Assembly: GCF_033242265.1 (NCBI RefSeq) | Contig: NZ_BTFW01000001.1 | Span: forward strand, 3,369,001 to 3,433,000 | Direction: 5' to 3' | DNA from: Novosphingobium sp. IK01 | GTDB lineage: Bacteria > Pseudomonadota > Alphaproteobacteria > Sphingomonadales > Sphingomonadaceae | DNA length: 64,000 nt | Part shown: positions 1-64,000 of the stretch, piece after piece | Layout: every line of letters begins with the position of its first letter | How positions within the stretch are numbered: the stretch's first letter is position 1 | Notes under the pieces: model-generated | What the model was told of the DNA's origin: nothing | What the model saw: only the letters and a program-made list of their open reading frames with translations | Databases searched by the model: none | Position numbers and translations under genes: made by a program

Positions 1-1562
1 TGCTGGCGGGCCGCGCGCTCGACGCGATGATGCGCGACCGCGCCCGCGCCGGGGTCGATGCCCTGCTGCGTCAGGCCGCGCCCGGCGCGATGGTGGTGAG
101 CGAGGCGGGCGTGCTCGACTGGGTGGCGGCCGCCGATCTGGCGCCGGGCATGGTCATGCGCGTGGCGGCAGGCGAACGGCTGGCTGCCGATGGCGTGGTC
201 GTGGCGGGCACCAGCCGCCTTGATCGCTCGCTGTTGACCGGCGAAAGCGCGACGGTCGCTGCCGGGCCGGGCGAGAGCGTCCATGCCGGTACGCTCAATG
301 TCGAGGCGCCGCTCGACGTGCGGGTTCTGGCGATTGGCGAGGATACCGCGCTGGCCGAGATCGCGCGGTTGATGGAGGCCGCCGGACAGTCGCGCTCGCG
401 CTATGTACGCATCGCCGACCGGGCCTCGCGGCTCTATGCCCCGGCGGTTCACAGCCTTGCCGCGCTCACGTTTGCCGGATGGATGCTGGCCGGGGCCGGG
501 TTCTATCATGCGCTGGTCATCGCGATTGCGGTGCTGATCATCACGTGCCCTTGCGCGCTCGGGCTGGCCGTGCCGGTGGCGCAAGTCGTGGCGGCGGGCG
601 CGCTGATGAAGCGGGGCATTCTCGTCAAGGACGGCTCGGCCCTCGAACGGCTGGCCGAAGTGGACCGCGCGCTGATCGACAAGACCGGTACGCTTACCCA
701 AGGACGCCCGGTGCCCGACCCGGCGGCGATTGCCGCGCTGGGCGGGACGGAAGCGGGCATTGCCCTCGCGCTTGCCAGCCACAGCCGCCATCCGCTCTCG
801 CAGGGGCTGGCCCAGGCGCTCGCCGCGCGCGGGGTGCGGGCCGAGCCGCTCGACGCGGTGGAGGAAGTCGCCGGGCGGGGCATGAGCGCGACATGGAACG
901 GGATGCCAGTCTCGCTCGGGCGTCCAGCCAGTTCGACAGGCGGCATGGCCGCCGCGCTGGCCATTGGCAGCGATCCGGTGCGGCTGATCGGCTTTTCCGA
1001 TGCCTTGCGCCCCGATTGCGCGGCGGCACTGGCTGCGCTCGGCAAGCTGGGCATCGAATGCTCGATCCTCTCGGGCGATACGACCGAGGCCGTGTCTGCC
1101 GTGGCGCGGGCCACCGGACTGACCGCGCAGGCCAATGCCTCCCCGCAGGACAAGCACGAGGCCATCGCGCGGCTTGAGCAGGCCGGGCGCCATGTGCTGA
1201 TGGTGGGCGATGGGCTCAACGATGGGCCCGCGCTGGCCGCGGCCCATGCCTCGATCGCGCCGGGCAGCGCCAGCGATGTCGGGCGGCAGGCCGCCGACGT
1301 GGTGTTCACCGCCGGTTCGCTCATGGCCCTGCCGCGCAGTGTTCGCATGGCGCGGCGCACGATGCGCGTGGTGCGGCAGAATTTCGCGATGGCGATTGCC
1401 TACAACCTGCTGGCCGTGCCGCTGGCCATGGCCGGGCTGGTCACGCCGCTGATCGCGGCGGTGGCGATGTCGACATCCTCGCTGATCGTGGTGGCCAATT
1501 CGCTGCGGCTTTCACTGGGCGGGGCGTCGGGGAATGACGCCGGGAAAGAGGGGCGGGCATGA
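1..1562 (+). CDS. ccoI: Copper-translocating P-type ATPase of cbb3 oxidase assembly (FixI/CcoI), 3' part
   Basis: This is the C-terminal two thirds of an inner-membrane heavy-metal P1B-ATPase; the gene starts before the window. Visible motifs in order are the actuator TGES, the metal-binding membrane motif CPC in ITCPCALGLAVP, the phosphorylation site DKTGT and the hinge GDGLNDGPA. The pair of hydrophobic segments at the C-terminus is also present. The call as FixI/CcoI rather than a copper-detoxification CopA rests on the neighbour: ccoS starts inside the stop codon (ATGA overlap). CcoI supplies copper for the CuB site of cbb3 cytochrome c oxidase. The N-terminal metal-binding domain cannot be seen. 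Confidence 0.9.
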   Translation, partial: LAGRALDAMMRDRARAGVDALLRQAAPGAMVVSEAGVLDWVAAADLAPGMVMRVAAGERLAADGVVVAGTSRLDRSLLTGESATVAAGPGESVHAGTLNVEAPLDVRVLAIGEDTALAEIARLMEAAGQSRSRYVRIADRASRLYAPAVHSLAALTFAGWMLAGAGFYHALVIAIAVLIITCPCALGLAVPVAQVVAAGALMKRGILVKDGSALERLAEVDRALIDKTGTLTQGRPVPDPAAIAALGGTEAGIALALASHSRHPLSQGLAQALAARGVRAEPLDAVEEVAGRGMSATWNGMPVSLGRPASSTGGMAAALAIGSDPVRLIGFSDALRPDCAAALAALGKLGIECSILSGDTTEAVSAVARATGLTAQANASPQDKHEAIARLEQAGRHVLMVGDGLNDGPALAAAHASIAPGSASDVGRQAADVVFTAGSLMALPRSVRMARRTMRVVRQNFAMAIAYNLLAVPLAMAGLVTPLIAAVAMSTSSLIVVANSLRLSLGGASGNDAGKEGRA

Positions 1563-1735
1563 CCTCGCTGGCCTTCCTGATCCCGATTGCGCTGGGTCTG
1601 GGGCTGCTGGGGCTGGCGGCCTTTTTCTGGGCGTTGCGCAAGGGGCAGTTCGTCGACCTCGACGGGGCCGCCGCGCGCATCCTGATCGATGACGAGGACG
1701 AGGTAAGCGACGGCTCGGGGAGGCCTGCCCAGTGA
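1559..1735 (+). CDS. ccoS: cbb3-type cytochrome oxidase assembly protein CcoS
   Basis: A 58-aa small membrane protein, the usual CcoS length. One N-terminal transmembrane helix (about residues 4-24) is followed by the family signature FFWALRKGQFVDLDG and an acidic tail. The start codon overlaps the ccoI stop (ATGA), so the two are translationally coupled. CcoS is needed for insertion of heme and copper cofactors into cbb3 oxidase. Confidence 0.92.
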   Translation: MTSLAFLIPIALGLGLLGLAAFFWALRKGQFVDLDGAAARILIDDEDEVSDGSGRPAQ

Positions 1736-1745
1736 GGTCTGCACG

Positions 1746-2063
1746 GTGAGGCGCGAGCGACGCCTCGGGATCATTGCGGCAGCCTCGCTGGTGGCGGTCG
1801 GGCGGCTTGCGCTTCCCGCGCCGGTTCAGGCGCAGGACGGGACCGTTCCGGGGATCGCCGTGCCGGTCTGTGGCGAGCCGGGGCATTTTGTCGTGCTGGG
1901 GACGGCAGGGCGCGCGAAGATTGGCGGGCGGGGCGGGACGCCTGCCCGGAAACCGGGCGATTCCGGCCCCGCGCCGTGTTGCACGATTTGCCATAGCGCA
2001 ATGCGCAAGCGGGCAGGCGGGGCTAGTTGTTGCGACGAGGAGGATGATCCCGATGTCGCATGA
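1746..2063 (+). CDS. Exported cysteine-rich small protein, DUF2946-like
   Basis: A 105-aa protein from a GTG start 10 nt after ccoS, with a GAGG Shine-Dalgarno about 8 nt upstream. It has an N-terminal signal sequence with a likely cleavage after AQA. The body has a VPVCGEPG segment, a PCCTICH cluster and a second CC pair. This spacing of cysteines and a histidine resembles the DUF2946 family of small periplasmic proteins, often found near copper or respiratory genes. That match is by eye only. The position between ccoS and hemN suggests a role in metal handling or respiration (inference). The end overlaps the start of hemN. Confidence 0.6.
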   Translation: MRRERRLGIIAAASLVAVGRLALPAPVQAQDGTVPGIAVPVCGEPGHFVVLGTAGRAKIGGRGGTPARKPGDSGPAPCCTICHSAMRKRAGGASCCDEEDDPDVA

Positions 2064-3477
2064 TGCAGGCCCAGCTGCGCAGATCACTACCGCTATTGCC
2101 CCCAATACTCCCCCCAATGCCTCGCGGTTTCCTGCTTCGAACGCCGGTTCGGGCGAGCGGTTTGCCGACTGGATCTGGTATCCCGAATTGCTGGCCCGGC
2201 CCGTGCCGCGCTACACCAGCTATCCCACGGCGGCCGAATTTGCAGATGCGCCGATGGAAGAGGCCCAGCGGGCCGGGCTGGCCGCGCTGTCGGGCCCTGT
2301 CTCGCTCTATCTGCACATCCCCTATTGCCAGGAAATCTGCTGGTATTGCGGCTGCAACACCGGGGCGGCCAATCGCGGATCGCGCCTTTCGGGCTATCTT
2401 TCGGCGCTCCATCGCGAGATCGAACTGGTTGCCCGTGCCATCGGGCCCGACGCCAGGGTCACCCGCATCGCCTTTGGCGGGGGGAGCCCCAACGCGATTT
2501 CGCCGACCGATTTCGTGCGGCTGATCGATACGCTCACGCTCAATTTCCAGCTCAACCGCCCGGTTCTTTCGGTCGAACTCGATCCGCGCAGCCTGATCCC
2601 GCAATGGTTTACCGCACTGCGCGGCGTGGGGGTGATCAAGGCCAGCCTGGGCGTGCAGACGTTCGATCCGCGCGTGCAGGCCGCGATTGGCCGTGTCCAG
2701 CCCGAAGCAGACATTGCCCGCGCGATGGATGGCTTGCGCGCGGCGGGTGTCGATTCGATCAATTTCGACATGATGTACGGGCTCCCCCATCAGGACGAGG
2801 ACGTGCTCGCGCGCAGTCTGGCCACGGCCATCGCCATGAAGCCCGACCGGATGGCGCTGTTCGGCTATGCCCATGTCCCCCATGTGATCCCGCGCCAGCG
2901 GCGGATCGATGCCGCCGCGCTGCCCGGCCAGCGCGCGCGCTTTGCCATGGCCGCGCAAGGCTCGGCCCAGTTGCGCGCGGCGGGGTACGAGACGATCGGT
3001 TTTGATCATTTCGCGCTGCCCCACGATGCTATGGCCCGCGCGCGCCATGCCGGCACGCTGCGTCGCAATTTTCAGGGGTTTACCGATGATGCCGCGCCGG
3101 TTCTGGTCGGGCTGGGGGCGTCCTCGGTCAGCCAGTGGCCGGGGCTGCTGGTCCAGAACGAGAAGAACGCCGGGCGTTATCGCGAGGCGATCGAGGCCGG
3201 TCGCCTGCCCGGCACGCGCGGGGTGGTCCAGACCGCCGAGGACCAGCGCCGCGCCGCGCTGATCGAGGCCCTGCTGTGTCAGGAGGCGGTCGACCTGCCA
3301 GCAGACATCCGCGAGGCCATCGCGCCCGATCTCGATCCGTTCATCGCGCGCGGCCTTGCCCGTCTGGAAGGGGGGCGGCTCGAACTCCTGCCCGGCAGCG
3401 AGCCCTATCACCGCTCCGTCGCGGTCCTGCTCGACGCCTATCGCGGACAAGGCCATCAGTTCAGCTCGGCCGTCTGA
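2053..3477 (+). CDS. hemN: Oxygen-independent coproporphyrinogen III oxidase (radical SAM)
   Basis: A 474-aa cytosolic enzyme that decarboxylates coproporphyrinogen III to protoporphyrinogen IX without oxygen. The radical-SAM [4Fe-4S] motif is HIPYCQEICWYCGC, with the extra fourth cysteine typical of HemN; FGGGSPN and NFDMMYGLPHQ follow. The start at 2053 is chosen because GAGGAGG (2037-2043) lies 9 nt upstream; the in-frame ATG at 2044 directly abuts it. Clustering with cbb3 oxidase assembly genes fits micro-oxic heme supply. An aerobic hemF also lies in this window. Confidence 0.93.
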   Translation: MSHDAGPAAQITTAIAPNTPPNASRFPASNAGSGERFADWIWYPELLARPVPRYTSYPTAAEFADAPMEEAQRAGLAALSGPVSLYLHIPYCQEICWYCGCNTGAANRGSRLSGYLSALHREIELVARAIGPDARVTRIAFGGGSPNAISPTDFVRLIDTLTLNFQLNRPVLSVELDPRSLIPQWFTALRGVGVIKASLGVQTFDPRVQAAIGRVQPEADIARAMDGLRAAGVDSINFDMMYGLPHQDEDVLARSLATAIAMKPDRMALFGYAHVPHVIPRQRRIDAAALPGQRARFAMAAQGSAQLRAAGYETIGFDHFALPHDAMARARHAGTLRRNFQGFTDDAAPVLVGLGASSVSQWPGLLVQNEKNAGRYREAIEAGRLPGTRGVVQTAEDQRRAALIEALLCQEAVDLPADIREAIAPDLDPFIARGLARLEGGRLELLPGSEPYHRSVAVLLDAYRGQGHQFSSAV

Positions 3478-3574
3478 TAAGGATTTCTTGTCTGAGGAAA
3501 TAGCTATGCGTTCCCCCGCGAGGCGGGTGCACAACGCGCAACTTAGCCGCTAGTCTCCCCGCCTGCCTGATGCA

Positions 3575-3602
3575 GCGCGCCCGCCCGATTTTCCGGGCGC
3601 GC
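3575..3602 (+). terminator. Hairpin after hemN
   Basis: A perfect 9-bp inverted repeat (GCGCGCCCG at 3575-3583, its complement at 3594-3602) with a 10-nt loop lies between hemN and eda. There is no real T tract, so it is only a probable terminator. Confidence 0.45.
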
Positions 3603-3637
3603 GTCTTGCCTCGCTTGCCAGCTTATGGGGAGAGTTC

Positions 3638-4255
3638 ATGAAGCCTATCGAAGCCATCATGCGCACCGCGCCGGTCATTCCCGTGCTGGTGATCGATGAT
3701 CTGGCCCATGCCCTTCCGGTGGCCCGTGCGCTCGTCAAGGGCGGGCTGCGTGTTCTCGAAGTGACCTTGCGCACCCCCGCCGCGCTGGAGGCGATCACCG
3801 CGATGAAGGCCGTTGAAGGCGCCATCGTGGGCGCGGGCACCGTCACCAACCCGGCGGACCTCAAGAGCGCGATCGACGCGGGCGCCGAATTCATCGTCTC
3901 GCCCGGCCTGACCGAGCGCCTCGGTCAGGCGGCGGTGGAATCGGGCATCCCGTTCCTGCCCGGCACGGCCAATGCCGCCGACATCATGCGCGGGCTCGAC
4001 CTCGGGCTCACCCATTTCAAGTTCTTCCCTGCCTCGACTTCGGGTGGCCTGCCCGCGCTCAAGGCGCTTGCCGCGCCCTTCTATCAGGCGCGCTTTTGTC
4101 CGACCGGCGGGATCAGCGCGGCCACCGCGCCCGAATGGCTCGGCTTTGACCGAGTGCTCTGCGTGGGGGGCAGCTGGGTCGTGCCCAAGGGCGTGCCCGA
4201 CGAGGCCGAAATCGAGCGTCTTGCACGCGAAGCCTCGACTCTCGGCAAGGACTGA
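3638..4255 (+). CDS. eda: KHG/KDPG aldolase
   Basis: A 205-aa cytosolic class I aldolase that cleaves 2-keto-3-deoxy-6-phosphogluconate to pyruvate and glyceraldehyde-3-phosphate. The family pattern is clear: VLEVTLRTPAALEAI, then GAGTVTNP, the Schiff-base lysine region FKFFPAST, and PTGGIS. A GGGGAGAG Shine-Dalgarno lies just before the ATG. It stands alone here (no edd next to it). Its substrate is the product of the KdgK encoded at 60.2 kb, so it is the final step for the uronate pathways in this window. Confidence 0.95.
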   Translation: MKPIEAIMRTAPVIPVLVIDDLAHALPVARALVKGGLRVLEVTLRTPAALEAITAMKAVEGAIVGAGTVTNPADLKSAIDAGAEFIVSPGLTERLGQAAVESGIPFLPGTANAADIMRGLDLGLTHFKFFPASTSGGLPALKALAAPFYQARFCPTGGISAATAPEWLGFDRVLCVGGSWVVPKGVPDEAEIERLAREASTLGKD

Positions 4256-4267
4256 GCGAGGACATAC

Positions 4268-7147
4268 ATGGTGCAGCGCAAAAAGACGCGGCCATCAACA
4301 AAAACGGCGTCACGCTCAGGGACCGGTGCGGCGCCGCAGGCTGAAGGGGGATTTCGCGCGATGAAGACTGTCGCAAAGCTCAGGGATCGTTTGCGAAAGC
4401 TTCATGAGCGGACGGCTGAAACGCCGCTGTTCAATCCCGTGTTCCAGTTGAGCCACGATCTCTCGCGCGAGCTGGAAAATGGCGGGATCGGGCTCGACGA
4501 CATGGAGAGCCTCGTCGCCGAGCTGGAGTGTGAGGCGCTGCAAAGCCGTGCCGCGCGCCTGCGCCGCCTGCTCGCGCCGACCAGCCCGGACGAGAACCTG
4601 GCCCGTGTTGCCGCCCTCCTCAACGAGGAAGACAGCTTCAGCGAGTTCCGCGCCCGCTGGGAAAAGCCGCTGCTTCACGCGGTCTTTACCGCGCATCCCA
4701 CGTTCCTGCTCAATCCGGCGCAGGCCGATGCCGTGGCCAGCGCCGCGCTGGCCGACGATCCGCTGGCTGCAACCGTTTGCACCGTGCCCACGCAGGCGCC
4801 CGCGATCACGCTCGAATTCGAGCATGGCGAGGTCTGCGACGCGATCGAGCGGGCAGGCGCCGCGCGCGACCGCATCAATGCGACCCTGCTGGCCCATGCG
4901 CATCAGCGCTGGCCGGGCCGCTGGCTCGATTTCCGCCCGCTGCCGTTCCGTTTCGCCACCTGGGTCGGCTATGACATGGATGGCCGGACCGACATCGGCT
5001 GGCACACGTCGATTTCGTTCCGCCTGCAAGAAAAGGCGCGCCGTCTGGGGACGTATGCCTCGGGCCTGCGCAGCCTTGCGCCCGAGCACGCGCTGCTTGC
5101 CACGCTCGATGCGGCGCAGGTCCATGCCAGCGAGATGGCCGCGCTCTTCGCCCAGCCGCTCACCGCGCCCGAGGCGCTCTCGCAGGCGGCCAACCGCCTG
5201 ACCGCCGATGATCCGGCCAAGCTGCTCAGCCTCAAGCCGCTGATCGCAGTGCTCGAAGCCGATGCGGCGGCGGCCACCGATGCCGACGTGGCCGTGGGCC
5301 TTGCCACGCTGGCCGGGGCCATGCGCGCCGACGGGCTGGGCATGGGCTGGATCCACTTCCGCGTGAACGCCTCGCAGTTGCACAACGCGCTGCGCCGCCG
5401 GATCGACCCGGAAGGCACGCTCGACATCGCCAGCAAGAGCGCGATCTCGCGCCTGCGCGAACTGCTCGCCGAAGTGAAGCCGCTGCGCGTCAACTTTGCC
5501 GCGCTGGCCATCGAGACCTCGACCGCGATGCGCCAGTTTCTGGCCATGGCGCAGATCATCCACCACATCGATGCCGATGCGCCGATCCGCATGCTGATTG
5601 CCGAGTGCGAACAGCCCCAGACGGTGCTGGCCGCGCTCTATTTCGCCAGGCTGTTCGGGATCGACGACAAGGTCGACGTTTCGCCGCTGTTCGAGACGGA
5701 AACCGCGCTTGAACACGGGGGGCGTTTCCTCGAAGCCCTGCTGGCTGAAGAAGCCTATCGCGCCTATGCGCGCGGGCGCGGGCGGGTTTCGATCCAGACC
5801 GGCTTTTCCGATGCGGGCCGCTTCATCGGCCAGATCCCGGCGGCGCTGGCGATCGAGCGCCTTCAGGGCCGTCTGGCCGAGGCGATGGTTGCCAACGGGC
5901 TGACCGACGTGGCCGCGCTGGTGTTCGACACCCATGGCGAATCGATGGGCCGCGGCGCCCACCCGGCCGGTTTTGCCGACCGTTTGACCTGGCCGCTGAG
6001 CGGCTGGGCGCGCCGCCGCTTCACCAAGGCGGGCATCAGGCTTGAGGCCGAGGCCAGCTTCCAGGGCGGCGATGGCTACCTGTTCTTCCGCAACGAGGAA
6101 CTGGCGCTGGCCACGCTCGCGCGGATCACCGAAGTCGAGACGAGCCTGCTCGCCCCGGTCGAGCGCGATCCGTTCTATGCGCGCACCGACCTCAGCCTCG
6201 ACTTTTATCGTGCGATCCGCCGCGTCCAGCGCGACCACCTCAAGAGCGCGACCTATGCCCGCGCGGTGACCGCCTTTGGCCTGGGCATGCTCACGCCCAC
6301 CGGCAGCCGCGTTTCGCGCCGCCAGTCCGACATCGCGGCGGACCGTTCGATGAGCCTGCGCCAGATCCGCGCGATCCCGCACAACGCGATCCTCCAGCAG
6401 ATCGGCTATCCGGTCAACGTGATCGCGGGCGCGGGCACGGCGGCGGGCGACGAGATGGAATCGATTGCCGAACTGCTCGGCCAGTCGGAGCGCGGGCGCC
6501 AGCTCGTGCGGCTGCTGCGCGCGGCCAATGGCCTTGCCTCGATCAAGACCGTGGCCGCCCATGGCGAACTGTTCAATTCGGCCTATTGGGCCAGCCGCCC
6601 CTATCGCGGCACGGAAACCCAGCTCGAACAGGCGTGCATGGCGCTTGCCGAATATCTGACCAAGGATGACCGCTCGGGCGTGTTCCGCCGCCTGACCTCG
6701 CGCCTGCGGGTGGACTGGATGAAGCTCCACCGCCTGCTGGCGCTGGTGCCCGGAACGGCTTCGAGCCGCGATCTGGTGACCGATGCGGAGCGGCGCAATA
6801 TCGGCCTGCTTCAGGCCGTGCGCCTGTCGTTGCTGATGCACATGTTCCTGCGCGCGGTGCAGGTGCCACCGTTCTCGCGCTCGAACGATGTGAGCCGCGA
6901 CGACGTGCTCGAAATGGTGCTTTCGCTGCGGGTCGACGATGCCCTCGCGCAGTTGCGCCGGGCCTATCCGGCGGCAAGCCCGGAAGTGGGCGATTTCTGC
7001 GTCGATGAACCCAGCGACTTCCCCGACCATGCGGGCGAGGATTATGGCGCGATCCGTGCGCGCTTCATCGACCCGATCGAGCGGGCCCATGCGCTCAACT
7101 TGCGCGTGGCGGTGGCCATCGCCAACTATTTCGGCGCCCACGGCTGA
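4268..7147 (+). CDS. Phosphoenolpyruvate carboxylase-like protein with altered active-site motifs
   Basis: A 959-aa protein (928 aa if it starts at the in-frame ATG at 4361, which also has a purine-rich upstream stretch). PEPC family features include FTAHPTFLLNP (canonical TAHPTE), IAECEQPQTVLAALYFARLFG and VSPLFETE. Key catalytic motifs are changed. The canonical GYSDSxKDAG is GFSDAGRFIG here, losing the lysine. The canonical HGRGGxxGRGG is THGESMGRGAH. The canonical C-terminal QNTG is replaced by NYFGAHG. Classical PEPC makes oxaloacetate from PEP and bicarbonate; this paralogue may be inactive in that reaction or act otherwise (inference). It lies 12 nt after eda, so co-transcription is plausible. 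Confidence 0.75.
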   Translation: MVQRKKTRPSTKTASRSGTGAAPQAEGGFRAMKTVAKLRDRLRKLHERTAETPLFNPVFQLSHDLSRELENGGIGLDDMESLVAELECEALQSRAARLRRLLAPTSPDENLARVAALLNEEDSFSEFRARWEKPLLHAVFTAHPTFLLNPAQADAVASAALADDPLAATVCTVPTQAPAITLEFEHGEVCDAIERAGAARDRINATLLAHAHQRWPGRWLDFRPLPFRFATWVGYDMDGRTDIGWHTSISFRLQEKARRLGTYASGLRSLAPEHALLATLDAAQVHASEMAALFAQPLTAPEALSQAANRLTADDPAKLLSLKPLIAVLEADAAAATDADVAVGLATLAGAMRADGLGMGWIHFRVNASQLHNALRRRIDPEGTLDIASKSAISRLRELLAEVKPLRVNFAALAIETSTAMRQFLAMAQIIHHIDADAPIRMLIAECEQPQTVLAALYFARLFGIDDKVDVSPLFETETALEHGGRFLEALLAEEAYRAYARGRGRVSIQTGFSDAGRFIGQIPAALAIERLQGRLAEAMVANGLTDVAALVFDTHGESMGRGAHPAGFADRLTWPLSGWARRRFTKAGIRLEAEASFQGGDGYLFFRNEELALATLARITEVETSLLAPVERDPFYARTDLSLDFYRAIRRVQRDHLKSATYARAVTAFGLGMLTPTGSRVSRRQSDIAADRSMSLRQIRAIPHNAILQQIGYPVNVIAGAGTAAGDEMESIAELLGQSERGRQLVRLLRAANGLASIKTVAAHGELFNSAYWASRPYRGTETQLEQACMALAEYLTKDDRSGVFRRLTSRLRVDWMKLHRLLALVPGTASSRDLVTDAERRNIGLLQAVRLSLLMHMFLRAVQVPPFSRSNDVSRDDVLEMVLSLRVDDALAQLRRAYPAASPEVGDFCVDEPSDFPDHAGEDYGAIRARFIDPIERAHALNLRVAVAIANYFGAHG

Positions 7148-7157
7148 AACAGGATCG

Positions 7158-7195
7158 ACTGGTGGCGGCGCCTGTTTTTTCAGGCCGCCACCAGT
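7158..7195. terminator. Bidirectional terminator between convergent genes
   Basis: A perfect 12-bp inverted repeat (7158-7169 with 7184-7195), whose loop contains T6, sits between the PEPC-like gene and the converging DUF1501 gene. The DUF1501 stop codon lies inside the loop. Confidence 0.6.
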
Positions 7196-8355
7196 CCTGA
7201 CAACAAGTTGCGGGCCGGGGATTCAAGGGCCGGTCCACTGAACGCCGGATCATCAAACAGGGTCCGGCTCACCCGTGCCGGATCGAGGCCGAAAGTCTCG
7301 GCGGCGGCTTGCGTGATCAGGCTGTCGAGCCCGAGCGTGGGGCGCAAGTCGCGTCCGTCGAGAAGCTGCGCCGGGGCAAGACCCGGCCAGTCGGCGATCA
7401 CCCGCCCGCCTTTGACGGCCCCGCCCAGCAGCATGGCCACCGCCCCCGTGCCATGATCGGTGCCGCCCGTGCCATTGGCGGCGGCGGTGCGGCCAAATTC
7501 GGTGGCGACGAGCACGGTGGTCTGTGCCCAGACATCTGTGCCCAATCCGGCTTGCAGCGCGGCGATCAGGCTGTCGAGCGCGCGCAGCCGGTCGGTCAGG
7601 TGCCCGGCCTGTCCGCTGTGGGTATCCCAGCCGCCGGTTTCGAGCATGGCGATGCGCGGACCCGAGGCGCGCGCGAGGAAAGTGGCGGCCATCTGGCCGA
7701 AGGTGGCCGCATCCTGACGGACTTTGCCCGGATCGAGCGGCATGGCCTCGCGCGCGGCGGCCCAGAGCGGGGCGAGCTGGGCGTCGTGGGCGTAGAGCGT
7801 GGTGAGCCGGGCGATCAGGTCGTCGGGGGGGAGGGCCATGCCGGTCGGCGCGGCGGATTCGACCGCATGGGCCCCGCGCAGGGCCAGCGGGACAGTGGGC
7901 GCGAGGGCCAGGCCGGGAGGGGTTCCGGGCATCAGGGCCAGCAGGCGGTTGAGCCAGCCGTCCTGCCGGGCATAGGGCCGCGTCCCGCCGGTTTCGAGCA
8001 CGTTCTGGCCATCGAAATGCGAACGGTCGCGATAGGGCGAGGCAACGGCATGGACGAACAGCGCCTGCCCTTGGCCATAGAGCTGCGCGACATGGGGCAG
8101 CGCCGGATAGAGCGCGAAGAACCCGTCGAGCCGGTGACATTGGGCAAGATCGGGCGTCAGCTCGCTGCGCAGGCCCATCAGCGCGGGGTCGCCTTGCGGG
8201 ATCACCGTGGCCAGACCATCGGCGGCGCCGCGCTGGATGATGAACACGAAGCGGCGGTCGGTGGCGGCGCGGGCGAAGGTCATGCGTGGGGCAAAGAGCA
8301 GCGGGCCTGCTGCACCAAGGGCGACGAAGCGGCGGCGGGTGAGAGGCAGCGGCAT
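7180..8355 (-). CDS. Exported DUF1501 family protein
   Basis: A 391-aa protein with a Tat-like N-terminus (LTRRRFVALGAAGPLLFA), so it is probably exported folded. DUF1501 proteins belong to the alkaline-phosphatase/sulfatase superfamily, but most have no known substrate. Visible family segments are FIIQRGAADGL, SHFDGQNVLETG, the METGGWDTHSGQ block and VATEFGRTAAANGTGGTDHGTG. It starts 5 nt after the DUF1800 stop, with GGAGAT upstream, so the two form an operon. The DUF1800-DUF1501 pairing is common in Gram-negative bacteria; its function is unclear. Confidence 0.85.
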   Translation of the reverse strand: MPLPLTRRRFVALGAAGPLLFAPRMTFARAATDRRFVFIIQRGAADGLATVIPQGDPALMGLRSELTPDLAQCHRLDGFFALYPALPHVAQLYGQGQALFVHAVASPYRDRSHFDGQNVLETGGTRPYARQDGWLNRLLALMPGTPPGLALAPTVPLALRGAHAVESAAPTGMALPPDDLIARLTTLYAHDAQLAPLWAAAREAMPLDPGKVRQDAATFGQMAATFLARASGPRIAMLETGGWDTHSGQAGHLTDRLRALDSLIAALQAGLGTDVWAQTTVLVATEFGRTAAANGTGGTDHGTGAVAMLLGGAVKGGRVIADWPGLAPAQLLDGRDLRPTLGLDSLITQAAAETFGLDPARVSRTLFDDPAFSGPALESPARNLLSGLVAA

Positions 8356-8359
8356 CGGG

Positions 8360-9727
8360 CTATCTCCGCAGGAAATCGGGCGAGACGAGCAGGAGCGCGA
8401 GCGCGCTGGCCGGGCTTTCGGCCCGCGCGATTTCGGCCAGGGTTGCCGGCGCGCAGGCGCCGGGGAGCAGCAGGGGCGCGAGGCGGCGCGCGTCGTGCGC
8501 GGGATCGCGCGGGGTCTGGCTGGCAAGGCGCTGGGCAATTTCGACCCGCCGCAACAGGGCATTGCTGGCCGCCCAGCTGGCGGTGGTATCGTCCCATCCG
8601 GCGGGCGAGCCGGGTTTCCACACCGGCTGGCCGAGTTTTTCGAGCATGCCCGCGATGCGCTCTGCGGGAAGGGCATCGGTATCGAGGCCGCGCAGGGCCG
8701 AGACCAGCCAGTCCCACGGCGTCTTGAACTTGAGCGGGACGGGTGCCCAGACTTCGGGGCTGTCGATGAGGGCGGCATAGAGCGCGGGAAGGTCGCCGCG
8801 CCCTTGCGTGAAGGCGCGGGACAGGCGCTCGACGAGGGCCGGGGGCGGGGTGTCCCCGGCGAAATGGCGGGCCATTTTGGTGGCGATGTGGGTGGCGGTC
8901 TGCGGCGCGTGGGCGAAAGTGGTGAAAGCTTGCGCGGCCTGGCTTTCGCCGGTTCCGGGGGGATAGGTGCGGCCCATGATCGTGCGCGGGCCCGGCTCGT
9001 GGCGGGCGGGGCGGAAGCGGAAGGCGATGGGCACGGTGCCGTCGGGCGTGCCGGGCTGGCCAAGGCCATCGAGCGTCCATCCGGTCATCGCGCGGGCCAG
9101 TTCGGTCACGTCGGCCTGGGTATAGCCCGAGCGCACGCCCAGCGTGTGGAGTTCCATGATCTCGCGCGCGAGGTTCTCGTTGAGGCCGGGGGCCTTGCGC
9201 CCCGCTGCTGCGGCGCGGGTTGAAGCGGGGCTGTGGGGGCCGGTCGAGGGAACCTGATTGAGGTAGACCAGCATGGCCGGGTGGCGTTCGACGGCCTGGA
9301 GCATGGTCTCGAACCGGCCCAGCACATGGGGGCGGATCGCCTCGCGCTCGAAGGCTCCGGCAAGGGCCATGACTTGCGTGTTGTCGGCCGAGACGGCGAA
9401 GTGGTTGGACCAGAAATGGACCATGCGCTCGACGAAGGGGGCGGGGGTGGCGCGCGCGCTGGCCATGCGGGCGCCGATTTCCTGCTGATAGAGCGCCCTG
9501 ATCGCCGTGGCGGGGGCTTGGGGGGCCTGCTTGCGCGCGGCCAGCCAGCCCTGAAGCGCGGCTCTTGCGTCGGGCAGGGTGGCAAAGGGGGCGGGGGCGA
9601 TCTCGAAGCGGGCGAACTGGTCTTTGAGCGCGCGGGCCGGATCGGCGGGAGGCAGATCTTCGGGGCGCGCGCCAAGGCCGAAGCGGTTGAGGGCGATTGC
9701 GCCGGGAGAGAGGGAGGGAGCCGCCAT
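8360..9727 (-). CDS. DUF1800 domain protein
   Basis: A 455-aa protein, first gene of the two-gene operon with DUF1501. Family segments seen are ALNRFGLGARPEDL near the N-terminus, MVHFWSNHFAVSADN, NENLAREIMELHTLGV, MTGWTLDG and the C-terminal LLVSPDFLRR. The function of DUF1800 proteins is unknown. The start at 9727 is chosen as the one just before the conserved region; a GTG at 9775 is possible. No clear Shine-Dalgarno is visible at either. Confidence 0.82.
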   Translation of the reverse strand: MAAPSLSPGAIALNRFGLGARPEDLPPADPARALKDQFARFEIAPAPFATLPDARAALQGWLAARKQAPQAPATAIRALYQQEIGARMASARATPAPFVERMVHFWSNHFAVSADNTQVMALAGAFEREAIRPHVLGRFETMLQAVERHPAMLVYLNQVPSTGPHSPASTRAAAAGRKAPGLNENLAREIMELHTLGVRSGYTQADVTELARAMTGWTLDGLGQPGTPDGTVPIAFRFRPARHEPGPRTIMGRTYPPGTGESQAAQAFTTFAHAPQTATHIATKMARHFAGDTPPPALVERLSRAFTQGRGDLPALYAALIDSPEVWAPVPLKFKTPWDWLVSALRGLDTDALPAERIAGMLEKLGQPVWKPGSPAGWDDTTASWAASNALLRRVEIAQRLASQTPRDPAHDARRLAPLLLPGACAPATLAEIARAESPASALALLLVSPDFLRR

Positions 9728-9942
9728 GCCCGGAATTGGTGCCCCTTGCGGCTGAACCGCAGATGACTTGCGCACCCTGCGCTGCGCAGCATTCGCCGCC
9801 GATTTGGCAGTATGAGGCGGGGCAGGGGGGATCAGGAGTTCTACGAAGACCCCGCAGCAACAAATATCCGCCCCTCTATCCTATGCAGAATCCGGAAAAC
9901 AGGCCCGAGAGGCTGCTTAGAGGCTGCATAGAGGACGCGTTC

Positions 9943-12219
9943 ATGTTGAAATCATTTGCGATGCTACGCTCGGTCAAAGGCAAGATCGCGGTCATGGCCG
10001 GGGCCTGTATCGTTATCGCCTTTGCTGTTCTCGTCGCATACAGCACGTTTTCGACGTTCCGTACGCACAGTTACGTCAACAGCCGTGTGTCCGACATGAT
10101 CAGCGGGCAGGTCAACGAGAACCTGCAAAACCGGGCCGATGCCGAGGCGCGGTTCATCAAGTCCGAACTCGACACGGCCTTCGATGCGGCGCGCAACATG
10201 GCCAACAGCTTCGAGCAGATGGCCGCACCGGGCGCCTCGGGCACGCCGATGGGCGAGCGGCGCGCCCAGTTCAACGCGGTGCTGCGCAACGTGCTCGAAC
10301 ACAATCCGCGCTTCAACGGCACCTATTCGGCCTGGGAGCCCAATGGCCTCGATGGCAACGATGGCGCGCATGTCAACGACACTGCGATGGGGTCGGACGC
10401 CACCGGGCGTTTCCTGCCCTACTGGACGCGCGCGGCGAACGGCAACATCGCCATCCAGCCGCTCGTCGAATATGACAGCAGCGCGCGCCATCCCAACGGC
10501 CTCGTCAAGGGCGCCTGGTACATCAACCCCCACAACACCCACCGCGAGAACCTGCTCGGGCCGCTGCCTTATATCGTGCAGGGCAAGCAGGTCTATCTGG
10601 CGACGATGTCGGTTCCGGTCATGATCAACGGCCAGTTCCGCGGGGTGGCCGGGGCCGACTACAATCTCGATTTCCTCCAGACCCTTGCCAATCAGGTCAG
10701 CAAGTCGCTCTATGGCGGCAAGAGCACCGTGGCGGTGATCAACGACAGCGGGCTGATCGTGGCCAACAGTGCCAATCCGGCAACCATCGGGGGCGCCGCG
10801 TCGCAGGCCAATCCGGCCTGGGCGAACAGTGCAAGCATCATCGCGGCGGGCAAGTCGGTCGTGCTCGATGATCCCAAAAGCGAAAACCTCCAGGTCTATG
10901 CGCCGATCCGCATTGGCCGTGTCGATGCATCGTGGGCGGTGCTGATCTCGGTTCCGCGCGCGATGGTCATGGCCGATGCCCAATTGCTGTCCGACCAGCT
11001 TGGCCGCCGTTCGGGCGTGGACACCCTGCTGCAACTGGTGATCGGCATGGGCATCGCGGCGGTCGCCATCTTCATGACATGGCGCATGGCATCGAGCGTG
11101 GCCCAGCCGATCAGCGGCTGCGCGCAGTTTGCCGAAGGGATCGCCCAGGGCAACCTCAACCAGCAACTGGCCATCGAGCAGGCCGATGAAGTGGGCACGC
11201 TGGCCGAGGCGCTGCGCAAGATGCAGCACGACTTGCGCACCAGCATCGAGCGCACCACGCAGGATCAGGCGAGCACCCGGCTTGTCGTCGATACTGTGTC
11301 CAAGAACCTCGAACGGCTGGCCAATGGCGACCTGACCGCCCAGATCGTCGAGAATTTCTCGCCCGAATTTGCCGACGTGAAGCGGCACTTCAATGGCGCG
11401 GTTTCCTCGTTGCACAGGATCATGCGTTCGGTCGAAGACAGCAGCCGGACGATCAGCATCGGCGTTGGCGAGATCAACCAGGCTTCGATCGATCTGGCCA
11501 ATCGCACCGAAACCGGCGCGGCCCGCCTCGAACAGACCGCATCGGCGATGAATTCGGTGACCGCGATCGTGCGTAAGACCGCCGAAAACGCCGCAGAAGC
11601 GCGCCGCGCGATCATCTCGACCGACCAGCAGGCGGTCGACGGGGGCGGGGTGGTCCGCAATGCGGTGACCGCGATGGGCGAGATCGAGCGGTCGGCTTCC
11701 GAGATCAACCAGATCATCGGGGTGATCGACGGCATCGCCTTCCAGACCAACCTGCTCGCGCTCAACGCGGGGGTCGAGGCCGCGCGCGCGGGCGATGCGG
11801 GCAAGGGCTTTGCGGTGGTGGCGAGCGAAGTGCGCTCGCTGGCCATGCGCAGCGCCGAGGCCGCGCAGGACATCAAGAACCTGATCAACGCCAGTTCGCA
11901 GCAGGTGACGCAAGGGGTGACGCTGGTGGCCGAGACCGGCAGCGCGCTCGAACACATCATCGAGCAGATCGGGGGCCTGCGCAAAACCATCGACGAGATC
12001 GCCAATTCGGCCGAAGTCCAGGCCCGCGATCTGGCCGAGATCAACACCGTGGTCAGCGAAATGGAGCGCATGACCCAGCAGAACGCGGCCATGGTCGAGG
12101 AAAGTACGGCGGCCGCGCGCAGCCTCAACGATCAGGCTCGCACGCTCGATTCGGCGATTGGCCGGTTCAACATGGGCGGCGGGCACCAGCAGTCCGGCTT
12201 CGACCGCCACGCCGCCTGA
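9943..12219 (+). CDS. Methyl-accepting chemotaxis protein with periplasmic Cache-type sensor
   Basis: A 758-aa inner-membrane chemoreceptor. An N-terminal membrane helix (about 20-42, GACIVIAFAVLVAYSTF) is followed by a periplasmic sensor of about 300 residues with dCache features (TYSAWEPNG, WYINPHNTHRENLLGPLPY). A second helix follows near residue 365, then HAMP, a second HAMP-like linker, and the signalling tip (IDGIAFQTNLLALNAGVEAARAG). GAGGA about 8 nt upstream supports this ATG over further upstream in-frame starts. The ligand cannot be told, though dCache receptors often bind amino acids or organic acids. No che genes are nearby. Confidence 0.92.
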   Translation: MLKSFAMLRSVKGKIAVMAGACIVIAFAVLVAYSTFSTFRTHSYVNSRVSDMISGQVNENLQNRADAEARFIKSELDTAFDAARNMANSFEQMAAPGASGTPMGERRAQFNAVLRNVLEHNPRFNGTYSAWEPNGLDGNDGAHVNDTAMGSDATGRFLPYWTRAANGNIAIQPLVEYDSSARHPNGLVKGAWYINPHNTHRENLLGPLPYIVQGKQVYLATMSVPVMINGQFRGVAGADYNLDFLQTLANQVSKSLYGGKSTVAVINDSGLIVANSANPATIGGAASQANPAWANSASIIAAGKSVVLDDPKSENLQVYAPIRIGRVDASWAVLISVPRAMVMADAQLLSDQLGRRSGVDTLLQLVIGMGIAAVAIFMTWRMASSVAQPISGCAQFAEGIAQGNLNQQLAIEQADEVGTLAEALRKMQHDLRTSIERTTQDQASTRLVVDTVSKNLERLANGDLTAQIVENFSPEFADVKRHFNGAVSSLHRIMRSVEDSSRTISIGVGEINQASIDLANRTETGAARLEQTASAMNSVTAIVRKTAENAAEARRAIISTDQQAVDGGGVVRNAVTAMGEIERSASEINQIIGVIDGIAFQTNLLALNAGVEAARAGDAGKGFAVVASEVRSLAMRSAEAAQDIKNLINASSQQVTQGVTLVAETGSALEHIIEQIGGLRKTIDEIANSAEVQARDLAEINTVVSEMERMTQQNAAMVEESTAAARSLNDQARTLDSAIGRFNMGGGHQQSGFDRHAA

Positions 12220-12265
12220 GGGCGCGCGCGGGCGCAGCGAAGCTGGCCCGGACAGGCGTAAAAAA

Positions 12266-12299
12266 ACAGGGCTCCGGTCAGGCCGGGGCCCTGTTTTTG
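12266..12299. terminator. Terminator after the chemoreceptor gene
   Basis: A 12-bp stem with one G-U position (12266-12277 with 12283-12294) is followed by T5 and preceded by A7, so it can work in both directions between the convergent chemoreceptor and potassium-channel genes. Confidence 0.75.
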
Positions 12300-12311
12300 T
12301 GTCCGGGAGAA

Positions 12312-13472
12312 TTAGCGGCGTAGCTTGTGCGGATGGGCGGGGGCCGCGAAGATCGCGCCTGCCGACAGGCGGCTGCCGCGCAGGACCAGCATGACCCTGT
12401 CGCCCGCTTCGAGGCGCACGTCTTCGCCCGGATGGCGGATTTCCTGTCCGTTCGCGCGGTCGATCCGCACGATGAAATAGGCGCCCTTGCCGCGCCGTTC
12501 GGCCTCGCGGACGCTCGCACCGACCAGCGCGCTGCCCGCCGGGCAGGCGACGACTTCGAGGTCGAGCCCGAAATCGACGAACTGGCGCTTGACCTCGCCC
12601 ATCGGCGGCGTTTCCGCCAGCGCCGGGGCCGTGCCGGGAAACAGGATCAGTTCGGTGATGCGTTCGGCGCCGATGTGGGTGGGCAGGACGACCTTGTCGG
12701 CCCCGGCGTGGAACAGCTTGCTTTCGGTGCTCGGCGCCTCGCCGCGGGCGATGATCTGGATATCGGGGTTGAGGCTGCGCGCCGAGAGGGTGATGAACAC
12801 ATTGGTCGCATCATCGGGCAGGACGCTGGCCAGAACGCGGGCATGGGTGACCCCGGCCTGTTTGAGGATGTCCTCGTTGGTGGCTTCGCCAAGGAGGGTC
12901 AGGTAGCCGCGCGAGCGGGCTTCCTCGGCCCGGATGGGCGTGCGTTCGAGGATCAGGAACGGGTGCTTTGCTTCGGACAGGGCGCGCGCCAGTTGCACGC
13001 CGATGCGGCCATAGCCACAGATGATGGTATGGCCTGACAGCCGCTCGATTTCGTTATGCATGCGCTCTAGCCCCAGAAGACGGCGAAACTGGAACAGGGT
13101 GAAGACCTGTACGAGCGCGCCGGTGAGCACGATCATCCCCGTGCAGCCCAGTACGATCGTCATCGTCGTCCACAGCCGCAGGAACGTCGAGTCGATCGGG
13201 CGGACTTCGCCATAGCCGACCGAAAAGATCGTGAGCAGCACCATGTAGGCCGCATCGCCCAGCGGCCAGCCGGCGCGGACATACCCGATCGTGGAAACCG
13301 CAAAGACCCCCGCGACAAAGAGCAGCGTGCCCGCCAGCAGCCGCAAGGGCGACCCCAGCACGCTGCTGGCGCCTTGCGAGAAGGCCGATTCACCAGCAGG
13401 CCCGGATGCGGGCCTTGCTGTTGGCGGTACGGCTGGTCTCGCGGCGGATCTGTCGGTGTCGCGCTTGGCCAT
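12312..13472 (-). CDS. Potassium channel with cytoplasmic RCK (TrkA-N/TrkA-C) domain
   Basis: A 386-aa inner-membrane channel of the two-helix type. The first membrane segment (about 40-60) is followed by a pore loop with filter FSVGYGEVRP (T in TVGYG replaced by S), then a second helix (TMTIVLGCTGMIVLTGALVQ). The cytoplasmic part is a Rossmann-like TrkA-N domain (TIICGYGRIGVQLARAL) followed by a TrkA-C domain ending in GDRVMLVLRG. Such channels conduct K+ and are gated by Ca2+ or nucleotides in known examples. The N-terminal 30 residues are proline/alanine-rich. The ATG at 13472 is chosen because sequence upstream overlaps the infC terminator. Confidence 0.88.
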   Translation of the reverse strand: MAKRDTDRSAARPAVPPTARPASGPAGESAFSQGASSVLGSPLRLLAGTLLFVAGVFAVSTIGYVRAGWPLGDAAYMVLLTIFSVGYGEVRPIDSTFLRLWTTMTIVLGCTGMIVLTGALVQVFTLFQFRRLLGLERMHNEIERLSGHTIICGYGRIGVQLARALSEAKHPFLILERTPIRAEEARSRGYLTLLGEATNEDILKQAGVTHARVLASVLPDDATNVFITLSARSLNPDIQIIARGEAPSTESKLFHAGADKVVLPTHIGAERITELILFPGTAPALAETPPMGEVKRQFVDFGLDLEVVACPAGSALVGASVREAERRGKGAYFIVRIDRANGQEIRHPGEDVRLEAGDRVMLVLRGSRLSAGAIFAAPAHPHKLRR

Positions 13473-13561
13473 GGTCGTTGTCCGGGGCTCTCTTTGCCCC
13501 CTCGCGCAGCGCCTGTCCAGCAAGGCTTGCCCGGCGGGGTGGCCAGCGTGCGCGCGCCATG

Positions 13562-13598
13562 AAAAAAGGGCGCATCCGATCGGGATGCGCCCTTTTTT
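13562..13598 (-). terminator. infC terminator
   Basis: A perfect 16-bp inverted repeat (13562-13577 with 13583-13598) ends in T6 on either strand and has a 5-nt loop. It lies about 65 nt after the infC stop and upstream of the potassium-channel gene on the same strand. Confidence 0.85.
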
Positions 13599-13663
13599 GT
13601 AAAGCATTGCAACGGTTTCCCGCAGCCTTGCAGTTTGACCGGAGCCTTGCTGTCCGGCTGGCC

Positions 13664-14206
13664 TTACTTGGGGGCCAGCACCATCAGCATCTGGCGGCCT
13701 TCCATGCGCGGGAAGGCTTCGACCTTGGCGATCTCCACCACGTCTTCCTGCACGCGCTTGAGCAGGTTCATGCCCAGCTGCTGGTGCGAAAGCTCGCGCC
13801 CGCGGAAGCGCAAGGTCACCTTCACCTTGTCCCCGTCTTCGAGGAAGCGGTGCACGTTGCGCAGCTTCACGTCGTAGTCGTGGTCATCGATGTTCGGACG
13901 CATCTTGATCTCCTTGATCTCCTGCGTCTTCTGGCTCTTGCGGGCGAGGTTCGCCTTCTTCTGCGCCTCGTAGCGGAACTTGCCCACGTCGAGGAACTTG
14001 CACACCGGCGGATCGGCGTTGGGCGAGACTTCGACCAGGTCGAGACCCACGTCGGCTGCCTGTTCGATCGCTTCGCGCGTGTACAACACGCCAAGATTTT
14101 CGCCGTTCTCGTCAATCACGCGCACCTTGGGCACGTTGATCATGTGATTGTAGCGAGGGCCGCTCTTGACGGGGGGCGCCAACATGCGCCGGGGCGGGGG
14201 AGCTAT
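13664..14206 (-). CDS. infC: Translation initiation factor IF-3
   Basis: A 180-aa cytosolic factor that binds the 30S subunit and proofreads start-codon choice. The N-domain signature is [20 protein letters not shown]; the C-domain contains [27 protein letters not shown]. The only good Shine-Dalgarno (AGGAG, minus-strand 14219-14215) lies 8 nt before an in-frame ATA codon at 14206-14204. The first in-frame ATG (14185) has only C-rich sequence before it. The AUA start gives 180 aa, a normal IF-3 length. Non-AUG starts are known for infC in other bacteria and allow IF-3 to repress its own synthesis. If the ATG is used, the protein is 173 aa. Confidence 0.93.
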
Positions 14207-14219
14207 AGTGTGTTCTCCT
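14204..14219 (-). promoter_or_regulatory. infC ribosome-binding site with AUA start codon
   Basis: On the minus strand AGGAG is followed by an 8-nt spacer and then ATA, in frame with IF-3. This points to an autoregulated rare start codon, analogous to AUU of E. coli infC. Confidence 0.65.
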
Positions 14220-14333
14220 GAACGTTGATCCGGTGTGGTCGTGTCTTGGGAAAGACTCAACGCGCGCTCATATCATAATGGCGCGACAGATAAAGGGCCT
14301 TGGTGCCCAATCTGGGGGGCAATCATGCGCATT

Positions 14334-15026
14334 TCAAGCCGCCTGGGCCCGCCAGAGTGGGAAATGGGCCACACGGGCGGCTGTCGGCACCAGCGCGGTG
14401 ATGGTTTGCGCCGGTTGCAGGGCCGCGATCAGCGCCGGATGGGCCGCGTCGAGCCCCCCGGTCAGCGCGCCGAAGGCCGGGAGAATCAGCTTGCGCTCGC
14501 TCATCACCGCGCAAGGCCGGGTGACCGTGCGCCCGCGCGCGGGAACCCGCAGGCGCGGATGGAAATGGCCCGAGAGTTCGGGGGCAGGCTCGCCGGGGCG
14601 GGCCTCGTGGCGCAGGACGATGCCGCGCAGGGCCACCTCGGGCAGCATTGTTCCGGGGGCGGCGCCATCTTTTTCGTCATGATTGCCGGTGATCCACACC
14701 CAGTCCAGCCGGTGGGCGAGATCGGCCAGCAGATCGGCCGCCACCGCATCGAGCCGGGCGGGCCCTTGCGCATCGTGGAAATTGTCGCCCAGGCACAGCA
14801 CGCGCGCGGCATTGGTGGCACGGGCAAGGGCATCGATCCGCCCAAGCGTTTCGCGGCTGTCGTAAGGGGGGAGCATCTGTCCGGTGCGGGCAAACCAGCT
14901 CGCCTTTTCAAGGTGAAGGTCAGCCACCAGCAGCGCGCGTTCGGCAGGCCAGAACAGCGCGCGCGCAGGGCCCATGAGCCATTCGTGTCCGGCAAATTCG
15001 AACGGTGCGAACGAAAGGGGAACCAT
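14334..15026 (-). CDS. pdeM: Ligase-associated metallophosphoesterase PdeM
   Basis: A 230-aa calcineurin-like phosphoesterase. Metal-binding motifs are ADLHLEKASW (DxH), LGDNFHD, TGNHDE and GHFHPR. PdeM homologues are DNA-damage-response nucleases or phosphoesterases usually encoded beside an Lhr-like helicase and an ATP-dependent DNA ligase; here those partners are absent from the neighbourhood. An AGAGGGG stretch precedes the ATG. The gene is divergent from hemF: the two start regions are only about 60 nt apart. infC follows on the same strand after about 130 nt. Confidence 0.85.
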   Translation of the reverse strand: MVPLSFAPFEFAGHEWLMGPARALFWPAERALLVADLHLEKASWFARTGQMLPPYDSRETLGRIDALARATNAARVLCLGDNFHDAQGPARLDAVAADLLADLAHRLDWVWITGNHDEKDGAAPGTMLPEVALRGIVLRHEARPGEPAPELSGHFHPRLRVPARGRTVTRPCAVMSERKLILPAFGALTGGLDAAHPALIAALQPAQTITALVPTAARVAHFPLWRAQAA

Positions 15027-15084
15027 GAGCCCCTCTTGCCCCGGCCCCGCCGATTTGGCAAGCGCGACACCCAAGGAGATCGCA

Positions 15085-15948
15085 TTGACCGACTGGACTG
15101 ACCAAACCGCCCGCGCCCGCGCCTGGTTCGAATCCTTGCGCGACCGCATCTGCGGCGCCTTCGAGGCGATCGAGGCCGAAGCGGGCAGCGATGCGCGCTT
15201 TTCCTATCGCCCCTGGGCGCGTGAGCATGATGGCGAGCCGGTCGAGAACGGCGGGGGCGGCGTGCAGGGCCTGATGAAGGGCCGGGTGTTCGAGAAAGTC
15301 GGCGTCAATGTCTCGACCGTCCACGGCACGTTCAGCCCCGAATTTGCTCGCACGATCAACGGCGCGGACCCGGAAAACCCGACCTTCACGGCCACCGGCA
15401 TCAGCCTTGTCGCGCATATGGCCAATCCGCATGTCCCCGCCGTCCACATGAACACCCGCTTCCTGACCACCAGCAAGGCGTGGTTTGGCGGGGGGGGCGA
15501 CCTCAACCCGCCGATCCCCTATGCGGACGACACCGCTGATTTCCACGCGCGCTTCCAGGCGGCCTGCGATGCGCACGATCCGGCCTATTACCCGCGCTTC
15601 AAGGCCTGGGCCGACGATTACTTCTTCCTCCCCCACCGCAAGGTCCATCGCGGCGTGGGCGGGATTTTCTACGATCACCTCGAATGTGCCGACGAAGCCG
15701 CCTTCGAGGCCAATTTCGCATTCACCCGCGACGTGGGCGAGGCCTTCCTCGACATTTATCCGCGCCTCGTGCGGCGGCGGATGGGCAGCGCGTTTACGCC
15801 GCAGGACGAGACCGCCATGCTCGAATGGCGCGGGCGCTATGCCGAATTCAACCTCGTCTACGACCGGGGCACGCTGTTCGGCCTCAAGACGGGCGGCAAT
15901 ATCGACGCGATCCTGATGAGCCTGCCCCCGCGCGCGGTGTGGAGCTGA
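15085..15948 (+). CDS. hemF: Aerobic coproporphyrinogen III oxidase
   Basis: A 287-aa cytosolic enzyme, the oxygen-dependent counterpart of HemN. Family motifs are NGGGGVQGLMKGRVFEKVGVN, VPAVHMNTR, WFGGGGDLNP and HRGVGGIFYDHL. The start is a TTG at 15085: AAGGAG lies 6 nt upstream and the protein then begins at the usual place. The in-frame ATG at 15025 would add 20 residues and sits in the pdeM start region. The stop overlaps the start of the next gene (TGATG). Confidence 0.93.
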   Translation: MTDWTDQTARARAWFESLRDRICGAFEAIEAEAGSDARFSYRPWAREHDGEPVENGGGGVQGLMKGRVFEKVGVNVSTVHGTFSPEFARTINGADPENPTFTATGISLVAHMANPHVPAVHMNTRFLTTSKAWFGGGGDLNPPIPYADDTADFHARFQAACDAHDPAYYPRFKAWADDYFFLPHRKVHRGVGGIFYDHLECADEAAFEANFAFTRDVGEAFLDIYPRLVRRRMGSAFTPQDETAMLEWRGRYAEFNLVYDRGTLFGLKTGGNIDAILMSLPPRAVWS

Positions 15949-16607
15949 TGGCTATTGCGGAAAACGGCGCGCGCCTTGCGCCCGGATTCCATGCGCTGGC
16001 GGCCGGCGATCTGGCGGCGGTGGTCACTGCGCTCGAAATGCGCGAAGCGCCCGCCAGCTTGCGGCGGCTGGTGCCGGAACAGGATGTGCCCTTGCAACTC
16101 GTGCGCTGGAAGGCGCCCGATCTGGCCAAATATCGCCTGCTGTTTCGCCGGGTGGGGGCCAGGTGGCTGTGGTGGTCGCGCCTCGCGCTCGACGATGCGG
16201 CGCTGGGCGCGATCATCCACGATCCTCAGGTCCACGTCTTTGCCGTGGCCGACCGGGCGGGTGTCGAAGTGGGGATGCTCGAACTCGATTTCCGCAAGGC
16301 GGGCGAGGCCGAGATCGCCTTTTTCGGCCTGATCCCCGGCGCGACGGGCAAGGGCTTTGGCAAGTGGCTGATGCGTCGGGCCTTGCAGATGGCCTGGGGC
16401 GACAAGGATGTCACGCGGGTCTGGGTGCATACCTGCACGCTCGACGGGCCGCAGGCCTTGCCGTTCTACATGGGGCAGGGGTTCGTACCCTATGCCCGCT
16501 TTGTCGAGGTTTTTCCCGATCCGCGCGGGGCCAATGCGCGCGGAGAGAGGCTGCTGGGCGAGGAAGCGCCGCAGGTGCCGCTGCTGGAGGCCGGGGCTGC
16601 TGCCTGA
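15948..16607 (+). CDS. GNAT family N-acetyltransferase
   Basis: A 219-aa protein with a C-terminal GNAT fold: acetyl-CoA loop LIPGATGKGFGKWLMRRAL and the HTCTLDGPQALPFYMGQGF segment typical of small-molecule acetyltransferases. The start overlaps the hemF stop by one base with GGAG close upstream, so it is co-translated with hemF; this arrangement is frequent in sphingomonads. The substrate is unknown. Confidence 0.82.
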   Translation: MAIAENGARLAPGFHALAAGDLAAVVTALEMREAPASLRRLVPEQDVPLQLVRWKAPDLAKYRLLFRRVGARWLWWSRLALDDAALGAIIHDPQVHVFAVADRAGVEVGMLELDFRKAGEAEIAFFGLIPGATGKGFGKWLMRRALQMAWGDKDVTRVWVHTCTLDGPQALPFYMGQGFVPYARFVEVFPDPRGANARGERLLGEEAPQVPLLEAGAAA

Positions 16608-16682
16608 GTGCGGCCTGACGAGGCGCCAGTGTGACGGGAAGGGGCGATACGAATCCTGAACGGCTCGGCCATCTTCGGGAAA

Positions 16683-16726
16683 GGCTTGGCGGGTGAGACT
16701 GCAAGGATGCAGCCAAGCCCCATTTT
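16683..16726 (+). terminator. Hairpin in the 326-nt gap before rel
   Basis: Stem GGCTTGGC/GCCAAGCC (16683-16690 with 16712-16719), with an inner TGCA/TGCA pairing, is followed by CCATTTTT. It probably ends the hemF-GNAT transcript. The rest of the gap (to 16933) shows no gene and must hold the rel promoter. Confidence 0.5.
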
Positions 16727-16933
16727 TCCCGCTCCCGAGGCGCCCGCGCGATGCCGCCTTCGCTGAGGAATCTCTGGCGCGGCGGGGCTTCGGCCTGGAT
16801 CGTCCCGCGCCTTGCCGGGCGCCGCGCGCGCGCGCCTGACACCAGGCCAGTCACCAGGATCGCGGTTATCGCCGCAAATCCTGATCCTTTCCCCTTGCCC
16901 AATATGCCGCCTTTCGCCCATCTAGGGGGTGAA

Positions 16934-19024
16934 ATGCTGCGCCAATATGAACTTGTCGAACGTGTGCTGGCCTACGCCCCCCAGGCGGACGAGGCCATGC
17001 TCAACCGTGCCTATGTCTATACCGTGCAAAAGCACGGCACCCAGAAGCGGGCCAGTGGCGATCCCTACTTCTCGCACCCGGTCGAAGTGGCGGGCCTGAT
17101 GACCGAGCTGAAGCTCGATCAGGAAACCATCATGACCGCGCTTCTCCACGATACCGTGGAAGACACGCTGGCCACTGTCGAGGAGATCGAGCGCCTGTTT
17201 GGCCCCGATGTCGCCCGGCTGGTCGACGGGGTGACCAAGCTTTCCAAGATCGAGACGATGACGGAAAGCGAACGCGCGGCGGAAAACCTGCGCAAGTTTC
17301 TGCTGGCGATGAGCGAGGACTTGCGCGTCCTCCTCGTCAAGCTGGCCGACCGCCTGCACAACATGCGCACGCTCCACTTCATCAAGAGCGAAGACAAGCG
17401 CCGCCGCATCGCGCGCGAGACGATGGAAATCTACGCCCCGCTCGCCCAGCGCGTGGGCATGTACGAATATATGCGCGAGATGCAGCTTCTCGCCTTCGAA
17501 CAGCTCGAACCCGAAGCCTATGCCACGATCGAGGGGCGCCTGACCGCGATCCGCGCGGAAGGCGGCGGCGAGGTCGACGACATCGCCCTTTCGATCAGCC
17601 AGGCGCTGGCGCAGGCGGGCCTGCGGGTCGAGGTGGAGGGCCGCGAGAAGCACCCCTATTCGATCTGGAAGAAGATGGCCGAGCGGCACGTCTCGTTCGA
17701 GCAGATCACCGATATCATGGCCTTCCGCGTGCTCGTCGACGACATCGACGAATGCTACAAGGCGCTGGGCGTGCTCCACCAGACCTGGCAGATGATTCCG
17801 GGCCGGTTCAAGGACTACATCTCCACGCCCAAGATGAACGGCTACAAGAGCCTGCACACCTCGCTGATCTACAACAACGCGCGCCGCGTCGAAGTGCAGA
17901 TCAAGACGCGCGAGATGCATCATCGCAACGAATATGGTCTGGCCGCCCACTGGGCCTACAAGCAGGGCGGGACGCCCGATGGCGAAGTGGGCTGGCTGCG
18001 CGATCTGGTCGAGATCCTCGATGCCAGCCACGATGCCGAGGAACTGCTCGAAAACACCAAGATGGCGATCTATCAGGACCGCATCTTCGCGTTTACCCCC
18101 AAGGGCGCGCTGTTCCAGATGCCCAAGGGCGCCACGCCGATCGACTTTGCCTTTGCCGTCCACACCAATCTGGGCGCGCAGGCAGTGGGGGCCAAGATCA
18201 ATGGCCGCCATGTCCCCTTGCGCACCCCGCTGGGCAATGGCGATGTGGTCGAGATCATCAAGAGCCGCAATTCCGAGCCGCAACTCTCGTGGCTGGGCTT
18301 TGCCGTGACCGGCAAGGCGCGCGCGGCCATCCGTCGCGCGGTCCGGCAAAAGGAACGCGCCGAAGTCGCCCTGATCGGCCGCAAGCTCTACGACGAGATC
18401 ATCGAGCGCCTGCCCACCCAGGTCGGCAAGAAGGCGCTGGCCGAAGCGATCAAGCGGCTCAAGCTCACGTCCGAGGAAGACCTGATGGTCGCCATCGGCA
18501 CGGCCAAGCTCGACGATCTTCAGGTCATGGAAGCGCTCGTGCCCGGTTGTACCGCAACCATGCCCAATCCCGAGGAGTGGCGCCGCCAGCAACGGGCCAT
18601 CGCCGTGCAGGGGCTGACACCGGGCATGGCCTTCAAGCTGGCCGAATGCTGCCACCCGGTTCCGGGCGACCGCATCGTGGGCCTGCGCCGTCCGGGGCAG
18701 GGGGTCGAAGTCCACGCCATCGACTGCGAGACGCTGGCCGACGGCATCGACGCCGACTGGATCGACCTCTCGTGGGACAAGCGCACCGACGGCGCCGTGG
18801 GCCGCATCCGCGCCGAACTTTACAACCGCCCCGGCACGCTCGCCGAAATGGCGGGCATCTTTGCCAACAACCACGCCAACGTGGTCAACCTCGAAATGAC
18901 CCAGCGCGAAAACCCGTTCCACACCTATCTGGTCGATCTCGAAGTCCGCGACCTGGCCCACCTGACCCGCATCGTCAGCGCCCTGCGCGCCAGCGACGCC
19001 GTGGCCCAGGCCGACCGCATCTAG
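16934..19024 (+). CDS. rel: Bifunctional (p)ppGpp synthetase/hydrolase (Rel/SpoT)
   Basis: A 696-aa stringent-response enzyme. Domain order is HD hydrolase (FSHPVEVAGLM, LLHDTVEDT; about 45-190), synthetase (EQITDIMAFRVLVDD, TPKMNGYKSLHTS; about 235-350), TGS (IFAFTPKGALFQMPKGATP; about 385-445) and a C-terminal ACT domain (AELYNRPGTLAEMAGIFANN). Both catalytic halves look intact, so it should make and degrade (p)ppGpp as the single long RSH of alphaproteobacteria. AGGGGGT 5 nt before the ATG fixes the start. Confidence 0.95.
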   Translation: MLRQYELVERVLAYAPQADEAMLNRAYVYTVQKHGTQKRASGDPYFSHPVEVAGLMTELKLDQETIMTALLHDTVEDTLATVEEIERLFGPDVARLVDGVTKLSKIETMTESERAAENLRKFLLAMSEDLRVLLVKLADRLHNMRTLHFIKSEDKRRRIARETMEIYAPLAQRVGMYEYMREMQLLAFEQLEPEAYATIEGRLTAIRAEGGGEVDDIALSISQALAQAGLRVEVEGREKHPYSIWKKMAERHVSFEQITDIMAFRVLVDDIDECYKALGVLHQTWQMIPGRFKDYISTPKMNGYKSLHTSLIYNNARRVEVQIKTREMHHRNEYGLAAHWAYKQGGTPDGEVGWLRDLVEILDASHDAEELLENTKMAIYQDRIFAFTPKGALFQMPKGATPIDFAFAVHTNLGAQAVGAKINGRHVPLRTPLGNGDVVEIIKSRNSEPQLSWLGFAVTGKARAAIRRAVRQKERAEVALIGRKLYDEIIERLPTQVGKKALAEAIKRLKLTSEEDLMVAIGTAKLDDLQVMEALVPGCTATMPNPEEWRRQQRAIAVQGLTPGMAFKLAECCHPVPGDRIVGLRRPGQGVEVHAIDCETLADGIDADWIDLSWDKRTDGAVGRIRAELYNRPGTLAEMAGIFANNHANVVNLEMTQRENPFHTYLVDLEVRDLAHLTRIVSALRASDAVAQADRI

Positions 19025-19056
19025 GGCCGGGCGGGGGCAGGCCGGGCAGGGTATCT

Positions 19057-19082
19057 CGCCGGTCCCGGTTTCGGGACCGGCG
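19057..19082. terminator. Hairpin between convergent rel and cyclophilin genes
   Basis: An 11-bp stem with a 4-nt loop (19057-19067 with 19072-19082) lies between the two stop codons. There is no T tract. Confidence 0.45.
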
Positions 19083-19090
19083 CTCTGCCT

Positions 19091-20065
19091 TCAGCGGGCG
19101 GGTGTCACCCGAACCGGCACCGGCACATTGCAGATATCCACCCCGCCGGCAGGCCGCACGTAGAACGGATCGCGCCGATTGGCCCGCGCATCGAGATAGG
19201 CGGCAAAACTCGCGCTGTCGGTCGACAGATATTGCCACGCGGGCAGCCCGGGCACATCGCTTCCCAGCCGGATGCTGGTGATCGCCGTGCGCTCCCCGGG
19301 CTTCTGGTAGAACCCGGCATCGCCCTTGCCGCGCGGCAGGCTCGACAGCCACTCCATCCCGCTGATCACCCGGCCCACCACCGCAATGTTGCGATCGAGC
19401 TGGCGCGGCGCATTGCCGATCACCGCATAGAGTTCGGCCCCCGACCCGCTGTCAGGCGGCATGTCGCGCCCGACACCAACGCTGCCATAGCAATGCACCG
19501 GCCAGGTTTCGGGCTCGTCCCCCGGCCCGGTGGCAATCGGCCAGCCCTGATAGAACCGTTCGGCAACGGCATAGACCCCATCGGCCACCCGAGGCCCGGA
19601 AAAGGCCGGGGCCGCTCCCGCCGTCAGCGTATAGGCCCCCTGCGGGACCGAGAGCAGACCGGGCGGCAGCGGCTTGGCGCGGGCCTTGTCATCCCCCAGG
19701 GGATCGCCCCACTGGACGACATAGCCATCCTGCACGCGGTTGACCGAAGTCCCGTCCCACCAGTGCGCGGTGGCCAGCTTGCGGATATTGCCGATCCACC
19801 CCTGTGACCAGGGCCCGTTCATCAACTGGATGATCACGCGCCGGGCCTGACCGGCGGCATCGGGCGCCAGATCGACCACCAGCAGGTGATCGGCCGGAAT
19901 CCCCACCCAGTCACCGGGCGGCGCAGCCTCCACGATCTGCGTGGGCGAAGGCGGCATGACGGGCTCTGCCTGATGGGCCAGGACCGGCAAGGCCCCCATC
20001 ACAGCCAGGCCGGAAGCCACGGAGAAAAAAGCCGAAAGACGGCCAGACAGGGAGCGCATCAACAT
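19091..20065 (-). CDS. Exported cyclophilin-type peptidyl-prolyl isomerase
   Basis: A 324-aa protein with a signal peptide (hydrophobic segment, then VLAHQA) and a cyclophilin-like core: RVIIQLMNGPWSQGWIGNIRKLA, VQWGDPLGD, SGAELYAVIGNAPRQLDRNIAVVGRVISGMEW. It probably assists folding in the periplasm. Conserved cyclophilin active-site residues are not obvious, so activity is uncertain. The start is ATG at 20065 or 20059; neither has a strong Shine-Dalgarno. Confidence 0.78.
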   Translation of the reverse strand: MLMRSLSGRLSAFFSVASGLAVMGALPVLAHQAEPVMPPSPTQIVEAAPPGDWVGIPADHLLVVDLAPDAAGQARRVIIQLMNGPWSQGWIGNIRKLATAHWWDGTSVNRVQDGYVVQWGDPLGDDKARAKPLPPGLLSVPQGAYTLTAGAAPAFSGPRVADGVYAVAERFYQGWPIATGPGDEPETWPVHCYGSVGVGRDMPPDSGSGAELYAVIGNAPRQLDRNIAVVGRVISGMEWLSSLPRGKGDAGFYQKPGERTAITSIRLGSDVPGLPAWQYLSTDSASFAAYLDARANRRDPFYVRPAGGVDICNVPVPVRVTPAR

Positions 20066-20139
20066 TTTGCCGTTGTGACCCCCAAACCGCCCTTGCGCAA
20101 CCCCGCACAGGCGGCTAGTGCGCGCCTTCCAGTGCATGC

Positions 20140-20230
20140 GGAGCGGTGGCCGAGTGGTCGAAGGCGCTCGCCTGGAAAGTGAGTATACGTCAAAAGCGTA
20201 TCGAGGGTTCGAATCCCTCCCGCTCCGCCA
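20140..20230 (+). tRNA. tRNA-Ser (anticodon GGA)
   Basis: A 91-nt class II tRNA. The acceptor arm GGAGCGG pairs with CCGCTCC, the D-loop is GCCGAGTGGTCGAAGGC, and the anticodon loop CTGGAAA holds GGA. A long variable arm (GTATACGTCAAAAGCGTAT) is followed by the T arm GGGTTCGAATCCC and an encoded CCA. Its 3' end is the presumed integration site of the island that follows: the integrase gene starts about 150 nt downstream. Confidence 0.97.
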
Positions 20231-20381
20231 TTTCACCATTTGCCAGCGTCCGCGAACGTCCGTTGATGATCTGGTAAATCACTGAATTTCCTAGGCATAA
20301 TATCCACCACAGTTCGTTAATCTCCGTCACTGTTCGCACACAATGGGCGCGTCAGTGGTGGGTCAAGTGGTGGGTAGCTCA

Positions 20382-21581
20382 ATGCCTTTGAAGAATACTC
20401 AGATCCTGTCAGCAGCCCCCGGCTCGCATTGCGATGGCGATGGCCTGTACCTCGAAGTGACCCGCAAGGGTTCCAAAAGCTGGATGTTTCGCTATCAGAT
20501 GGGTGGGAGGCGCCGCGAAATGGGCCTTGGCTCATTGGTAGGGCTGTCGGCGCCCCAGGCCCGTGCCATTGCTGCTCAGCTGAGGCTGAAGGTTGCCAAT
20601 GGGATCGACCCGCTGGCCGAGCGCGAGGCCGAGCGGCTGGCCGCAGAAGCCGCCGCGCGCGCTGCCGAAGTCGAGACGGAGCGCCAGCAGCAGACCTTCC
20701 AGAAGGTGGCCGAGGCCTATATCGCGACCCACGAAGCGGGCTGGAGCAATGCCAAGCACATCCAGCAGTGGACCAACACGCTCAAGACCTACGTCTATCC
20801 CAAGATCGGCAGCAAGACGGTCGATGCCATCACCACCGCCGACGTCGTGGCGATCCTGAAGCCCATCTGGGCCAAGAAGCCCGAGACGGCCAGCCGCGTG
20901 CGCATGCGCATCGAGGCGGTGCTGAACAGCGCTAAGGCGCTCGGCTGGCGCGAGGGTGAGAACCCGGCGGTGTGGAAGGGTGGGCTCGATGCGGTCCTGC
21001 CGCGCCGTGGCAAGGTTAAGACGGTACGCCATCACCCGGCCATGCCCCATGCCTCGGCACCTGCCTTCATGGCGGCTCTGCAGGCGCGCGAGGGTATGGG
21101 CGCGCGGGCGCTCGAGTTCACCATCCTGACGGCGGCGCGCTCGGGCGAAGTGCGTGGCGCGCGTTGGGATGAAATCGACCTGGAGAAGGCCCTCTGGGTC
21201 ATCCCCGCCACGCGCATGAAGGCCAAGCGCGAACACCGAGTGGCGCTCTCCAGCGCGGCTGTGGCCCTGCTCAGGGCGATGCCGCGTTTTGCCAATTCGT
21301 TGCTGATTTTCCCCGGCAGCAAGGGCCAGGCCCTGTCCGATATGTCGCTGTCGGCGGTGTTGAAGCGCATGGATCTCGGGCACTTCACCGTCCACGGCTT
21401 CCGCTCGACCTTTCGCGACTGGGCGGCAGAGCAAGGCTTTGCTTTCGACGCCATCGAAGCAGCACTGGCCCACAAGATCGGCAACAGCGTGGTGACGGCC
21501 TACCTGCGCACCGATCATCTCGAGATGCGCAAGGGCATTATGCAGGCTTGGGCTGATCACCTCGCCAGTCACGCCGCCTAA
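20382..21581 (+). CDS. int: P4-type tyrosine integrase next to tRNA-Ser
   Basis: A 399-aa site-specific recombinase. The N-terminal Arm-DNA-binding domain (DUF4102 type, SHCDGDGLYLEVTRKGSKSW) is followed by a core-binding domain and a catalytic domain with ARSGEVRG (Arg), HGFRSTFRDW (His-x-x-Arg) and the nucleophile in VVTAYLRTD. Integrases of this subfamily insert islands and P4-like satellites at tRNA 3' ends, which fits its position. An in-frame ATG at 20343 would add 13 residues without support. No duplicated tRNA end (attR) could be found in the window. Confidence 0.93.
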   Translation: MPLKNTQILSAAPGSHCDGDGLYLEVTRKGSKSWMFRYQMGGRRREMGLGSLVGLSAPQARAIAAQLRLKVANGIDPLAEREAERLAAEAAARAAEVETERQQQTFQKVAEAYIATHEAGWSNAKHIQQWTNTLKTYVYPKIGSKTVDAITTADVVAILKPIWAKKPETASRVRMRIEAVLNSAKALGWREGENPAVWKGGLDAVLPRRGKVKTVRHHPAMPHASAPAFMAALQAREGMGARALEFTILTAARSGEVRGARWDEIDLEKALWVIPATRMKAKREHRVALSSAAVALLRAMPRFANSLLIFPGSKGQALSDMSLSAVLKRMDLGHFTVHGFRSTFRDWAAEQGFAFDAIEAALAHKIGNSVVTAYLRTDHLEMRKGIMQAWADHLASHAA

Positions 21582-21728
21582 GCGCTCTAAGGCAGTTCAC
21601 TTCGCCGCCACCATGGCCAGCCGGACTGTGGTGGCGGCATAGTTGTGGCCGACTTGAAAAGATCATCTAGACAGAGATCGAATCGCTGCAGAGTTGGTAC
21701 GTCCATCGTCAACTGAATGGACACACAC

Positions 21729-21929
21729 ATGCAACAGATGCTTGTTTCTGTCACTAAAGCAGCCGAGGTCCTCTCGCTCAGCCGCTCGACCATTTATGAA
21801 CTGATGGACGCGGGCGAACTCACCAAGGTGAAGTTCGGGCGCCGCACCGGCATCACCGTCGATAGCATCAAGGCTGCTGTGAAGGCCCGTACCGGCGAGG
21901 ATGTGAAGCACGAGGTGTTCGCCGTATGA
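21729..21929 (+). CDS. AlpA/excisionase-type DNA-binding protein
   Basis: A 66-aa helix-turn-helix protein (LVSVTKAAEVLSLSRSTIYELMDAGELTKVKFG, residues 4-37), typical of the small regulators or excisionases of P4-like satellites. Its stop overlaps the start of the primase gene (ATGA), so the two are coupled. The start could also be ATG 21717 (four more residues). Confidence 0.8.
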   Translation: MQQMLVSVTKAAEVLSLSRSTIYELMDAGELTKVKFGRRTGITVDSIKAAVKARTGEDVKHEVFAV

Positions 21930-24439
21930 GCCAGGCTGCCCACGTCGCAAAAGCGCTTGACCCCAACGTCCGCGAGTCGGGGGATGGCTATATGGTGCGG
22001 TGCCCTGCCCACAATGACAACACCGCCTCTCTCAAGGTGTCGGACGGGAAAGAGGGCAAGCTTCTCGTCCATTGCCACGCAGGCTGCGAACCGCTCACAG
22101 TGATTGATGCCATCAAGGCGCGCGGCCTTTGGCCCGATGCTGGGCCGCATCACCGTCCGCGCTCGGCTGGAGGCACCGCCACAATTGCCAACGACAACTT
22201 GGGCAGCCAGCGTGGCGGGAAGGCCAAGCAAGGCGGTGGCAAGATCGTGGCGACTTACGACTACTTCGACCACATCACAGGCGAACTCTTGATGCAGGTT
22301 GTGCGCTATGAACCCAAGGGTTTCAGCCAGCGCCGCCCCGATCCCGACCGCCCCAACGAATGGGCCAGAACCGTCCCCGCCGAATGCCGCACCCTCTACA
22401 ACGCTGCCCGCGCCTACAACGCCAAGGGCGTCGTGCTGATCGTCGAGGGCGAGAAGGACGTCGATAACCTCGCCGAGATCGGTATTGTCGCCACCTGCAA
22501 CCCCGGCGGTGCCGAGAAGTGGCAGGACAACTACAACGAGATCTTGCGCGACAAGGACGTCGTGCTGGTGCCCGACAACGACGCGCCGGGCGCGAAACAC
22601 GCCAACAAGGTGGGTGCCGCGCTGCTGGGCATTGCCAAGAGCATCCGCATCCTGCACCTGCCCGGCCTGCCCGAAAAGGGCGACATCAGCGACTGGCTCG
22701 CGGTCGAGGACAACGACAAGGACGCCCTGCTCGAGCTGATCGACAGGGCGCCTGACTGGGCGCCGCCGGTCGCCCCGGCCAAGTCCGTTGACGTCGAAGC
22801 CATCATCAACCGGCAGGAAGTCGCCACCGAGAGCGATTTCCCGTTCCTCTGCCTCGGCTACAACAAGGGCAGCTACTACTACCTGCCCCGCGAGACGCAG
22901 CAGGTGGTCGAGCTGTCAGCTGGCGCCCACACCAAGAACAACCTGCTCAGTCTGGCCGACCTGTCGTTCTGGGCTTCCAACTTCGACACCGGCAAGCGCG
23001 GCGCCTTCGATGTTGACGCCGCCATGAATGCCATGATGCGGGCCTGTGCCAAGAAGGGCATCTTCTCGATGGAGCTGCTGCGTGGCCGTGGCGCGTGGTG
23101 GGATGATGGCCGCATCGTCCTGCACTGTGGTGACCGCGCCTACGTTGACCGCACCCCACATGCGCCCAGTGCGGTCAAGTCACGGTTCGTGTACGAGGTC
23201 GGCCTGCCCATGCGCGCCGCCATCGACAAGCCGCTCACGGTGAACGAGGCCAAGCTCTACCTCGACCACATTCAGCGCATGCCCTTCGCCCGCGATCTGG
23301 ACGCGGTGATGATGGCTGGCTGGACCGTCTGCGCCCACATCGGCGGCGTCCTCAACTGGCGCCCGCACATCTGGCTGGTCGGCGCCAAGGGCACCGGCAA
23401 GTCCTATGTCATGGACCGCGTCGTGAAGCCCCTGTTCGGGCCTGAGCACTGCCTCGCCGTCGCATCCTCGACCACCGAGGCGGGCCTGCGCCAGTCGCTT
23501 GGCTCTGACGCCGTGCCCGTCCTCTTCGACGAGGCCGAGGGGCAGGACCAGACAGCCGTCGCGCGCATCCAGCGCATCCTCGAGACGGTGCGCCAGTCCT
23601 CGAGCGAAACCGGCGCCAAGATCGCCAAGGGCACCACCACCGGGGCGGCCCTGTCGTTCCAGATCCGCTCCTGCTTCATGTTCGCCTCGATCAATGCCAG
23701 CATCGTGCAGCAGTCCGACCGCTCGCGCATCACGGTGGTCGAATTGAAGGCTGACCGGCAGCGCTACAACCTCGAGCAGTTCAACCGCTTCGGCCAGTTC
23801 CTCGCCGACGACGAGTACGCCCAGCGCTATCAGGCACGGGCCATCGCACTCGCCCCGGTGATCCGCCACAACGCCGAGATCTTCTCGATGGTGGCCGCTG
23901 CCAAGCTCGGCGAGCAGCGCGCGGGCGACCAGTACGGCGCCCTGCTGGCAGGCGCCTACAGCCTCTCCAGCGACAGCAAGGTCACGGTGGAGCAGGCCGA
24001 GGCATGGCTGGCCCAGTTCGATCTCGCCGAGGACAAGGCCGAAGTCGAGAGCATGTCCGACGAGCAGGCCTGCCTCCAGCATATCCTGCAGCAGGTGGTG
24101 AAGGGCGCGGACATGTCCCTTGGCAAGCGCGACCTCACCGTGGGCGAGCTGATCGACTATGCCATGAACGAGGTGCCCGGCGACGGGGAGCTGTCGAACG
24201 CCCTGTGCGCGCAGCGGGCGCTCGGGCGCGTCGGGCTGAGGCTCGACAACACCGGGGATGGCCTGCTGATCGCGAACAACTCTGATGGCCTCAAGCGCCT
24301 GCTGGCAAACACGCCGTGGTCCACCAACTGGAACAAGGTGTTGAAACGCCTGCCGGGGGCGAAGGCTGCGGACGTGACCTACTTCGGTTTCTCTGGTAGC
24401 GAAAGCCGTGCGGCATGGGTTCCGTTGCCGCGCCACTGA
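21926..24439 (+). CDS. Satellite-type primase-helicase (CHC2 zinc finger, TOPRIM, P-loop ATPase)
   Basis: An 837-aa replication protein. The N-terminal zinc-binding primase segment (MVRCPAHNDN, LVHCHAGCEP; about 22-56) is followed by a TOPRIM-like part (VVLIVEGEKDVDNLAE, VLVPDNDAPGAKHANKV; about 170-235). A DUF927-like helicase region has Walker A LVGAKGTGKSYVMD and Walker B PVLFDEAEGQDQ. This architecture is typical of phage and satellite primase-helicases that start replication from a nearby repeat-rich origin. Such a region lies downstream (24.8-25.1 kb). It is translationally coupled to the AlpA-type gene. Confidence 0.88.
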   Translation: MSQAAHVAKALDPNVRESGDGYMVRCPAHNDNTASLKVSDGKEGKLLVHCHAGCEPLTVIDAIKARGLWPDAGPHHRPRSAGGTATIANDNLGSQRGGKAKQGGGKIVATYDYFDHITGELLMQVVRYEPKGFSQRRPDPDRPNEWARTVPAECRTLYNAARAYNAKGVVLIVEGEKDVDNLAEIGIVATCNPGGAEKWQDNYNEILRDKDVVLVPDNDAPGAKHANKVGAALLGIAKSIRILHLPGLPEKGDISDWLAVEDNDKDALLELIDRAPDWAPPVAPAKSVDVEAIINRQEVATESDFPFLCLGYNKGSYYYLPRETQQVVELSAGAHTKNNLLSLADLSFWASNFDTGKRGAFDVDAAMNAMMRACAKKGIFSMELLRGRGAWWDDGRIVLHCGDRAYVDRTPHAPSAVKSRFVYEVGLPMRAAIDKPLTVNEAKLYLDHIQRMPFARDLDAVMMAGWTVCAHIGGVLNWRPHIWLVGAKGTGKSYVMDRVVKPLFGPEHCLAVASSTTEAGLRQSLGSDAVPVLFDEAEGQDQTAVARIQRILETVRQSSSETGAKIAKGTTTGAALSFQIRSCFMFASINASIVQQSDRSRITVVELKADRQRYNLEQFNRFGQFLADDEYAQRYQARAIALAPVIRHNAEIFSMVAAAKLGEQRAGDQYGALLAGAYSLSSDSKVTVEQAEAWLAQFDLAEDKAEVESMSDEQACLQHILQQVVKGADMSLGKRDLTVGELIDYAMNEVPGDGELSNALCAQRALGRVGLRLDNTGDGLLIANNSDGLKRLLANTPWSTNWNKVLKRLPGAKAADVTYFGFSGSESRAAWVPLPRH

Positions 24440-24475
24440 TCGGCGGGTGGGGCGCTGCCCCACCCGCCCCTGCGA

Positions 24476-24772
24476 TCACGAATAATCACTGATCACCCAG
24501 TCGATCCAGACTGAGATTTCGTCGCTGGAAAAGCTGACCTTGTAGTGCCTGCCGGTCCTCTTGCTGGTCACGCCGAGGAAGTGCAAAAAGTCGTGGTACC
24601 GCAGGCCGCTCGGGCGCGGAAAAGACCAGACATCCCCATCTTCAAGCTGATCGAGCATTGCATTAACGGCTGCCCGCCCTCCGGGGACGTGGTCTTCGAT
24701 GGCCTGCTCATATCCGTAGAGCTTCTTGGCCGGGGTTCCCTTGACGATCTTTCCGAGTGAAAATTCAGGCAC
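24476..24772 (-). CDS. Hypothetical small protein
   Basis: A 98-aa protein of unknown family, convergent with the primase gene. The GTG start is supported by GGAG 7 nt upstream. It has no membrane segment or signal peptide. A central VPGGRAAVNAMLDQLEDGD segment and an aromatic C-terminus (ISVWIDWVISDY) are visible. Confidence 0.55.
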   Translation of the reverse strand: MPEFSLGKIVKGTPAKKLYGYEQAIEDHVPGGRAAVNAMLDQLEDGDVWSFPRPSGLRYHDFLHFLGVTSKRTGRHYKVSFSSDEISVWIDWVISDYS

Positions 24773-24811
24773 GATAGAACTCCGTTGTCGCTGGAGATGC
24801 GCAAAATATGC

Positions 24812-25080
24812 AACGGATTAAACGGATTAAACTGAAAAAACGCATGCAACCATAAGTTCCAAGTCATTGAAAAATATCGTTTAATTCGTTTTAGATGGAA
24901 ATTACGCTAAAATCGACAGACCTATATAGACACACATAGGCAATCACACATCGTGAGACAGTTCCTGTATGTATGTATTGTATTTCCGTAAGTGTAAGTG
25001 AAAGTGTAAGATATGGCGGATTTCTGCGGGTTTGAGGCACTTACGGTTCACTTACGGTCTATCCATAGTGTAAGTGTAAA
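24812..25080. repeat. AT-rich region with iteron-like repeats, candidate replication origin
   Basis: No gene is seen here. Two tandem 9-mers AACGGATTA (24812-24829) are followed by an inverted relative, GTTTAATTCGTTT (24879-24891). The motif GTAAGTG occurs at 24988, 24994 and 25070, with a related GTGTAAG near 25004-25010. Its complement CACTTAC occurs twice in an 11-bp tandem repeat (25038-25048 and 25049-25059, CACTTACGGT plus T or C). The block is far richer in A+T than its surroundings and lies after the primase-helicase gene, as origin or crr repeats do in P4-like elements. Confidence 0.55.
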
Positions 25081-25084
25081 CCTA

Positions 25085-26415
25085 GGCCGTGAACCCATAA
25101 ATCTGTGATGCTAGATTACCAGCGGCCACCGTGTGGACAGGCACGCCCTTCGAGCGCAAAGTGCAGGCATGAAGAAGCTGGCCGCCATCTATGAACGCAA
25201 GGGGCAACTGTTTGTGACGGCGTCGCACAAGACGGCGGCGGGTTTTTGGATCGACGATGAGCAAGTGGCTTGCCTCAGCCAGCCTTCGCATGATGAGTTG
25301 GGTCGCGCCATCGAACAGGCTTTGGCTCGATCGCAGGAAGGCGTCCCGACGCCGCCGCCCGATGCACGCATCGACAAGCCATTGCTGGCGGCCGCCGGCG
25401 TTCGTTCGTGGACCACGTTCATGAAATTGTCCAAGCATGTCAGTGTCGTGAGCGACGGGAGTTTGCTCAAAGTCACCCCCTATCGCAATTTGGGTAGCAA
25501 AGAGGGCTTTGAGCCGGAGCCGGATATAGCGGTTCCATCTGCTAATTCGGCCTCGGCTTTGGGGCAGATCGTTGCAGACCTGCTCAGCCGAGCGGCATAG
25601 CGGCATTGGCTCGAACTTTCTTCTTCCGTCAAAATCTGATTCAGGCTTGGCATGAGCCGATATGACTTGACCGACTTCGAGTGGCGCGTGATCGAACCGC
25701 TGTTACCGAATAAGCCCCGAGGTGTGCCGCGCGTCGATGACCGCCGCGTGCTGAACGGCATCTTCTGGGTGTTGCGGTCCGGCGCGCCTTGGCGCGATCT
25801 GCCCGAGCGCTATGGCCCGCGCACCACCTGCTACAACCGCTTTGTAAGATGGCGGAAAGCAGGAGTGTGGGATCGGATGATGGACGCCATTACCGCCGCC
25901 CACGACGGCGACATTCAGATGATCGACAGCACATCTATCCGGGCGCACCAGCAGGCTGCGACGGCAAAAAGGGGGATCGAGATCATTGTCTCGGTCGCTC
26001 CAGGGGTGGACTCACAACCAAAATCCACGCGGTCGTCGACGGGCAAGGCCTCCCGATCCGGCTGAGCCTGACCGCAGGACAAAGCCATGACGGCCAAGCT
26101 GCCGACCATCTGCTCAAACATGTCGGTGCCGGAACAATCGTGCTGGCGGACAAGGCCTACGATGCTGATCGCATCCGGGCGTCACTGCGTGAGAAGGGAG
26201 CGTTTGCCAACATTCCGCCCAAGGCCAATCGGAGGTCGAAACCGTACTTCAGCACGTGGCTGTACCGCGAGCGGAACCTGATTGAGCGCTTCTTCTCCAA
26301 GCTGAAGCACTTCCGCCGTGTCGCAACGCGCTATGACAAGTTGGCAGAAAACTTCCTCGCCATGGTCCAACTGGCCTCAATGCGGCTGTGGCTCCGTGTT
26401 TATGAGTCTACGGCC
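25085..26415 (+). mobile_element. IS5-family insertion sequence with passenger gene, copy 1
   Basis: 1331 bp. Imperfect terminal inverted repeats: the left end begins GGCCGTGAACCCATAAAT and the right end, read inward, begins GGCCGTAGACTCATAAAC. It is flanked by a TA duplication (25083-25084 and 26416-26417) within CTAG, as in IS427-type members of the IS5 family. It carries two genes on one strand: an unusual passenger gene, then a transposase read through a -1 frameshift. An inverted copy of the same length lies at 50347-51677. Confidence 0.9.
25169..25600 (+). CDS. IS passenger gene, CdiI-like immunity protein family (tentative)
   Basis: A 143-aa protein (155 aa if a GTG at 25133 is used) encoded inside the IS, upstream of and parallel to the transposase gene, which starts 51 nt after its stop. 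Recognisable segments are YERKGQLFVTASHKTAAGFW, LLAAAGVRSWTTFMKLSKHV and VTPYRNLGSKEGFEPEP. This layout resembles immunity proteins of contact-dependent growth inhibition (CdiI-type); the assignment comes from memory of family patterns. There is no signal peptide or membrane segment. The second IS copy encodes the same protein with one change (Arg to His after PPPDA, from the G at 25368). No cdiA toxin gene is nearby. Confidence 0.6.
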   Translation: MKKLAAIYERKGQLFVTASHKTAAGFWIDDEQVACLSQPSHDELGRAIEQALARSQEGVPTPPPDARIDKPLLAAAGVRSWTTFMKLSKHVSVVSDGSLLKVTPYRNLGSKEGFEPEPDIAVPSANSASALGQIVADLLSRAA

Positions 26416-26418
26416 TAG
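25652..26418 (+). CDS. IS5-family (IS427-type) transposase, made by -1 frameshift
   Basis: The first frame (25652-26065) holds the N-terminal DUF4096 part (LTDFEWRVIEPLLP) and the first catalytic Asp (MIDSTSI). The second frame continues with GRSRGGLTTKIHAVVDGQGL, LADKAYD (second Asp) and LIERFFSKLKHFRRVATRYD (Glu). The two join at the run A5G5 (25966-25975), where a -1 slip at GCA-AAA-AAG gives the canonical TAKKGDRDH reading. The stop codon TAG is formed from the target TA plus the next base just outside the element. Confidence 0.9.
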
Positions 26419-26628
26419 TTGACGCGTCTGAATTTGCCATTTCTAGACTCATAGAGCGCCGCTGCGTGTCTCAGGCTACCCCAGTAGCTCAAGTCCCCAA
26501 GGTGAGTCTGAAACGGCCTCAGAATCGAAATTTCGGGCATTGCAAAGGGCGGGTCCTTCCCAGGGGGTACCCCATCGCGGGTCACGCGCGACCGCGACGG
26601 GGCTCTAGCGACAGAATGTGAACTTGGT

Positions 26629-28569
26629 TTACGCCAGCGGCTCCAATCCGCACTCAACCAAAAACGCATAGATGGCGTCATACACTTCCGGCTCGCGCGT
26701 GGCGTCGTCCTCGCTGCCCTCTGGCACGAACACGACCATGCCCTGGCGCCCTCGCGTCATCAGTACGCGATAGGCATTGGCGACATAGGCCTTGCGCGCC
26801 TCGTCATTGACGGCCTGCCAGCGGGTGCCCTTGAACTGCAATGCCTGCCACGCATCGTCGACACGGCGATAGTTCGCGTCCCAGCACAGGCAGGTCCAGT
26901 CTAGCTCCAAACCCTGGACGTCGAACTCCGTGCCGGCGTCTTCCAGCGCGTCGGAGGAGCGCACATCATCGCTCGGCGCCAAGAACCACTTGGCGGGCTC
27001 GATCTTGGCCTTCACGAACACGCCATGAGGCTTCAGGCGCGCAGCATTGGACGAGGCGAGAAGGCCCATGCGTTCAGCGCCTCGCCGCTTAGAGCGAAGC
27101 CAGCGCCGCGCCAGATCCAGGTCGCGGGTGATGTAGAGCGGAAAGCTGGCCAGGGCCGCTTTGACCTGTCGCGCAGCCGCGGCATCGCCCGCGATCACGT
27201 GGCCGACGAAGTCCGAGAGGCGCTCAGCGCGAAAGGAGCGCAACGAGGTGGCGAGATGCAGCGCTGGCGCCGTCACCTCATCGGCCAGCCGGCACGAATG
27301 CGCCAGGCTGTCAGGGATATGCGCCTGCCAATGCGGGAAGCTCCGCTCCAGCGCGCGCAGCCACTCCTCGATGCCAGCCTCGCCGGTGTTGATCTCTTGG
27401 CCACCCCCGACGAGGCAGATGATCGCGCACCAATCATCGTGGCGGTCCATCACTGACAGCAGGAACTCGGGCTCCGACATCGAGAAGCCCAACTGCCCCT
27501 TCTTTTGTTGCATGAATTTCGAGGTCTGCTCGACGTCCCAGGCGCGCTGGGCCTCGTCGAATACGGCGACCTTCTCGTTAGGCGGGCTGCTGGAGGTTAG
27601 GGCTTCATCGCGGAAGTGGTGGATGTTTTGGATAAAGGCTGCGGCGTTGCGGTCCTCCACCGTCTTGGACGTGCTGCGCCCGGCCTCTTTCGCCCTTGCC
27701 ACGGCATCCAGCGACAGCGCCTCGCGCAGCACATCGACCAAGGGGCCATTGCCCGAGAGGAACACCGCGTGTTCGTCGCTGTGGGCCCGCTGGCGTGCCG
27801 TTGCCAGATTGAGCCCCGCCAGCGTCTTGCCCGAGCCTGGCACACCGGTGATGAAGCAGATGATCTTGCGCTTGTCGCGCTTGGCCGTCTCGATCGCATT
27901 AGCCACGTAGTCCGCGGTGTGGGTGAGGTTTTCGGCGCCAGCCTCCGAGCGCGAGATCTCCTCGACGGCATGGCCACGGTAGAGAGCCTGGGCGGCCTCG
28001 ACGATCGTGGGCGTGGGGCGATAGCGCCCAGCTTCCCAAGCCGCCGCGTCGATCGGCTGGCGCGCATGAGTGCGGCAAATGCTCTGGATTGCCGGGAGGA
28101 GGCCTGCTGCGTTCACGCCCAGGGGCTTCGCGAGGCCATCGTCGTCCCATTGCAGCATCCGACCGTCATCGTGTGGCGCATGGGTGGCAACGAGGATCGG
28201 CACGATAGGCAGGCCGTGGCTGGTCTCATGGAAGTGTTTGAGGTCAAGCCCATAGCCATAGACCTGATCGAGGCTCGATCGATCGTACTGGCGCGCGCCC
28301 AGCTTGTATTCGACCACGAACACAACGCCGCTCGTCAGTAGGATCAAATCGGCACGCCGGCCCATGCGGGGGATGAGGAACTCCATGAACGCATGGGCTT
28401 CGGGCAGACCCGCCGCGAGTTCGCGCAAGTGCTGGATTTGATACTCCCAGGCAGAGCGCTGGGTTGGCTCGAGGGCAAAGGGGAGCTTTGCAGCCAGCCG
28501 GCCGAAGAGGTCAGCATCGGTAAGCGTGCCAATTGAGGTGGCGGGCAGGGAGAGGTAGGCGCGGTTCAT
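26629..28569 (-). CDS. DUF2075 P-loop helicase/ATPase with N-terminal nuclease-like domain (putative defence gene)
   Basis: A 646-aa protein. The N-terminal part contains a PD-(D/E)XK-like pattern: Asp at about 74 (RRADLILL), then VVFVVEYKLG with Glu87 and Lys89. The DUF2075 helicase-like part has Walker A ITGVPGSGKTLAG (about 241-253) and Walker B VAVFDEAQRAWD (about 334-345). Later motifs are EFDVQGLELDW and AYRVLMTRGRQGMVVFVP, typical of superfamily 1-like helicases. Some DUF2075 nuclease-helicases, such as staphylococcal Nhi, act in phage defence. That role here is inference, supported by its place in an integrase-borne island. Start ATG 28569 is chosen at the beginning of conserved sequence; an upstream in-frame extension to 28842 looks non-coding. 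Confidence 0.75.
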   Translation of the reverse strand: MNRAYLSLPATSIGTLTDADLFGRLAAKLPFALEPTQRSAWEYQIQHLRELAAGLPEAHAFMEFLIPRMGRRADLILLTSGVVFVVEYKLGARQYDRSSLDQVYGYGLDLKHFHETSHGLPIVPILVATHAPHDDGRMLQWDDDGLAKPLGVNAAGLLPAIQSICRTHARQPIDAAAWEAGRYRPTPTIVEAAQALYRGHAVEEISRSEAGAENLTHTADYVANAIETAKRDKRKIICFITGVPGSGKTLAGLNLATARQRAHSDEHAVFLSGNGPLVDVLREALSLDAVARAKEAGRSTSKTVEDRNAAAFIQNIHHFRDEALTSSSPPNEKVAVFDEAQRAWDVEQTSKFMQQKKGQLGFSMSEPEFLLSVMDRHDDWCAIICLVGGGQEINTGEAGIEEWLRALERSFPHWQAHIPDSLAHSCRLADEVTAPALHLATSLRSFRAERLSDFVGHVIAGDAAAARQVKAALASFPLYITRDLDLARRWLRSKRRGAERMGLLASSNAARLKPHGVFVKAKIEPAKWFLAPSDDVRSSDALEDAGTEFDVQGLELDWTCLCWDANYRRVDDAWQALQFKGTRWQAVNDEARKAYVANAYRVLMTRGRQGMVVFVPEGSEDDATREPEVYDAIYAFLVECGLEPLA

Positions 28570-28953
28570 GGTAGACGCATGAACCGAGAAAGCCAGGGGC
28601 ACAAGCAGGTGGGCGCCAATGATGGCATCGAAATGAAATAGGGGGACCGAACCTGCCGCTTCAGTCGTAAAGCAACTCTGCCGCGTATTGACGGCAACTG
28701 GCGAGGGAAGCCACTCTGACGCACGTTGTGAAACGGCTCGATTTGGTCGGCTGCCGCCAGCAGCGGAACGCGGCGTCGTGGGACTAAACTGCCATTCGTT
28801 GTACCTCCGCGAATGACAACTGCCCCGACCAATACCCGTCATTTCTTCGGCTTGGAATCTCGAGTTCAGTTATGCAACCATTGGGCGTTAGGCGACTGAG
28901 TGCTGATCATCGAGAAACTTTCTATCTTGATATGAGATTTGATCGGACCACGC
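28570..28953. other. Non-coding gap upstream of the DUF2075 gene
   Basis: 384 nt without a convincing gene. It should contain the promoter of the DUF2075 gene. A lone integron-like core (GCGTTAGGC near 28887) has no partner site. Confidence 0.4.
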
Positions 28954-29296
28954 TCAAGCGGCAACCTCATCAGGCACGTGCTCAAGGCACATCACCTCAA
29001 TACCATATACTTTCCTCAGACTTTTGCAGCACATACCAGATCGGGTGCTCCGAATACGATTCTTTATCTTCGAAGAAGCCTTTTTTAAACTCGGCTCAAA
29101 GAAGTCTATGTCGCCAGATACAAGTTTTTTTCCTTCGCTTCCGATAGCAAGGCGAACCCACTTATGATCGATTTTAGGAAGGCCAAGGCTCTCCAGATGT
29201 TTCCTACTTGACGTGTCGGATAGTTCAAAAAAGCGAATTCGTCCTGAGATCAGTTCATCGGTGGATCGTGTCCCACGGCATGGTGTAGCTTATCTG
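28954..29296 (-). pseudogene. Gene remnant cut by the IS256-family element, possibly PIN-like
   Basis: On the minus strand an open frame of about 110 codons runs to a TGA at 28954-28956 without any upstream start codon. Its composition is protein-like, including FFELSDTSSRKHLESLGLPK and LVSGDIDFFEPSLKK, and it ends in YGIEVMCLEHVPDEV. A short N-terminal piece (MPWDTIHR) lies in another frame just upstream, so a frameshift is likely. The IS256-family element begins right at its 5' side. The GDIDFF...YGIEV pattern faintly recalls the C-terminus of PIN-domain nucleases. It would lie upstream of the DUF2075 gene on the same strand. Confidence 0.4.
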
Positions 29297-30590
29297 GGCC
29301 ACCGCCAAATTCGGCATCAGCTTGAGCCGATCATGCGCCTGGCACAGCCGAGAGCACGACGATGGGATTGTCGCTCACCGGCGCCATGGTTTCAAGCGAC
29401 ATGTATCGTCCACGCTGGACGGCCCATTCATCGGACTGTTCCATGAGAATGGCGCCGATGAGGCGGGTGATCGCAGCCTCGTTCGGGAAGATGCCGACAA
29501 CCTCGGTGCGGCGTTTGATTTCGCCGTTCAGCCGCTCGATGGGATTCGTGCTGTGCAACTTGGCGCGGTGCTCCTTTGGGAAGGTCATGTAGGCCAGCAC
29601 GTCGGGTTCGGCATCGTCCATCAAGGTGGCGAGTTTTGGGAGCTTCGGACGCATCTGGTCGGCGACAGAGCGCCATTGCTGGCTGGCTGCCTCGGGCGTT
29701 TCCTGTGCGAAGGCGGTGCCGATGAAGGCCGAGACGACCCGGCGACCGCTCTTGCCGGCATGGGCCAGGGCATTGCGCATGAAGTGGACGCGGCAACGCT
29801 GCCATGTCGCGCACAGCAGCTTGGAGACCGCCGCCTTGATGCCCTCATGCGCATCGGAGATCACCAGCTTCACGCCGCGCAGGCCCCGGCGCGTCAACTT
29901 GCGCAGAAAGGCCGTCCAAAATGGCTCAGCCTCCGATGGGCCGATGTCCATACCCAGCACTTCGCGGCGACCGTCGCTGTTGACGCCCACCGCAATGATC
30001 ACCGCAACGGATACGATCCGGCCATTCTGGCGGACTTTGACATAGGTGGCGTCGATCCACAGGTAGGGCCAGTCGCCCTCGATCGGGCGATCGAGGAAGG
30101 CATGCACCTTTTGGTCGAGCTCTTCGCACAGGCGGCTGACCTGGCTTTTGGAGATGCCATCCATGCCCAGCGCTTTGACCAGGTCATCGACCGAGCGCGT
30201 CGAGATGCCATGCACGTAGGCTTCCTGGATGACCGCCGTCAGCGCCCGTTCGGCCATCCGGCGCGGCTCCAGAAATCCAGGAAAATAGCTGCCTTTACGC
30301 AACTTGGGGATGCGCAGTTCGACCGTGCCGGCGCGGGTGTGCCAGTCGCGGTTGCGATAGCCGTTGCGCTGGACGAGCCGGTCGGCAGACTTCTCGCCGT
30401 GACCGGCACCAGTCAGGCCTCCCACCTCCATCTCCATCAGCCGCCCGGCGGCAAACGAGATCATCTCGCGCAAAATATCCGCGTCAGGGGCCTTCTCGAC
30501 CAGCGTGCGCAAGTGCATCATGGAATCGGTCATCGTGGTTCTCCAGGTTCGAGCTTTGCAACCCAAACCTATCCGAAAATCGCGGTGACC
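29297..30590 (-). mobile_element. IS256-family insertion sequence
   Basis: About 1294 bp. The ends form imperfect inverted repeats: the left starts GGCCACCGCCAAATTCGG near 29297-29298 and the right, read inward from 30590, starts GGTCACCGCGATTTTCGG. No 8-9 bp target duplication is visible, so the flanks have probably been rearranged since insertion. Confidence 0.75.
29331..30533 (-). CDS. IS256-family (mutator-type) transposase
   Basis: A 400-aa transposase. Family segments are [39 protein letters not shown] (first catalytic Asp), [13 protein letters not shown] (second Asp), [10 protein letters not shown] and [23 protein letters not shown] (Glu region). It looks full length with no stop or frameshift. 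The ATG at 30533 is chosen over the upstream extension to 30566. Confidence 0.92.
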
Positions 30591-30594
30591 ACCC

Positions 30595-30652
30595 GCGCTG
30601 CTGGCCGGACGCTACAGCGCTATATGGAAAGCGCGCGCCCGGCCAGCAGCGC
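30595..30652 (-). terminator. Long inverted repeat downstream of the small-gene operon
   Basis: A perfect 14-bp inverted repeat (30595-30608 with 30639-30652, GCGCTGCTGGCCGG) encloses a 30-nt spacer between the second AlpA gene and the IS256-family element. It may be a terminator or a recombination site; there is no T tract. Confidence 0.35.
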
Positions 30653-30664
30653 TACCGTCAGAAC

Positions 30665-30838
30665 CTACACCACGTCCCGGGACGCGACCCGGGTGCATTT
30701 GTAGCCCAGTTTGATCGGCGCGGGGAATTCTCCTCGCGCCACCTTGGCATGAATGTAGGATCGGGACAGGGAGGTCATGTGCATGACCTCCTGAATGCGG
30801 AGCAGTCGCTCTGGCGCGGGTGGGGTTTCGTGGCTCAT
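30665..30838 (-). CDS. Second AlpA-type prophage/satellite regulator
   Basis: A 57-aa helix-turn-helix protein: RLLRIQEVMHMTSLSRSYIHAKVARGEFP, then PIKLGYKCTRV. This is the classical AlpA pattern, but the C-terminus is slightly shorter than usual and lacks the final W-x-x-S-x-V helix. Its start overlaps the stop of the upstream lipoprotein gene (ATGA). It is the last gene of an operon read leftward from the decayed primase gene. It differs clearly from the AlpA protein at 21.7 kb. Confidence 0.75.
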   Translation of the reverse strand: MSHETPPAPERLLRIQEVMHMTSLSRSYIHAKVARGEFPAPIKLGYKCTRVASRDVV

Positions 30839-31089
30839 GGGGCGCACCTTTCGGGGCGATGATGCGGGACGGGGCGGCATGTCCGGCGCAGGCCGAGATC
30901 GATCTGGCAGCGGCGGATGGCAGTGGCGAGGAGGGAGTGATTTCGGCCATGCTGCCATGCGCAGGCGGCAACCCACTGGACATAGCCCATGCGGATCATG
31001 TCGAGCGCGGCGCTTTCGTTGGTTTGCGGGTCGCGACCTGTCGGAGAGCAGGCGGTGAGGGCCAGGGCAAGGAAAAGGACCCGGATCAT
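30835..31089 (-). CDS. Small putative lipoprotein of the island
   Basis: An 84-aa protein with a lipoprotein signal peptide (MIRVLFLALALTAC, lipobox LTAC with Cys14). The mature part is basic, with several Cys and Trp residues and no known domain. Both ends overlap neighbours by 4 nt, strongly supporting expression. A lipoprotein in such an element could serve in superinfection exclusion or lysis (Rz1-like); this is speculation. Confidence 0.6.
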   Translation of the reverse strand: MIRVLFLALALTACSPTGRDPQTNESAALDMIRMGYVQWVAACAWQHGRNHSLLATAIRRCQIDLGLRRTCRPVPHHRPERCAP

Positions 31090-31382
31090 TCGGTAGGCCC
31101 CTCTGCCGCCAATATGCAGTCAAAGAAATAGCGGACGGGGAATGTGCCCTCATCACGGGCGCGCATGAAGTCTCGCCCGTTGTGGCATCGTCTGCCCAGC
31201 GTATCGACACAGATCGGGGAGAGATCCATTCCAATACTGTCGCTGGCGACAGTCAGACGTCTGGACGCAGAATTCACCCAATCGTTGAAGTCACAGAATT
31301 CACCTTCCCAGTTCGGAACGAGCGAACAGGGAGTGGCCGGGCGCGTCCAGCATTTCCGCACATCGATATTGCGGTCTGTCAT
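31086..31382 (-). CDS. Hypothetical protein of the overlapping island operon
   Basis: A 98-aa cytosolic protein of unknown family, with a NWEGEFCDFNDWVNSASRRL segment and five cysteines. Its start overlaps the stop of the 151-aa gene upstream and its stop overlaps the lipoprotein start (both ATGA). Confidence 0.55.
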   Translation of the reverse strand: MTDRNIDVRKCWTRPATPCSLVPNWEGEFCDFNDWVNSASRRLTVASDSIGMDLSPICVDTLGRRCHNGRDFMRARDEGTFPVRYFFDCILAAEGPTE

Positions 31383-31834
31383 GCAGCGTCTCCCATTTTT
31401 GGGGTGCGGCCCATGTCGGCATCGGAAATTCGGTCTGCCCATTGGGAAGCCGTCTCCAGCAGGCCGTCGATCGTCTCGTTGAAGAGGATGGTTGTATGGT
31501 AATGTCCCCACGAGAACGATGCAGACCCGTGGCCAGTGGGTGTCAGCACCGGGGTTGCCGCAACGGCGATGAAGCCGAACATGCGTCGATTGAACGCATT
31601 GCAGCAGAGTTCTTCGTATGCCTCGAGGAAATCAGGCGACAGGCCCTCAAAGAGGTGGCCTCGCTGATCTTCATCATAACTTGCGGCGAGCGATTGAAGC
31701 TCTTCAGGCAAGGCGCTGTGAACTCCCAAAGCATCTGCCAGACTTTCGGGTGGGTTGTAGACGGGGAAGGGCCAGATTCCCTCGAAGCGCACATTGGCGT
31801 CGAACATGAGGTCGCACAGATGTTCCATGGTCAT
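31379..31834 (-). CDS. Hypothetical protein of the overlapping island operon
   Basis: A 151-aa acidic protein with no recognised domain. Segments such as FEGIWPFPVYNPPESLADAL and ASFSWGHYHTTILFNETIDG suggest a folded globular protein. It is coupled by 4-nt overlaps on both sides. A start two codons later (MEHLCD) is possible. Confidence 0.6.
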   Translation of the reverse strand: MTMEHLCDLMFDANVRFEGIWPFPVYNPPESLADALGVHSALPEELQSLAASYDEDQRGHLFEGLSPDFLEAYEELCCNAFNRRMFGFIAVAATPVLTPTGHGSASFSWGHYHTTILFNETIDGLLETASQWADRISDADMGRTPKMGDAA

Positions 31835-32010
31835 TCCACACCACCAATCTGTGTGAAATGGACCTGGGCGGCAGAATAGTGGGCGAAGCCCATTTCTCGG
31901 GCAACGGCATCAAGGGCAGAGATGTGCGTGCAGCCAGTTTCGCGTTTCATGCGCTTGGCGCGGCTCTTGAGGCCCTCCAGAGTGGTTGGGGTATGGTGTC
32001 TTTCGTGCAT
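31831..32010 (-). CDS. Small protein with basic helical domain (plasmid/phage DUF5623-like N-terminus)
   Basis: A 59-aa protein: LEGLKSRAKRMKRETGCTHISALDAVAREMGFAHYSAAQVHF. This LK-x-x-AKR ... ALD-x-VA-x-E-x-GF pattern occurs in small proteins of plasmids and islands; no activity is known. The stop overlaps the next gene's ATG. An upstream in-frame start at 32064 is less likely. Confidence 0.5.
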   Translation of the reverse strand: MHERHHTPTTLEGLKSRAKRMKRETGCTHISALDAVAREMGFAHYSAAQVHFTQIGGVE

Positions 32011-32048
32011 TTGTGGGGCTTCTCTTTCATTGTGGGTAAGGGGTGCTT

Positions 32049-32174
32049 TCACCAGGGCAGGCATCCTTCGAGCGGGCAGCGGGCGAAGCCTGCGATGACG
32101 CGATCGAGCATGTGCCAGGCGAAACCGAAGCAGAGGGCAAAGGCGGCGACTTTGGCGCGGTCGGCGAAGGCCAT
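32049..32174 (-). CDS. Very small single-pass membrane protein
   Basis: A 41-aa open frame, AFADRAKVAAFALCFGFAWHML at its start, containing one hydrophobic stretch that could span the membrane. It fits the spacing of the operon (13 nt after the upstream gene), but its size makes it uncertain. Confidence 0.4.
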   Translation of the reverse strand: MAFADRAKVAAFALCFGFAWHMLDRVIAGFARCPLEGCLPW

Positions 32175-32187
32175 GGGAAGTCTCCGG

Positions 32188-32682
32188 TCAGCGGGAAAGG
32201 GAGGCTGGCGTGGCGGCGATGAGCTGGCGCCAGAGGAAGGTCTGGGCACGGGCGGCGCGGGTGCGGCGGCCCGGTTCGAGGTGCCAGGCCATGGCGATCA
32301 CCCATTCGGCCTGCGCGGCCAGATCCATGGAGAGGCCGCCGTCTTCCATCGCGATCTCGGCGATCGTGGCGATGCTGGTATCGAGGGCGGCGGTGATCGC
32401 GGGCAGCATGGCGTGATCGGCGGGCGCGCCCGTGCCGGTGGCCATCCAGCGCCATTCGGCGGCCAGCGCCTCGAACACCGCGATCTGCGCGGCGGCATCC
32501 CCTGCCTCCATGCGGCCAGCGGCGATCAGCTGGGGGAACCGCTTGCGGCGGGCTTCGAGCATACGCTCGGCCATGGCGCGGATGGCGGCATAGTCGGCGG
32601 CGGCGACGGGCGGCTCGGGGCTTTCGATGCCGTGCCAGACGCGGCGGGGTTCCTTGGCCGGGGCAGGGGCGGGCGCGGTCAT
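32188..32682 (-). CDS. Hypothetical alanine-rich protein
   Basis: A 164-aa mainly helical protein of unknown family, with YAAIRAMAERMLEARRKRFPQ and TFLWRQLIAATPASLSR. Its ATG overlaps the stop of the primase/helicase gene upstream by 4 nt. Confidence 0.55.
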   Translation of the reverse strand: MTAPAPAPAKEPRRVWHGIESPEPPVAAADYAAIRAMAERMLEARRKRFPQLIAAGRMEAGDAAAQIAVFEALAAEWRWMATGTGAPADHAMLPAITAALDTSIATIAEIAMEDGGLSMDLAAQAEWVIAMAWHLEPGRRTRAARAQTFLWRQLIAATPASLSR

Positions 32683-34686
32683 ATGATCCGCTCCGCCTTG
32701 GCGGGCTGCTCAAAGACCCAGCAGACCAGAACTTTGCCGTCTGGGCGGTTCACGTTCTTGGTGGCGACCCAGCGGTGGGACTGGCTGCCGCGCAGCACTT
32801 TCTTGAGGATGTCCATGTTGGGCAGGCGCAGGCCTGCCTGATGGCAGCGGGCCTCGAACAGGGGCATGTTGATCGCGATCAGCCGGTCGCGGTCGCGATG
32901 CTGGTTGATGCTCTTGCCTTCGGTGTGGGCGGTGGAATCCTCGCGGCTGATGAGGAAGTCCACCTTTTCCCAAAATTCGGCCACGAGCGGATGATCACCG
33001 CCGCAGCTTTGCTGCCGGTCGAGCGCCATCTGGTCGATGAAGGCAACGGCCTCATCGATCCATTCCTGGCGGCAGTTGGGAAATATCCGGGCCAGCCCTT
33101 CGACAGCGGCGGCAAGCTGGCTGTGGCACTTGATCGGGCGGGTATTGTGGAGGCCCGGAACACGCCGGGGCATGTCGGTATCGTGATGGTCGAAGCGTTC
33201 GAAGAAGTAGGGCAGGAACCGGCCTTCATTGCGCACGACATGAACGATGGTGCCCGAGGCCCGCTCGATCGGCCAGCGTTCGAGGCGGACGGCAGCCAGC
33301 TTCGTCGCATCGCTCCATCGGCTCTTGTCGACCTTCATCGACATCAGGCGTTCCAGAACGGCGGGGATCGCGTCGATCCGCTCGTTCTGCATCAGGTAGA
33401 TCGTGCCCAGAAATGGCGGTTCGTGGGTCTCGTAGCCGTCTGACTTCTGGCCGGTGCCGCGCGGGTTGCGTCCGTTGTAGAGCACCAGCAGTTCGTTGTA
33501 GTCGTACTGGCGCTGGCCCGAGCGCTTGTCATCGTCGCCGCGCTTGCCCTCGATCAGGCCGACCGGCAGGTTGGATACCTTCATGAACGTGCGGGCGAGG
33601 AAAACCACGGTGCCCTTGTTAGGATCGTTGCCTTCGTGATCGGGCCGCCCGAGGGTCTTCCAGAGGAATTCCACCATGGTCGACTTGCCAGCGCCCGGAT
33701 CGCCGGTGATTTCGAGGAAGCCGATCGACTTGTGGCGCTCGCGGATCTGGACCGCGAACAGCGACATGACGAAGAAGCCCAGGGCAACCAGCCCCTTGGG
33801 GCCATAGGCGGTCCACAGATCGGGCAGCCAGTCGAAGTCGATCTGGTCAGGGTCGTAGGTGATGTCGAGCAGGCGGTCGGGGCTTTTGAGCTTCACCGCG
33901 TCGCGGCCAAGGTCGAAATAGCTTTCCTCGTTAATTTTGATCAGCTTGCCGTCGCGCACGGCTATGTCGCCCAGCACCCAGGCACGATGGTCGCGCGAAT
34001 AGCCGGTGAACTTGATCGGCTCGACGACCTTGAGGTTGCGGGTCTGGTTGCGGATGATGCGGTCGAATTGCTCGCTGGTTCCGCTCCACGATGCGGCCCA
34101 GGTCATGAGCCGCTTCTTGAACTCGCCGCTGTTCGCACATGCTGCGGAAGAGAAGCGGCCCTTTGTGGATTTCCGATTGTAGGGGGAAGTCTATTTGCAG
34201 GAAATAGGTCGCCTCGCTGGCGACCTCATCAAACTCGCGATAGAGCAGGCGGAACGCGCAGTTGGCGATTTCCTCGACCACGATGCGGCGCTTTTCGCTC
34301 TCCTCGTCGAAGCTGACCTTGCACGACCACAGGCGGTTCTTGTGGCGGAACTCGAACGAGGAGACGGCCATCTTGTGGTCGGCCATCAGCCGGGCCTTGT
34401 CGCGCGCGGTTTCGGCGATGGTGATGGCGCCGTTGTAGCGGTACTGGTCGAAGGCCCAGTCGGAGAGTGGGGCCTTGTCCGGGTCTCCGGCCCAGTCGAG
34501 GTGGTCCTTGAGAAGGTCGTTCCAGTCCTTCTTGGTGCCCTCGCCATCGGGGCGGACCTGCATGGCGCTGGCGTCCCAGCCTTCGGTGATGGCGCGCTTC
34601 ACATATTTGGTGGTCGCTTCCACGCCTGCGCGGCCCACGTCGAAGGCGAAGACCAGGCGCGGGCGGACGGTGCGGCCAATGCGCTC
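32679..34686 (-). pseudogene. Second primase-helicase gene, interrupted by an IS3-family element and frameshifted
   Basis: Read leftward, it starts mid-gene at the IS3-family border with a TOPRIM-type part (VRPRLVFAFDVGRAGVEATT, then EGTKKDWNDLLKDHLDW). It continues to FRSMC near 34130 and then shifts frame to ANSGEFKKRLMTWAASW. A 2-nt loss from an expected GCGCG would explain the shift. The downstream 475-codon frame (32679-34106) holds the P-loop helicase: ITGDPGAGKSTMVEFLW, then LLVLYNGRNPRGTG. The N-terminal zinc-binding part is missing. The gene is not a recent copy of the primase at 21.9 kb. Confidence 0.75.
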
Positions 34687-34750
34687 TGACCTGCCCCCCG
34701 AAAGATCCCTCATTCTGATGTAGAGTCTGCCAACTGCAAGGAGCAGACGC

Positions 34751-35014
34751 ATGAGGAAGAGCCGTTTCACCGAGGCGCAGATTATCGGGATGATCAAGGA
34801 GCAGGAGGCCGGGCTGCCGACTGTGGAGGTTTGCCGCAAACATGGGCTGAGCACGGCCACGTTCTACAAGCTGAAGGCCAAATACGGCGGATTGGAGGTA
34901 TCCGCCGCCCGCCGCCTGCGCCAGCTTGAGGACGAGAACGGCAAGTTGAAGCGCCTGCTGGCCGACAGCATGCTCGACAACGCGATCCTGAAGGACTTGC
35001 TGGGAAAAGTCTGA
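34751..35014 (+). CDS. IS3-family OrfA
   Basis: An 87-aa helix-turn-helix protein ([30 protein letters not shown]) with a leucine-zipper-like helix ([17 protein letters not shown]). It is the DNA-binding half of the OrfAB transposase. OrfB follows in the -1 frame. Confidence 0.9.
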
Positions 35015-35040
35015 CGACACCGGGCCAGCGGCGGGACGCA

Positions 35041-35943
35041 GTGCGGCGGGTGTTGCGGGACTATGAGATCTCGCAACGCCGGGCCTGCGTGCTGATTGGT
35101 GTCGATCCCAAGAGCGCAGGCGACGGCCATGCCGGGGGCATGGCCCAAAGCCGAGCCCGGCGCGAACGCCCGCCTGACCATAGCGCCATCCGTGCCGCCA
35201 TGAAGGAGGTTGCGGGCAAGCGCCGCCGGTTTGGCTACCGGCGGATCGGCATCATGCTCGAACGCAAGGGGATGATCATGAACCACAAGAAGCTCTACCG
35301 GCTCTATCGGGAGGAAGGCTTGTCAGTGCGGCGGCGGCGTGGCCGCAAACGGGCGCGGGGCAGCCGCACGCCGATGCCCGTGCCGCTGGCACCGGGGGCA
35401 CGCTGGTCGATGGACTTTGTGTCCGACACCTTCGGCGCATCACGCAAGTTCATGATTTTGGCCATCAATGATGACTGCTTCCGCGAGAACCTGTGCCTGA
35501 TCGCGGATACCAGCATCTCTGGTGCCCGGGTGGCGCGTGAACTCGACACGCTGGTGCGGCTCTATGGCAAACCGGCCTGCATTGTCAGCGACAATGGCAC
35601 CGAATTCACCAGTCGGGCCATCCTCGAATGGGCCGGCAAGAATGGGATCGAGTGGCATTACATCGACCCGGGCAAGCCTCAGCAGAACGGGTTCATCGAG
35701 AGCTTCAACGGCTCGCTGCGCGATGAATTCCTCAACGAGGAACTGTTCGACAGCCTGGCCGATGCCCGCCGGAAGCTGGCCATCTGGCGCTACGATTACA
35801 ACCACGTCCGGCCACACTCATCTTTGGGAAATCGAACGCCTGCACAAGCGCGTCGAGCGTTCGAGCAGGACGAAGCCATCACGCACGACGCGCTTGTGCA
35901 GGCGCAGGGGGCATCGTATTTAACTGCTGGACTCTCGTTATGA
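35041..35943 (+). CDS. IS3-family OrfB (DDE integrase domain)
   Basis: 300 codons from the first ATG; the fused OrfAB would be made by -1 frameshift near 34995-35010. The rve integrase core shows [18 protein letters not shown] and the Glu in [14 protein letters not shown], and ends in [11 protein letters not shown]. An in-frame segment (about residues 25-39) around a perfect palindrome at 35125-35145 interrupts the usual DPK-x-RRERPPD sequence, as if about 40 nt had been inserted. Confidence 0.85.
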
Positions 35944-35969
35944 TCGAGGGACTGACGGGGGGCAGGTCA

Positions 35970-36154
35970 GCAGCATTAACGCCCTAAGGGCGACGCGGTT
36001 CGGGCAGAATTAAGGGGCAGCCAGCCATAGCCACCTGGACACCTCCATTTACCGCTCGCCATAGTTCAGACGGCCCGCGATTGCCTCGTTATCGAGCTGG
36101 GTAACTGACAAACACCGCGATTGGTGCGCCGCCAAATAGCGTGAACGTTTACAG
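35970..36154. other. Island remnant between two transposase genes
   Basis: 185 nt with no readable gene and stops in all frames. It is probably debris of a deleted IS end and of the lost 5' part of the primase gene. Confidence 0.4.
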
Positions 36155-36526
36155 CCAAGGCTGCTGTCTGATAATGGCCCCAGCTACATCGCGGGCGAAC
36201 TGGCCGAATATATCGAGGCCAACAAGATGAGCCACGTGCGCGGCGCCCCGTGTCATCCTCAGACCCAGGGCAAGATCGAGCGCTGGCACCAGACCCTGAA
36301 GAACCGCATCCTACTGGAAAACTACTTCCTGCCCGGCGACCTCGAGGCACAGATCAAGGCCTTCGTCGAGCACTACAATCACCAGCGATACCACGAGAGC
36401 CTGAACAACGTGACGTCCGCCGATGCCTACTTCGGCAGGGCCCCCGCCATCATCAAACAGCGTGAAAGGATCAAACGACAGACCATCGAGCATCGGCGCT
36501 TGCAACACCGCAAGCTCGCCGCCTAA
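36155..36526 (+). pseudogene. 3' remnant of another IS3-family transposase
   Basis: About 123 codons of the C-terminal integrase core: LLSDNGPSYIAGELAEYIEA, then HPQTQGKIERWHQTLKNRIL and EHYNHQRYHESLNNV, ending HRRLQHRKLAA. The N-terminal two thirds are missing and no start exists upstream. It is a different IS3-family member from the element at 34.7 kb and marks the right border of the island-like DNA. Confidence 0.85.
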
Positions 36527-36687
36527 CATCAAACCCCAGACGAGGCCCGCACTCCGCTAATTTACGCCGTGAGTTGTGCCGAATGTTCTGACGACGGACA
36601 GGCCGATGCGGCCTCGCGCGTTTGAAATTGTTCGGGGCGAGATCGTCCGGGTTGAAGATGTCCGGCGCAGGCTGCAAGCCTGACCTC

Positions 36688-37728
36688 ATGGAAAAGCACG
36701 ATATCATCATCGTCGGCGGGGGCCAGATGGGCCTTGCGCTCGGGTATTACCTGAAGCGGGCGAAGGCCGATTTCCTCATTCTGGATGCGGGCGAGGCTGC
36801 GGGCGGGGCCTGGCGCCATGGCTGGGATTCGCTGCGGCTGTTTTCCCCGGCGGGCTACAGTTCGCTGCCGGGCTGGCTGATGCCGCCGCCCGCGCACGAG
36901 GGCTATCCCACGCGCGATGACGTGATCGACTATCTCGAACGCTACGAGGCCCGTTTCGACCTGCCGATCAGGCGCCCGCTGGAGGTGACGGCGATTGCGC
37001 GGGCCGATCACGGGCTCGTGGTGCAGACTGGCGCCGGATGCTTTGCGGGCCGCGCTGTGGTCAGCGCGACGGGCACATGGTCGCATCCCTATGTGCCTGA
37101 TATTCCCGGGCGCGACTTGTTCCGGGGGCGGCAGATCCATTCTGCGCACTATGTGGGGCCCGATTCATTTGCCGGGCAGAGCGTGCTTGTCGTGGGCGGG
37201 GGCAACAGCGGCGCCCAGATCATGGCCGAAGTTGCCCCGCGCGCGCGGGCGCGCTGGGTCACCTTGCGCGAGCCGCTGTTCCTGCCCGACGAGGTGGATG
37301 GCCATGTCCTGTTCGAGCGGGCGGTGGCGCGCCTCAAGGCGGCCAGGCCCGATGGGCCGGTCGGCGGGATCGGCGACATCGTGGTCGTGCCCCCTGTGAA
37401 GGAAGCCCGCGCACGCGGCGATCTGGTGTCCGTCAGGCCGTTCGAGCGGATGACCGGGACCGGGGTGGTCTGGCCCGACCAGACGCAGACGCAAGTCGAT
37501 GCCGTCATCTGGTGCACGGGCTTCCGCCCCGCGCTCGACCATCTGCGCGGGCTTGGTCTCGTCGAGGAGGATGGCCGGGTCCGGGTCGAGGATCAGCGGG
37601 CGCTCGGGGAACCCCGCCTCTGGCTGGCTGGCTATGGCGACTGGACGGGGGCCGGCTCGGCCACCCTGATGGGCGCGGCGCGCACCGCCCGCGACCTTGC
37701 CGCGCGGCTGGTCCGCGATCTGGGATAA
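36688..37728 (+). CDS. Flavin-containing monooxygenase-like oxidoreductase (ArsO-like)
   Basis: A 346-aa FAD/NAD(P)H-dependent enzyme. It has the FAD site IIIVGGGQMGLALGYYL at the N-terminus, GGAWRHGWDSLRLFSPAGYSS, the FMO-type linker ATGTWSHPYVPDIPG, the NADPH site VLVVGGGNSGAQIMAE (about 165-180) and the C-terminal ATG-like VIWCTGFRPALDHL. Similar proteins are annotated as ArsO-like or Baeyer-Villiger-type monooxygenases. No ars genes are nearby, so the substrate is open. It is convergent with the MFS gene. Confidence 0.85.
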   Translation: MEKHDIIIVGGGQMGLALGYYLKRAKADFLILDAGEAAGGAWRHGWDSLRLFSPAGYSSLPGWLMPPPAHEGYPTRDDVIDYLERYEARFDLPIRRPLEVTAIARADHGLVVQTGAGCFAGRAVVSATGTWSHPYVPDIPGRDLFRGRQIHSAHYVGPDSFAGQSVLVVGGGNSGAQIMAEVAPRARARWVTLREPLFLPDEVDGHVLFERAVARLKAARPDGPVGGIGDIVVVPPVKEARARGDLVSVRPFERMTGTGVVWPDQTQTQVDAVIWCTGFRPALDHLRGLGLVEEDGRVRVEDQRALGEPRLWLAGYGDWTGAGSATLMGAARTARDLAARLVRDLG

Positions 37729-37774
37729 GCGCCTGATCGCGGATGCGAGGGGGCCGCTGGCGGCTGGCTGGTGT

Positions 37775-39163
37775 CTATGCGGGGGGGCGGGCGGCAGGGG
37801 CTGAAGCCTCGCCCAGCGCCAGCCCTTTGGTTTCCGGGGCGAGCAGGTGGGACACGATGCCTCCCGCCACGCAGATGGCCGCCGCGATCAGCATCGTGGG
37901 CGGCGTGCCCAGACGCTCCATCGCGATGGGCAGGAGGAAGGTTCCGGCCGCCGCGCCAATGCGCGAGGTGGCCGTGGCAAAGCCGACCCCCGCGCCCCGG
38001 ATCTCGGTCGGGAAGACTTCGGTCGGATAGAGGCTGCACAGCGCGGTCGAGACGGCGTTGAAGAAGAAGAATGCCGTGGCCGCGAGCGCCACGAACAGGC
38101 TGGGCAGGCCGGGCACCGCCACCAGCACGAGCGCGGCGGCGGAAATGAAGAACGGCGGGATGCCCAGACGGCGGCGGCCCCAGCGGTCGACCAGTGCCGT
38201 GCAGGCCAGCACGCCGAGCAGCGCGATGCCGTTGAGCGCGAGCCCCCCGGCCATGCCATCGCCCAGTCCCAGCTTGTGCAGCACGACCGGCGCGAAGGTG
38301 CCGATGGCGAAATAGGGAGTGACGTTGCAGACCCAGAATACCGAGGTGAACACCGTGGCGCGGCGATAGCGCGGGGCGAACAGGTGGCGGAACGAGAGCG
38401 CACCGCCCGGGTTGGTCGAGCGCAAGTCGCGGCGTTCCTCCTCGTGCATGTATTCAAGGGCGAGGGCTTCGGCTTCGTCGATCCGGCCCACGCTCATCAG
38501 CCAGCGCGGCGATTCCGGGGTGCCGAAGCGCATGAGCAGGACGATGAGCGTCGGTACCGCGCTGAGCGCGAGGATGAAGTGCCAGTCGACGGTAAAGTGG
38601 ACGGTGAGCGCCCAGGCCAGCGCATAGGCTGCCAGATAGCCCGCATACCAGCCGATCTCCTGGACCGACATCAGCAATCCGCGGATCTTCGCGGGCGCGA
38701 ATTCGGCCAGCATCGGCCAGCCCACGGCATAATCGGCGCCGATGGCAATGCCCATGACGAGGCGCACCGCAAACAACTGGCCGGGCGTGACGACGAAATA
38801 CTGGGCGAGCGAGCCCAGCAGGAAAATCGCAAGGTCGATCGTGAACATCGGCTTGCGGCCGATCCTGTCGGCCAGCAACCCGCCCATGGGGCCCCCGATC
38901 AGGATGCCGATCAGCGCCGAGGCGCCGATCAGGCCTTCCCAGCTGGTGGAGAGCTTCAGGTCGGCGGTGATGCCGGGCATCAGGATGCCGACCGCGCCCA
39001 GGATGAAGCCGTCGATGAACATGCCGCCCGAGATCATGAAGGTCAGCCGGGCGATGAAGCGGCGCTGCCGGGCATTGTCCGCAGGAACGGGATCGGCGTC
39101 TGCGGGAGAGGCTTGGGCAGGAACCGTGGGGAACACGCCGGAAGGAGAGGGCCTGGAGATCAC
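37775..39163 (-). CDS. MFS transporter, sugar/organic-acid (metabolite:H+ symporter) type
   Basis: A 462-aa inner-membrane protein with 12 predicted helices. The MFS motifs GGLLADRIGRKP (loop 2-3), RLVMGIAIGADYAVGWPMLAEFAP and LVDRWGRRRLG are clear, as is PTEIRGAGVG. A GTG start at 39163 is chosen because GGAG lies 8 nt upstream; the region further upstream is promoter. It shares a divergent regulatory region with a TonB receptor in a uronate gene cluster, so uptake of hexuronates or oligouronides across the inner membrane is the likely job (inference). Confidence 0.85.
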   Translation of the reverse strand: MISRPSPSGVFPTVPAQASPADADPVPADNARQRRFIARLTFMISGGMFIDGFILGAVGILMPGITADLKLSTSWEGLIGASALIGILIGGPMGGLLADRIGRKPMFTIDLAIFLLGSLAQYFVVTPGQLFAVRLVMGIAIGADYAVGWPMLAEFAPAKIRGLLMSVQEIGWYAGYLAAYALAWALTVHFTVDWHFILALSAVPTLIVLLMRFGTPESPRWLMSVGRIDEAEALALEYMHEEERRDLRSTNPGGALSFRHLFAPRYRRATVFTSVFWVCNVTPYFAIGTFAPVVLHKLGLGDGMAGGLALNGIALLGVLACTALVDRWGRRRLGIPPFFISAAALVLVAVPGLPSLFVALAATAFFFFNAVSTALCSLYPTEVFPTEIRGAGVGFATATSRIGAAAGTFLLPIAMERLGTPPTMLIAAAICVAGGIVSHLLAPETKGLALGEASAPAARPPA

Positions 39164-39335
39164 GTCGAACGCTCCGCAAGTTTTCCATCGGGACCATCGC
39201 CGCATCACGGGCGGCGGGCAGCGAAAACAGAGGGTATTTCCGGCAATTGGGTATGGAGACATCGGATTGGTGCGTCCCCCGGCAGGTCCGGCCCGGACAA
39301 GGGGCCGGGGAAGGAACGGACAGGGGGATGACATC

Positions 39336-39377
39336 ACATATGTTCACATGTGTCAATTTAATGTTCTCATGTGAACC
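39336..39377. promoter_or_regulatory. Two operator-like palindromes in the MFS/TonB divergent region
   Basis: TGTTCACATGTGTCA (39341-39355, with the adjoining palindrome ACATATGT at 39336-39343) and TGTTCTCATGTGAAC (39362-39376) are near-copies starting 21 bp apart, two helical turns. They lie about 180-210 nt before the MFS start. A weaker related element, TGTTCATGTGTGTACA, lies at 39649-39664 nearer the receptor gene. The GntR/FadR protein at 44.8 kb is the obvious candidate binder (inference). The rest of the 665-nt gap shows no gene. Confidence 0.5.
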
Positions 39378-39828
39378 TTGCGGCATCGCGCAGAGGGGAA
39401 CGGCGCACGGAACGCTGATTTTCCCGCCTGGAAAGGGGCCGCCGGAAGGGGCGGGGCGGGTTATGGGACGATTGATCAGCAAACCCGGATGCCGGGCATA
39501 ATTTGCAGTAATGATGGGCCTGGCCGGCTGGATTCGGCACTTTGCCTCGCACAAGCACATTGATTGTTGTGGTTTATTTCACATAAACACACTTTGCATC
39601 CGCAATGTGCCGGGGGCCGGGGCTGGCGGACATATTCGTTGCATTCAATGTTCATGTGTGTACATTTTTTCTGCGCGTTTGCGGAATCGGGCAGATGATC
39701 CGAGGCGAAACAGGGCGCGCAGCCGATCTGTGATCTTTTTTACTGTTGGACTTGGCCCGCCGAACGGTGACGTTTCGGTGAGGGGGGCCTGTTGCATAAA
39801 AAATCAAGCAATCGTGAGGGTATGCATC

Positions 39829-42540
39829 ATGAGCGAACGCAACAGTTCGAGAACGCCGATCCGTTCAAAAATGGGGACCAATCTGAAAATGTCGGCCGCC
39901 GCCGGGGTGCTGGCCTTTGCGCTGAGCCCTTCGGCCTGGGCGCAGGAGGCCGCATCCGCGCCCGTAGCGCCTGCAACGCCCGCGTCCGTGGCCCCGGCGA
40001 CCACCGACAATGGCGGCCTGACCGATATCGTCGTGACAGCCACCCGCCGTTCGGAAGCGGCCAACAAGATCCCGCTGGCGATTCGGGCGCTGGGCGGCGA
40101 GGCGCTGCGCGACCTGCATGTCTCGAACCTTGAAGACCTCGTCGCGCAGATGTCGAACGTGCGGTCGGCCTCGCGCGGGCCGGGTGTGTCCTCGATCTAC
40201 ATTCGCGGCCTTTCGTCCGATACGCCCGGCGCGCAGTTCATGGGCACCGTGGGCGTTCAGCCCAACGTCGCGCTCTATCTCAACGATGCGCCCAGCTCGA
40301 TGCCGGGGCGCAACCTCGATATCTATCCGGTCGATCTCAACCGCGTCGAGGTTCTGGCCGGGCCCCAGGGCACGCTGTTCGGTGCCAGTTCGATGGGCGG
40401 TGCGATCCGCTACATCACCAGCAAGCCCGACCTGACCAGGTGGGGCGGGGGGATCAACGGCTCGGTCTCGGCGACCTACAGCGCGGCGATGAGCGGCGAG
40501 GTCGATGGCTATATCAACATCCCGATCGTCAAGGACAAGCTGGCCCTGCGCGTCACCGGCTATTTTGACCATCAGGGCGGCTACATCGACAATGTCTACG
40601 GCGAATACCAGATGCCCTTCGATGGCCATGTCGGCGAGGCCGGGCAATTGCCCACGGGCAACCCGCTGCTGGTCTCGCGCGCGCTGGCTTCGTGCGTGGG
40701 GGTCACCAACTGCACCGGCTCGGGGTATACGCCGCCGATCCGGCAGAAGATCAACAATGCCGCTTACGTCAAGAACAACTACAACGACGCCGAATACAAG
40801 GGCTTCCGCGCGGCGCTGACCTACCAGATCGACCCCGACTGGTCGATCGATGTCATGCACATGCGCCAGAAGCTGACTTCCGATGGCGTGTTCGACTACC
40901 AGCCCGACATCGGCGACCTCAAGGTGCACAAGTTCGGGCCCAACACGCTCAAGGACAACTTCGACGTCACCACGCTCAACATCAACGGGCGGATCGGCGC
41001 GCTCACGGTGCTCTATGCCGGGTCCTATGTTCACCACGAGGCGCAGCAGACCGCCGACTATTCGGGCTATTCGAACGTCGGTCTCTATCTGCCCTATTAC
41101 GAGTGCGACGCGGGCGTCTATTACAATTCGATGAGCAATGCGGGGAACACCTGCTACACGCCGGGCAAGTCGTACCGGATCAAGAGCGTCAACAAGCGCC
41201 TGACCAACGAGTTGCGCATCGTTTCGCCCGCCGACAAGCGGATCCGTGGCACGCTGGGCGTGTTCTATGATGTCAACAAGCTGCGCGACAACACCGACTG
41301 GCTCTATTCCCAGGTTGCCGCCGGCTACATCTATCCGCGTTCGGTCAACCCGAGCCTTTCGGCCAACGACTATGGCGTCAAGCCGACCGAGGTGACGTTC
41401 TTCAACGACACCTATCGTCTCGACAAGCAGTTCGCGGTCTATGGCGAAGTGTCGATCGACATCATCCCCCATCACCTGACCCTGACCGGCGGCGCGCGCT
41501 ATTATCGCGAGACGGCCTCGATGACCGGGTCTTCGGACGGCAGCTTTGGCGGCGCGCGCGGGGTCTATGACCCGGCCACCGGCACTTACAGCGCGGCGGC
41601 CAATCCGCCCGCCTACTACAACATCAGTGCCGACTTTTCACAGACCCTCGCGGGGCTGAGCCCGGCCCACTACAACGGGGTGATCCCCAAGGCGAACCTG
41701 ACCTACAAGTTCGACAGCGGCTCGCTGATCTATGCGACCTATTCGGAAGGGTTCCGTCCGGGCGGGTTCAACCGCCGTCCGTGCCGCACCAATACCCCCG
41801 AATGCGTGAGCCTGCGCTATTACCGGCCCGACCATGTCAACAACTATGAAGTGGGCTGGAAGCTCTCGGCGCTCAACCACAGGCTCCAGTTCAATGTGGC
41901 GGCCTACATCATCCGCTGGACGAACGTGCAGATGTCGGTGTTCGACCAGAACATCTCGAACCAGACTTTCACCAACAACCTTCTCAATGCCCGCATCCAT
42001 GGCATCGAGGGCGATCTGGCCTGGCGCGCAACGCGCGAACTGACGGTCAATTCGTCGTTCTCGTACAACGATTCCAAGGTCACCGACTATGTCCTGCCGA
42101 TCTCGGCGCTGGTGCCGCTGGGCAGCCCTCTGGCGATGAGCCCGAAGTTCCAGTTCTCGGTTACCGGGCGCTACCAGCGCGAACTGGCCAATGGCTTCAA
42201 GCCATTCATCCAGGCCAGCGTGCGCCATGTGTCGTCGTCGATTTCTTCCGACGTGGCCAATACCTCGATCCGCTGGACGGGCTCGACCGTCACCTACAAC
42301 GGGGTGACCGTCAACAACGGCGATCCGATCTCGCCGCAGATCACCTCGCTCAGGCAGGGCGGCTATGAAATGCTCGACATTTCGCTGGGTGTCTCGCGCG
42401 ACAAGTGGACGCTCGAAGTTTACGGCAAGAACCTGACCAATGCCCGGCCCGAGCTGTTCCGCTCGCTGACCGAGGGCGAATACCGCACGACGACCGCACG
42501 CCCGCTGACGGTGGGCCTGCGCGGTTCGTACAACTTCTGA
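39829..42540 (+). CDS. TonB-dependent outer-membrane receptor
   Basis: A 903-aa protein with a signal peptide (FALSPSAWAQE), a TonB box-like DIVVTATRRSE near residue 65, a plug domain (DLVAQMSNVRSASRGPGVSS, VEVLAGPQGTLFGASSMGG) and a C-terminal beta-barrel ending in the outer-membrane signature SYNF. It imports large substrates using TonB energy. The gene cluster suggests oligouronides or a plant-derived glycoside (inference). Start ATG 39829 has GAGGG about 9 nt upstream. Confidence 0.92.
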   Translation: MSERNSSRTPIRSKMGTNLKMSAAAGVLAFALSPSAWAQEAASAPVAPATPASVAPATTDNGGLTDIVVTATRRSEAANKIPLAIRALGGEALRDLHVSNLEDLVAQMSNVRSASRGPGVSSIYIRGLSSDTPGAQFMGTVGVQPNVALYLNDAPSSMPGRNLDIYPVDLNRVEVLAGPQGTLFGASSMGGAIRYITSKPDLTRWGGGINGSVSATYSAAMSGEVDGYINIPIVKDKLALRVTGYFDHQGGYIDNVYGEYQMPFDGHVGEAGQLPTGNPLLVSRALASCVGVTNCTGSGYTPPIRQKINNAAYVKNNYNDAEYKGFRAALTYQIDPDWSIDVMHMRQKLTSDGVFDYQPDIGDLKVHKFGPNTLKDNFDVTTLNINGRIGALTVLYAGSYVHHEAQQTADYSGYSNVGLYLPYYECDAGVYYNSMSNAGNTCYTPGKSYRIKSVNKRLTNELRIVSPADKRIRGTLGVFYDVNKLRDNTDWLYSQVAAGYIYPRSVNPSLSANDYGVKPTEVTFFNDTYRLDKQFAVYGEVSIDIIPHHLTLTGGARYYRETASMTGSSDGSFGGARGVYDPATGTYSAAANPPAYYNISADFSQTLAGLSPAHYNGVIPKANLTYKFDSGSLIYATYSEGFRPGGFNRRPCRTNTPECVSLRYYRPDHVNNYEVGWKLSALNHRLQFNVAAYIIRWTNVQMSVFDQNISNQTFTNNLLNARIHGIEGDLAWRATRELTVNSSFSYNDSKVTDYVLPISALVPLGSPLAMSPKFQFSVTGRYQRELANGFKPFIQASVRHVSSSISSDVANTSIRWTGSTVTYNGVTVNNGDPISPQITSLRQGGYEMLDISLGVSRDKWTLEVYGKNLTNARPELFRSLTEGEYRTTTARPLTVGLRGSYNF

Positions 42541-42549
42541 AGCCAGCAA

Positions 42550-42583
42550 GGGGCGGCGCCATGCGGGGCCGCCCCGCTTTTTT
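42550..42583 (+). terminator. Terminator after the TonB receptor gene
   Basis: Stem GGGGCGGC (42550-42557) with GCCGCCCC (42568-42575) followed by GCT6, 10 nt after the stop codon. Confidence 0.8.
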
Positions 42584-42710
42584 GACCGGTTTCTTTTTTT
42601 GGATGGCCTGCTGAAAATCAGGCCTTGATTCCGGGGGCCGCCGGTGGCGAACTCAGAGTCCGAGGGTCGGGCTCTCAGGCGCCCGGCAAGCGGAAGGAAA
42701 TGCTGCCACG

Positions 42711-44687
42711 ATGACGCAGCTTGCGTTCGAGACTGCCGATATTCCCGGCCTGCTCCGGGACATTCAGGGCGCCATGCAGCGCGGCGATCTGGCCGGGGCG
42801 GGGGCGCGGGTTGCGCAAGTTCTCCGGCGCGAGCCCGACAATCGCGACGGCCTCTATCTCGACGCGGTGGTGCGCCGCTATCAGGACGATCTGGCCGGGG
42901 CGCTGGCCGCGCTCGATCACCTTCTCGCGCTCTATCCCGCCCATGGCCGCGCCTTGCAGGAGCGCGGGCACTGCCTTCTGGCGCAGGGCGACCGGGCGGG
43001 CGCTCTGGCCGCCTATCAGGGCGCGGTGGCCACCAATGCGGCGCTGCCCGCCGCGTGGCGGCGGCTGGCCGAGCTTCAGGAGGGCGACGCGGCCGACTAT
43101 GCGCTGGCCCAGCACGATTATCTGGCTGCCCTGCCACCGCCCCTGCTCGGGGTGGCGGGCATGATTCAGGAAAACCGGCTCTCGCAGGCCGAGGCGCTGT
43201 GCCGCCAGTTCCTTCAGGCCAACCCCACCCATACCGAGGGCATGCGCCTGCTGGCCGAGATCGCGCAGCGGTTTCAGGTTGTCGACGAGGCTGAATTTCT
43301 GCTCGAATCCGCCATCGCGATCGAGCCTGACAATATCGGCGCGCGCTATGACTATGCCCGCGTGCTCAACAAGCGGCAGAAATTCGCCGAGGCGCTCGAC
43401 CAGGCCCGGCACTTGCGCCGGATCGATCCGGGCTCGATGATGATCGCCTCGCTCGAAGCCGACCAGAACCTTGCCGTCGGCAATTTCGACGCGGCGCTGG
43501 AGCATTATCGCCAGCGCGTGGCCGATCATCCGCGCAATCCGGGCTATCACCTGACCCTCGGCCACGTCCTCAAGACGGTCGATGCCATCCCCGAGGCGCT
43601 CGCCGCCTATCGCGCGGCCTATGGCCTGCGCCCCGATTTCGGCGCGGCCTACTGGAGCCTTGCCAACCTCAAGACCTACCGCTTCGACGATGCCGAACTG
43701 GCGCAGATGGAAGCGCAGGAGCAACAGCCCCGCACCGCGCTGGCCGACCGCTACCATTTGTGCTTCGCGCTGGGCAAGGCGCTGGAAGACCGGGGGCTCT
43801 ACGACCGCGCCTTTGCCTGTTACGAGCGCGGAAACCGCCTCAAGCGCGAGGAAGTCGGCTATGACTGGCGCCGTCTGGCGCGCGAGATGCAGGACCAGAT
43901 CGACATTTGCGACGCCGGTTTCATCGCCGCGCTGGGCGAGGGGGGGCACACCGCGCCCGATCCGATCTTCATCGTCGGTCTGCCGCGCGCCGGCTCGACC
44001 CTGCTCGAACAGATCCTCGCCAGCCACAGCCAGGTCGAGGGCACGATGGAACTGCCCAATATCCTGGCCCTCGCGCACAAGCTGGGCGGGCGGCGCCGGG
44101 TGGGGCAGGCTTCGGCCTATCCGGCCAACATGGCTGATCTTTCGCGCGACGAGCGGCGCGCGCTGGGCGAAGCCTATGTTCGCGATACGGCCATTCACCG
44201 CAAGCTTGGCAGGCCGTTCTTCATCGACAAGATGCCCAACAATTTTCGCCACATCGGCCTGATTCACGCGATCTTGCCGAATGCGCGGATCATCGACGCG
44301 CGCCGCAGCGCGATGGGCTGCTGTTTCTCGGGCTTCAAGCAACTCTTCGCCGAGGGCCAGGAGTTCACCTATGGGCTTGAGGAAGTGGGGCGCTACTACC
44401 GCGACTATGTGCGGCTGATGGACCACTGGGACACCGTGCTGCCGGGCAAAGTTTTGCGCGTGCAGTACGAGGACGTGGTCGACGACCTCGAAGGGCAGGT
44501 GCGCCGCCTGCTCGATTTCCTCGGCCTGCCGTTCGAGGAGGGGTGCATCCGCTTCCACCAGACCGAACGCGCGGTGCGCACGGCCAGCTCGCAACAGGTG
44601 CGCCAGCCGCTCTATCGCAGCGGCGTCGACCAGTGGGAGCACTTCTCGGCCTACCTCGACCCGCTGCGCGCCGCGCTCGAAGCATAG
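42711..44687 (+). CDS. TPR-repeat sulfotransferase
   Basis: A 658-aa protein. Roughly residues 1-410 form tetratricopeptide-like repeats (GALAALDHLLALYPAHGRAL, EFLLESAIAIEPDNIGARYD). The C-terminal part is a PAPS-dependent sulfotransferase domain with the 5'-phosphosulfate loop IFIVGLPRAGSTLLEQILASH (about 419-438), the 3'-phosphate region INARxxDARRSAMGCCFS-like (IIDARRSAMG) and YEDVVDDLEGQVRRLLDFLGL. TPR-sulfotransferases often sit next to TonB receptors in sphingomonads and Caulobacter; their acceptor is unknown. No signal peptide is seen. Confidence 0.87.
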   Translation: MTQLAFETADIPGLLRDIQGAMQRGDLAGAGARVAQVLRREPDNRDGLYLDAVVRRYQDDLAGALAALDHLLALYPAHGRALQERGHCLLAQGDRAGALAAYQGAVATNAALPAAWRRLAELQEGDAADYALAQHDYLAALPPPLLGVAGMIQENRLSQAEALCRQFLQANPTHTEGMRLLAEIAQRFQVVDEAEFLLESAIAIEPDNIGARYDYARVLNKRQKFAEALDQARHLRRIDPGSMMIASLEADQNLAVGNFDAALEHYRQRVADHPRNPGYHLTLGHVLKTVDAIPEALAAYRAAYGLRPDFGAAYWSLANLKTYRFDDAELAQMEAQEQQPRTALADRYHLCFALGKALEDRGLYDRAFACYERGNRLKREEVGYDWRRLAREMQDQIDICDAGFIAALGEGGHTAPDPIFIVGLPRAGSTLLEQILASHSQVEGTMELPNILALAHKLGGRRRVGQASAYPANMADLSRDERRALGEAYVRDTAIHRKLGRPFFIDKMPNNFRHIGLIHAILPNARIIDARRSAMGCCFSGFKQLFAEGQEFTYGLEEVGRYYRDYVRLMDHWDTVLPGKVLRVQYEDVVDDLEGQVRRLLDFLGLPFEEGCIRFHQTERAVRTASSQQVRQPLYRSGVDQWEHFSAYLDPLRAALEA

Positions 44688-44771
44688 CGCGCGCGCTTCT
44701 GTGCCTGCCGTCTGTGGACGTGCCGGGCAAACGCTCCTATCGCTGGCCTCGGGCAATAAGGCGAGAGGGTT

Positions 44772-45443
44772 ATGTCGAAGCTGCGTCTGGTCGATCGGGC
44801 CTATGTCGACATTCTGGGGCTTGTCGAGGCCCAGTCGCTCAAGGTTGGCGACAGGCTTCCCTCAGAACTGGCCCTGACCCGCGCGCTGGGCGTTTCGCGC
44901 ACGATTGTCCGCGAGACGCTGGCCCGCCTCGGCTCGGACGGAGTGGTCGAGGCAAGGCCGGGCGCCGGGTCCTATCTCGTGCGCGTGCCTTCGCGCCTGC
45001 TGTCACGGCACATGGCTGCCAGCGACCTGCCCGCCGCGCTGGGGACGTATGAAGTGCGCTTCGTGCTCGAAGCCGAAGCCGCGCGGCTGGCCGCCCAGCG
45101 CCGCTCGCTCGATGATCTGGCCGAGATCACGGCCTGCCTCGACGCGTTGCGCAAGGCTCTGCTTTCGAGCGGGCGGGCCGATGCCGAAGACATCGCGCTC
45201 CACCGCGCGATTGCCCGAGCCACGGGCAATGCTGCCTTCCTCGACAGCTTCGATGCGATCCAGTCGGGCGTCGCGAAGATCATGCGTGCAGGCATCGACA
45301 TCTCGCGCGATGTCTGCGCGATCGAGGCCATGATCCGCGAGCACGAGGACATCGTGGCCGCCATCCGCAACAGCGATCCCGAGCGTGCGGCGCTCTCGAT
45401 GCGCTGGCATCTGGCAGAGGGCCGCAACCGCCTGATGCTGTAA
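44772..45443 (+). CDS. GntR/FadR-family transcriptional regulator, probable hexuronate regulator
   Basis: A 223-aa repressor: N-terminal winged helix (LKVGDRLPSELALTRALGVSRTIVRETLARLGSDGVVEARPGAGSYLV, about 22-70) and C-terminal FCD ligand domain with metal-type histidines (DIALHRAIARATGN, MRWHLAEGRNRL). The FadR subfamily includes UxuR and ExuR, which respond to hexuronates. It lies between the sulfotransferase gene and convergent uxaA, so control of the uxa genes and the divergent MFS/TonB region is likely (inference). Confidence 0.85.
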   Translation: MSKLRLVDRAYVDILGLVEAQSLKVGDRLPSELALTRALGVSRTIVRETLARLGSDGVVEARPGAGSYLVRVPSRLLSRHMAASDLPAALGTYEVRFVLEAEAARLAAQRRSLDDLAEITACLDALRKALLSSGRADAEDIALHRAIARATGNAAFLDSFDAIQSGVAKIMRAGIDISRDVCAIEAMIREHEDIVAAIRNSDPERAALSMRWHLAEGRNRLML

Positions 45444-45491
45444 CCGGATCAGACTCTCAGAGCCCGACCCGAGGACTTTTGGGACGGGTTC

Positions 45492-47048
45492 TCAAAGCGT
45501 GACGCCGCGCTTCCAGATGCCGATGGCGCGTTCCTCGTTGCGCTCGTTGCAGGCCGGTTCGCCGCTGGCGATGGCCAGGATGCGCGCGAGCAGGTCTTGC
45601 GCGGCGGCCTCCATGCCGATGGCGAGGACCGTGCCCGCGTCGAAGTCGATCCAGCCCGGCTTGTGGGCGGCCAGCGCCGCGTTCGAGGCGATCTTGACCG
45701 TGGGCACGGGGCTGCCCAGCGGGGTGCCGCGCCCGGTCGAAAAGAGGGTGATCGTCGCCCCGGCAGCGGCGAGCGCGGTGGTCGAGACGGCATCGTTGCC
45801 CGGCGCTTCGAGCACGGTCAGCCCGCTCGTGGCGATCTGCCCGCCATAGTCGATCACGTCGCAGACCGGGGCCTGCCCGCCCTTCTGCACTGCGCCCAGC
45901 GATTTCTCTTCCAGCGTGGTGATGCCCCCGGCGATATTGCCGGGGCTGGGGTTTTCCGAGACCGGCTCGCCATGGTCGAGGAAGTAGCGCTTGAAGCGGT
46001 TGACCAGCGTGGACAGCTTGCCAAACACCTCCGGGCTGGTCGTGCGTTCGAGCAGCAGGGTTTCGGCGCCGAACATCTCGGGAATTTCGGTCAGGATCGC
46101 GCTGCCGCCCGCCTGCGTCACCGCGTCGGTCATCCGGCCGATCAGGGGGTTGGCGGTCAACCCGCTCATCGCGTCCGAGCCGCCGCATTTGACCCCGAGG
46201 CGCAAGCCCGAAAGCGGGACGGGGGTGCGCCGGTCCTGCGCCATGATCGACAGCAGTTCGGCCAGATGGGCTTCCCCGGCGGCGAATTCATCGCTTTCCG
46301 ATTGCGCGCGCAAGACCCGCAAGCGCTTCCTCCGGGCCGGGGGAATGCGCGCCAGCAGCGCGTCGAGCTGGTTGGATTCGCACCCCAGCCCGAGCAGCAG
46401 CACACCGCCCGCATTGGGATTGCTGGCCAGCGCGGCCAGAATGGCGGCGGTCCCGTCGAGGTCGGCGCCCAGTTGCGAGCAGCCGAACGGATGGTTGAAC
46501 GCATGAACCCCGTCGATCGACAGACCCGGCAAGGAGGTGCGCCGCATGAGGTCGACCATGGCCGTCCCGCGCTGGGCCAGCCGCTCGCCCAGACGGCCCA
46601 CACAGCCCACCGTGGGCAGTATCCACACCTCGTTGCGCGTGCCCACCGATCCATCGGCGCGGGCAAAGCCCATGAAGCCGGGGGCATCAGCCCCCCGCGC
46701 ATCGGCAACCGGCGCGGCGGGCGCGGTGCGGGGGGAGGGGGCATAGGCCAGTTCGCCGCCCAGCGCGGTCTTCAGGTTGTGGCTGTGAACATGCGCGCCT
46801 TGCGCAATCGCCGCGCTCGCCAGCCCGATCCGGGCGCCATAGCGGTGGACGGGCGCGCCTTGTTCCAGCGGGGCGAGGGCGAACTTGTGCCCGGCAGGGA
46901 TCGCCTCGCGCAAGGTCACGCGCCGCGCGCCCTCTCCGGCGCCCACATCGACGGTGGCACCCGCGCGCAGCGGGCGCAGGGCAACAGCCACATCATCGCC
47001 CGGTGCGATCTGGAGGGCGTCTGGAACAGTCTGGACAAGCTGGCTCAT
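45492..47048 (-). CDS. uxaA: Altronate dehydratase
   Basis: A 518-aa cytosolic enzyme converting D-altronate to 2-keto-3-deoxygluconate. The N-terminal SAF domain (about 10-85: VAVALRPLRAGATVDVGAGE, ALAPLEQGAPVHRYGARIG) is followed by the catalytic UxaA domain with GFARADGSVGTRNEVWILPTVGC, HPFGCSQLGAD, LGLGCESNQ, VKCGGSDAMSGLTANP and TEIPEMFGAE. It starts at ATG 47048, divergent from uxaC; the 79-nt gap carries a perfect palindrome. Confidence 0.93.
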   Translation of the reverse strand: MSQLVQTVPDALQIAPGDDVAVALRPLRAGATVDVGAGEGARRVTLREAIPAGHKFALAPLEQGAPVHRYGARIGLASAAIAQGAHVHSHNLKTALGGELAYAPSPRTAPAAPVADARGADAPGFMGFARADGSVGTRNEVWILPTVGCVGRLGERLAQRGTAMVDLMRRTSLPGLSIDGVHAFNHPFGCSQLGADLDGTAAILAALASNPNAGGVLLLGLGCESNQLDALLARIPPARRKRLRVLRAQSESDEFAAGEAHLAELLSIMAQDRRTPVPLSGLRLGVKCGGSDAMSGLTANPLIGRMTDAVTQAGGSAILTEIPEMFGAETLLLERTTSPEVFGKLSTLVNRFKRYFLDHGEPVSENPSPGNIAGGITTLEEKSLGAVQKGGQAPVCDVIDYGGQIATSGLTVLEAPGNDAVSTTALAAAGATITLFSTGRGTPLGSPVPTVKIASNAALAAHKPGWIDFDAGTVLAIGMEAAAQDLLARILAIASGEPACNERNEERAIGIWKRGVTL

Positions 47049-47066
47049 GGCTTTCGGATACACCGT

Positions 47067-47080
47067 TGCCAGCGCTGGCA
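47067..47080. promoter_or_regulatory. Palindromic operator candidate between uxaA and uxaC
   Basis: TGCCAGCGCTGGCA is a perfect 14-bp palindrome (extended TTGCCAGCGCTGGCACAA) in the middle of the short uxaA/uxaC divergent promoter region. It resembles a dimeric repressor site of LacI or GntR type. It differs from the ACCGGT-centred operators at 58-63 kb. Confidence 0.5.
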
Positions 47081-47127
47081 CAAGCCGGTAGATCAGGGCC
47101 AACGTCCTTTGGAGAGGCCCCGTTCCC

Positions 47128-48579
47128 ATGCCCAGAATCGCCCTTCACCCCGACCGCCTGTTCCCCGCCGATCCCGCCACCCGCACCATCGCGCGCGATC
47201 TCTACGCGCTGGTTGCCGGGGCTCCGATCATCAGCCCCCATGGCCATACCGACCCGGAATGGTTCGCCACCGATGCCCCGTTCGCCAATGCGACCGAACT
47301 GCTGCTGGCGCCCGATCACTACCTGTTCCGCATGCTTTATTCGCAAGGCGTCGCGCTCGATTCGCTGGCCGTGCCCCGGCGCGGGGGTGTCGTGCCCGAT
47401 ACCGATCCGCGCACGGCATGGCGCACGTTCGCGGCCCACTGGCACCTGTTTCGCGGCACCCCTTCGGCGATGTGGCTGGGCCATGTCTTTGCCGAAGTGT
47501 TCGGGATCGAGGAGGTGCTCGATGAAACCACGGCAGACCACTATTACGACGTGATCGGTGCGGCGCTGGCCACCCCGGCCTTTGCCCCGCGCGCGCTGTT
47601 CGAGCGTTTCAATATCGAGCTTCTGGCCACGACCGAAGGCGCGGGCGATGATCTGGCCCACCACAAGGCCATCCGCGCCTCGGGCTGGAAGGGCAATGTG
47701 GTGACGACGTATCGCCCGGATTCGGTGATCGACCCCGAACACGATTCCTTCGCGCGCGACATGGAACGCTTTGCCACGCTCTCGGGCGAGGATGTCACCC
47801 GCTGGGACGGTTATCTGGCCGCGCATCGCCGCCGCCGCGCCGATTTCCGCGCGATGGGGGCAACCGCCACCGACCACGGCTTCCTCACCCCGCGCACGGC
47901 CAACCTCTCGCGCGCCGGGTGCGAGGCGCTGTTCGCCAAAGTCCTCTCGGGCAAGGCCGACGCACAGGAGGCCGAACTGTTCCGCGCCCAGATGCTGACC
48001 GAAATGGCGCGGATGAGCCTGGAAGATGGCATGACCATGCAGATCCACCCCGGCGCCACGCGCAACCACAACGCGGGCCTGTTCGCCAGCCACGGGCGCG
48101 ACAAGGGGGCGGACATCCCCCGCGCGACCGAATATGTCGAGGCGCTGCGCCCGATGCTCGACCTGTTCGGCAACGAACCGGCGCTCAAGGTCATCCTCTT
48201 CACCCTCGACGAGACGACCTATGCCCGCGAACTCGCGCCGCTGGCCGGGCACTATCCGTGCCTCAAGCTCGGCCCCTCGTGGTGGTTCCACGACAGCCCC
48301 GAAGGCATGCGCCGCTTCCGCGAGATGACCACCGAAACCGCGGGGTTCTACAACACCGTCGGCTTCAACGACGATACCCGCGCGTTCCTCTCGATCCCCG
48401 CGCGCCACGATGTCGCCCGGCGGATCGACTGCGGCTTCCTCGCCCGGCTGGTGGTCGAACACCGGCTGGCCGATTGGGAAGCGGCCGAGCTGATCGTGGA
48501 ACTGACCACCGGCCTCGTGCGCAAGGCCTATGGCCTGCCAGTGCCCGGCGGCGTTCAGAATGCGGAGTTGGTGGCATGA
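47128..48579 (+). CDS. uxaC: Uronate (glucuronate/galacturonate) isomerase
   Basis: A 483-aa cytosolic enzyme that isomerises D-glucuronate to D-fructuronate and D-galacturonate to D-tagaturonate. It is of the amidohydrolase-like UxaC family: ISPHGHTDPEWFATDAPFAN, the central TTEGAGDDLAHHKAIRASGW, MTMQIHPGATRNHN and LGPSWWFHDSPEGMRRFREM. GGAGAGG lies upstream of the ATG. It shares an ATGA overlap with the reductase gene that follows. Confidence 0.94.
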   Translation: MPRIALHPDRLFPADPATRTIARDLYALVAGAPIISPHGHTDPEWFATDAPFANATELLLAPDHYLFRMLYSQGVALDSLAVPRRGGVVPDTDPRTAWRTFAAHWHLFRGTPSAMWLGHVFAEVFGIEEVLDETTADHYYDVIGAALATPAFAPRALFERFNIELLATTEGAGDDLAHHKAIRASGWKGNVVTTYRPDSVIDPEHDSFARDMERFATLSGEDVTRWDGYLAAHRRRRADFRAMGATATDHGFLTPRTANLSRAGCEALFAKVLSGKADAQEAELFRAQMLTEMARMSLEDGMTMQIHPGATRNHNAGLFASHGRDKGADIPRATEYVEALRPMLDLFGNEPALKVILFTLDETTYARELAPLAGHYPCLKLGPSWWFHDSPEGMRRFREMTTETAGFYNTVGFNDDTRAFLSIPARHDVARRIDCGFLARLVVEHRLADWEAAELIVELTTGLVRKAYGLPVPGGVQNAELVA

Positions 48580-49976
48580 CCGCGCTTTCTCCCGAAACCC
48601 TCGCGCTTTTGCCGCAAAATGTCGCGCGGCCCGGCTGGGACCGTTCGGCCATGCGCGCCGGGGTGGTCCACTTCGGGCCGGGCGCGTTTCATCGCGCCCA
48701 TCAGGCCGCCGCGTTCGACACCCTGCTGGAAAGCGACCCGCGCTGGGGCATCACCGGGGTCAGCCTCCACTCACAGGGCGTCGCCCGCGCGCTCAATCCG
48801 CAAGGCGGGCTCTACACGCTCGCCCTGCTCGATACGCAGACCCGCTATCGCGTGATCGGCGCCATCGGCAAAGTTCTGACCGGCGCGGAGCCTGAGGCGA
48901 TCCTCGCAGCGCTGGCCAGCCCCGACACCCGCATTATCAGCGCGACCGTCACCGAAAAAGGCTATTGCCTGACCGGCGAGGGCCAGCTCGACTTTGCCCA
49001 CCCGGCGATCAGGGCCGATGTGGCCAGCGGCCTTGCGGGCAATGCCCCCGCCAGCTTCACCGGCTGGCTGGTGCGCGGCCTTGCCGCGCGCCGCCGCGCC
49101 GGGCTGCCGGGAGTGACGGTGCTCTCGTGCGACAATCTGGCCGACAACGGGCGCAAGCTGGAAGCTGCCACCCTGGCTCTGGCGCAAGCCATCGACCCCG
49201 ACACCGCCCGCTGGATCGAAGATTCCGTTCGCTTCCCCAATGCCATGGTCGATTCCATCACGCCTGCCAGCGACGACACCCTGCGCGCGCAAGTGGCGCA
49301 GGCCATCGGGCTGGACGACGCCTGGCCGATCCAGCGCGAACCCTTCACCCAATGGGTGATCGAAGACACATTCGCCGGGGAACGCCCTGCGCTCGAGCTT
49401 GCAGGCGTGACCTTCGCCGCTGACGTGCGCCCGTTCGAAACCGCCAAGCTGCGCCTGCTCAACGGCGCGCACTCCTCGCTCGCCTATATCGGGCTGGGAC
49501 TGGGCCACGAAACCGTGGCGCAGGCCATGGCCGACCCGCACCTTGCCGCCTTCGTCGAGCGCCTGATGCGCGAGGACATCGCCCCCTCGGTCAAGGCCCC
49601 TCCCGGCCTGAACCTGTCGGCCTATATCGACGACGTGCTGGCCCGCTTCGCCAACCCCGCCATCCGCCACCTGCTGTCGCAGATCGCATGGGACGGCTCG
49701 CAAAAACTGCCCTACCGCCTGCTCGACACCGTGCGCGACGCCCTTTCCGCCGGACGCCCGATCGACCGCCTCGCCATCCCCATCGCCGCCTGGCTCCGCT
49801 TCCTCGCCCGCGCCGCCCGCCAGAACCAGCCGATCACCGACCCCCTGGCCCCCGACCTCCTCGCCCGCGCCGAAGACTGGCGCGCCGTGCTCGCCATGGC
49901 CCCCATCTTCGGCCCCCTCGGCCAAGACCCCCGCTTCCTCACCGCCGTCGAAGCCGCCCTGGCCGAAACCGTTTGA
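48576..49976 (+). CDS. uxuB: Mannitol dehydrogenase-family hexuronate reductase (UxuB-like fructuronate reductase)
   Basis: A 466-aa NAD(H)-dependent enzyme, most like UxuB (D-fructuronate to D-mannonate). The Rossmann start is AGVVHFGPGAFHRAHQAA, the core has VLSCDNLADNG and FPNAMVDSITPA, and the catalytic Lys region is ETAKLRLLNGAHSSLAYIG. It is translationally coupled to uxaC. The partner dehydratase in the cluster is UxaA (altronate), whereas UxuB normally pairs with UxuA. Either the substrate is tagaturonate or genes lie elsewhere. Confidence 0.85.
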   Translation: MTALSPETLALLPQNVARPGWDRSAMRAGVVHFGPGAFHRAHQAAAFDTLLESDPRWGITGVSLHSQGVARALNPQGGLYTLALLDTQTRYRVIGAIGKVLTGAEPEAILAALASPDTRIISATVTEKGYCLTGEGQLDFAHPAIRADVASGLAGNAPASFTGWLVRGLAARRRAGLPGVTVLSCDNLADNGRKLEAATLALAQAIDPDTARWIEDSVRFPNAMVDSITPASDDTLRAQVAQAIGLDDAWPIQREPFTQWVIEDTFAGERPALELAGVTFAADVRPFETAKLRLLNGAHSSLAYIGLGLGHETVAQAMADPHLAAFVERLMREDIAPSVKAPPGLNLSAYIDDVLARFANPAIRHLLSQIAWDGSQKLPYRLLDTVRDALSAGRPIDRLAIPIAAWLRFLARAARQNQPITDPLAPDLLARAEDWRAVLAMAPIFGPLGQDPRFLTAVEAALAETV

Positions 49977-49990
49977 AGAAAAGGGAAAAA

Positions 49991-50011
49991 GAAGGGGCCA
50001 TCGGCCCCTTC
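49991..50011 (+). terminator. Hairpin after uxuB
   Basis: Perfect 9-bp stem GAAGGGGCC/GGCCCCTTC with a 3-nt loop (49991-49999, 50003-50011), 15 nt after the stop; a T6 run follows 14 nt later. Confidence 0.55.
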
Positions 50012-50245
50012 AACCCCATTAGTTTTTTGGGCGAGATGCGCCCTCTTTGCGGTCATCGGAACCCCGGATTGGCGACATGATAGCTGTGGTTAATTCAATT
50101 TAGGGGGTGACTATTATCGTAATGTTATCATTTATGGGGGGGATTATGCCAAAACCGCAAAATTGAACTGTCGAAGCCCGGGTCTTTATCTCGAAATTAA
50201 GGCGGAAATTCAACGTAATTGATGCCTTTTAATCAATCGTTGCGG

Positions 50246-50346
50246 TTAGCTTCCTGCTGGCGCTAGCAATTCCTCTGGATCGATCGGTTTTGGCAGGTCT
50301 AAATCCTCAAAAAGGTCGACCTTATTCTGAGTTTCCAGCCATATTA
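50246..50346 (-). pseudogene. Detached 3' end of the split ATPase gene
   Basis: On the minus strand just outside the IS a frame reads IWLETQNKVDLFEDLDL, continues for 15 more codons and ends in TAA (50246-50248). Joining it to the ATPase gene at 51.68 kb across the removed IS and one TA copy gives an unbroken frame (KGFL then IWLE). It is thus the last 32 codons of that gene. The region from 50012 to 50245 is AT-rich and shows no gene. Confidence 0.8.
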
Positions 50347-51110
50347 GGCCGTAGACTCATAAACACGGAGCCACAGCCGCATTGAGGCCAGTTGGACCAT
50401 GGCGAGGAAGTTTTCTGCCAACTTGTCATAGCGCGTTGCGACACGGCGGAAGTGCTTCAGCTTGGAGAAGAAGCGCTCAATCAGGTTCCGCTCGCGGTAC
50501 AGCCACGTGCTGAAGTACGGTTTCGACCTCCGATTGGCCTTGGGCGGAATGTTGGCAAACGCTCCCTTCTCACGCAGTGACGCCCGGATGCGATCAGCAT
50601 CGTAGGCCTTGTCCGCCAGCACGATTGTTCCGGCACCGACATGTTTGAGCAGATGGTCGGCAGCTTGGCCGTCATGGCTTTGTCCTGCGGTCAGGCTCAG
50701 CCGGATCGGGAGGCCTTGCCCGTCGACGACCGCGTGGATTTTGGTTGTGAGTCCACCCCTGGAGCGACCGAGACAATGATCTCGATCCCCCTTTTTGCCG
50801 TCGCAGCCTGCTGGTGCGCCCGGATAGATGTGCTGTCGATCATCTGAATGTCGCCGTCGTGGGCGGCGGTAATGGCGTCCATCATCCGATCCCACACTCC
50901 TGCTTTCCGCCATCTTACAAAGCGGTTGTAGCAGGTGGTGCGCGGGCCATAGCGCTCGGGCAGATCGCGCCAAGGCGCGCCGGACCGCAACACCCAGAAG
51001 ATGCCGTTCAGCACGCGGCGGTCATCGACGCGCGGCACACCTCGGGGCTTATTCGGTAACAGCGGTTCGATCACGCGCCACTCGAAGTCGGTCAAGTCAT
51101 ATCGGCTCAT
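50344..51110 (-). CDS. IS5-family transposase, -1 frameshift, copy 2
   Basis: Same two-frame gene as in copy 1, with the A5G5 slippage run on the minus strand at 50796-50787. Protein frames are identical to copy 1. Here the stop is TAA instead of TAG, because the last codon is completed by the target site outside the element (50344-50346). Confidence 0.9.
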
Positions 51111-51677
51111 GCCAAGCCTGAATCAGATTTTGACGGAAGAAGAAAGTTCGAGCCAATGCCGCTATGCCGCTCGGCTGAGCAGGTCTGCAACGATCTGCCC
51201 CAAAGCCGAGGCCGAATTAGCAGATGGAACCGCTATATCCGGCTCCGGCTCAAAGCCCTCTTTGCTACCCAAATTGCGATAGGGGGTGACTTTGAGCAAA
51301 CTCCCGTCGCTCACGACACTGACATGCTTGGACAATTTCATGAACGTGGTCCACGAACGAACGCCGGCGGCCGCCAGCAATGGCTTGTCGATGTGTGCAT
51401 CGGGCGGCGGCGTCGGGACGCCTTCCTGCGATCGAGCCAAAGCCTGTTCGATGGCGCGACCCAACTCATCATGCGAAGGCTGGCTGAGGCAAGCCACTTG
51501 CTCATCGTCGATCCAAAAACCCGCCGCCGTCTTGTGCGACGCCGTCACAAACAGTTGCCCCTTGCGTTCATAGATGGCGGCCAGCTTCTTCATGCCTGCA
51601 CTTTGCGCTCGAAGGGCGTGCCTGTCCACACGGTGGCCGCTGGTAATCTAGCATCACAGATTTATGGGTTCACGGCC
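50347..51677 (-). mobile_element. IS5-family insertion sequence with passenger gene, copy 2 (inverted)
   Basis: 1331 bp, the same element as at 25085-26415 but in the opposite orientation. Flanking TA duplication at 50345-50346 and 51678-51679, within TTAG and CTAG. The transposase frames read identically; the passenger gene differs by one residue. It is inserted near the 3' end of a low-GC ATPase gene. Confidence 0.92.
51162..51593 (-). CDS. IS passenger gene, CdiI-like immunity protein family (tentative), copy 2
   Basis: 143 aa, identical to the copy-1 passenger except His in place of Arg after PPPDA. Its intact frame in both copies argues that the gene is kept functional or that both copies are recent. 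Domain remarks are as for copy 1. Confidence 0.6.
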   Translation of the reverse strand: MKKLAAIYERKGQLFVTASHKTAAGFWIDDEQVACLSQPSHDELGRAIEQALARSQEGVPTPPPDAHIDKPLLAAAGVRSWTTFMKLSKHVSVVSDGSLLKVTPYRNLGSKEGFEPEPDIAVPSANSASALGQIVADLLSRAA

Positions 51678-52955
51678 TAGAAAGCCCTTATCCACAACGT
51701 GAAGGCGCGTGTTGGTCGTATCGTAATCTATAACCAGTGGTCGTATATTTTTTTTATTCTGAAGTGATGCCGCGGAAATTAGTATCTGCGTTATATTTCC
51801 GTTGTTTAGCTTGTCTCCGCGCGGATGTTGTGATTTTATTATTCTTGTTATTGTCCTTAATCGAACGCCCTTTTCAAGCTCTTCTACAGGAAAGCAGAGG
51901 AGCGCGTAAATTATCCATTTTGGCATTTCAAGATCAGTTTCCTGAAAGCCATCGACAAATCCAAAGAGAAAACCTTTGTATCGACCTGTTTGTTGGGAGA
52001 CTATTTCTGCAGAAAGGCTTGGTACGTCGATTCCTTCGCCTACTACCTTGTATACGTCTTGAGTTTCGTAAATCCCAATGCCTCTTGCAGCGCGGCGGCA
52101 GAGTTCTTGAACGATATGTACGCTTTCAAAAGCTCGCCCGAGAACGGCCTGCACAAATTCCTCAGAAAAAGAAATATTCAGGAGCATTCCGCCGTCTGTG
52201 ATCACTTCGCGAAGGCTGGCTTCGCCCCAAGTGTCGACGTCAACGGAAATTACGCGGTCTGTTAGGTCGCCGTTGAATCCAATAAGTCTATTTTCCTCTC
52301 GCCAGACTGCGACTACTATAAACGTAAATTTTGAAGATTCATGAAATGCTTTTAAAGAAAAGCTAAAATCTCTTTGGGTGTCGTCTGGGAGATAATGGAA
52401 ATCTTCTAGGACAATAAATTTACTGAAATTTATAGCCTCAAGTGCTCTTATGATGTCGTTAGTTGAGTCTGGGTCAAGCTCAAGCTCGTGAAATGTTACT
52501 GATTCGGAATCTGTTGCGGTGTCTTCATTTCCCGCTTTAGCTGTGGCCTTTCCGAAAAGAGGGATAGAAAATCCGGCGCTACCTTCAACAGCAATTTTAT
52601 TTGAACCCGATACAGTTTTGGTAGTAGACTGCTTGACAGAAAACCCAGCTGATTTCAAAATTGCAGCATGCAAATCTGCTAAAGTCCACTTGTTTTGGCA
52701 AGATATGACAACATAATCATTGTCACTTAGGCATTTTTTTCTAAGAGAGGTTTTGCCTTGTTTGGAGCTGCCGTAAATGACGATATGCTTTCCTTGAGAT
52801 AAGCTGTCTATAAAAACCTCATCGACATTTTTTCTGGAAACGTAGTTAAGTGGTAATTCCCGGGATATACCAAATACGTCGTCGGTCGTGTGAGTTGTCT
52901 TCACCATATCTTTACCAACCTCTTGGGATTGCAATTCATTGGATTGATAGCGCAT
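51654..52955 (-). CDS. P-loop ATPase (AAA/STAND-like), 3' end replaced by IS sequence
   Basis: 433 codons as it stands: 426 native residues, then seven (GREPINL) read from the IS end. Before insertion it would have been 458 aa. Walker A is IVIYGSSKQGKTSLRKKC (residues 58-75) and Walker B is FIVLEDFHYLPDD (180-192). Then come an arginine-containing VVAVWREENRLIG and a helical C-terminal part (GRAFESVHIVQELCRRAARG) like AAA ATPases related to ORC/STAND proteins. Codon use is AT-rich, unlike the flanks, implying transfer. AGAGGG lies upstream of the ATG. The function is unknown; a signalling or defence role is inference. Confidence 0.75.
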   Translation of the reverse strand: MRYQSNELQSQEVGKDMVKTTHTTDDVFGISRELPLNYVSRKNVDEVFIDSLSQGKHIVIYGSSKQGKTSLRKKCLSDNDYVVISCQNKWTLADLHAAILKSAGFSVKQSTTKTVSGSNKIAVEGSAGFSIPLFGKATAKAGNEDTATDSESVTFHELELDPDSTNDIIRALEAINFSKFIVLEDFHYLPDDTQRDFSFSLKAFHESSKFTFIVVAVWREENRLIGFNGDLTDRVISVDVDTWGEASLREVITDGGMLLNISFSEEFVQAVLGRAFESVHIVQELCRRAARGIGIYETQDVYKVVGEGIDVPSLSAEIVSQQTGRYKGFLFGFVDGFQETDLEMPKWIIYALLCFPVEELEKGVRLRTITRIIKSQHPRGDKLNNGNITQILISAASLQNKKNIRPLVIDYDTTNTRLHVVDKGFLGREPINL

Positions 52956-53183
52956 GTGCTGTCGTCCCTCTAGAGACGGTTATGATTCATCAGGTAATTA
53001 ATTGATTTAAAATGTGTTCATGATTGCGCGGCTTGGGGCTATATGCCGGAAAAAGGCGACTTATCGGTCGGCCCCACTTATCTGCCGTTTCGAAGGTGGT
53101 GGAACGGTTCGAATTGAAGCGAGGTCAGGATGGAGGCGCGCCGGTTGCTCCCATGCACTTGCGCCAGCAGGACGTCCGGGGGT

Positions 53184-53203
53184 CTGGGGGCGATGGCCCC
53201 CAG
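53184..53203 (-). terminator. Hairpin downstream of the first LacI gene
   Basis: 8-bp stem CTGGGGGC/GCCCCCAG with a 4-nt loop, 17 nt past the LacI stop. Nothing else is recognised in the 264-nt gap 52956-53219; its left half is AT-rich like the ATPase gene. Confidence 0.45.
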
Positions 53204-53219
53204 GGCATGCTGTTCTATA

Positions 53220-54230
53220 TTACCTTTGACCGGGCGGGGCGGTGCTTTCTGCCGGGGTCAGGGTGAGCGCGGGGTGATAGGGTTCGGGCGGGGGCGTGCC
53301 TTCGATCCGGGCGAGCAGGTGGCGGGTGGCGGCGGCGGCGATGGTGTCGAAGGGGCGGGTGATCGAGGTGAGCGCGGGGGAGACCATCTGGGCGAGCATC
53401 GAGCCGTCGAAGCCCACGACCGAGAGCTGGGCTGGCACGGACAGGCCCTTGCGCGCGGCGATTTTCAGCACGCCTGCGGCCATGATGTCGTTGGCGGCGA
53501 AGATCGCGGTGGGGGGCTGGGGCAGGGCCAGCAGGGTTTGGGCGGCCTCCATGCCCGAGGTAAAGCCATAGTCGCCTGAGGCTTCGGCGAGGGTGGCGTC
53601 CGGTTCGGCCTCGACGCGGGCGACGAAGCCGGCGCGGCGTTCGCGGGCCGAGGCGGTGTCGGCCGGGCCGTTGATGAGGCCGAGGCGGCGGTGGCCGAGG
53701 GTGAGCAGGTGTTCGGCCACGTGTGCCCCGGCGGCGCGTTCGTCGCTGCGGATCACCCCGGCAAAGCCTTCGAGCGGGACGGCGGACAGTGCCACGGCGG
53801 GGACGGCGGCGGCGTCGAGCGCGGGGGCGAGGCCTTCGACCCCGGCAATCGGGGGCAGCACGATCAGGCCATCGACGCGCGAGCGTCCGGCAAAGGTGAT
53901 CACGTCGGCGATGGCTGCTTCGCCTCCCAGCGGGGTGGAGTGGACAATCAGTTCGTAGCCGCGTTCGGCGGTGACCGAGATGATGCCGCGCTGGATGGAA
54001 TCGAGCACAAGCGCATTGCGGTCGTTGTGGATCAGGCCGATCAGCAGCGAGCGTCGCATGGCCAGTGCGCGGGCGCGCGGGCTGGGGCGGAAGTGGAGCG
54101 CGGCGATGGCCGCCTCGATCTTTTCGCGGGTCTGGGCGTTGACCTTGGGCGACTTGTTGAGGACGCGCGAGACGGTGCGGATGGATACGCCAGCGGCCAG
54201 GGCAACGTCTTCGATGGTGGGTTCGGACAT
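53220..54230 (-). CDS. LacI-family transcriptional regulator
   Basis: A 336-aa repressor: N-terminal helix-turn-helix and hinge (TIEDVALAAGVSIRTVSRVLNKSPKVN, then RPSPRARAL) and a periplasmic-binding-protein-like sugar domain (LLIGLIHNDRNALVLDSIQ, VDGLIVLPPIAGVEGL, AIFAANDIMAAGVLKIA, SVVGFDGSMLA). It starts 29 nt after the esterase gene, so it is probably co-transcribed with the TonB receptor and esterase. The recognition helix closely matches that of the LacI protein at 63 kb. Confidence 0.92.
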   Translation of the reverse strand: MSEPTIEDVALAAGVSIRTVSRVLNKSPKVNAQTREKIEAAIAALHFRPSPRARALAMRRSLLIGLIHNDRNALVLDSIQRGIISVTAERGYELIVHSTPLGGEAAIADVITFAGRSRVDGLIVLPPIAGVEGLAPALDAAAVPAVALSAVPLEGFAGVIRSDERAAGAHVAEHLLTLGHRRLGLINGPADTASARERRAGFVARVEAEPDATLAEASGDYGFTSGMEAAQTLLALPQPPTAIFAANDIMAAGVLKIAARKGLSVPAQLSVVGFDGSMLAQMVSPALTSITRPFDTIAAAATRHLLARIEGTPPPEPYHPALTLTPAESTAPPGQR

Positions 54231-54259
54231 GGCCCCTTTTAAGATCTGGGGGCCAAGGT

Positions 54260-55264
54260 TCAAGCCAGTCCGACGGTGCGGGCCCAGGTGCGCCAGAGAT
54301 CGGGCCAGACTTCGACCGGCTTGCCGATGGCGCGGCGCAGGCCAAAGCCGTGGCCGCCATTGGCAAAGAGGTGGGTCTCGACCGGAATGCCGCGGGCCTT
54401 GAGCGCGGCGCGCAGGCGGATCGTGTTTTCCACCGGCACGGCTTCGTCGTCCTCGGCGTGGCACAGGAAGTGGGGCGGGGCGTCGGCGGGGACCATGCGG
54501 TCGGGCGAGTGGGCCGCTTCGAGCCGGGGTGTGGGATTGGAGCCGAGCAGCAGCGCGCGCGATCCGGCATGGGCGATGGCGGCGTCCATGCTGACCACCG
54601 GGTAGATCGGCGCGGCGCTGTGGGGGCGGGCCGAAAGGCGGTCGGCGGCGTCGCTGGCCGGGTAGGCCGGCGCGGCAAAGCGTGCGGCCAGATCGGCGCA
54701 GACATGGCCCCCGGCGGAAAAGCCCATCGCGGCCACGCGTTCGGGATCAATGGCATAGTCGCGCGCGTGGTGGCGGATCAGGCGCATCGCGCGCTGGGCA
54801 TCGGCAAGCGGGGTATCGGGCCCGGTGGACCAGCCTTCGCCGGGCAGGCGATAGAACAGGACAAAGGCGGTGAACCCGCGCGCGGCCAGCCAGCGGCCGA
54901 TCTCGTAGCCTTCCTTGTCGACCACGATCCAGCGATAGCCGCCGCCCGGCGTGATCATAACCGCCGCGCCATTGGGCCTATCGGGCCGGAACACGGCGAG
55001 GCGGGGGCGCGTGATGCCAAAGACCGCGCGGTCGTTGACGAGGGCGTCGCGCGAGCGTTCCTCGACCGTCTCGACCAGCGGGCGCAAAAGCTGGCCGGGC
55101 GCGTGGCCCGGCCAGAGGTCGAGTGTTTCGGCAGGTTGGGGCAGGCCGGGTGGAAGGGCCTGAAGCCCGGTCGGCGGCGGGGTTTGTCCCGATGCCGACC
55201 GGGTTATTGCACATGCGGCCATCGCCAGCGTCCGGGCCACGAGGGCGCGACGATCAACCGTCAT
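54260..55264 (-). CDS. Exported alpha/beta-hydrolase, probable carbohydrate (acetyl)esterase
   Basis: A 334-aa serine esterase with an N-terminal signal sequence (RRALVARTLAMAACAITRSAS). The oxyanion segment is ITPGGGYRWIV, the nucleophile lies in AAMGFSAGGHVCAD, the acid in FLCHAEDDEAVPVEN and the histidine in ANGGHGFGL. The type is like acetylxylan/pectin-side-chain esterases next to TonB receptors. AGGAG 8 nt upstream selects ATG 55264. It probably removes acetyl groups from an imported or periplasmic oligosaccharide (inference). Confidence 0.82.
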   Translation of the reverse strand: MTVDRRALVARTLAMAACAITRSASGQTPPPTGLQALPPGLPQPAETLDLWPGHAPGQLLRPLVETVEERSRDALVNDRAVFGITRPRLAVFRPDRPNGAAVMITPGGGYRWIVVDKEGYEIGRWLAARGFTAFVLFYRLPGEGWSTGPDTPLADAQRAMRLIRHHARDYAIDPERVAAMGFSAGGHVCADLAARFAAPAYPASDAADRLSARPHSAAPIYPVVSMDAAIAHAGSRALLLGSNPTPRLEAAHSPDRMVPADAPPHFLCHAEDDEAVPVENTIRLRAALKARGIPVETHLFANGGHGFGLRRAIGKPVEVWPDLWRTWARTVGLA

Positions 55265-55304
55265 GGGCAAATCTCCTGTGAGGCTGGATCAGAGTTTGGC
55301 CGTT

Positions 55305-58238
55305 TCAGAGCTTGGCACGCGCACCGAACAGGATGGTGCGGCCATAGTGGTTGTTCTCGTAGTTGCGCTGGGCCGTCTGGTCGGTGAAACGATAACGATA
55401 GGCGTCGGTCAGGTTGTTGCCGTCGATCGAGAGTTCGAGCCACGGGCGGACCTTGTAACGCACGGCGGCGTCCACGCTGGTGTACGAAGCATAGCCTTCG
55501 AACACGTTGCCCGTTGCGCTGGTGCCGTCGACGAAGGGCCCGCGATAGCTGACCGAACCACGGATGCTGAACTTGCCGTCGTCATAATAGAGCGTGGCGT
55601 TCCAGGCCTTCTTCGAGACGTTGAGCAGCGTCTGGTTGTAGACCGCCGAGACCCCGGCGAGCGTGCAGGCGCCCGAAGCATTGCGGGTGCAGGCGCTGAC
55701 CGCCGGGCCGGTGATGGTATAGTCGGCGTTGCTCTGGATCAGCGTGGCGTTGCCCTGGAAGCCGGTGTGGCTGAGCAGGCCCGGCAGGAACGGGAAGGGC
55801 AGTTGCAGCGCCAGTTCGATGCCCTTGAGCGTGGCCCCCGTGCCGTTGACCTGCGAGGAGACGACATATTCCTGGGCGGGGTCGTAGTTGATGTAGGCGG
55901 GCGAGCTGGGGGTCAGCACCGAGCGATCCAGCCCGAGCTGGGGCAGCGTGGCGACATAGGTGCCCGCGACCGGGAAGCTCTGGATCTGCTTGATGAACCC
56001 GGCCACCGAGAGCAGCGCCTGGGGCGCGAAGTACCATTCGACCGAGGCGTCGAAATTGGTCGCGCGGTAGGGGTTGAGGAACGGGTTGCCGAAGGTGATG
56101 CGATAGTTGAACCCGTCGACCGAGCCACCCGGATTGAGGTTGCCGAGCGAGGGGCGGGTGATGACCTTGGCAATCGCGCCGCGCACGATCACGTCGTGGT
56201 GCGGATAGAACGCCACGTTGAACGAGGGCAGCCAGTCGTCATAGGTGCGCGCCACCGTGCCCGCGACGCCTGCGGTATAGCCGGTCGAGCGCTGGTCGGT
56301 ATGGGCATAGCGCATGCCCGCATTGCCCGCATATTCGAGGCCGAGGATATTGCCCTTGATATCGAACTGGAGATAGCCGCCTGAAGTGGTTTCCTGAACG
56401 CGGCGGTTCGAGCCGAAGTCCTCGTTGGCGGTGCGGCCATAGAGATTGGTATAGTCGGCTGCCGAGGCGATGTTGGCGGCCAGGAACTGCGAGGTCGTGC
56501 CCGCGCCCTGTCCGGCATTGCCCAGGTTCACGATGTCGGAAATGCCCGAAGTGACCGGCAGGCCATAGGTCGAAGACGAGCAGGTCGTGGTGCCCAGGAT
56601 CAGGTCGGGCTTGCCGTTGCCGCTGCACGCCACGGTGTCGCGCGTCCACATCTGGGTGCCGAAGTTGTAGCGGCGCCAGACCCCGCCCAGCTTGACCGTG
56701 AAGCCCTTGGCCACGTCCCATTCGGTGCGCAGTTGCACGGTCTTGAACTTGTTGGTGACATAGGAGGGGCGGTCGCGGATTTCGGCGAGCTGGAAATTGG
56801 CCGGGTTGGTGACATCGAACCCATAGGCCAGGGTCGGCGACTTCATGTTGCTGTAATCGAACGCAAAGCCATTGGCACCGCGGCTGTCGTAGGCAATCGT
56901 GCTTTCGACCGGAATGTCGGCGTCCGACTGCGAGATGCCACCCAGCAGGGTGAAGCGCAGCTTGTCCGTCACGTCCTGGTCCCACGTCGCGCCGACCTGA
57001 TAGAACTTGGTCTGCGACTGGCGCAGGTAGCTCTCGGTGCGCACATAGGCGTTGTTGTAGGTGCCGCTGACCATGTTGCCGTTGCTGTCATACGTGGGGT
57101 TGACCACGTTGAAGCTGCGCTCGTTGGAGCGGGCGAGGACTTCGAGCCACTTCTCCTTGCGGTCTTCCTTGAACGAGGAATAGAGCGCGTCGACCGAGAT
57201 CTTGGTGTGGCTGCTCGGCTCGAACTGGATCGAGCCGGTCAGGCCCAGACGGCGACGGTCGTGCTCGATCACGCCATAACGCGGGATGCGCGGATGGAAC
57301 GAGAGCGCCGCCGCGTCGCAGGCCTGCGAGGGGCGATAGGAGCCGCCGCTGCTGACCGGATTGCCCCCGGTGGCGCCGGGCGTCGAATAGAAGCAGGGCG
57401 TGCCGTTGACCGAATTGAAATAGGCTTGCGACCAGCGCACGGTGTTGTTGCCGCTTTCGAGCGTGTCGGTGTGCGAATAGGCCGCCGAGAAGTTGGCGCC
57501 GAACGTGCCAGCGGCATTCTTCCACGAGAGCAACCCGGCAATGCGCGGGCCGACGTTCTTCGAAAGGGTGTTGTACGACCCCTGCACGTTGAGAACGGCG
57601 GTCAGCCCGGTCTTGCCCGCCAGCGGATTGCCGGTGTTGAGATCGACCACCGCGCCCAGCGAGCCTTCGTCGAGGCTGGCTTCGGCGGTCTTGTGGACGA
57701 CCAGGCTGCTGAACAGTTCGGACGCGAAGACGTTGAAATCGAATGAGCGATCGCGGTTGGCCGAGGCACCGTCAGACGAAGTGGTGATCGTTTCGAGGCC
57801 ATTGACGCGCACGCGGGTGAACTGCGAACCGAGGCCGCGCACGGTGATCGCGCGGCCTTCGCCGCCGTCCTTCTGGATCGAGATGCCCGGAATGCGCTGG
57901 AGCGATTCGGCGATGTTCTGGTCGGGGAACTTGGCGATGTCCTCGGCCACGACCGCATCGACCGCCGAGATCGACTGGCGCTTGAGGTTCAGCGCGGCCT
58001 GAAGCGACTGGCGAAAGCCGGTGACGATGATCGCGGGGACATCGGGCGTGTCGCCTTCCGCGCCGACTTCGGGGGCGGGCCCGGCTGCGGGCTCGGTTGC
58101 AGGCTGGGCCGTGGGCCGGGCTGCCGCCTCGTCCTGCGGCGGGGCTTCCTGAGCCAGAACGCCTTGGGGCAGGGCAAGCGCGCTGCCGGCAAACAGGGCG
58201 ATCTTGAGCATCGAAATACGGGATTCAGTCTTGCGCAT
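55305..58238 (-). CDS. TonB-dependent receptor for a carbohydrate substrate
   Basis: A 977-aa outer-membrane receptor. The signal peptide ends near PQGVLAQE and a proline/alanine-rich linker follows. The TonB box-like IIVTGFRQSLQAALNLKR precedes the plug (AVVAEDIAKFPDQNIAESLQ, ITVRGLGSQFTRVRVNGLE) and a beta-barrel of about 800 residues. The DIAKFPDQNIAESLQRIPG plug is typical of sugar-type receptors in sphingomonads and xanthomonads. GAGGGGAT lies 7 nt before the ATG. Two LacI-type operators precede it, and the esterase and LacI genes follow. Confidence 0.93.
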   Translation of the reverse strand: MRKTESRISMLKIALFAGSALALPQGVLAQEAPPQDEAAARPTAQPATEPAAGPAPEVGAEGDTPDVPAIIVTGFRQSLQAALNLKRQSISAVDAVVAEDIAKFPDQNIAESLQRIPGISIQKDGGEGRAITVRGLGSQFTRVRVNGLETITTSSDGASANRDRSFDFNVFASELFSSLVVHKTAEASLDEGSLGAVVDLNTGNPLAGKTGLTAVLNVQGSYNTLSKNVGPRIAGLLSWKNAAGTFGANFSAAYSHTDTLESGNNTVRWSQAYFNSVNGTPCFYSTPGATGGNPVSSGGSYRPSQACDAAALSFHPRIPRYGVIEHDRRRLGLTGSIQFEPSSHTKISVDALYSSFKEDRKEKWLEVLARSNERSFNVVNPTYDSNGNMVSGTYNNAYVRTESYLRQSQTKFYQVGATWDQDVTDKLRFTLLGGISQSDADIPVESTIAYDSRGANGFAFDYSNMKSPTLAYGFDVTNPANFQLAEIRDRPSYVTNKFKTVQLRTEWDVAKGFTVKLGGVWRRYNFGTQMWTRDTVACSGNGKPDLILGTTTCSSSTYGLPVTSGISDIVNLGNAGQGAGTTSQFLAANIASAADYTNLYGRTANEDFGSNRRVQETTSGGYLQFDIKGNILGLEYAGNAGMRYAHTDQRSTGYTAGVAGTVARTYDDWLPSFNVAFYPHHDVIVRGAIAKVITRPSLGNLNPGGSVDGFNYRITFGNPFLNPYRATNFDASVEWYFAPQALLSVAGFIKQIQSFPVAGTYVATLPQLGLDRSVLTPSSPAYINYDPAQEYVVSSQVNGTGATLKGIELALQLPFPFLPGLLSHTGFQGNATLIQSNADYTITGPAVSACTRNASGACTLAGVSAVYNQTLLNVSKKAWNATLYYDDGKFSIRGSVSYRGPFVDGTSATGNVFEGYASYTSVDAAVRYKVRPWLELSIDGNNLTDAYRYRFTDQTAQRNYENNHYGRTILFGARAKL

Positions 58239-58270
58239 CGTTACATCCCCTCTCAGCCCGTGAGGTCGTA

Positions 58271-58284
58271 TGATACCGGTGTCA
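58271..58284. promoter_or_regulatory. LacI-type operator before the TonB receptor gene (site 1)
   Basis: TGATACCGGTGTCA, centred on the palindrome ACCGGT, begins 33 nt upstream of the receptor start. It shares the GGTGTCA half with the two other sites at 58405 and 62887. Confidence 0.6.
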
Positions 58285-58404
58285 GCGATGCACGCAATGG
58301 CTTGCATCTTTCCGGCGTCACAACTCCCATCCGCACAGGGCAGACCGCCCGGACCTTGTCCGGGCTTATTGTTTTCGGTCCCTTCCTGCGGGTTGTCCGT
58401 CAGG

Positions 58405-58423
58405 AATGGTAACCGGTGTCATT
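58405..58423. promoter_or_regulatory. LacI-type operator before the TonB receptor gene (site 2)
   Basis: AATGGTAACCGGTGTCATT, nearly palindromic, lies about 135 bp further upstream of site 1. Two spaced sites suggest DNA looping or separate promoters. Confidence 0.6.
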
Positions 58424-58553
58424 ACGTGATGTTTTGCAACACGATCCGGTCCCTGTCAAGAACGCGAACGGATGGAGCAGAACATCGAAATCGGCATTCT
58501 TTTGCATGGACTTGGGTGGCCCGGCAGGCGCCATGCCGGTGCATGTCGGGCCC

Positions 58554-58587
58554 GTTCATGCTGCGCACCATGCCGCGCAGCATGAAC
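58554..58587 (-). terminator. Strong hairpin after the carboxylesterase gene
   Basis: Perfect 13-bp inverted repeat GTTCATGCTGCGC (58554-58566 with 58575-58587), 8-nt loop, ending 9 nt past the gene's stop. No T tract follows, but it should end or protect the kduI-kduD-kdgK-esterase transcript. Confidence 0.5.
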
Positions 58588-58596
58588 GTGATTCGG

Positions 58597-60183
58597 TCAG
58601 CTTCCCGGCTGGACGTAGGGCCCATGGGCCCAGACCCGGCGCTGCCAGCCACGCGGATCTTCGACCATGCGCGGGGCATCGTCGAAGATCATCGTCGCGC
58701 GTTCGGGCGTGCGATAGGGCGTCCATTCGGGCATGTCTTGGGCAAGGCCGGGGCGGCCTGTCCGGGCCAGACCGGCAAAGGCGGCCATCATCGCGGTGCT
58801 GAGCGCGCGGGCACCGGCATCGGTGCCTGAATAGCTGCCCGGCGCGTCGAGCGTGCCAAAGACATAGGGAATGTCGTCGGTATGGGCCGCGCCCCGCAAG
58901 GGATCGAGCGGCGAGCGGCGGTCGAGCTGATAGACCCATGTATCGCGGGCTCCGGCCCGCGCGCGGGCATCGGCCTCGATCACTTGTCCGGGCCACGAGC
59001 GCCCGGCGGTGGTCGCCGCGAAATAGACCTCCTGCGGGCTCCAGTGCGGGGCCTGCGCGCGGTATTGCGCGATGACCCAGTCGGGATCGAGGTCGATCTT
59101 CACTTCGGCGGCCATCCGCGCGGGGAGGTTGCTCCAGTCCAGCCCGGCCAGCTTCGGGCCGCGTGGGTCGAGGAAGGCGCGGGTCTCGTCGTGGACATTG
59201 CCCAGGATCATCGGGATGCCCAGCGACTGGGGCGCCGCATCGGGCCAGAACGGGTGGCGCGGCAGGTTGGTCATGTCGAGCACGGGGCCGAAATAGAGCG
59301 CGCCGCCCATGACCGGATCGGGGGTGTCGATGGCCGCGATCAGGCGCTCGACCGGCAGGCTGCGCAAGCTGGCGACATCCGACGTGCCAAGGCCCATCCG
59401 CGCCATCCAGGCATGGGTGCGGGCCAGCGCATGGGCCGGGCCGCTGGCCTGAACCTGCTGCCCGCTCATCGTTGCGGCGGCGTGGAACAGGCCCTTGGCC
59501 TGCGGCATGGCCATCAGCGTGGCGATCTTGGCCCCGCCGCCAGACTGGCCAAAGACCATGACCCGCGCGGGATCGCCGCCAAAGGCCGCGATATGGTCGC
59601 GCACCCATTCGAGCGCGAGGATGAGGTCGAGCTGGCCCAGATTGCCGCTGTCGGCCAGAGTGGCATCGAGCGGCTTGAGCCAGGCATAGCCGAGCGGCCC
59701 GATCCGGTGGTTGACGGTGACGACCACCACGTCGCCCCCGGCGGCGAGCTTGGCGCCGTGGGTCAGCGGGTCGGTGACCTAGCCGTTGGAATAGGCCCCG
59801 CCATGGAAATAGACCATGACCGCGCGACGCGCAGAGGCCGTTTTTCCGGCTGTTTCGGGCGTCCACACGTTGAGGAACAGGCAGTCCTCGCTTTGCGGGG
59901 CATCGGCCATGCCGCGCTGGGGGCAGACCGGGCCGAACCGTGTGGCCTCCAGCAGGGGGCCCTCGAACGGTTCGGCCACGGCGCGGGCAAATCGCTGCGC
60001 CCGGCCGTAGCGAATGCCCTTGAACGCGCAGACCCCGTCCTCGCGCAGCCCGCGATAGCGCCCGGCGCGTGGGGGCGAGAGGGAGGCGGACAAGACAGGT
60101 GTGGCAGACAGGGACGATGTGGCAGTCAGGGCGGCGAGCGCGCCAGCGCCCTTGATCCATGTCCGCCGGTTGATCGGGTCCAT
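58597..60183 (-). pseudogene. Type-B carboxylesterase gene with in-frame amber stop
   Basis: 528 sense codons in one frame, broken by a TAG at 59781-59779 after YFHGGAYSNG; the frame resumes at once with VTDPLTHG. The usual residue at this spot in the family is Ser (TCG to TAG is one change). The rest is well preserved: Tat-like signal (NRRTWIKGAGALAAL), SEDCLFLNVWTP, oxyanion HGGAY, nucleophile FGQSGGGAKIA, and AHTDDIPYVFG with the histidine. Without suppression only a 134-aa fragment forms. The gene follows kdgK by 28 nt and may have de-esterified uronates. Confidence 0.8.
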
Positions 60184-60211
60184 CGGAAATCTCCCGCTCG
60201 GGAGGTGGGGG

Positions 60212-61249
60212 TCAGCGCCGGACGTCGCCGCCGCTGGCCGAGAAAGCTTCGAGTTCGCCGCGGCCGATCGTGCACATGTCGCCCGGCTGGGTGTGCTTGA
60301 GTGCGGCGAGGCCAAGCCCTGATTGCGCCATCGCGGCAAGGTCGCCGCCTTCGAGCCACTGGTGCAGCACGCCTGCACAAAAGGCATCGCCCGTGCCGAT
60401 GCGGTCGACAATGCCGGTCACGTTCGCTTCGGGGGTCTGGTGCGCGCCCGTGCGCGCGTCGACGCGCGCGGCAATGCGGTGATAGTCCGAATTGACGATG
60501 TGCCGCGCGGTCGAGGCGATCCATTGCAGGCGGGGAAAGGCGTCGAACGCGGCGAGCGCGGCCTCGCGCCGCCGGTCGGCGCCATCGCCCGAAAAGGCCG
60601 TGCCCAGCAGCAGCGAAATGTCGCGGTGGTTGCCGATCATGATCGTGGCCGATTGCATCAGGTCGGTCAGGATCGCGCGCGGATCGCTGTCCCACGCATT
60701 CCACAACAAGGCGCGATAATTGCCGTCAAAGCAGATCGGCACACCTGCCGCATCGGCGGCGGCGACCGCCGCGCGGGCCAGCGCCACGCCCTTGGGGCCG
60801 AGAGCGGGGGTGATCCCCGAAAGGTGCAGCAGGGCCGCGCCATCGAGCGCGGCGGCAAAGTCGAAGGTTTCGGGTTCGCACCCGGCAAACACACTGCCCG
60901 CGCGATCATAGGTGATCGAGGAAGGGCGCAGGCCCGCCCCGCTTTCGAGGAAATAGAGGCCCATGCGCCCGGCGGCGCGTTTGACAGGGCCGGTGTCGAT
61001 CCCCGCTGCCCCCAGCGCGGCGCGGGCCTTGTCGCCCAGCGGGCCATGCGGCAGGGCCGTGACCATCACGGTCTCGTGGCCCAGCGCGGCCAGCCCGGCG
61101 GCAACATTGGCCTCCGCGCCGCCCACTTCGAGGGTAAGGCTCTCGCTCTGGCGCATCAGGCGGTGGCCCGGCGTCGCCAGCCGCAGCAGCACTTCGCCAA
61201 AGCAGACGATGTGGCCCGATTTTTGGCCCGATTTTTGTAGGCCGCTCAT
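60212..61249 (-). CDS. kdgK: 2-keto-3-deoxygluconate kinase
   Basis: A 345-aa PfkB/ribokinase-family enzyme that phosphorylates KDG to KDPG. Signatures are GGAEANVAAGLAALG (substrate side), ITYDRAGSVFA and the ATP/catalytic motif DRIGTGDAFCAGVL. Its ATG overlaps the kduD stop by 4 nt. It joins the uxa branch and the kdu branch, and its product is cleaved by Eda at 3.6 kb. Confidence 0.92.
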   Translation of the reverse strand: MSGLQKSGQKSGHIVCFGEVLLRLATPGHRLMRQSESLTLEVGGAEANVAAGLAALGHETVMVTALPHGPLGDKARAALGAAGIDTGPVKRAAGRMGLYFLESGAGLRPSSITYDRAGSVFAGCEPETFDFAAALDGAALLHLSGITPALGPKGVALARAAVAAADAAGVPICFDGNYRALLWNAWDSDPRAILTDLMQSATIMIGNHRDISLLLGTAFSGDGADRRREAALAAFDAFPRLQWIASTARHIVNSDYHRIAARVDARTGAHQTPEANVTGIVDRIGTGDAFCAGVLHQWLEGGDLAAMAQSGLGLAALKHTQPGDMCTIGRGELEAFSASGGDVRR

Positions 61250-62001
61250 CGCGCCAGCCATCCGCCATCGACGGCCAGAACATGGCCGGTGACATAGTTC
61301 GAGGCGGGCGAGGCGAGGAACACGGCGGCCCCCGCAATGTCTTCGGAGGCACCCCAGCGCCCGGCGGGAATCCGTTCGAGAATCTGGCGGTTGCGGGTTT
61401 CGTCGGCCTGAAGCGCGGCGGTGTTGTTGGTGGCGATATAGCCGGGCGCAATGGCGTTGACCTGCACGCCGTGGGGCGCCAGTTCGTTGGCCATGGCCTT
61501 GGTCACCCCGCCCACGCCCGATTTCGCCGCAGCATAGGAGGGCACGCGGATGCCGCCCTGAAAGGTGAGCAGCGAGGCGATGTTGATGATCTTGCCGCCC
61601 CCGCGCGCCACCATGCCGCGCGCGGCGGCCTGGCTCAGGAAAAACAGCGTCTTGAGGTTGGTGTCGATCACCGCGTCCCAGTCTTCCTCGGAAAATTCGA
61701 GCAAGTCGGCGCGGCGGATGATCCCGGCGTTGTTGACGAGGATGTCGACCCCGCCCAGCGCCTCGCCTGCCTGCGCCACCACGCCTTCGACCGGATCGAT
61801 CAACGAGAGGTCGGCCTTGATGCTGATCGCGGTGCGTCCGGTGGCGGCAATGGCCGCGAGGGTTTCGGTGGGCTCCGAACGCCCGGCCAGCGCCACATCG
61901 GCCCCGGCCTGCGCGAGGGCGACGGCGATGGCCTGGCCGATGCCGGTGTTGGCGCCGGTGACGAGGGCGGCCTTGCCCGCAAGGCTGAAGGAGATGCTCA
62001 T
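61246..62001 (-). CDS. kduD: 2-keto-3-deoxygluconate 5-dehydrogenase (SDR)
   Basis: A 251-aa short-chain dehydrogenase: NAD site ALVTGANTGIGQAIA, NNAG, catalytic Ser (NIASLLTFQGG) and YAAAK, C-terminal TGHVLAVDGGWLAR. With kduI directly upstream it reduces 2,5-diketo-3-deoxygluconate to KDG. Five bases separate it from kduI and 4 nt overlap kdgK. Confidence 0.93.
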   Translation of the reverse strand: MSISFSLAGKAALVTGANTGIGQAIAVALAQAGADVALAGRSEPTETLAAIAATGRTAISIKADLSLIDPVEGVVAQAGEALGGVDILVNNAGIIRRADLLEFSEEDWDAVIDTNLKTLFFLSQAAARGMVARGGGKIINIASLLTFQGGIRVPSYAAAKSGVGGVTKAMANELAPHGVQVNAIAPGYIATNNTAALQADETRNRQILERIPAGRWGASEDIAGAAVFLASPASNYVTGHVLAVDGGWLAR

Positions 62002-62006
62002 GGCGC

Positions 62007-62843
62007 TTACTTCAGCTGGCAGATGTCGAGCACGTTCATGTCGGTATAGTCGAGGTTTTCCCCGCCCATGGCCCAGATGAACGCATACTTCTTGGTGCCC
62101 GAGCCCATATGGACCGACCACGGCGGGCTGATCACGGCTTCCTCGTTGGCGATCACGAGGTGGCGCATGGCGTCCGGCTCGCCCATGTAGTGAAACACGC
62201 GGTCGTTTTCCTGCGGGAGATCGAAGTAGAGGTAGATTTCGCTGCGGCGGTCGTGAAGGTGGGGGGGCATGGTGTTCCACACGCTGCCTTCCTCCAGCAC
62301 GGTCAGGCCGAGCAGAAGCTGCGCGCTCTCGCACACGCCGGGGATCACCAGCTGGTAGATCGTGCGCTGGTTGGAATTGGCAAGGTCGCCGCGTTCGAGC
62401 GGGTTGGCCTGCGCCAGCGTGATCAGCTTGACTGGCAGCGCCTTGTGCGCGGGAACCGAGGCCAGATAGAACCGCGCGCCTTCGCCCTCGAACACCACCT
62501 CTTCGCTGCCCATCGGCACGTAGAGGCATTCCTTGTTGCCGACCGCAAAGCGTTGGCCATCAACGGTGACAAAGCCGGGGGTGCCGATGTTGACCACGCC
62601 CATCTCGCGCCTCTCGAGCAGCGAATGGCCAGCCGCGCTTGCCGGGGCAGTCTGGCGGGGGAGGGGCAGGGGCTCGGCACCGGGGACCGCGCCACCGATC
62701 ACGAAGCGTTCGTTGTGCGAATAGTTGAGGTTCACCTCGCCCGCCACGAACATGCCCGAAACCAGATAACGGTCGCGCAGGGCCTCGTTCGAGACGCTGT
62801 CCATCATGTCCGGATGGGTGGCGTGATAGGTCTTGGCAAACAT
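62007..62843 (-). CDS. kduI: 5-keto-4-deoxyuronate isomerase
   Basis: A 278-aa cupin enzyme that isomerises 4-deoxy-5-ketouronate, the spontaneous product of unsaturated uronate released by pectin-type lyases. Zinc-ligand motifs are [16 protein letters not shown] (two His and Glu) and [11 protein letters not shown] (His); the start [12 protein letters not shown] is also typical. GGGAGA lies 8 nt before the ATG. It is the first gene of the kduI-kduD-kdgK-esterase operon, behind an ACCGGT-type operator. Confidence 0.94.
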
Positions 62844-62886
62844 GGCGCACTCTCCCTTTTTTCGCTGTCGGGTGCTTGGTATCGGG

Positions 62887-62905
62887 TTTGGGTAACCGGT
62901 GTCAA
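62887..62905. promoter_or_regulatory. LacI-type operator before kduI
   Basis: TTTGGGTAACCGGTGTCAA, 44-62 nt upstream of the kduI start. It shares GGTAACCGGTGTCA exactly with the site at 58405. Confidence 0.65.
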
Positions 62906-62958
62906 CGCTGTTTTGCAAAAGGAACGCGCTTCCTGCAACGGCGCGCAACACGGGCGTT

Positions 62959-63987
62959 TCAGCCGGTGGGATCGCCCGAATATTCTATGGCCGAGGCCCG
63001 GCGCACGAGGTCGGAGGGGAAGAAGGCCGGTTCGCGCGCGGCGGTTTCCGGGCGGATCAGCTTGAGCGCGGCAGTGCGCGCCATGGCCCGGATCGGCCAG
63101 CGCACGGTGGTGAGCGGGGGCCAGATATGCGCGGCGATGGCGGTATCGTCGAAGCCGATGATCGAGAGATCCTGTGGCACGCGCAGCCCCCGCGCGCAGG
63201 CCGCGTGGAGCACGCCGGCGGCCATCACGTCGTTGCTGGCAAAGATCGCGCTGGGCGGATTTTCAGCATCGAGCAGGGCCTCGCCGGCAGCCTTCCCCGA
63301 TTCGAACCGGTAGTTGCCGCGCGTGAGCAGCGCCGGGTCGATCGTCAGTCCGGCCCGGCCCATCCCTGCGATGAAGCCCAGTTCGCGCTCGCGCGCCGAG
63401 CGGAAGCCTTCTGGCCCGGCCACGAAGCCGATCCGGTGATGGCCAAGGTGTGCCAGCCATTCGACCGCCTCGCACACCGCTTCCTGGTCGTTGGAGGCGA
63501 CCAGATGGGCCTCGTCGTCGAGTCGGGCCGAGCCCATGCGCACGACCGTGCAGCCCAGATCGCGGCACAGCCGGGCCAGTTCGTCGTTTTCCGAAAGCGG
63601 CGGGAGCAGCATGACCCCGTAGAGCCGCTGTTGCTCGATGAAGTGGCGGATGTCGTCGAGCAGGGTGGGGGAGTGGCGGTCGACCGGGCGCACGACGAGC
63701 GCGAATTCGGTCGCGCGGATGGTGTCGAGAATCCCTTCCTGCACATTGAGAACCATCTGCGCGTTGGGGTTGTCGTGGATCAGGCCGATCAGGAAATTGC
63801 GGCGCAGCGCCAGCGCGCGCGCCTGCGGATTGGGCACGTAGTCGAGCTGGGCGATCACCGCCTCGACCTTTTCGCGCGTGGCCTGGTTGAGCAGGGGCGA
63901 CTTGTTGATCACCCGGCTCACGGTCTTTTTCGATACCCCCGAGAGGCGCGCCACATCGTTGATCGTGGGTTTTTGCGCTTTTGCCAT
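62959..63987 (-). CDS. LacI-family regulator, probable KdgR-like repressor
   Basis: A 342-aa protein: helix-turn-helix [28 protein letters not shown], hinge [14 protein letters not shown], and a sugar-binding domain ([56 protein letters not shown]). It lies directly upstream of the kduI operator, so control of kduI-kduD-kdgK is likely. Its recognition helix resembles the LacI protein at 53-54 kb, and both may bind the same ACCGGT operators. Confidence 0.92.
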
Positions 63988-64000
63988 CGGTCTGTTTTGT

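Follow-up and report, generated by a model that had tools for sequence, protein, structure and literature searches.

Integron gene cassettes are single small genes that are exchanged at one position by an integrase. Insertion sequences (IS) may also carry passenger genes; according to PMC7986276, such elements (tIS) have members in several IS families, and ISDsp3 (IS6 family) has a single hypothetical gene as its passenger. Passenger genes of the Tn3 family are treated in PMC7371123. The bcpAIOB element of Burkholderia thailandensis is, according to PMC6350997, a mobile contact-dependent inhibition (CDI) element of roughly 210 kb that is flanked by IS.

The element described here lies in a stretch of 64,000 nucleotides from Novosphingobium sp. 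IK01 (the window). Like a tIS, it has a single transposase, IS ends and an extra gene that is dispensable for transposition. Unlike a tIS, it belongs to a clade whose slot is fixed and hypervariable, 82 elements sharing about 60 cargo families between them; the histories of cargo and transposase are discordant, and several toxin-immunity families are present. It resembles the bcpAIOB element in that CDI genes are moved by insertion sequences; bcpAIOB, however, comprises a whole toxin-immunity locus within a composite element of very large size (PMC6350997), whereas here a lone immunity gene sits in one small IS. In contrast to CdiI proteins (PF07262), the gene stands alone in a 1.3-kb IS that contains no toxin gene, and its product is only 15-21% identical to the solved chains. 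As with integron cassettes, single small genes are swapped at one position, and one cargo family is the Pfam family Hfx_Cass5, an integron cassette protein. Integrons, however, are recognized by an integrase and attC sites, whereas this element has IS ends, its only genes are those for the passenger and for a DDE transposase, it usually holds one gene at a time and there is no common cargo-edge sequence beyond the IS ends. Among the papers listed by searches of open PMC full text, none reports variable or immunity cargo in an IS427-type element.

Structure of the element

The window contains two copies of the element, with the following features.

25085..26415, + strand: IS5/IS427-type element, copy 1, bearing the passenger; 1331 bp, delimited by inverted repeats and TA flanks
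25083-25084 and 26416-26417: TA dinucleotides on both sides of copy 1
25085..25101, + strand: left inverted repeat, the left edge of the cargo slot
25169..25600, + strand: passenger gene, 143 aa, CdiI-family immunity fold
25616..25644, + strand: right edge of the cargo slot, conserved in the logo of 77 filled elements (CTTTC, 25616-25620; TGATTCAG, 25637-25644)
25652..26065, + strand: first frame of the transposase, DUF4096; N-terminal part of NF033580
25789..26418, + strand: second frame of the transposase, DDE domain
26399..26415, - strand: right inverted repeat
50347..51677, - strand: copy 2 of the IS, 1331 bp
51162..51593, - strand: passenger of copy 2, one residue different (R/H)
50344..51110, - strand: two-frame transposase of copy 2 (frames 50697-51110 and 50344-50973)

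The gene order is left repeat, 143-aa gene, two overlapping transposase frames and right repeat. The two ends of the element, GGCCGTGAACCCATAAA and GGCCGTAGACTCATAAA, agree in 14 of their 17 positions; TA is found on each side, and the outer base varies among copies. The two transposase frames scored 141.6 and 174.8 bits with NF033580 (transpos_IS5_3; cut-off 110), which identifies an IS5-family DDE transposase, and plasmid relatives that are 86% identical are annotated as 'IS5-like element IS427 family transposase'. These observations bear out the original prediction of two 1331-bp copies with the same gene order, a frameshifted IS427-type transposase, and a passenger that lies inside the inverted repeats and is intact in both copies. 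The interval first marked, 25085-25600, takes in the left end and the passenger but leaves out the rest of the element. A run of A5G5 at 25966-25975 is the likely site of the transposase frameshift.

At 26413-26418, the insertion site provides the stop codon of the transposase, which consists of the target TA and the following base: TAG in this copy, TAA in others. A 433-aa ORF at 51654-52955, which looks ATPase-like by eye, ends within the left end of copy 2, and its 3' end may thus have been altered by the insertion.

The passenger has a CdiI immunity fold

The 143-aa passenger has the CdiI (PF07262) fold, with PDB 4zqv, 4g6u, 4zqw and 4zqu as solved relatives. Used as a single sequence, it gave no match in Pfam, NCBIfam or PADLOC, and none to the PF07262 profile at E ≤ 1; 20 of the 45 members of the passenger alignment, however, matched that profile at E ≤ 1 (best 9.7e-6). 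PF07262 is also precomputed for protein P0001, which is 99% identical to the passenger. A profile search returned NMB0488 at 0.032 and a Yersinia CdiI at 0.77. The suggestion made from the letters alone, that the protein reads like a CDI immunity protein, is thus supported by the fold and by the matches of the alignment members. Searching the PDB with the passenger by phmmer returned four matches (best 0.0045), all of them to unrelated proteins.

Only 5 of 197 related genomes had a match, strong in G000 and G007 and distant in the other three; the plasmid collection gave one distant match (30.7%), and a scan of viral contigs gave no relative. The element contains no toxin gene, and no cognate toxin was found, the ORFs listed being those around the two copies in the window. 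A T6SS sheath had no match in this genome, with a positive control in E. coli, and an exporter of the ShlB type did have a match, in a stretch part of which reads N (the control matched in 0 of 14).

A gene in the slot is the rule among close relatives

Relatives of the element were drawn from plasmids (13 of 485 records), from named genomes, of whose 577 confirmed stretches the best 80 were taken, and from other genomes, and were collapsed at 97% identity over 95% of the length to 144 elements, later 161. Elements with 150-800 bp between the left end and the start of the transposase were scored as filled, those with 60-62 bp as empty. When ORFA was at least 90% identical (n = 94), 73 elements were filled and 10 empty, 4 had more than 800 bp and in 7 the left end was not found; the corresponding figures were 7, 1, 2 and 4 at 85-90% identity (n = 14), 0, 8, 1 and 2 at 80-85% (n = 11), and 2, 33, 1 and 6 below 80% (n = 42). 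In shuffled sequence, the 20-bp left end, with up to 2 mismatches allowed, occurred 0 times in 760,625 bases. Among transposases at least 90% identical, therefore, a gene between the left repeat and the transposase is the rule, and it is usually a different gene. As to how often copies of the whole element carry the passenger, a point that the original prediction had left to a survey, carriage of cargo was indeed common but mostly involved genes other than the CdiI-like one.

The slot has fixed, sharp edges. In the 77 filled elements, the left end was strongly conserved as far as CATAAA, whereas the base that follows carried 0.09 bit; conservation returned at CTT (1.4-1.9 bits; -36 to -34 relative to the transposase) and at TGATTCAG (-15 to -8). 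Among the close relatives that are empty, the right-edge stretch usually reads GGGATTCCC, the right half of which aligns with CTTCC or CTTTC of the filled elements. These conserved blocks may act as a promoter or bind the transposase. No sequence resembling a recombination site was shared by the cargo edges of the 77 filled elements beyond the IS ends.

A first transposase tree, with 136 of the 144 elements, had long branches. The second comprised 87 of the 161 elements, namely those with both ends and at least 85% identity, after removal of 12 long-branch or partial rows. On this tree the filled or empty state changed 3 times, against a mean of 6.8 for shuffled labels, none of which (0 of 500) was as low. 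The slot is thus seldom gained or lost, even though the identity of the cargo changes often.

Five elements (L072, L077, L088, L238 and L253) may have a long slot, in which the left end precedes the transposase by 1.3-2.4 kb; possibly they hold multi-gene cargo, or a solo left end is used by chance. One element of the clade, L056, carries RraB-type cargo in a contig binned as Verrucomicrobiaceae, a placement for which wide transfer and mis-binning are both possible.

Cargo and transposase have different histories

The histories of cargo and transposase disagree, and exchange occurs. We compared the nearest transposases in 60 of 72 filled elements and then in 67 of 82. The nearest transposase came with the same cargo family in 7 of the 60 and, in the larger set, in 6 of the 67 (median nearest identity, 89.7%), and this rarity indicates that cargo and transposase have been exchanged. 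The two CdiI carriers, L012 (this genome) and L022 (G007), are 89.3% identical in the slot and 86.4% in the transposase; in the first tree the transposase of L022 grouped, with support of 99/97, with that of L008, which holds other cargo. L008 and L111 share cargo that is 87.4% identical and have transposases that are 81.5% identical, to which those of 38 and 49 other elements, respectively, are closer. The pairs L037/L194 and L241/L242, which have the same cargo and mutually nearest transposases, are cases of simple co-inheritance.

Among the 60 elements, the closest transposases with different cargo were 92.6% identical, and no recent swap of cargo was caught. Identity profiles of element pairs had no clean breakpoint. 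Between L008 and L111, identity was 82-98% up to about +420 of the transposase and 62-73% beyond it, possibly a breakpoint, though the same stretch varies in other pairs too.

The cargo is diverse and includes immunity genes

Seventy-two of the 144 elements had a slot of 150-800 bp and an ORFA at least 74% identical. Their cargo fell into 57 families (blastp, 1e-4), 45 of which were singletons. With 82 filled elements the number was about 60 (Chao1, 126), in a grouping that used all slot ORFs of at least 50 aa together with DNA and in which a few merges may reflect shadow ORFs. The set of slot ORFs comprised 114 of the 115 listed, the antisense ORF of the window passenger being omitted. For 13 of 13 computable pairs of same-family cargo (14 tried), dN/dS was 0.04-0.34; the pairs were hand-picked and not all independent, one was saturated and dS exceeded 1 in several. 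Values in this range indicate that the cargo consists of genuine genes, which selection maintains. Cargo can also decay, as indicated by degraded or internally deleted cargo in the otherwise recognizable elements L058 (compared with L051) and L204 (compared with L069).

Immunity is the commonest recognized function of the cargo, but for about 47 of the about 60 families Pfam gave no strong match (E below 1e-8). Of the 12 families with such a match, five are immunity or inhibitor families: Imm53 (1.3e-30), Imm8 (1.1e-29), SUKH-1 (2e-10), barstar (1.1e-9) and T6SS_Tdi1_C, the last in two elements. CdiI, assigned by fold and also present in two elements, is the sixth, and the six together occur in only 8 of the 82 filled elements. 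The other strong matches were to DUF6968 (five elements), DUF1993, DUF7919, DUF6980, RraB, GNAT and Hfx_Cass5. Seven of the 10 filled elements added later were scanned against Pfam. In public annotation, two plasmid cargos appear as 'SMI1/KNR4 family protein' and 'T6SS immunity protein Tdi1 domain-containing protein'. None of the 114 slot ORFs matched PADLOC, and six of the 72 best slot ORFs resemble small membrane proteins.

We consider it likely that the element represents an IS5/IS427-type IS, of a mainly sphingomonad clade, with an exchangeable one-gene slot that often holds toxin-immunity genes. The passenger would bind and neutralize the toxin domain of a CdiA-type protein delivered by neighboring cells; the host would thereby be protected, and the element retained and amplified. 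Other elements would act likewise with Imm8, Imm53, SUKH-1, Tdi1 or barstar. New cargo may be gained through insertion of elements into or next to each other, with use of a distant left end, and may later be shuffled by recombination between shared ends and transposases; nesting as at L008 could make new pairings of end and cargo.

A broader proposal, which we advance tentatively and hold to be somewhat on the doubtful side, is a transposase-based cassette system, in which an IS clade with a precise slot takes up single genes for immunity to polymorphic toxins, passes them between bacteria and swaps them, much as integrons do for resistance genes. The element is in any case an IS with a passenger, and there is a real chance that it is a distinct cassette-exchange system. 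For immunity genes that lack a neighboring toxin, an autonomous carrier of 1.3 kb whose cargo can be interchanged would be one way of traveling between bacteria; such cargo would also give a benefit-based reason for the persistence of the IS. The cargo families for which Pfam gave no strong match, roughly 47 in number, are predicted to be enriched in toxin-neutralizing proteins and, if the cassette proposal holds, would form a catalogue of new immunity or inhibitor families. Candidates could be found simply by reading the gene that lies between the left end of this IS and its transposase.

Alternatively, the slot could be a general carrier that accepts any tolerated small gene, immunity genes being merely common among small accessory genes. 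We regard this as rather unlikely. Most cargo is without a recognized family, GNAT, RraB, DUF1993 and the integron-cassette family also occur, and cargo is found on either strand (of 72, 36 on the minus strand, 31 on the plus strand and 5 scored as unclear or none, according to a heuristic, with nine assignments made manually), all of which would fit a general carrier. However, the immunity and inhibitor share of the strongly matching cargo families, five of 12 with CdiI added by fold, contrasts with 0 of 25 listed control families. The control consisted of 114 of 124 flanking candidates, small ORFs that, unlike the cargo ORFs, had been filtered for coding bias; it matched 73 Pfam families, with no immunity family among the 25 listed. 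The purifying selection on the cargo also argues that it is useful.

Copies and mobility in this genome

The genome has four copies of the element; over about 1336 bp they are 100% identical, to the precision reported. At the protein level, with the passenger of copy 1 as query, the other three copies are 99% identical, and all four are intact. Passenger-bearing copies are also present at three sites in G236 and at four in G985, with different flanks. The passenger thus lies within IS ends and travels with the IS, as in a tIS, and its near-identical presence at four sites here indicates that the whole unit has transposed, probably recently.

Recruitment of the CdiI-like protein as a regulator or helper of transposition, instead of for immunity, would agree with its location beside the transposase and with its intactness in all four copies. 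Yet close relatives with an unrelated gene or none in the slot are still multi-copy, with identical or nearly identical copies at different sites (G236, G985), and because the slots of relatives hold unrelated proteins we set this role aside as very improbable. That the passenger is a one-off capture, an ordinary tIS with no wider system, is scarcely credible: IS with passenger genes are already known (PMC7986276), but the slot is filled in 73 of the 94 close relatives, with shared edges and a wide variety of genes, provided that the left ends in these relatives were called correctly.

A fifth element in this genome, L008, is 86% identical in the transposase part and has the same ends as the IS with the exchangeable slot described here, with an unrelated passenger on the other strand. 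A model of this passenger, made through a relative that is 94% identical (pLDDT 77), matched nothing in the PDB at E ≤ 0.001. Directly before the L008 element (L008:794-850; G000:C1:632793 on) there is a 32-bp leftover of a left end of the type found in the window. The arrangement looks like one element inserted at CTAG of the left end of another.
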